In this document: piece after piece, positions 1 to 22,834 of the stretch | Position numbering within the stretch: the stretch's first letter is position 1 | Layout of the letters: each line of letters begins with the position of its first letter | IMG/VR virus record: IMGVR_UViG_3300006734_000044 | Location: 1 to 22,834 of that record | Reading direction: 5' to 3' (one strand) | DNA length: 22,834 nt | DNA from: a virus | Notes under the pieces: model-generated | What the model saw: only the letters and a program-made list of their open reading frames with translations | Told to the model about the DNA's origin: nothing | The model's database searches: none | Position numbers and translations under genes: made by a program

Positions 1-595
1 ATCGGGCAGTACTGTATTCAATGGAAATGCAAGGGGTAGTGGTACGGTTGCATTTGAATTACAATGCCTAAGCAGTAGGCGTTTCAGAGTGCTTGCAAAT
101 GCTACATCGACAACCTTTGAAAGTAGCAATCAATCAGGCGGGTTTATTTTTAATAAGGCAATCACTCCAGCTTCACTTGCTGATGCTTCTGCACAAAACA
201 ACTCTATCTATTATAGCACAGATGCAGGTAAATTAGTTTACAAAGATTCAGCGGGAACATCAAATAATCTATATGATGATGGGTTGATTGACATCAACAC
301 ACAGACGGGAACTTCATACACATTGGCTTTATCTGATTCGGGTGGTCTTGTAGAGATGAACAATGCTTCAGCAAACACATTAACAATCCCACCAAATAGT
401 AGTGTCGCATTTCCTATTGGAACACAAATAGTAGTTGAGCAATATGGTGCGGGTCAAACGACATTTGCAGCAGGAGCGGGGGTTACCATACGCAGCAAAT
501 CGGGCAACCTTAAAATTGCAGCACAATATGGGGGCGCAACCCTTATACAAAGAGCAACCGATGAGTGGGTATTAATGGGAGATTTAACAGCATGA
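1..595 (+). CDS. Tail fibre protein, C-terminal part (5' end outside window)
   Basis: The frame is open from base 2 to the TGA at 593-595, so this is the 3' end of a gene that begins before the window. The GTG at 89 is internal and is not a start. The visible ~197 residues are rich in Ser, Thr, Gly and Asn and have few charges, as in phage fibres. A YSTDAGKLVYKDSAGT stretch and a beta-rich end (TLTIPPNSSVAFPIGTQ, then WVLMGDLTA) resemble a C-terminal module I recall from many phage tail and fibre proteins. The role is probably host attachment or fibre trimerisation. The stop overlaps the next gene's start (ATGA), so the two are translationally coupled. The structural class is fairly sure; the receptor is unknown. 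Confidence 0.75.
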   Translation, partial: SGSTVFNGNARGSGTVAFELQCLSSRRFRVLANATSTTFESSNQSGGFIFNKAITPASLADASAQNNSIYYSTDAGKLVYKDSAGTSNNLYDDGLIDINTQTGTSYTLALSDSGGLVEMNNASANTLTIPPNSSVAFPIGTQIVVEQYGAGQTTFAAGAGVTIRSKSGNLKIAAQYGGATLIQRATDEWVLMGDLTA

Positions 596-2268
596 TAATA
601 GCTTTACATGGCATATTGCAACAAGTTCAGGCGGCAGCACCAAGCATTAATTATTTAGCTTATGGGTATGTTGTAGAGTCGGCATCATATTCTGAAGGTG
701 TTTGGCTATATGATTACGATGCAAACACATACACAAACATTAATAATTTAAGCTATTTTCACAATGGAGTCGGAATCATGCAGCTATCTTCTTCATTAGA
801 TGGCTTATTTTTGGTTGGCTCTTTTAATTCAGCTTCATCGGGGAGTCCGTTAGGTTTATTTAGTTTGGACGGTGGTGCTACATGGTCATATTTTGCCACA
901 GGTGCATATTGGTTTGGAAGCACAGTTTCAAGGAATGGTTCTTTTGGAATTGTAATGCGAAGGCATAATTCAAGAAACTTTTACTATTCAAATAATGGAG
1001 GGGTAAATTGGGTTATAAGAACATGGGGTTCGTTTTCGGGTTTTAGTAACCTTCCTTGGACGAATAGTGATGGCAGTTTTGTGTTATTTTGCACATCAGG
1101 CAGTCAATTGATTTATGCAACCCAAGCAAATATTGTTGGGTTTAGCACCGTTCCAATCACAACATTCACTTTGCCTGTGGCATGCTTTAATGTATGGACA
1201 AGGCCTGATTCTACAACAGCATTGGAATATCGCATTTGGGTTTGTCCTGTGGTATCAACAACAGACCTATACTATTCAGATAACTCAGGAAGCTCTTGGA
1301 CAGCCGTAACAGTAGATTCGGGATATACCTTTACCTATTCATATTTAAGAGGTTCTGATGATGGTTCGGTGCTATATGTCATGCTTGACAATGGAGCAGC
1401 TAATACAGGTAGATTCTACAAATCAACCGACAATGGTGCTACTTGGACTCAGTTAATACCCGATGCGGGATACACAGGTCGTTTTCAAGTTTATCAAGGT
1501 GATTTTTGCGACCCAACAGGTCAGTTTATTTTCCTTGGTCAATTGCAGACAAACGTAGCGTATGTGTCTTCAGACTATGGAGTGACTTGGATAAAGACCA
1601 CAAACACAGGTGGAACATGGGGATATGGTATGATTGTTTACTCAATACCTGAAACACTATTAATACAGGAGCTATTTATTGGACCGACCAACAATCAAAT
1701 AACTAATATTGGGAGAGGTTCATTAGCAGGGAATGCGTGGACAGAAACGTATATTGACTCTATTAAGTCAGCTAATTGGATTTATAGTGGAAATCAAGGC
1801 TCATTAAAATATTTGACAGCAACACGAGGTATTGAACTTTTTCATGCAGAAACTCTAAAGTCCGATGTAGATATTGAATTTAGCGTAACCGCACAAGATG
1901 GTGCAAACAGCAGAAACATTGGAATTCTTTTTAGGTATGTTGATGGCAATAATTGGATAAGGCTTGTAATAGGCAAGAGCTCAAGTGGTTCTTGGTTTGC
2001 ACTTATTCAAAAAAGGATTGCAGGCGTGTACACATCAATTGCATCAGCAACAGGTATTACTACAATGATTGGAACATACCGAATAACAGCAAATGGTAGC
2101 GCAATAGAAGCCTATTTTAACGGCTCTTTAATTATGTCAGTTACTGAAACAGACCTGCAATCAGCCACAAAGCACGGTTTAATATTTGCGTGGGTTTCAA
2201 ATGGCAGCACAATTAGTAATTTTAAGTATAACAATTTTACCCTGTATGAATACGGAGCAAGACCTTAA
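592..2268 (+). CDS. Predicted receptor-binding tail protein: Asp-box (BNR) propeller plus lectin-like C-terminal domain
   Basis: About 558 residues. I start at the ATG at 592, which overlaps the previous stop (ATGA) and has GGGAG about 10 bases upstream; an in-frame GTG at 565 would add nine residues. Five Asp-box motifs (S-x-D/N-x-G-x-x-W) are visible near residues 91-98 (SLDGGATW), 133-140, 229-236, 278-285 (STDNGATW) and 326-333. Such motifs mark sialidase-type beta-propellers. Residues ~385-545 look like a concanavalin A/LamG-type sandwich (NIGILFRYVDGNNWIRL, then EAYFNGSLI). Together this suggests a glycan-binding or glycan-cleaving tail protein. No sialidase Arg triad could be assigned by eye, so enzymatic activity is not claimed. 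G+C is visibly higher than in the minus-strand genes. Confidence 0.7.
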   Translation: MIIALHGILQQVQAAAPSINYLAYGYVVESASYSEGVWLYDYDANTYTNINNLSYFHNGVGIMQLSSSLDGLFLVGSFNSASSGSPLGLFSLDGGATWSYFATGAYWFGSTVSRNGSFGIVMRRHNSRNFYYSNNGGVNWVIRTWGSFSGFSNLPWTNSDGSFVLFCTSGSQLIYATQANIVGFSTVPITTFTLPVACFNVWTRPDSTTALEYRIWVCPVVSTTDLYYSDNSGSSWTAVTVDSGYTFTYSYLRGSDDGSVLYVMLDNGAANTGRFYKSTDNGATWTQLIPDAGYTGRFQVYQGDFCDPTGQFIFLGQLQTNVAYVSSDYGVTWIKTTNTGGTWGYGMIVYSIPETLLIQELFIGPTNNQITNIGRGSLAGNAWTETYIDSIKSANWIYSGNQGSLKYLTATRGIELFHAETLKSDVDIEFSVTAQDGANSRNIGILFRYVDGNNWIRLVIGKSSSGSWFALIQKRIAGVYTSIASATGITTMIGTYRITANGSAIEAYFNGSLIMSVTETDLQSATKHGLIFAWVSNGSTISNFKYNNFTLYEYGARP

Positions 2269-2273
2269 CTGAT

Positions 2274-2639
2274 ATGGATTTATACCTAATATTTAACGTG
2301 CCACCATATTTTGACTCTTTGAGTGCAGCACGAAATGTGAATGTAATGCTTTCTTCTATTGGTACTGCAAGCAGTTCGGGAGATGAGAATTATTTGCCAA
2401 TACAGGCATTAAATGGCGGTTTGTATGCGATAAAATTCAATGATGAATTTGAATTTACCAAGTATCTAACAAAGCCATTGTCAGATGTTTTTGATGTTTT
2501 TATAGGACTTACAGAAAACGAAAAGGCATTTGCCGAAATTACATTGTATGTCGGTCAATGTAGTTTATTGGCGATTACACAGGAAAGCCAAGATGTGGCG
2601 ACATATGAAGAATTAGTGGATAGAGGATTATTATCATGA
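2274..2639 (+). CDS. Unknown small phage protein downstream of tail protein
   Basis: A 121-residue soluble, acidic protein that I do not recognise. It starts six bases after the preceding stop and its own stop overlaps the next start (ATGA at 2636-2639), so it belongs to the tail-gene operon. There are no cysteine clusters, nucleotide-binding loops, signal peptide or membrane segments. Its place directly after a receptor-binding protein is where fibre chaperones or small attachment proteins often sit, but nothing in the sequence shows that function. Confidence 0.6.
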   Translation: MDLYLIFNVPPYFDSLSAARNVNVMLSSIGTASSSGDENYLPIQALNGGLYAIKFNDEFEFTKYLTKPLSDVFDVFIGLTENEKAFAEITLYVGQCSLLAITQESQDVATYEELVDRGLLS

Positions 2640-2896
2640 CAGTATTATGCGACACAACAAGGCAAGTTGATGATTGGAAGCATATGCAATGGGCAATAAG
2701 GATAACAGCACCTAAGTCAATGCTATTTGAAACACCAATTTGTGTGCCTATGTTTGCATATCTATCCATCAATCAAAACACAATAGTCAATAAAGATGAT
2801 ACAGATTATTATGTGTATGTTAATGTAATTGAGCAAGATTTTCAGTATATTATTACTACATATAATTTAACAGTAGAAAATAGACCTACTCAGTAA
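2636..2896 (+). CDS. Unknown small protein in tail operon
   Basis: An 86-residue protein of unknown function. Its ATG overlaps the upstream stop by four bases, which suggests translational coupling. The C-terminal half (DDTDYYVYVNVIEQDFQYII) is strongly beta-strand-like with alternating hydrophobic residues. No catalytic motif or membrane segment is visible. An 18-base gap separates it from the next gene, where composition shifts towards the lower G+C of the following genes. Likely a structural accessory by position only. Confidence 0.55.
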   Translation: MTVLCDTTRQVDDWKHMQWAIRITAPKSMLFETPICVPMFAYLSINQNTIVNKDDTDYYVYVNVIEQDFQYIITTYNLTVENRPTQ

Positions 2897-2914
2897 AACT
2901 TAAACTAATTAAAA

Positions 2915-3199
2915 ATGATTAAAATACAAGATGTAATAGTACCTACCAAAGGAACCGGTAAGTATTTAGGTGTAAGAGCTTTAACTTTTGATATTACGCC
3001 AACTAATGGATTATCATTATATTGGTCCATCCATGTAGAAGATACAGTTATAGAAGATGATGTAGAGGTTAAAAAACCAGGTATCACAATCTTAGACGGT
3101 AATTTAAACCTACCTCAAGAAGTGTATGACACATGGGGTACTGATGATTCACATATAACCGATTGGGTTTTAAATGAACTTAACTTAACTAAAATATAA
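2915..3199 (+). CDS. Unknown small beta-rich protein
   Basis: A 94-residue protein, not recognised as a named family. Alternating strands (YLGVRALTFDITP, LYWSIHVEDTVIEDD) suggest a small beta-sandwich, and the end (WVLNELNLTKI) looks helical. The start has the A-rich leader CTAATTAAAA rather than a Shine-Dalgarno site. The next gene begins four bases after the stop. Its neighbours are tail and lysis-type genes, so a virion-associated role is plausible but not shown. Confidence 0.55.
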   Translation: MIKIQDVIVPTKGTGKYLGVRALTFDITPTNGLSLYWSIHVEDTVIEDDVEVKKPGITILDGNLNLPQEVYDTWGTDDSHITDWVLNELNLTKI

Positions 3200-3203
3200 A
3201 ACA

Positions 3204-3485
3204 ATGATTCACGCAACACAATTAAAGCACAATAGAGCAACTTATGAAAATGTATACTTGTTCTTAAATCTATATCTTAATGGTCCAGGTATAGCGCAAG
3301 CAGAGGCTATTATTTATATTGATCAAACAATAAAGAACCCGATTGCTAAAATGATTTTACCTAATTACAGTTTTGATACATTAGGTCAAGATCCATTAGA
3401 TACACTGCATACACTAACAATTGCAGATCTAGAGAATGACAATCCGACAGCAACTTTTACAGTAGTAGATCCAATTTTAACTTAA
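3204..3485 (+). CDS. Unknown small protein before the lysis-type genes
   Basis: A 93-residue protein of unknown function. The sequence alternates predicted helix (NVYLFLNLYL) and strand (EAIIYIDQTI), and ends ATFTVVDPILT. There is no signal peptide, cysteine motif or Walker motif. It lies four bases after the preceding gene and four bases before the predicted spanin, in the same operon. Length and amino acid style match the preceding 94-residue protein, but I see no convincing sequence similarity between the two. Confidence 0.55.
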   Translation: MIHATQLKHNRATYENVYLFLNLYLNGPGIAQAEAIIYIDQTIKNPIAKMILPNYSFDTLGQDPLDTLHTLTIADLENDNPTATFTVVDPILT

Positions 3486-3489
3486 GAAT

Positions 3490-3984
3490 ATGAAAAACTT
3501 ATTAATTATCAGCTTTGCATTTTTGCTTAGTTCTTGTTTTGTTACAAAAAAACAAAGACGAAAAATTTGTAAAGAGTGTGCAGTTACTACCATAGAGTAT
3601 GTTAAAGATAGCATCTACATAAAAGATACTGTTGTTTCTGTAAAACCGGATAGTTCCACAATGGAAGCTTTACTTGAGTGTGATAGTTTTGGTAACGTGA
3701 GAATAGCTGAGATTGAATCTTTACAGGGCAGTCTTGTAAATCTACAAACTAAACTGAAAAATAACAAGTTTAAAGTTATTGCTAAAACGGATACTATCAA
3801 AGTATATGTAAAAGGAAATACAGAGATAAAGTATAGATACAAAACTATTGAAAAACATATACCGGTATATAAAGATTACTGGTGGAAAATACCTTTTTTG
3901 ATTTGGGTAATTATAGCCACTTTTATGCTTTTTATAACATTTAGAAAAACAGTTTTTACTTTTATTAAAACCTTGATATCATGA
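3490..3984 (+). CDS. Candidate unimolecular spanin: lipoprotein with C-terminal transmembrane anchor
   Basis: A 164-residue protein. The N-terminus is a lipoprotein signal: MKN, a hydrophobic run, then the lipobox LSSC with the acylated cysteine at residue 16. Residues ~17-128 are charged and periplasmic in character (repeated KDT and short-strand segments, with a possible coiled coil near 74-92). A strong transmembrane helix lies at ~131-151 (WWKIPFLIWVIIATFMLF), followed by a basic tail. A lipidated N-terminus with a C-terminal inner-membrane helix is the architecture of unimolecular spanins such as T1 gp11, which span the periplasm and disrupt the outer membrane in the last step of lysis. 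The stop overlaps the next gene (ATGA). The alternative is an unrelated membrane-anchored phage lipoprotein. Confidence 0.6.
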   Translation: MKNLLIISFAFLLSSCFVTKKQRRKICKECAVTTIEYVKDSIYIKDTVVSVKPDSSTMEALLECDSFGNVRIAEIESLQGSLVNLQTKLKNNKFKVIAKTDTIKVYVKGNTEIKYRYKTIEKHIPVYKDYWWKIPFLIWVIIATFMLFITFRKTVFTFIKTLIS

Positions 3985-4214
3985 TTGCAAAACAAAGATT
4001 AAGAGAAACTATTACTACTGTCATAGGTGTACTCTTTTTTATTGGAGCACTTGCTATGGTTTTTATGAATGTATTTTATGAAAAAGATTTTGCAGCTTGG
4101 TCTACAATTATTCCTATATCTTTATTGGGTTGGGTTTTTTTGTGGTCAAAGAATTCATTACTTGAGGGTATTACTTTAGGTTTATTCAAGGTTAGAAATC
4201 AGGATGAATATTAG
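3981..4214 (+). CDS. Candidate holin: small protein with two transmembrane helices
   Basis: 77 residues with a basic N-terminus (MIAKQRLRE), a hydrophobic helix at ~11-31 (ITTVIGVLFFIGALAMVFM), a short charged turn (YEKDF), a second helix at ~39-55 (STIIPISLLGWVFLW) and a charged C-terminus (KVRNQDEY). The size, two helices and overlap with the spanin-like gene fit a holin, which makes holes in the inner membrane to time lysis. Holins are too diverse for assignment by sequence alone. No endolysin is encoded in the window, so the lysis cassette may be split or this pair may do something else. Confidence 0.5.
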   Translation: MIAKQRLRETITTVIGVLFFIGALAMVFMNVFYEKDFAAWSTIIPISLLGWVFLWSKNSLLEGITLGLFKVRNQDEY

Positions 4215-4260
4215 TTAATCCCCTTATTTATTTGTATATTAGTATATAACCGTATTCAAT

Positions 4261-6207
4261 ATGAGCACCTTTATTCAAGAAGTATTAGGTCTTTTAAATA
4301 GAAAAAAATCTGTAGATACTATTGATCTTAGTAAAGATTATTTTGAACTTGGTAGAAGACGTGATTCTACTTTGCTTACAGTGGGTTACAATCCTAGTAT
4401 GGATCCCTATGTTATAAAAGCATCTGATTTTGTATGTTCAATAAAGTCTGATATTCTACAAGGTTCTTATAACTATATACCGGTTTATGTAGACTCTGCT
4501 GATCCAGATTGTCCTAAAGGACACTTTATAGATTCTAAAATATATCAAGATCCAATAACAAAAACTATAGTAATTCAGGATGACTTACAACTAGATTACG
4601 ATCTTTATGATAATGCAGGTTCTCCAGGTACACCAGGTCAAGTTTTAACAAAAACACCAACAGGTGTTCAATGGTCTGCAAGTGGAGGAACACCATATGC
4701 ATTAAATGTAGAAGATGAAGGAGTGGTTGTTTTATCAAATCCAGGTGTTATTAATTTTGTAGGTGATGGTGTTTCAGTACAAGAGAATCCTTTTCCAAGC
4801 GGTATTGCTGAAGTAACTATTCCAGGATTTACTTTTGATGTTCAAGATGAAGGAATTTTATCTAAAACAGATCCTGCTTATATCAATTTTAAAGGTCTTG
4901 GAGTTCAAGCATTAGGACTACCAAGTGGTGGTGTTGATGTTACTATTTTTAGTGGAATAGAAGTACAAAATAATGGAGGTAGTATAGTTAGCAACCCAAG
5001 TGCTATTAACTTTACGGGTTCTGGTGTAACTGTTACTCAAAGTCCTGTTGGAGTTGCTCAAGTTTCTATAGCAGCAACTGTTGCAAATGCTGCTTTTTAT
5101 CAGACTTTGGGAAGCACAACTCCTTCTAACTTAAATGGTCTTAGCTTACTTTATTTAGGTAGTTCTGATGGTACAAAAACAGGTTGGCAGTTTAGTGCTA
5201 CTGGTGATACTCAATATGTATCAAGTATAGGTAGCTTTAGAAAGGAATTTGGAGGAAACGGTACCAATATAGATGACTTTGTAAGAAATGTACAACTTAT
5301 AACAAGCACACCTTTAAAATACACTAGGGTAGATGATGGTACTGGTTTTCTTTCTATTGATAGTTTATATTTAACTGCTGGTAAAAAACCAAAAAGAGTT
5401 ATTAGCGGTAAACCACTTTTAAGTTTACTAGGAAGATCTGCCGCATTGACCATTATAGGAGAAGATACAACCACTTCTTCAGCTTTAACTTTAGAGGACG
5501 GTAATGAAACAGAGTGGGCTTATTTTTATAATGATCAAAGTGTTCAATTAAAAAATAACACTACCGCTAAAGATAGTTCTGCTATTTTACAGTTAGACTC
5601 AGATACTAAAGGTTTCTTAGTTCCAAGATTGACTACTGCGGAAAAGACTAGTATAGCAACACCAGCAACTAGCCTTATGGTTTTTGATACTAATTTAAAT
5701 GAATTCAATTATTATGATGGCAGTGCTTGGGTAGGTTTTAATACACAAAAGTATACAGCATTACTAGGTTTTTATTCTAACTTTACAATAAGTATCGGTT
5801 CAACTTTTACTTATTATGATTTAAATCCTTCTCCCGCAACTGTAAGTTCAAAGTCTCCATCAGATGCACCATTTACACTTGATGATAGTGCAGCAACAAT
5901 TACTTATACAGGTTCGGATGTTATAAACGTAGTAATTACCGCATCTGTAACAGCAACTATAAATACCACAGATGGAACCAAAAGAAACTATACTTTTCAG
6001 ATAATAAGATCAACTGCCGGTGCTCCAGCTGGTGCATTAGGAACATTAATCTTGAAAGGTGAATCATTAAATACTGATAGTATTACTTGGTTTAGTAGTA
6101 TCACCACAATGGCAACGGGTGAAACAATTAAATTACAAGTAGCAAATCAAACAGATACACAAGACATAGTAATCAATAGATTTAATTTTGAAATAAGACA
6201 GGTTTAA
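4261..6207 (+). CDS. Tail fibre / receptor-binding protein with internal repeats
   Basis: 648 residues, Ser/Thr/Gly/Asn-rich. Residues 1-115 look like a virion-attachment domain. Residues 117-140 (GSPGTPGQVLTKTPTGVQW) match a linker style common in Bacteroidota phage fibres. Three tandem repeats of 41-44 residues follow (~146-271), each with an INF-x-G-x-GV core. Residues ~445-495 (GFLVPRLTTAEKTSIATPAT, then YYDGSAWVGF) are a second module typical of Bacteroidota fibres. The C-terminus (~500-648) is beta-rich and ends FNFEIRQV, like a TNF/C1q-type jelly-roll head. There is no S74 chaperone motif. The 46-base gap before the ATG has no Shine-Dalgarno site. It converges with the minus-strand gene three bases beyond its stop. 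Confidence 0.75.
   Translation: MSTFIQEVLGLLNRKKSVDTIDLSKDYFELGRRRDSTLLTVGYNPSMDPYVIKASDFVCSIKSDILQGSYNYIPVYVDSADPDCPKGHFIDSKIYQDPITKTIVIQDDLQLDYDLYDNAGSPGTPGQVLTKTPTGVQWSASGGTPYALNVEDEGVVVLSNPGVINFVGDGVSVQENPFPSGIAEVTIPGFTFDVQDEGILSKTDPAYINFKGLGVQALGLPSGGVDVTIFSGIEVQNNGGSIVSNPSAINFTGSGVTVTQSPVGVAQVSIAATVANAAFYQTLGSTTPSNLNGLSLLYLGSSDGTKTGWQFSATGDTQYVSSIGSFRKEFGGNGTNIDDFVRNVQLITSTPLKYTRVDDGTGFLSIDSLYLTAGKKPKRVISGKPLLSLLGRSAALTIIGEDTTTSSALTLEDGNETEWAYFYNDQSVQLKNNTTAKDSSAILQLDSDTKGFLVPRLTTAEKTSIATPATSLMVFDTNLNEFNYYDGSAWVGFNTQKYTALLGFYSNFTISIGSTFTYYDLNPSPATVSSKSPSDAPFTLDDSAATITYTGSDVINVVITASVTATINTTDGTKRNYTFQIIRSTAGAPAGALGTLILKGESLNTDSITWFSSITTMATGETIKLQVANQTDTQDIVINRFNFEIRQV
4696..5073 (+). repeat. 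Three tandem ~42-residue protein repeats in the fibre gene
   Basis: Residues ~146-189, 190-232 and 233-271 of the fibre align by eye: INFVGDGVSV, INFKGLGVQA and INFTGSGVTV recur at spacings of 44 and 41 residues. Each is preceded by a (V/L)xDEG or NNGG turn and followed by a G(I/V)A-x-V-x-I strand. The unit resembles fibre-shaft repeats remembered from cyanophage and Bacteroidota phage fibres. The copies are diverged at DNA level, so this is an old duplication and not a recent array. Confidence 0.7.
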
Positions 6208-6210
6208 TTA

Positions 6211-6498
6211 TTATTTGTAAATTTTACTTTTGAATTTAGGTGAGCAACCTAAGTAAATTGTAGATTTTATTTTTTGTTTTTCTATTTTTGAAATTTTACT
6301 TTTATCTAAAGTTTGATTTATCACAGCCTCTGCTAAATTTTCATCAATCTCATGATCATTGAAAGGAATCATAATCTGACCACTTTCATTTCTTGGTGAC
6401 GTCTTAACTAACAAATCAAAATCAGCAGGTGGTGTAGACAAAGCATAGAGCTTTTTATATATGTCTATTATGATTTCTTGATTGTTTTTTTTACTCAT
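6211..6498 (-). CDS. Unknown 95-residue protein, last gene of the minus-strand block
   Basis: A 95-residue Lys/Ile-rich protein. It has an N-terminal helix (EIIIDIYKKLYAL), the segment TPPADFDLLVKTSP, and a basic C-terminus with STIYLGCSPKFKSK. I do not know its function. It resembles small conserved proteins I recall from Bacteroidota phages, without a dependable family name. It is the most promoter-distal gene on this strand, is preceded by a strong leader hairpin at 6513-6554, and ends three bases from the convergent fibre gene. Confidence 0.6.
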   Translation of the reverse strand: MSKKNNQEIIIDIYKKLYALSTPPADFDLLVKTSPRNESGQIMIPFNDHEIDENLAEAVINQTLDKSKISKIEKQKIKSTIYLGCSPKFKSKIYK

Positions 6499-6512
6499 AA
6501 CGTTTGAATTTT

Positions 6513-6554
6513 AGAGAATGGGATAGAACAGGAAAACTACCCCATTTACTCTCT
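6513..6554 (-). promoter_or_regulatory. Long hairpin in the leader of the 95-residue gene
   Basis: On the minus strand an inner stem ATGGGGTAG / CTATCCCAT (plus 6537-6545 with 6518-6526) closes a 10-base loop. It contains one G-U pair that would be an A-C mismatch in plus-strand RNA. An outer AGAGA/TCTCT stem (6550-6554 with 6513-6517) extends it across a four-base bulge at 6546-6549. It ends 14 bases before the ATG. It is followed by AAAATTC rather than a T run, so it is not a classic terminator; leader regulation or RNA processing is possible. Confidence 0.5.
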
Positions 6555-6569
6555 ATTGACTGTATAATC

Positions 6570-6647
6570 TTAATTAAACCTGTTTTTTTCTTTTATCAAA
6601 AATCTAATAATTAGACTTGCAATTATGATATTTAAAAATAACCACAT
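6570..6647 (-). CDS. Possible 25-residue membrane peptide
   Basis: A short frame starts at an ATG one base after the DUF932-like stop codon and ends in TAA. The peptide begins MWLFLNIIIASLIIRFLI, a near-perfect single transmembrane helix, and ends with the basic, polar KEKNRFN. Stop-to-start spacing of one base is the norm in this operon, and an A-rich leader precedes the ATG. Against it: AT-rich DNA often gives hydrophobic short frames by chance. If real, it could be a small membrane effector or regulator; no function can be assigned. Confidence 0.4.
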   Translation of the reverse strand: MWLFLNIIIASLIIRFLIKEKNRFN

Positions 6648-6648
6648 T

Positions 6649-7482
6649 TTATATTTTAAATATATCAGATTCTAAATCAACTTCAACATTAACACTATCA
6701 GGTATATCAAAGTCTGTTAGCTTGATACTATCATTGTTGTTAAACTTGGTATTACTTAAAAATTCAGTTGTAATAAAATCATGAAACGCTTTTGTATTTG
6801 CTAACCAGTAACGGGGATGTGTTTTCTTTAATGCATGCGTTACATGGTTATAAAAACTCCACAAATTGTTTTCATCAACATTATAGTTAAATGTAGAATT
6901 TTCCATTTCAGATTTTATTACTGTAAGTTGTGTAGGCTCAAGTAATTCTTTTTCATAGTAAAGTCTACCTAAAAGCTCAGCTTGTGTCCTTTTAGAAATA
7001 CTAACTTTCTTGATATTATCTCTGTCTTTTATTATGTTTTTAAATGTGTTTTGAGCATTTTTAATTTGATAAGTGATTTGATTTAAAATATCAAAGTCAG
7101 CACTACCGGTATGCTTTCTAGCAAAATTCATTTCACCACAAACCATACCATTGTTACAAACAAACACATAAGCTCCAATAGAACATTGAAATCTAATTGA
7201 CTTATCATATGAGTTAGTCCAGGCAAACATCATTCCTAATTCTGACTCATCATTTGAATTAAAGGATTGCGGTATAATGTGATATATACCTTGAGCAACA
7301 TTACATCCTTGATTTGCTTTATATACTTCATTTGTTATTTTGAAACCGCTATTGTTAAGCAGTCTAATTGTGTTATCTATCACAAATTTGTGTGATATAA
7401 CTGTGTAAGAGTCTGCATGATTTGGCAGACTTGCGTTCTCCAGATATTGTCTGGTAACTTCTTTTGGTTTTTTGTATCCCAT
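6649..7482 (-). CDS. DUF932-like phage/plasmid protein
   Basis: 277 residues. The hallmark of the DUF932 (phage/plasmid-like TIGR03299) family is visible at ~103-126: GAYVFVCNNGMVCGE, then ARKHTG. It is preceded by a TNSYDKS segment at 89-95 that matches the family's N-S-x-D-x-S strand. Members occur in phages and plasmids, usually near replication genes; the biochemical function is not settled. This one is followed by a possible 25-residue membrane peptide and has its own promoter candidate at 7506-7537. The N-terminus is short compared with longer relatives. The family call is fairly secure, the role unknown. Confidence 0.7.
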   Translation of the reverse strand: MGYKKPKEVTRQYLENASLPNHADSYTVISHKFVIDNTIRLLNNSGFKITNEVYKANQGCNVAQGIYHIIPQSFNSNDESELGMMFAWTNSYDKSIRFQCSIGAYVFVCNNGMVCGEMNFARKHTGSADFDILNQITYQIKNAQNTFKNIIKDRDNIKKVSISKRTQAELLGRLYYEKELLEPTQLTVIKSEMENSTFNYNVDENNLWSFYNHVTHALKKTHPRYWLANTKAFHDFITTEFLSNTKFNNNDSIKLTDFDIPDSVNVEVDLESDIFKI

Positions 7483-7505
7483 ATTTTTTTTAAACTTTAG
7501 TGGTG

Positions 7506-7537
7506 TAAATATACTAAATAATATTCAGACAATCAAA
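7506..7537 (-). promoter_or_regulatory. Candidate Bacteroidota-type promoter for the DUF932-like gene
   Basis: On the minus strand TTTG (plus 7537-7534) is followed by exactly 20 bases and then TATATTTA (plus 7513-7506). This matches the Bacteroidota consensus TTTG-N19-21-TAnnTTTG at 11 of 12 defined or allowed positions. It lies in a 55-base gap, about 23 bases before the ATG, which leaves a short A-rich leader. AT-rich DNA raises the chance of an accidental match. Confidence 0.45.
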
Positions 7538-8371
7538 TTAAAATATGTATCTGATTGTGTCTTCATCAAAATATTTTGTATATATATTTTTGAATTTACT
7601 TAACAGTTTGGTTTTCAATTCAATAGGATATCTCATAATACCTTGTTGATTTTTAATTTCCGAACTATACTTCATGAGCTCTTTTGCTTGATCTGATGAT
7701 CTTAGCATTTGATTTTTGTGATTAGTAAGTGCTATTACTTCACATTTATTTTGTCCTGCATTTTCTAATACCTCTTTAAAAAGTGCATCATAATGCTGTT
7801 CCCAACCGGGGTAAAAAATTAAAGGACTGTAATTACAATGTACTTCCCAACCAAGTATCTTTAACCTATTGATATCCAGTATTCTATCTGAAATCTTTTG
7901 CATTTTAGGTTCCAGTATATCGGAATATACTTGAGGCATAAGGCTTACTCTTACTCTTGGCTTCTTGTTAAAATGATTCACATCCAGCTTTAGTAAGCTT
8001 GGATATTTAGTTGCCATTGTAGAGTTTAATCTTGGATGATCATCATATCTTTTAAGATAATCAATTAGGGGCTCAGGTAAATGTTTTTGCATTAAGACTA
8101 AGTCTGTATTACAAGCAATATCCACCATAGTATATACAGGGTCTTGTTGATCTGGTACTTTAGTAAAACCTTTTTCCCATTCAACAACAGACTGAAATAT
8201 GTCATCAACATTTGTGTTTACAAAGACTCTATCTCCATTATACCTAGACATATAACAATAAGTGCTAACACAGCCACCAAAACAACCATAGATTAAATTG
8301 GGAGCAATACAGTTAGCACTATTGTTATTATCCTTTGTATTAAGAGTCTTAGTCTTTTGATGCTTAATCAC
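7538..8371 (-). CDS. Spore photoproduct lyase-like radical SAM protein
   Basis: Residues C30, C34 and C39 lie in GCFGGCVSTYCY. The arrangement G-C-x-G-x-C...Y-C-Y, then IACNTDLV (C87), a STMATKYPSLL segment, RVRVSLMPQ and PLIFYPGWEQHY follow the order of spore photoproduct lyase (SPL) from Bacillus as I remember it. C87 matches the hydrogen-donor cysteine (C141 in B. subtilis) and Y38/Y40 match the tyrosines flanking the third cluster cysteine. The cluster spacing is CX3CX4C, not CX3CX2C. SPL splits thymine dimers with an AdoMet radical, so DNA repair or thymine modification is likely. I choose GTG 8371 (277 residues), which overlaps the 59-residue gene by eight bases; ATG 8416 would run 53 bases into it. 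Confidence 0.75.
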   Translation of the reverse strand: MIKHQKTKTLNTKDNNNSANCIAPNLIYGCFGGCVSTYCYMSRYNGDRVFVNTNVDDIFQSVVEWEKGFTKVPDQQDPVYTMVDIACNTDLVLMQKHLPEPLIDYLKRYDDHPRLNSTMATKYPSLLKLDVNHFNKKPRVRVSLMPQVYSDILEPKMQKISDRILDINRLKILGWEVHCNYSPLIFYPGWEQHYDALFKEVLENAGQNKCEVIALTNHKNQMLRSSDQAKELMKYSSEIKNQQGIMRYPIELKTKLLSKFKNIYTKYFDEDTIRYIF

Positions 8372-8543
8372 TAGAAATAATTTCTTTAATATCAGAATAA
8401 GCAAGACTACATTCATGAAATTCTGAACCGCCTTCTTCTATTTCTGATAAAGCTAGATAATATATACTTTTAATCTCTTCTTTTTTATCAGGATATTCAA
8501 GAATATGCTGTTGAGTAAATTTAAATAAGCTTTCTTTATTCAT
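8364..8543 (-). CDS. Unknown 59-residue acidic protein
   Basis: The ATG overlaps the dNMP kinase stop (ATGA at 8543-8540) and the frame runs to TAA at 8366-8364. The 59 residues begin MNKESLFKFTQQHILEYPD and are acidic and helical (KKEEIKSIYYLALSEIEEG). There are no metal or nucleotide motifs. Coupled start and stop junctions on both sides argue that it is a real gene, and it fixes the radical SAM start at or near 8371. The function is unknown; a small partner of the kinase or the radical SAM protein is only a guess from position. Confidence 0.65.
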   Translation of the reverse strand: MNKESLFKFTQQHILEYPDKKEEIKSIYYLALSEIEEGGSEFHECSLAYSDIKEIISSD

Positions 8544-9142
8544 TGAATTATAATCTTTCTAACGTTTTTAACAAGGTTTTCCAAGTTGTCATCATTTTCA
8601 ATAATGTAATCAAAATCAAAACCATCAAGAGCTGTTTCACTAGGATGAGCTTCTGCAAGTTCTTTCATAGATGTACCATAACCAGGTCTATTTATTCTAA
8701 TAATAATACCACTTCTTTTTTTAATAGCATTATACTCATTTGGAAATCTTACATCTGTGATAATCCACTTTTGATCTTTTGAATAATCTGCAAATAAAGC
8801 ATTTACCCAAGTGTCTTCATGAACATTATTTCTCATAGCATCAGTTCCAATTTTTTGCAAAAGCTCTCTTACTGACATCATTTTAAGAAAGCTGACATTG
8901 CTGAAAGCATCAAACTCATTGACTTTGCTCCATTCGCGTCCAAGAATTGTTTTTTTAAATTCTTGATCTTCAAACTTTTCTACAGGGATTCCTGTAAGTA
9001 AACTGGCAATTATCTTAGTTTTAGTTGCAAACTTTTTAATTTCATAAAGATCATTATTATTTGTTATATATAGATCTCTAATAATTGCACCAACAGTATC
9101 TTTGCCTGAACCTATTTTACCACTAATCCCTATTAAGTTCAT
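8540..9142 (-). CDS. Deoxynucleoside monophosphate kinase (T4 gp1-like P-loop kinase)
   Basis: 200 residues. The N-terminal P-loop GKIGSGKDT (8-16) binds ATP. The family signatures VRELLQKIGTDAMR (91-104), ITDVRFPNEY (128-137) and HPSETALD (166-173) match phage dNMP kinases, which convert dNMPs, in T4 including 5-hydroxymethyl-dCMP, to dNDPs for DNA synthesis. The length is normal for the family. It overlaps the zinc-ribbon gene upstream by 20 bases and the 59-residue gene downstream by four. Proximity to a radical SAM enzyme raises the question whether it handles a modified nucleotide, which sequence alone cannot decide. Confidence 0.85.
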   Translation of the reverse strand: MNLIGISGKIGSGKDTVGAIIRDLYITNNNDLYEIKKFATKTKIIASLLTGIPVEKFEDQEFKKTILGREWSKVNEFDAFSNVSFLKMMSVRELLQKIGTDAMRNNVHEDTWVNALFADYSKDQKWIITDVRFPNEYNAIKKRSGIIIRINRPGYGTSMKELAEAHPSETALDGFDFDYIIENDDNLENLVKNVRKIIIQ

Positions 9143-9515
9143 TCCTATATTTAATTTCTTTTCTAATAAGATTCATGTGCCATTCGGCACCATCATAATC
9201 TAAAACAGCTTCTAAGTGATCATCTTCCATTTCAGATAAAGGAATCCATTTAAGTGGCTGTTTTCCATCCACACCTCTTGAACCACGTGTAGCATACTGT
9301 CTGACAGTTTCATACGGATCATCATCATATACTGCAAAGATTTTGATTTTACTCATATCTTTAGCACCATATCTTAGATAATCTGTACCGCCATCCACCA
9401 TTGCATTATTAGGACAAGAGCACGTTTTATAGTCATGTCTGTGGTAACTAACAATTGTTTCATTACACTCCAGACATGTGACAGAATTATAAACTAGTTG
9501 CTTATCACTTGGCAT
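9123..9515 (-). CDS. Zinc-ribbon phage protein of unknown function
   Basis: 130 residues. The N-terminal region has cysteines at 14, 17, 32 and 34 (CLECN, then TCSCPNNAMVDGGTDYLRYG), a compact zinc-ribbon arrangement found in a widespread family of small phage proteins (I recall the label DUF7695, not certain). The C-terminal half (IPLSEMEDDHLEAVLDY) resembles a separate short domain in phage proteins of unknown role, here fused to the ribbon. It overlaps the MazG-like gene by 11 bases and the kinase by 20, so it is co-expressed with nucleotide-metabolism genes. Nucleic acid or protein binding through the ribbon is an inference. Confidence 0.65.
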   Translation of the reverse strand: MPSDKQLVYNSVTCLECNETIVSYHRHDYKTCSCPNNAMVDGGTDYLRYGAKDMSKIKIFAVYDDDPYETVRQYATRGSRGVDGKQPLKWIPLSEMEDDHLEAVLDYDGAEWHMNLIRKEIKYRNELNRD

Positions 9516-9810
9516 CTTTTACAAATTGTCCATTGACCATTTTACCGGTTCTTTTACTAATGACATTATAAGCAGACTCAAGGCATTCTTCTAATTTAAG
9601 ATTTTGCATCTTAGCCTGGATAATTAATGTAACCATGATATCTCCCATTGAGTCAATGATTTCTTCACGGTCATTTGTGTTTACAGCTCTACAGAATTCT
9701 GTAGTCTCTTCTAAAGTTTTAAGGGCCTGTGCCATAGGTGTGGCTTTGGACAAGATTCCCTTGTCCTTAGCCCAACTTTCTACGGCTACTTCTAATTCAA
9801 AATAATCCAT
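9505..9810 (-). CDS. MazG-like nucleotide pyrophosphohydrolase
   Basis: 101 residues, all helical. The metal-binding signature is present as EETTE (34-38) and DSMGD (53-57). It is followed by LKLEECLESAYNVI and the tail RTGKMVNGQFVKD, which closely follows a MazG-like subfamily common in phages and prophages. MazG-type enzymes cleave NTPs or dNTPs, or ppGpp-like alarmones, to monophosphates. In phages they are thought to adjust nucleotide or alarmone levels. The second motif has Ser where classical MazG has Glu (SMGD, not ELGD), as I recall for this subfamily. It starts two bases after the DNA polymerase stop. Confidence 0.75.
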   Translation of the reverse strand: MDYFELEVAVESWAKDKGILSKATPMAQALKTLEETTEFCRAVNTNDREEIIDSMGDIMVTLIIQAKMQNLKLEECLESAYNVISKRTGKMVNGQFVKDAK

Positions 9811-9812
9811 AT

Positions 9813-11816
9813 TTAAAATAAAGTTAATTGATTTATTGGTTTGTTTACTATGTTGTCAATTTCAGATTCAATAGCTTCAATATAATAAGCTTTATCAATA
9901 TTATACATTTCCCATTTTGGTTTAATTTCTATTTTATTAAAAACTAATTGCATCCATTTACCAGCTTCTAATTGCGCTTGTCTTCCATCTTCACTATTTA
10001 CTTTAACAATTTTAACACTAGATTCAGAATTAGACTTGCATATATAATATCTATTTATTTTTTGAAGCATTTCTTCTTTGTATTTACCGTCTTTTAAGTA
10101 TTTAGCTACTTGTCTCCAATCACCTTTAGATTTAGCACCAATACAGTAATCTAAAATGTTTTTGTTTTGTTCTAAATATTCTTGTGGTAAAGTATTATGA
10201 ATAAAGTAATTATAGATAGCTTTAGGTATTACTAGTTTAGATTTGTTCTTATGTAATGCTAATTCATGAAAGTCAAATCTACCTTTTAGTTTAGCTGCCG
10301 CATATAAAAATTTATCACCATCAACTTTGAACATGTAATGAGGATTTTCTTTTCTCACTTCTCTCCATGTTGTAATATCAACTTGCTTAAAATTGCTTAA
10401 GGCAATGTAGTTATTTACATCACCAAGTATAAGTTTTTGATACTGATCGTGCTCTAGTGAAAGACTGGTTATACTTTCCCATTCTTTACAAATTTCCATA
10501 TACCGCTCTACATAACTTCTGGGTATTCTTGTTTCTATACCATCTGTATTTTGCATTAAAGCAATAGCTCCTGGTATTCTAGTCATAATCATTTCATATA
10601 ACATCATGAGAGTTAGTTGACCATTAACTGTAATACGCATACACAATTCAGGATCATAGAAGAAACTATCTTTATCATTACTCAAACCAAAAGTAGAGTT
10701 TAGAATAATTTTATAAACATAATTCATTGGATCCTTTTTAGGAATCTTTTTTCTTTCCTCAAAGAACCATTCATACTGATCGCAAAATTCTTTTGCTGGA
10801 AAATGCCCAGGAGACCATTTGTTTCTAATAACAAGATTAGGATAAAAAGATGTAACATCTGAACTTATGATAACATATTCATCGTTAGATTCATATACAG
10901 CGGGTTTCCTAGCACCATGAACACCACCTAAACCAAAGTCTGTTTTAACATCTTTGAAAGTTACAGAATATTTAAAACTACCTTTTAAGTTTTCTGGATT
11001 AAGTTCAACAGTCTTAAATCTTTCTAAGAGAGATTGAAATTCTAAAGATTCAAACTTTATATATGGTAAAATAATATTAGATAGTTTAATTATACTTCTA
11101 TATGTTCTCATTTCCTTAATATCTTTTTTTGAGATATTAAGTTTTTTTGACATATAATAAGCAAACAACTCTTTACTTATTCTAGGTTCTGATGCACTAT
11201 ATAAATTAATGTTGTATGTCTCTGTAAGTTTCTTTCTTAGTTTAATTTGAGGTTTAGATCTTTCAAATATTGCTTTAGTGGACTTAACATCATTAATACA
11301 ATACTCTACTATGGTATTTAACTGTTCCTTAGTTTCAATTAAAGTATCATGATGAATTGGCATTTCAAGGATATTGTCCCAATCCATACTATACTGTATC
11401 CATTTAAGACTAGATCTTTTAGCTGGATTATCCCAGTGATGCATTTTAAATAGGTCTATTTGACCTATAGACATCTTCCATTGAGGATAATCTTGAAACT
11501 CTTTACTATTACCTTTTTGAATACATTGACCTGCATACTTGTAAATGATTTCAGCAATTTCACAACCAGAAAAATTAGACCACATTACACAGTTATTAAG
11601 AATGTAATGTGTAACTTGACCATCAAATGCTAAACCGTTATATGATATGTGCCATTCTTTTTTGTTTTTGTTTTGGTTTAGAAAATTTACGAAATCTTTA
11701 AAATCATTTTGCAGGTCATGAATAATAAAAATTTTTTGTTCTGATGTTTTGTAATGTTCAAATACTGCAACAAAACAATTACGCAAGGTTTCATAATCCA
11801 TTACCCAGTGATTCAT
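9813..11816 (-). CDS. Family B DNA polymerase with 3'-5' exonuclease
   Basis: 667 residues. The exonuclease motifs are Exo I DYE (7-9), Exo II YNGLAFD (59-65) and Exo III YCIND (172-176). The polymerase motifs are A SDVTSFYP (D320), B KIILNSTFG (369-377) and C NTDG (423-426). Motif C has Asn for the first Asp of the usual DTDS but keeps the second, D425. The protein is short for family B, as phage versions can be. The extreme C-terminus is QLTLF, a match to the bacterial beta-clamp-binding pentapeptide, which suggests processivity through a host or phage clamp. There is no protein-primed (TPR) signature that I can place, and the nearby primase supports RNA-primed replication. It lies between the thioesterase and MazG-like genes, each two bases away. 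Confidence 0.88.
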   Translation of the reverse strand: MNHWVMDYETLRNCFVAVFEHYKTSEQKIFIIHDLQNDFKDFVNFLNQNKNKKEWHISYNGLAFDGQVTHYILNNCVMWSNFSGCEIAEIIYKYAGQCIQKGNSKEFQDYPQWKMSIGQIDLFKMHHWDNPAKRSSLKWIQYSMDWDNILEMPIHHDTLIETKEQLNTIVEYCINDVKSTKAIFERSKPQIKLRKKLTETYNINLYSASEPRISKELFAYYMSKKLNISKKDIKEMRTYRSIIKLSNIILPYIKFESLEFQSLLERFKTVELNPENLKGSFKYSVTFKDVKTDFGLGGVHGARKPAVYESNDEYVIISSDVTSFYPNLVIRNKWSPGHFPAKEFCDQYEWFFEERKKIPKKDPMNYVYKIILNSTFGLSNDKDSFFYDPELCMRITVNGQLTLMMLYEMIMTRIPGAIALMQNTDGIETRIPRSYVERYMEICKEWESITSLSLEHDQYQKLILGDVNNYIALSNFKQVDITTWREVRKENPHYMFKVDGDKFLYAAAKLKGRFDFHELALHKNKSKLVIPKAIYNYFIHNTLPQEYLEQNKNILDYCIGAKSKGDWRQVAKYLKDGKYKEEMLQKINRYYICKSNSESSVKIVKVNSEDGRQAQLEAGKWMQLVFNKIEIKPKWEMYNIDKAYYIEAIESEIDNIVNKPINQLTLF

Positions 11817-11818
11817 TA

Positions 11819-12205
11819 TTACTTTGTATATTTTAGTTTTACATTAGCTGATATAGGTACAGGATCTCCGTTTTCATCTATTCTAACAAATCTGACATTT
11901 GTTGATAATATAACAACCTGATTTCCTGAATAAACATTATGAGACCTAGCTTCCATATAAAATGTTATACTGGTATTACCAATATGTACCACCTCCGCAT
12001 AAATTTTTATAAGCTGACCTTCTTTGGCAGGTTTTTTAAATATACACTTATCAATCATAACTGTTACCATTCTTGGTGTATCACAAACTTCCATAGCGTA
12101 GGCTGCAGCAGCAGCATCTAACCACGCAAGCAATTGACCACCAAATAGATTAGCATGAAAGCCTAAGTCTGATTTTTTAATTGGATGTGTTGTAATTAAT
12201 TGCAT
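11819..12205 (-). CDS. Hotdog-fold acyl-CoA thioesterase
   Basis: 128 residues, single hotdog domain. Residues HANLFGGQLLAWLDAAAAAYA (17-37 region) carry the N-x-F-G-G...D pattern of YciA/BFIT-type acyl-CoA hydrolases, with D30 as the likely catalytic acid. They are followed by VTVMIDKCIFKKPAKEGQ and the long strand SITFYMEAR. The reaction is hydrolysis of an acyl-CoA to acid plus CoA. Such a gene is unusual beside a phage polymerase and would be an auxiliary metabolic gene acting on host lipid or CoA pools, or a hotdog protein with a new substrate. It is preceded by the hairpin at 12213-12238. Confidence 0.8.
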   Translation of the reverse strand: MQLITTHPIKKSDLGFHANLFGGQLLAWLDAAAAAYAMEVCDTPRMVTVMIDKCIFKKPAKEGQLIKIYAEVVHIGNTSITFYMEARSHNVYSGNQVVILSTNVRFVRIDENGDPVPISANVKLKYTK

Positions 12206-12212
12206 AAGAGAT

Positions 12213-12238
12213 AAAAAAAAGGGTATTTCTACCCTTTT
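12213..12238 (-). terminator. Intrinsic-terminator-like hairpin before the thioesterase gene
   Basis: On the minus strand AAAAGGGTA, loop GAAA, TACCCTTTT (plus 12238-12217) forms a nine-pair stem whose 3' arm continues into a run of eight Ts (plus 12220-12213). It lies after the stop of the 138-residue gene and eight bases before the thioesterase ATG. That fits a terminator or attenuator splitting the replication operon. The stem is symmetrical, but the plus-strand copy lacks an equally good T run. Confidence 0.65.
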
Positions 12239-12269
12239 CTTTTAAACAAATATGAAAAACAAATAAAAA

Positions 12270-12686
12270 TTAAGGCATTATAATACTAGATGTTTTTGTT
12301 TCTTTAACATCAGCAAAAAACGGAAGAATGTCAAAGTCAGCTGCATTAATGGCAAACATATAAATAAAATTTACAATCTCATCCTTTTCTGTGATATAAA
12401 TTTCAGAAAAAGTTTCAATTTGAACTCTTTGTTCTTTTACGGTTTTACCTGTTTCCTTATTTGGAACTTTTAGCTTTATAGGTTGACCAGTATCATCAAG
12501 CCTGGGTACCATATGCATAGCTTGTTTTTTAACCTTGCTTATTACAGCAAGGATACCAGAAGAAGGATCAAACATTGCCTCTACATAAGGGCAATCTTGA
12601 GTTACTGGAATCATACTAAAGGACTTCATTCCTCTGAATGCTGAGGTGATCAGCATCATGTTTGGGTTTATGTTTTTATTAGACAT
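12270..12686 (-). CDS. Unknown 138-residue protein
   Basis: I do not recognise this family. The protein starts with a polar, Asn-rich stretch, then LITSAFRGMKSFSMIPVTQDCPYVEAMFDP, a beta-rich core with a SGILAVISK strand, a basic loop (VPNKETGKTVKEQ) and an acidic helix-rich end. No cofactor motif is visible. It lies one base after the 193-residue gene and is followed by a terminator-like hairpin, so it closes a transcript segment that starts with the PD-(D/E)XK nuclease. A replication or recombination accessory is plausible by position. Confidence 0.6.
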   Translation of the reverse strand: MSNKNINPNMMLITSAFRGMKSFSMIPVTQDCPYVEAMFDPSSGILAVISKVKKQAMHMVPRLDDTGQPIKLKVPNKETGKTVKEQRVQIETFSEIYITEKDEIVNFIYMFAINAADFDILPFFADVKETKTSSIIMP

Positions 12687-12687
12687 C

Positions 12688-13269
12688 TTAATAGTTTTTT
12701 TTCAAAGGTAAAGGTTTCTGTTTTAATAGTTGTATTTCTTCAGGAATTTTCTCGTACAAAGTTTCTTTAATCAAATCAGGTATACTACATACTTCGTAAA
12801 CCTCTTTAATTATCTTAAGGTTTACCTTTAAGCTTTCTGCATACAAATCATGATAATCAGAAGGGTTTAAAAAACTTTCAATGTATTCTGACACTTTACC
12901 ATTATTGTCAAAATACTGAGTAATCTTATTCTTTGCTCCAATTGAAAGCTTCGAATATTTACCAGATACAAACATCATATGATCATATTTGTATGGTCTC
13001 ATGTCAAATATATAAATTTGCTTGTCTTCTAAACTATGATATAAATCTAAAAGACTGTGATTCTTTAAATATTTTAATTCAAAGTTTTTAAAATCTACTG
13101 TTTTCTTGTTGTTGTATACACATATTAGTTTATAATCTTCAGTTGTGTAAAGATTATCCCAGCAGATATAAGTATCTGCCGGGACATATTCTAAACCTTT
13201 TTTTAATCCTAATAAAGGATATAAAAACAATTTACTTTTTTGAAAATATTCTGTGTATACTATATTCAT
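12688..13269 (-). CDS. Unknown 193-residue protein
   Basis: Unrecognised, Tyr/Lys/Leu-rich and probably globular. The N-terminal half is beta-like (YICWDNLY, YKLICVYNN) and the C-terminal half helical (SLKVNLKIIKEVYEV, then IPEEIQLLKQ). There is no Walker, metal or nuclease motif and no membrane segment. It lies one base downstream of the nuclease gene and one base upstream of the 138-residue gene. The tight spacing suggests these three are made together. Confidence 0.6.
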   Translation of the reverse strand: MNIVYTEYFQKSKLFLYPLLGLKKGLEYVPADTYICWDNLYTTEDYKLICVYNNKKTVDFKNFELKYLKNHSLLDLYHSLEDKQIYIFDMRPYKYDHMMFVSGKYSKLSIGAKNKITQYFDNNGKVSEYIESFLNPSDYHDLYAESLKVNLKIIKEVYEVCSIPDLIKETLYEKIPEEIQLLKQKPLPLKKNY

Positions 13270-13270
13270 T

Positions 13271-14266
13271 TTATAGTACTACTTTTCCAACAACAAACTC
13301 ATATGGCAAAGAGTATTCGTTATTTTGATAATGAAATGATGCTTTGTCAAGTACTCTTTTAAGATCTTCAGTCCAATCAATAAGAGTTGCTCTTGATACA
13401 TCAAATACATATACTTGATCATACCTGTCAATGACTACAAATTTAAACAATATTCTGTAGTCTTGTTTTTCTTCAGGTAAATTTTCAAAGACTAGCTTAC
13501 AGTAAATTGCACACTGCAGCCAATAGTTATAAAACTTTATAGTTTCTGGAAAGTCTGCTAACCATTTGCTGCTGGTTTTAAGATCGCATATTGTTACTAA
13601 TTTTGCATCATCATCTATTTCATAAAAATCAATATAACCCTTTAAACCAAATGGAAAATTTTCAAGCTTGCATTCTAAATATTGCTCTGAAAATGTTTGA
13701 ATAGGATCCAAAGCAAAATCAGTTTTTTTCTTTGCAAAAAGAAGCTTAACTTTTTCATTACTCATGATAATGTTAGCTTGTTCTTTACACTTAGCTAATG
13801 TTTCAGAATCTATCACATCCACCTTTGGGTTATTGATAAATTTCCAATACTCTAAATTATCCGCACATTGAATTTTAATAAGTCTTGCAGAATCTTCTTT
13901 AAGACTTTGATATAAATTTTCTTCTTTTAGAATATCTAGTATTGTTGTCTGTAATTTTTCAGACATCAGATTTATGTCGGGTTTTCCCATCATTAAACTT
14001 TTTTCTGCTAGTTTATGAAGGATTTTTCTAACATTATCTGTAGGCGTTTTACTTGGTGTAACCTTAAACTTTTCTTTTAGTTTTTCTGGTTCAAAAACTA
14101 AACAGTGAATAAGCTTACCCTCAACTAAGTGCTTTTCTAATCTTTCATCTCTTTCTCCAAGAATATAATCTTTGTAAAATAAAGATGGTGAAAATAATAA
14201 TTTGTTTAGTGATGAATAACTAAACTTGAAATCTTTAGAGTAAAACTCTTGTTCTTTATCTGTCAT
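13271..14266 (-). CDS. PD-(D/E)XK exonuclease, Exo VIII / RecB-family-like
   Basis: 331 residues. The N-terminal segment GKLIHCLVFEPE (50-61) is the G-x-x-x-H...EPE signature of Exo VIII/RecE-type phage nucleases. The catalytic core is visible as GYID (210-213, D213), then ICDLKTSSKW with D228-x-K230, and the QxxxY helix motif QCAIY (251-255). These bind metal and cut DNA. In phages such enzymes resect double-strand ends for single-strand annealing recombination, which fits the Sak4-like ATPase and ssDNA-binding candidate encoded upstream. The alternative is a Cas4-like nuclease, but no Fe-S cysteine set is present. It is preceded by the structured gap 14267-14414. Confidence 0.8.
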   Translation of the reverse strand: MTDKEQEFYSKDFKFSYSSLNKLLFSPSLFYKDYILGERDERLEKHLVEGKLIHCLVFEPEKLKEKFKVTPSKTPTDNVRKILHKLAEKSLMMGKPDINLMSEKLQTTILDILKEENLYQSLKEDSARLIKIQCADNLEYWKFINNPKVDVIDSETLAKCKEQANIIMSNEKVKLLFAKKKTDFALDPIQTFSEQYLECKLENFPFGLKGYIDFYEIDDDAKLVTICDLKTSSKWLADFPETIKFYNYWLQCAIYCKLVFENLPEEKQDYRILFKFVVIDRYDQVYVFDVSRATLIDWTEDLKRVLDKASFHYQNNEYSLPYEFVVGKVVL

Positions 14267-14414
14267 TTAATTCTGTATTATAAAGCAGTTTCTTTAATAA
14301 TGTGTCATTAAACGTGCAAAAAAAAGCACCTTATTGTATTTTTCAATGCACATTGATAAGGAGTGGGGGTCCTAATTTGTTAATTAAAGACCCCCTGTTA
14401 ATTATGGCAACTCC
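14267..14414 (-). promoter_or_regulatory. Structured intergenic region with nested inverted repeats
   Basis: A 148-base gap between the 380-residue gene and the nuclease gene. On the minus strand AAGGAGT (14416-14410, starting in the upstream stop codon) pairs with ACTCCTT (14364-14358), and GGGGGTC (14395-14389) pairs with GACCCCC (14371-14365). The two 3' arms are contiguous, while the 5' arms are split by a 14-base bulge. A near-perfect 14-base palindrome follows at 14356-14343, then GTGC-T8-GCAC at 14329-14314. A TATAAT-like box lies ~17 bases before the nuclease ATG without a well-spaced -35. It could be an RNA processing site, attenuator, small RNA or protein-binding region. Confidence 0.5.
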
Positions 14415-15557
14415 TTAATAAGTTAACTCAAGCTGTTTTGTAATTTCATTTTTAATTACTTCTTGACCATGATCATTTAAAACCAAGTGTTTTTTATACT
14501 GAGGTTTTAGCTTAATATCATCTAAACTAAAATCAAAAACGCTACTTTCAAAACCTAAACTTTTATTAAAAAAGTTAAACATTTTCAAAGATATTACCTT
14601 AAATGCAAAAGGTGTTAAAGCTTCATCTTTAATAAGCGTTTCAATTAATTTATTATACCTATAAGGAACATGCAAAGAAATATTATTTTGGAAATGCATA
14701 TAGTTTGAAAATCTTTTTCTTAAACTTCTGACATTAACACTATTCCAATTTGTCGCTTGATTTTTGAATTGATGCGTATAAAAACAAAACATTAAAGCTA
14801 TTTTATCAAATGATTTTTCAATATTACAATTAGCAATTGTTTCCAGAGCGAGAGTAATATCATCAACAGAATTACTCTCAATCATTTTATTTATGTTATC
14901 ATAATTTGATTCATCTATAATATAACTGTCTTCAGTGGTCATAGAACACATATCTAAGTCAAGAATCAAGTTGTCTGATTTACTAATATTGAAAATAAAA
15001 GATTCATCACTTACCGTGTAAAAATAATCATCTGCAAAAGGTAAATCTCCTAAAGTCCCAAGACTATACATACTTAAACCTCTATTGAGACATATAAGAC
15101 AATCTTCATCTAAATCTAATTCTGTTTTTTTAAAATCTTGAATAATCTTAAATATAGATGGTGACCATTTACTTTTGGTCATTTCAATGTATTTTTCAAA
15201 ACTTGATAAATATATTAGTCGTCTATATTCTATAGTTGCAAGACTATTTAAAAATTCCTTAGATACGATTTTATAATCAGCTTTACTTTCAGATCTTGTT
15301 ACTGATAAATTATACTTTTGTTTAAGAAGAGATAGCTTGTTTGTCGGTAATGTAATATTAGGATATCTATAAATAACTTTATTTTTTAAATCGGATGCTT
15401 TAATTTTAATCGTATTTATTTCTATATTATTTTTTTTAATATTTATATTATTTTTCAGTAAATCTTCTTTGCTTAGAATATTAACTTCATTTTTATACAA
15501 TTCTTTTACACATAATAACCCATTATCTGTAAAAATTTTCGCGTTAAAATATTTCAT
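14415..15557 (-). CDS. Unknown 380-residue protein, paralogous to its neighbour
   Basis: Not recognised. A Lys/Asn/Ile-rich protein encoded by very AT-rich DNA. Short segments match the 339-residue neighbour in the same order: SKADYKIV (91-98) against EKADFIIT, SLGTLGD (165-171) against SLGSLDD, and NSVDDITLALETIANCNIEKS (229-249) against YNDDDIKIVSKILPTINLEKN. That last segment also resembles part of the 130-residue protein at 18994-19386. No catalytic motif is seen. The start overlaps the neighbour's stop (ATGA at 15557-15554). The operon context is MoxR ATPase and VWA protein, whose families often act on large multidomain partners. Confidence 0.65.
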   Translation of the reverse strand: MKYFNAKIFTDNGLLCVKELYKNEVNILSKEDLLKNNINIKKNNIEINTIKIKASDLKNKVIYRYPNITLPTNKLSLLKQKYNLSVTRSESKADYKIVSKEFLNSLATIEYRRLIYLSSFEKYIEMTKSKWSPSIFKIIQDFKKTELDLDEDCLICLNRGLSMYSLGTLGDLPFADDYFYTVSDESFIFNISKSDNLILDLDMCSMTTEDSYIIDESNYDNINKMIESNSVDDITLALETIANCNIEKSFDKIALMFCFYTHQFKNQATNWNSVNVRSLRKRFSNYMHFQNNISLHVPYRYNKLIETLIKDEALTPFAFKVISLKMFNFFNKSLGFESSVFDFSLDDIKLKPQYKKHLVLNDHGQEVIKNEITKQLELTY

Positions 15558-16573
15558 TTTAGATATTTTTGAAATTCTGGTATAATAGATACATTAAAAG
15601 TATATAGATTTCTATTATAGATAAGAATATCTTTTCTACAAATAGGCTCTAGGAATTTAAAACTTTCTTTATCTAAAAGATTATCTTTTTCAAGTGTAAA
15701 TATCATATTTTCAGAATTAATCTGAGTATATGGATATTTTTGATTAGATATCCAAAATTGAACGTCTTTATTCCTTTTAAATTTATACATATAATATTCT
15801 ATTTTATTAAATAAAACCCAAAGTAAATGGTGATTTTTTTCTAAATTTATTGTAGGTAAAATTTTACTTACAATTTTAATATCATCATCATTATAACTTT
15901 GAACCATGTTATATATGGAGTCTATAAGTTCTTCTGTTATGTCTTGTGTCATATTAGAAGAAGACATAATAGTATTAACATTAACCACATCTTTTAAAGA
16001 ATTTGTTTCTAAAGCATGTGCTATGTTTAAAGACATTCCTGTAATCATGTATTCATCATCTAAAGAGCCTAAAGAAACAAGGCTTCTTCTAACATTCTTC
16101 ATTGTTGAATCATGTGCAATAATATTCAGATTACTATCTCTTAAAACCTGCGAACAATGTTCATCAGGTGTTATATAATTATAATAGACAAGTTTTGATA
16201 AAAGCAATGTAGATTGAACATAATCACCAGACATTAATTTTTTATGAAAACAATCGTGTGTTATTATAAAATCTGCTTTTTCATAATCATTTACTACAAC
16301 AATACCGTTTCGTTTAAGATTTGCTTTAATTCTTTCTATAGAAACTGGACATTTAGGTAGAATAAAAGCTCTTTTATAATTTTTCCAATTTTGATTGAAA
16401 GTTTCCCTTAAAAGAGTTTCTTTTATATTTTCATAAATACCAGAATTACTTGTACATATTACTTGCTCAACAGTATCTGTCTTAGAAAGTACCCCATATA
16501 CAGGGGCACTTTCTAAACCAAAATACTTTAAAGCATCATCATTAAATTTTTGATAAACTGATTTACTTGTCAT
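15554..16573 (-). CDS. Unknown 339-residue protein in the MoxR-VWA cassette
   Basis: Not recognised. By eye it shares an ordered set of motifs with the 380-residue protein: an LP...LK...KADF region (72-104), LGSLDDEYM (168-176) and the segment YNDDDIKIVSKILPTINLEK (227-246). The N-terminus (VYQKFNDDALKYFGLESAPVYGVLS) has no counterpart in the paralogue. There are no P-loop, metal or membrane motifs. It starts one base after the MoxR-type ATPase stop and overlaps the 380-residue gene by four bases. A substrate or partner of the ATPase is an inference from context. Confidence 0.65.
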   Translation of the reverse strand: MTSKSVYQKFNDDALKYFGLESAPVYGVLSKTDTVEQVICTSNSGIYENIKETLLRETFNQNWKNYKRAFILPKCPVSIERIKANLKRNGIVVVNDYEKADFIITHDCFHKKLMSGDYVQSTLLLSKLVYYNYITPDEHCSQVLRDSNLNIIAHDSTMKNVRRSLVSLGSLDDEYMITGMSLNIAHALETNSLKDVVNVNTIMSSSNMTQDITEELIDSIYNMVQSYNDDDIKIVSKILPTINLEKNHHLLWVLFNKIEYYMYKFKRNKDVQFWISNQKYPYTQINSENMIFTLEKDNLLDKESFKFLEPICRKDILIYNRNLYTFNVSIIPEFQKYLK

Positions 16574-16574
16574 A

Positions 16575-17846
16575 TTATTTCATTGTCATTTTAATGATTT
16601 CAGGATTCATCATCATTTTGTTAAACTTTTGCTTATTACCATTAAAGATTGTACGTACAACTAAATACTTTAAGTCATTGGTAAAATAATCTTTTGTAGA
16701 TAAAGCAATCAAACGATCTGTAATCTTTTGGTTAATTGTATTATCCTTAGAATATACAACAGCATAGTTTGCTAAACGAGTTGCTAAAGTGCATGCAATA
16801 TCAGCTCTGTAGTTATCACCACTACCAATACAAGACTTAAGTTCACCTAAAATGTATGACTCATTATCATGTGTCAAAAGATCTTTAGGAGTAACCAGTT
16901 TGTCAAGTTTGTTATTAATAAATACAGTAAACATGCTTGCAAATGCATCACCAACAGAACCTTCACCAATCATTTGAATCATACTTAAGTTATCTTCAAA
17001 AGATTCAAAGCTGGAAATAGCATTAAAGAAAGTTGTAATTGATCTTGCATTAGTTTCAGTTGTAACCAATTCAGGATGCAATAACAAAAAGTTGATACAA
17101 CGTGAGTCAATTCCTGCTTCTTCTGCCCAACGCGCCCATACATCAATGTCAAACTTCAAGTTTGCAGTAATATAACGTGTCTTTTGCGCAGCATCTATTG
17201 AATTAACCATGTAGTCACCATTATCTGGATTTGATGTCAAGATAATGTGCCAGTCTTTTGGAAGAGACCATGAGATGTAGGTTTGGCGGTCAATTAATTC
17301 CATCACAGCTTGAATAAACCTAACGTCAGCACGGTTCCAGTCATCTAACAATAGTATACCACCATCTTTTTTATCAGCAATCCATTCTGGTGCACAATAA
17401 GACATTCTGTTCTTACCTGTCATTTTATATCCGTTTTTAAGATATTCACTAACAGCAAGTTCATCTACCCATGCACCGACTTTTTTAACTTGATTTCCAG
17501 TGATGTTAGATACATCTGCAGATGCGGCAGCTCTTTGTGCTGCTGTATAATTGATTGTATTTTGAGAATTAGAAGAAATTGCTTGTTCCTTATACATCTG
17601 AAACTGACGTACAGGGAATCCTACCAAATCCCCTAATTCCTCAATCTGTGCTAAGTTTAACTTTACAAAATTTAAATTATGTTCTTTTGCAAGTTCTACT
17701 ACAGTAGACGTTTTACCAATACCAGATTCACCCATTACTTCAATGGCAACTGGTGGTTTACTTTGTGCTTGTAAGAATCTGTTGTTGTTAATAATGTGAT
17801 TTACGAAACCTTTAAGGTCGTCAATGTTTAAATTTACTTGTGCCAT
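16575..17846 (-). CDS. MoxR-type AAA+ ATPase
   Basis: 423 residues. Walker A GESGIGKT (39-46), Walker B ILLLDDWNRAD (164-174), sensor 1 ILTSNPDNGDY (202-212) and a likely arginine finger in AQKTRY (220-225) identify a MoxR/AAA_5 AAA+ ATPase. These hexameric ATPases usually work with a VWA-domain partner as chaperones that insert metals or remodel protein complexes, and the next gene upstream is such a partner (two-base gap). An insert at ~85-125 (Ser/Asn/Ala-rich) lies between Walker A and B. The C-terminus ends in a Met/Lys-rich tail. G+C is noticeably higher than in the two unknown genes that follow. Confidence 0.85.
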   Translation of the reverse strand: MAQVNLNIDDLKGFVNHIINNNRFLQAQSKPPVAIEVMGESGIGKTSTVVELAKEHNLNFVKLNLAQIEELGDLVGFPVRQFQMYKEQAISSNSQNTINYTAAQRAAASADVSNITGNQVKKVGAWVDELAVSEYLKNGYKMTGKNRMSYCAPEWIADKKDGGILLLDDWNRADVRFIQAVMELIDRQTYISWSLPKDWHIILTSNPDNGDYMVNSIDAAQKTRYITANLKFDIDVWARWAEEAGIDSRCINFLLLHPELVTTETNARSITTFFNAISSFESFEDNLSMIQMIGEGSVGDAFASMFTVFINNKLDKLVTPKDLLTHDNESYILGELKSCIGSGDNYRADIACTLATRLANYAVVYSKDNTINQKITDRLIALSTKDYFTNDLKYLVVRTIFNGNKQKFNKMMMNPEIIKMTMK

Positions 17847-17848
17847 AA

Positions 17849-19018
17849 TTAATTTAATTGAATTGTTTTACCGGGTAAATAATCTACCATTCTTGATTTG
17901 CTGCTAAGAACCCATAAAGCATTCTTGGGGCAATCTACTGGAGCAGAGCATTCACCATCTGTTAAATATATAAGAGCAGTATACCGCCCGTGTTTATTAA
18001 AGTGATTAATAACAGGTTGGAAATCAGTACCTCCACGACCTTGGACTTTCCAATCTTTTTTTGGATTAAAATCCTCTATAGAATTTATTTGAGTATCACA
18101 TTGTGCAACTGTAATCTTATGACCAGTTTTATGCATATGATTTAACTCACTCATAAACTCTATCAGTTCTTCATTACTTACAGAACCTGAAGTATCAATA
18201 CCTACAAGAATATGATTCTTATGTTTAATCTTTAAGCCAGGGTTTTCCGTATATCTTTTGTTATACTTTCTCTTTAACTTCTTTGTATAGATAATAGATG
18301 AATTACCAACAAATCTTCTAAGATAACCTCTCCAATCAAACTTTGGTGGTTCAATTGTAAATAGTCTTTTAAAAATATGTGCCAGTTCTCCAGGTAAATG
18401 CCCTTGTCTTTTCTCAGTTTGGTCAGCTGCTTCTTTAAGTTGATGATCAATTTGTTTTTCAATCAACTTCTTTTCAGCTTCAGATAAATTATCAAACTCT
18501 TGCCATGTCTTGTGATCATAAATACTTTCACCATCCATTTGAGAAAGAATGTTATTTAAAGTTTCAGATGTACCATCCTCACGGGCTTGTTGTAAAAGAT
18601 CATAATATACTTTTGTACCTGCTTTTATAGGAAGATTCAATTCCGGAAACTTATCTAGTGTCAGACCTCCTTCAGGTAGATATTCTTTATCTATATATTG
18701 ATTGATCTCAAGATCAGCTGCAATATTGAATAATTTGTGGTCTGGATACATGTCTTTAACAGTCAAGTGACCAAAGGCTATATGAAGAAGCTCATGCTTC
18801 AAAAGACCTATCGTATGATTTTGAGATAAATCACTAACAAAATCAGGATTTATAGAAAGCTCTATACCAATACCGTTTTTACTAACACCAGCTGTCGGTA
18901 TATCTTTTCTATATTTTTTGTTAAGACCTATTGAAAATAAACCATAAAAAGGTTCTGAAAATATCAGTAACTTAGAAGCTTTTGATATTTTGTCTATTGT
19001 GTTTTGGATATTGGCCAT
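17849..19018 (-). CDS. Putative metallopeptidase with VWA-like domain (DUF2201-like)
   Basis: 389 residues. The N-terminal metallopeptidase-like domain has HELLHIAFGH (75-84), i.e. H-E-x-x-H plus H84, then NIAADLEIN with E104, as in the DUF2201 putative zinc peptidase domain. The C-terminal VWA-like domain keeps the metal-site motifs DTSGS (275-279), GGTD (329-332) and TDGE (353-356). Proteins of this type pair with MoxR ATPases. Zinc-dependent proteolysis is likely on motif grounds but unproven. It overlaps the 130-residue gene by 25 bases and precedes the ATPase by two. The linker (~180-260) is strongly charged. Confidence 0.82.
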   Translation of the reverse strand: MANIQNTIDKISKASKLLIFSEPFYGLFSIGLNKKYRKDIPTAGVSKNGIGIELSINPDFVSDLSQNHTIGLLKHELLHIAFGHLTVKDMYPDHKLFNIAADLEINQYIDKEYLPEGGLTLDKFPELNLPIKAGTKVYYDLLQQAREDGTSETLNNILSQMDGESIYDHKTWQEFDNLSEAEKKLIEKQIDHQLKEAADQTEKRQGHLPGELAHIFKRLFTIEPPKFDWRGYLRRFVGNSSIIYTKKLKRKYNKRYTENPGLKIKHKNHILVGIDTSGSVSNEELIEFMSELNHMHKTGHKITVAQCDTQINSIEDFNPKKDWKVQGRGGTDFQPVINHFNKHGRYTALIYLTDGECSAPVDCPKNALWVLSSKSRMVDYLPGKTIQLN

Positions 19019-19386
19019 TTTATTTTTATTGATTGTTCTAATATAGGAACCGATAAATGTGTAAATGAATCAGTCATTAATCGTTCAATAGAATGCTTAA
19101 AGTAATCTTTAAGAATGTTATCTTCTATGAGACTTTCATCATTTGCAATTGTATTATAAATACTATTAAATGAATATTTTATAAAACGAACTGTATTCAT
19201 ATCAAACTCTTCTAAAAACTTATGCTTTTTACTTGAGTTTATGTTTTTATAAAGTAGTGTTATATATATAGTTGCAATATCTAAATTTTTAATATTAGAT
19301 ATTGCAACTTCGTAATCTTCACTACTGCCATTAAGCATACGCTCTAATTCCACTAATTCTTTGACGGAAATTTTTGTTTTAGTCAT
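18994..19386 (-). CDS. Unknown 130-residue helical protein upstream of the VWA gene
   Basis: Not a named family. It is mostly helical. Residues ~21-45 (SSEDYEVAISNIKNLDIATI) and ~63-73 (MNTVRFIKYSF) echo, in the same order, NSVDDITLALETIANCNIEKS and VNVRSLRKRF of the 380-residue protein, so it may be a stand-alone copy of that C-terminal region. It overlaps the DUF6915-like gene by eight bases and the VWA gene by 25, which ties it to the MoxR-VWA cassette. The similarity was judged by eye and is weak. Confidence 0.55.
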   Translation of the reverse strand: MTKTKISVKELVELERMLNGSSEDYEVAISNIKNLDIATIYITLLYKNINSSKKHKFLEEFDMNTVRFIKYSFNSIYNTIANDESLIEDNILKDYFKHSIERLMTDSFTHLSVPILEQSIKIKWPISKTQ

Positions 19387-19726
19387 TTATATTTAAGGTT
19401 TTTTTCATCCAATCCGGACGAGTTTTACTGTTTAAGTGAACTATCCATTCTTTAGCAGAAGGAATGTAATTATTACAATCTTCCTTTACGTGTTGTTCAC
19501 CTATGTATCTTGTGTATACTGTTTTACCATCTGAATTAATAAAACTTTTTCCAAAAATCTTTTCTGCTTCAAAGATTCCTTCAGAATGATGACGGAATAA
19601 CCTATGATTTGAATGACCAAGCCATGCTTTAGTTTCATCAAACCATTCATGAATATGTAAATAATCTTCAGGTTTACCGCCAAACTTTCTTGCAGAACTT
19701 CTAGCATGCAAGTTTGGATGGGCCAT
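19379..19726 (-). CDS. DUF6915-like protein
   Basis: 115 residues. The sequence follows a conserved small-protein family through its length: MAHPNLHARSSARKFGG, DYLHIHEWFDETK, HRLFRHHSEGIFEAEKIFG, TNSDGK-type loop and YIGEQHVKEDC. I recall this as DUF6915. It has many conserved His residues, which hints at metal binding, but no function is known to me. Members occur in phages and other mobile DNA. Its ATG shares one base with the upstream stop (TAATG), a coupled junction. Confidence 0.7.
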   Translation of the reverse strand: MAHPNLHARSSARKFGGKPEDYLHIHEWFDETKAWLGHSNHRLFRHHSEGIFEAEKIFGKSFINSDGKTVYTRYIGEQHVKEDCNNYIPSAKEWIVHLNSKTRPDWMKKTLNIND

Positions 19727-20115
19727 TATATATCAAATATTGATACATCTTCCCAGCTATAGTCATGCGTGGTTCTTTGACTATACTCTACATCAGCTGT
19801 CATTGACTCAAGATTAATATCTATTCTGCCATAACCGCCATCATTATTATACCAATCAGCTCCTTCAATACACTCATCAATTAATTCATAAGATGCATCT
19901 CTCAACTTATTGTATTGTTCAACAGATATATAATCTTTTACTTGTGGTTTATCTTCATGTTGATAGTGACTTATATACTCTGCGCCTGCATAAAATTGTA
20001 GATCATCAACATCACCTGAATCACCAGAACCTGAGAAAGCAATTTCAATTTTTGTTATCCCTTTGTCTTTTAGACCTATTAACAGGGGTAGTATTTCTTG
20101 ATTTAATTTTGCCAT
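19726..20115 (-). CDS. DUF6878-like protein
   Basis: 129 residues from ATG 20115; a TTG at 20130 would add five. The core GITKIEIAFSGSGDSGDVDD and the C-terminal ADWYNNDGGYGRIDINLES, followed by a Y-x-x-R-T strand, match a family I recall as DUF6878, of unknown function. The ATG lies inside the RusA-like gene, giving a 71-base out-of-frame overlap. Because the conserved domain already begins within the overlap (LLIGLKDKGIT), a later start is unlikely. The neighbours are resolvase upstream and DUF6915-like downstream. Confidence 0.68.
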   Translation of the reverse strand: MAKLNQEILPLLIGLKDKGITKIEIAFSGSGDSGDVDDLQFYAGAEYISHYQHEDKPQVKDYISVEQYNKLRDASYELIDECIEGADWYNNDGGYGRIDINLESMTADVEYSQRTTHDYSWEDVSIFDI

Positions 20116-20479
20116 TTGCTTTAATTTCAATTATCACACCTGGATTATCTTTGTCATATTGATAATCATTAAATACTGGTTTAATGTTATCAACATTATC
20201 ATCATTAATCCATCCATGCGTAACCATATCATCTTGTACGGTTTGAGCAGGATTAATATAATCAAACTTATGTTTGGTTCCTCTAATAAAAGTTAGTACG
20301 ATTTTTACAGGAAGCTTATGTTTAGCTAATTCAGCTTTAAAAGCTGCCGCATATTTTAAATAATAAGCTTTAGCATTTTTTCTATAGTTAACTACTGTTT
20401 TACTAGCGATAAAATATTTACCTGTCCATCTACGACCATTTTTAGAGCTAGGAACATTTCCCGGTATAAAAAACTTCAT
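20045..20479 (-). CDS. RusA-type Holliday junction resolvase
   Basis: 144 residues. The N-terminal FIPGNVPSSKNGRR matches the PxPSxNxxxR opening of RusA family endonucleases. The acidic metal-binding residues are seen as KFDYIN (D73), VQDDMV (D83/D84) and INDDNV (D93/D94) before a basic C-terminus. RusA dimers cut four-way junctions made by recombination or replication, which suits the nuclease and Sak4-like genes nearby. The C-terminal ~25 residues (KSRNTTPVNRSKRQRDNKN) are basic and coincide with the overlap with the DUF6878-like gene. The ATG overlaps the primase stop by four bases. Confidence 0.82.
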   Translation of the reverse strand: MKFFIPGNVPSSKNGRRWTGKYFIASKTVVNYRKNAKAYYLKYAAAFKAELAKHKLPVKIVLTFIRGTKHKFDYINPAQTVQDDMVTHGWINDDNVDNIKPVFNDYQYDKDNPGVIIEIKANGKIKSRNTTPVNRSKRQRDNKN

Positions 20480-21453
20480 ATATATAATACTTTTTTAAAA
20501 AGTGGTTTTAAATGCTTATGAGTTTCCTTAAATCCATAATCTTTGGTAGCATCTGATATGTCTTTAGATATACTTAATGAAAATCCATCAATGTTATATT
20601 CTTTTTTATATCGTTCTATTGCATTATGACCTGCATCATCATTATCAAATACAGTTATTACTTTCTTATACTTTGTTTGTAAATTTTTAATGATATAAGG
20701 TTTTATAATTGTATTCTCACTATCTGGTGCTATAACTTCTATATTATAACCAAATCCTTTTAAACACATTGCATCTTTTAAAGAAGAGCAAATGACTAAA
20801 TAAGGTTGGTTATATTTAAGTTGATCAATACCTTGAATATGGGACTTGAGCTTATGGAATTTATGTTTCTTTTTAAAAGGTTGATAGATTTTATAAGGAT
20901 CATTATCAGAATCATAGTAAGCGTATATATACTCACCTTGTATTTTCAGTTTACTGATAGTTCCATTTTCATCTTTAATCATATTATAGTAATCAACAGG
21001 CTTGACATTATATTCTTCAAGCATTTTTTTTCCTATTCTATAACTCAGCCAATAAGAAGAATCTAAACTATTCCATTTTCTTGGATGTATAAAATCCAGT
21101 TCCCATTTATTCTGTGGGTTAAGCTTTATAAGTTCATTTTTATTACTTTTTATAAACGTGTTATAATCATATATTAGTTTATCACATGCTGAAGCATAGT
21201 CTAAATTAAAAAGTTTCATAATCAAAGTAACTTTGTCACCATAATTACCAGTTGAAAAATCTTTAAAAACGTATTGCATTTGATCTTTATTTACATAAAT
21301 GCACATACTTGGTGTTTTTTCAGATCTATTAAATATGGATTTAATCTTTACACTCTGACCTGTTAACGTTTCATTTAGATCTAAATAATACTGGAAAACC
21401 CAATAACTGGGAACTTTGTTAATTTCAACTATTATATTTTTTGTACTAAACAT
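20476..21453 (-). CDS. DnaG-like primase (TOPRIM) with degenerate zinc domain
   Basis: 325 residues. The N-terminal part (~36-95) has the CHC2 zinc-domain layout, with EKTPSM, then FSTGNYGDKVTLI and a helix ASACDKL, but the zinc cysteines are absent. Residues ~217-300 form a TOPRIM domain: LVICSSLKDAM, IAPDSENT and VFDNDDAG (D270, D272, D273). The TOPRIM glutamate position is Ser223. Primases lay RNA primers for replication. Loss of ligands and of the acid suggests divergence or a changed role, although I recall similar SSLKD variants in Bacteroidota phages. It shares its first six residues, MFSTKN, with the upstream gene product and follows a hairpin at 21464-21481. Confidence 0.72.
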   Translation of the reverse strand: MFSTKNIIVEINKVPSYWVFQYYLDLNETLTGQSVKIKSIFNRSEKTPSMCIYVNKDQMQYVFKDFSTGNYGDKVTLIMKLFNLDYASACDKLIYDYNTFIKSNKNELIKLNPQNKWELDFIHPRKWNSLDSSYWLSYRIGKKMLEEYNVKPVDYYNMIKDENGTISKLKIQGEYIYAYYDSDNDPYKIYQPFKKKHKFHKLKSHIQGIDQLKYNQPYLVICSSLKDAMCLKGFGYNIEVIAPDSENTIIKPYIIKNLQTKYKKVITVFDNDDAGHNAIERYKKEYNIDGFSLSISKDISDATKDYGFKETHKHLKPLFKKVLYI

Positions 21454-21459
21454 AAATAA

Positions 21460-21482
21460 AAATGGGGGACTTATAGCCCCCC
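21460..21482 (-). terminator. Candidate terminator or attenuator between SSB-like and primase genes
   Basis: On the minus strand GGGGG (plus 21481-21477), loop CTATAAGT, CCCCC (21468-21464) is followed by ATTTTTATTT up to the primase ATG at 21453. The stem is short (five G-C pairs) but stable, and the T-rich tail suits partial termination. This would give more of the ssDNA-binding candidate than of the primase. Confidence 0.45.
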
Positions 21483-21504
21483 TAAATTTAACAATAAAAT
21501 TCTA

Positions 21505-22170
21505 CTAAAGATCAAAATCAGAACCTGCACTTTCATTTGAAGGTTCAAAATCATTTACTGTTGTAGGTTGTTTCTTAACAAGTTTACGTACATGCTCGTC
21601 ATAGTTAAATGTAAGAAGTCTTCCCGCTGTTGATCCAACTGGTTCTAAAGGTAAACCAGCTTTAGATAAACGTGGCAAATGTAAATCTACATTTATATAA
21701 CCATCGTTATTTTCCCACTCACGACCACCAATACAAGCATTAACGTAGTCAATGTTGGTAAAGATTTGTTTACAAGCATTTGTAAATTGCTCAATTGTAT
21801 TAGCTTCAATCATGTCTACTTCATCTCTTTTACCTGTGACATCTGCCAAGAAAGCAATAGCTTTAACAATTTCTTGATCACGGCTTATTTTTCTACCGTT
21901 ATCAAGAGTAACATCCTTATAAGGATAAGGAGACATTCTAACTCTACCTACCTGACCTTCATAACGAAGTCCGTTAGGATTGTTTGGATCAACCAAAAAG
22001 CCTTGAAATTCTCCGCTAACTGGTTCTGTTTCAACATTTAACGTAATGTTAAATGCTTCTGCATCATAAGGTGTAGGGTCAAAGCTGATGCTGTTGATTT
22101 TTACTTTGTGATTACCAGGTCCAAGTAAAGGACTCACTCTGTTTGTTGATACGTTTTTTGTGCTAAACAT
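21505..22170 (-). CDS. Candidate single-stranded DNA-binding protein
   Basis: 221 residues. The N-terminal ~50 residues are beta-rich (GNHKVKINSISF, then AFNITLNVETEP), consistent with an OB-like fold. The C-terminus ends in a flexible acidic tail, DFEPSNESAGSDFDL, whose SDFDL end resembles the protein-docking tips of SSB proteins. Its place between a Sak4-like ATPase and a primase is where phage SSBs sit. I cannot match a named SSB family, so this rests on tail and context. The alternative is another Sak4-associated protein. A terminator-like hairpin follows the gene, as expected for an abundantly made product. Confidence 0.55.
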   Translation of the reverse strand: MFSTKNVSTNRVSPLLGPGNHKVKINSISFDPTPYDAEAFNITLNVETEPVSGEFQGFLVDPNNPNGLRYEGQVGRVRMSPYPYKDVTLDNGRKISRDQEIVKAIAFLADVTGKRDEVDMIEANTIEQFTNACKQIFTNIDYVNACIGGREWENNDGYINVDLHLPRLSKAGLPLEPVGSTAGRLLTFNYDEHVRKLVKKQPTTVNDFEPSNESAGSDFDL

Positions 22171-22193
22171 TTTTTTGATTTTTAAATTTTAAA

Positions 22194-22834
22194 TTAGTCA
22201 TTTTCGTATTTTTCAATACATTCTTTTACATGTTGAAGGTCATTTGAAATAAATTCCTTATCAAACATATCTATTGGTGATTTACAAGTATTCTCACCAT
22301 TGTTTTTTGTTTCAAAACCATAGTGTAGAGTACCATCATCTTCTTTACGGACTTTGCCAAATAATACAATAGAGAATAAACCTTCTAATGTAAGTGCATT
22401 GTCAATCATTTTACCAACTGTTTTTGCTTTTACCTTACGATGGCCGTTAACATCTGTTGATTCTTCTGAATGTGTTAAGAAAAAGACATATAAATCATCT
22501 CTCAGATCTTTTGGAAGTTTGGCAACTTGTGCAAGATTAGCTGCAATCTGAGTAAATTTATCATAGCCTTTTTCATTAGCTTTATCAAAGTACTCAAAAC
22601 TTGACATATACTGCCAATCATCAACTACTAAGTTTTTGATGTGCGGCATTTTTTCATTTACATGTAACATTGCTTTATAAACTCCCGGACCGCTTGATAC
22701 ACTGATCAAATTTCCATTTGGGTTTGATTTATCCAAAGGAATGTACTTTTTTTTCCAACCTTTAAAAGGTAAAGGTTTGTTAGCAATGTTAATGATTACT
22801 GTCTCTTTAGGATTAAGATTCCTAATAGACGTTG
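22194..22834 (-). CDS. Sak4-like RecA-fold ATPase (5' end outside window)
   Basis: The frame is open to the window edge and 212 residues are visible; the TTG at 22736 is internal. The first residues TSIRNLNPKE read like the helix right after a Walker A loop (GTGKSTSIRNL style), so only a short N-terminus is missing. Walker B is NLVVDDWQYM (67-76), a sensor strand is VFFLTHSEE (116-124), and FETKNNGENTCKSPIDMF (173-190) matches the C-terminal motif of phage Sak4/AAA_24 ATPases. Sak4 proteins are RecA-core single-strand annealing or recombination ATPases that work with SSB. This matches the SSB-like gene 23 bases downstream and the PD-(D/E)XK nuclease. Confidence 0.75.
   Translation of the reverse strand, partial: TSIRNLNPKETVIINIANKPLPFKGWKKKYIPLDKSNPNGNLISVSSGPGVYKAMLHVNEKMPHIKNLVVDDWQYMSSFEYFDKANEKGYDKFTQIAANLAQVAKLPKDLRDDLYVFFLTHSEESTDVNGHRKVKAKTVGKMIDNALTLEGLFSIVLFGKVRKEDDGTLHYGFETKNNGENTCKSPIDMFDKEFISNDLQHVKECIEKYEND

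Follow-up and report, generated by a model that had tools for sequence, protein, structure and literature searches.

The window analysed here, the whole 22,834-nucleotide stretch of an IMG/VR virus record, is a 22.8-kb fragment with long relatives of 110–120 kb, and it carries a gene for a radical SAM protein resembling spore photoproduct lyase (SPL) (Table 1). A second in-frame start, an ATG at 8416, lies upstream of this SPL-like gene. We preferred the GTG at 8371 because the relatives start at or adjoining this position: the GTG aligns with the Met start of most of them, and their N-terminus, M-I-K-x-Q-x-T-K-T-L, falls at or beside it. The start and coordinates (7538–8371) given to the gene by a sequence-only reading of this DNA were right. 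The gene lies in or near a block of replication and nucleotide genes that encode the DNA polymerase, dNMP kinase, MazG, DUF932 and PD-(D/E)XK proteins. In one of two groups of relatives (clade B, see below), it adjoins a dCTP deaminase gene, and a UDG-family protein is present in a sister genome. Median identity to the window is 77% for SPL-like copies versus 69% for DNA polymerases. Within the replication block, a 4HBT thioesterase gene (11819–12205 of the window) adjoins the polymerase gene and is found in ∼17 loci, a minority of relatives, with a median identity of 83%.

Table 1. Genes and sequence motifs around the SPL-like gene of the window.
Feature	Position	Strand	Basis or remark
DUF932 protein, downstream neighbour	6649..7482	minus	beside SPL-like gene in most relatives
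SPL-like radical SAM protein gene	7538..8371	minus	277 aa, GTG start at 8371, stop included
C87, equivalent of hydrogen-donor C140 (Gt) / C141 (Bs)	8111..8113	minus	alignment
Y38-C39-Y40, relay tyrosines Y96/Y98 (Gt), Y97/Y99 (Bs)	8252..8260	minus	alignment
Cluster motif C30-X3-C34-X4-C39 (CFGGCVSTYC), Y40 next	8255..8284	minus	sequence
59-aa ORF, upstream, overlaps SPL-like gene start by 8 bases	8364..8543	minus	no family
Deoxynucleoside monophosphate kinase	8540..9142	minus	family match
MazG-like pyrophosphohydrolase	9505..9810	minus	family match
Phage DNA polymerase, anchor of conserved replication block	9813..11816	minus	PHROGs/locus comparison
PD-(D/E)XK-type nuclease, same block, tentative	13271..14266	minus	via pooled scan of relative G004

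For the relative G004, PHROGs gave corresponding matches for the terminase, portal and major capsid protein. The terminase matches are to crAss-like and related phages of Bacteroides, Flavobacterium and Cellulophaga, and the capsid matches include Leptolyngbya phage Lbo-JY46 as well as crAss-like phages. Judged by these terminase and capsid matches, the phages with the SPL-like gene are an uncultured, widespread crAss-like group. A gene beside the G004 terminase gene (L259, 6185–6454) was assigned to a GroES-like Cpn10 protein through a pooled scan.

The sequence-only reading had called the protein SPL-like and had proposed a profile search as a check. In this search, the window protein matched the Pfam SPL family PF20903 well above its cut-off (58 bits against 27, E 9.5e-16). 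Its best NCBIfam match was TIGR03886, a family of unknown function, at 136 bits and thus below the equivalog cut-off of 437.55, and the true SPL family TIGR04070 followed at 54 bits, also short of its equivalog cut-off (400). The label therefore holds for the superfamily, but the nearest named family is TIGR03886 and not the spore enzyme; by the equivalog test, the phage protein is not an authentic SPL. The remaining named radical SAM families gave far lower scores than SPL. A phmmer search of the PDB with the window protein found only SPL (1.7e-10 to 4fhc), and a profile of 45 phage relatives likewise hit only SPL chains significantly, with an E of 4.6e-20 and nearly full-length coverage. No match to the window protein was found in PHROGs or, up to E 0.1, among the PADLOC models of anti-phage defence; L177, a distant clade member, matches phrog_13321 (unknown function) at 4.8e-6.

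Relatives of the gene are numerous in IMG/VR (at least 219 with tight and 530 with loose search patterns). In a collection of 50,697 deposited phage records, tblastn with the window protein gave no match, tblastn with a clade B protein or a TIGR03886-like phage protein gave no relative, and tblastn with a true SPL gave one weak human-gut match only. The phage group thus consists of hundreds of environmental sequences with no match among deposited phages. As two residue counts had used the motif in the search pattern, a separate read-out by tblastn was made with no selection on the motif. It comprised 149 distinct proteins with four residues between the second and third cysteines (X4 proteins); L189, an X2 protein misaligned as X4, was excluded. 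The X4 proteins split into two diverged groups, clade A, which includes the window, and clade B (L202–L210 and L237), with 42–48% identity to the window protein. As clade A accounts for most of the 149, these are related copies rather than independent events. Among relatives, dN/dS was ∼0.02–0.11 for pairs with estimable dS, showing that the SPL-like gene is under purifying selection. We also considered a cellular origin of X4 proteins. The only three matches in the genome collection were all in metagenome-assembled genomes, one of them on a contig as long as a phage genome (114.7 kb), and are probably phage sequences.

Alignment with SPL of known structure (TIGR04070/PF20903; PDB 4FHC–4FHG) places the SPL catalytic residues in the phage protein. 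The sequence-only reading had pointed out a cysteine, C87 in IACNTDLV, as the hydrogen donor; it is present and aligns with C140 of Geobacillus thermodenitrificans (Gt) SPL, and the C140A crystal mutant 4fhe has Ala opposite it. Likewise, the Phe of the Y98F mutant 4k9r stands opposite phage Y40. The C140/Y98/Y96 relay is thus preserved, as are K174, R193 and S195, with phage counterparts K122, R141 and S143. In the motif-free read-out, C30/C34/C39, Y38/Y40, C87, D90, K122, R141 and S143 were found in 149/149 distinct X4 proteins, so the donor cysteine and Y-C-Y landmarks singled out earlier are conserved throughout, whereas a third landmark, a GWE segment, is present in the window protein but not invariant among phage proteins. 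In Bacillus subtilis (Bs) SPL, a 5′-deoxyadenosyl radical abstracts the H6proR of the lesion, the hydrogen is returned by C141, and AdoMet is regenerated by a radical relay through Y99 and Y97 (PMC5368176, PMC3742179). The phage protein likely works like SPL.

To compare folds, as had also been proposed, we used AlphaFold models. A first model, built on 20 close homologues, had a pLDDT <50 in the cluster region and was replaced by one from 45 diverse sequences (mean pLDDT 91.6, pTM 0.90), in which the cluster loop (31–50) was the least confident part, with a pLDDT of ∼65. The six best PDB matches of this second model were all SPL (TM 0.75–0.76), and the top match (TM 0.76, E 1.9e-13) was an SPL structure in complex with dinucleoside spore photoproduct. 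MqnE followed as the next family, at 8e-4, and a viral structure library contained no close relative. By sequence and fold, the phage protein is a member of the SPL superfamily. These matches also bear on the idea that the protein acts on a non-DNA target, namely the nucleotide pool, RNA or protein. Its neighbours MazG, dNMP kinase and dCTP deaminase are pool enzymes and would suit such a role, but SPL-type DNA-lesion lyases account for every significant match by sequence and for the best ones by fold, which makes a non-DNA target improbable.

The cluster motif itself departs from SPL. The translated ORF reads C30-F-G-G-C34-V-S-T-Y38-C39-Y40, exactly as the sequence-only reading had described, and its CX3CX4C spacing is present in essentially every copy. 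The C34–C39 interval is two residues longer than in SPL, which has CX3CX2C, and the canonical relatives of the X4 proteins have X2 spacing. Within the motif-selected set, the X4 loop varies (V/I/L, then D/N/S/E/K/G, then T/S), with the cysteines and Y-C-Y constant. A sequencing or assembly error was rejected, as 149 distinct proteins agree. C21 was rejected as an alternative cluster ligand, being Ala in 17/143 X4 proteins of the motif-selected set; C210 is replaced by Ser in three of the same 143. The sole member with X3 spacing, L067 (1820–2647; CX3CX3C, CQGNCKSYC), groups with the X4 protein L041 with support of 100/99 in the tree. This grouping marks the X3 spacing of L067 as secondary, apparently through later loss of one codon inside clade A.

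The three invariant cysteines appear suitably placed for putative binding of one radical SAM [4Fe-4S] cluster. The spacing deviates from CX3CX2C and the loop is modelled at low confidence, as might be seen if the longer loop could not bind a cluster and the gene were inactive or decaying. However, the catalytic set is invariant in 149 distinct proteins, dN/dS is low (∼0.02–0.11), and a radical SAM cluster is held in ThiC (CX2CX4C) with four residues separating its last two cysteines (PMC4389238); an inactive gene is therefore extremely unlikely. Further non-canonical radical SAM motifs are those of HmdB (CX5CX2C) and QueE (CX14CX2C) (PMC4389238). Although ThiC shares the X4 between the last two cysteines, all three families are unrelated to the phage protein, and the ThiC motif is C-terminal. 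In the open-access literature searched, we found no paper on a radical SAM CX3CX4C motif and nothing on phage SPL. If it holds a cluster, the motif would be an undescribed cysteine spacing for the radical SAM superfamily, directly preceding the SPL relay tyrosines.

Both its scores and its substrate-side motifs place the phage protein closest to TIGR03886. Scores against TIGR03886 form a graded series, from full-length phage TIGR03886 proteins (426–518 bits) through clade B (177–209) to clade A (136). SLMP, EVHxNxSP and E-x-I-x-x-T are common to TIGR03886 and the phage proteins, and phage L215 and T216 follow TIGR03886 at the place of Gt H272–R273, which is common to the true SPLs compared. 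Phage proteins also differ from SPL in the residues of the C-terminal hairpin and in the absence of the N-terminal ∼60 profile positions, and clade A lacks an equivalent of Y305. In the unrooted tree, both X4 clades lie on one side of a branch and bacterial and other-phage TIGR03886 proteins on the opposite side, with SPL distant from both. The score series, the tree and the shared residues argue for the view that the phage protein performs TIGR03886 chemistry, with the SPL relay working on another nucleic-acid substrate and not on spore photoproduct. In contrast to the phage protein, TIGR03886 has CX3CX2C, carries an N-terminal domain, and mostly has Glu or Asn in place of C87, where every X4 phage protein has Cys. 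As this donor cysteine is kept in X4 proteins but mostly Glu/Asn in TIGR03886, the same reaction is not required, and we consider shared TIGR03886 chemistry somewhat unlikely, though a serious contender. We file the X4 proteins as a new phage clade in the SPL superfamily, with features between SPL and TIGR03886; they offer a handle on this bacterial family of unknown function.

Full-length TIGR03886 members also occur in other phages (L186–L200), and two of these proteins, L187 and L188, pass the TIGR03886 cut-off. L187 (7995–9047) has the canonical CX3CX2C yet keeps the donor-position Cys, the only one to do so among the X2 TIGR03886-like proteins read out, and may be an intermediate form. 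The fewest changes would be needed if the donor cysteine were ancestral and lost in most TIGR03886 proteins. A further TIGR03886-like phage gene (L201, 8001–9116) is disrupted by frameshifts and stops. In bacterial genomes G040, G163 and G179, TIGR03886 is accompanied by a separate SPL, suggesting different jobs; the two are probably not interchangeable.

Our preferred reading, held with a little less than even confidence, is that the phage protein is a stand-alone, light-independent radical SAM DNA-repair enzyme that directly reverses a dithymine lesion, either spore photoproduct or one related to it. One [4Fe-4S] cluster would be held by C30, C34 and C39 via the loop two residues longer than usual. 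Once reduced, it would cleave AdoMet to give the 5′-deoxyadenosyl radical, which would abstract hydrogen from a thymine–thymine photolesion so that the cross-link breaks. The thymine radical would regain hydrogen from C87, and Y40, aided by Y38, would pass the radical back to 5′-deoxyadenosine to regenerate AdoMet. The enzyme would be made together with the phage replication proteins. As the phage protein lacks the SPL N-terminal domain and has a TIGR03886-like substrate side, repair of spore photoproduct in particular is plausible rather than established. If direct reversal is its role, phages would have an SPL-type direct-reversal DNA repair enzyme.

The distribution of the gene bears on this reading in two ways. 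Among loci chosen by DNA polymerase and extending ≥9 kb downstream of it, the SPL-like gene was present in 20/38. That about half of relatives (18/38 loci) lack it near the polymerase counts against repair; at least one of these 18 (L400) carries an SPL-like gene elsewhere in the record. Within ∼10 kb, no gene family significantly co-varied with the SPL-like gene after allowing for many tests, and none replaced it where absent. Presence or absence as a single gene, without a fixed partner within this distance, would be expected of a one-protein direct-reversal enzyme. A photolyase was considered as a substitute in phages without the gene, and none was found in 16 long records.

The same data speak to base modification, which the sequence-only reading had offered as an alternative to repair. 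Here the protein would use radical chemistry to alter thymine, or some other base, of the phage DNA, for example as protection from host nucleases. The location among nucleotide and replication genes, including the dNMP kinase gene, is compatible with this, and patchy presence would suit a defence-evasion trait. However, PF00303 (thymidylate synthase/hydroxymethylase type) is absent from the 16 long records and ThyX occurs in one (L263, 7919–8605 of G004, close to the SPL-like gene), which speaks against a DNA-modification pathway. A Tet/JBP search gave no match, and its controls gave none either. Moreover, the hydrogen-returning residue is kept, which suits reversal over functionalisation, and a single accessory gene without co-varying partners would be more in keeping with repair by one protein than with a modification pathway. 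The proposal gained no support from the PF00303 and co-variation results, and we regard base modification as very unlikely.

As for where a lesion would arise, spore photoproduct dominates in dry, A-form spore DNA (PMC3742179). For it to be the lesion of the phage enzyme, we would have to assume that it forms in packed or dried virion DNA. A fuller claim is that thymine lesions arising in DNA within virions, whether spore photoproduct or a kindred lesion, are repaired in the dark by the CX3CX4C phage clade; we regard this claim as unlikely. If it is true, packed phage DNA and spore DNA would have one lesion and its cure in common, and spore-type photolesions in packaged virion DNA become a testable question.

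Two observations concern SPL-type genes elsewhere. SPL had been described in the sequence-only reading as known from spore formers; clear SPL homologues (L131–L133) are found in Pseudomonadota-sample genomes that also carry TIGR03886, with the donor Cys in L131 and L132, so SPL is not restricted to spore formers. In a 174-kb phage (L194), an adenylosuccinate synthetase-like gene (9062–10123) comes right after a TIGR03886-type SPL-like gene and is followed by DNA ligase and dCMP deaminase genes, a candidate 2-aminoadenine pathway.
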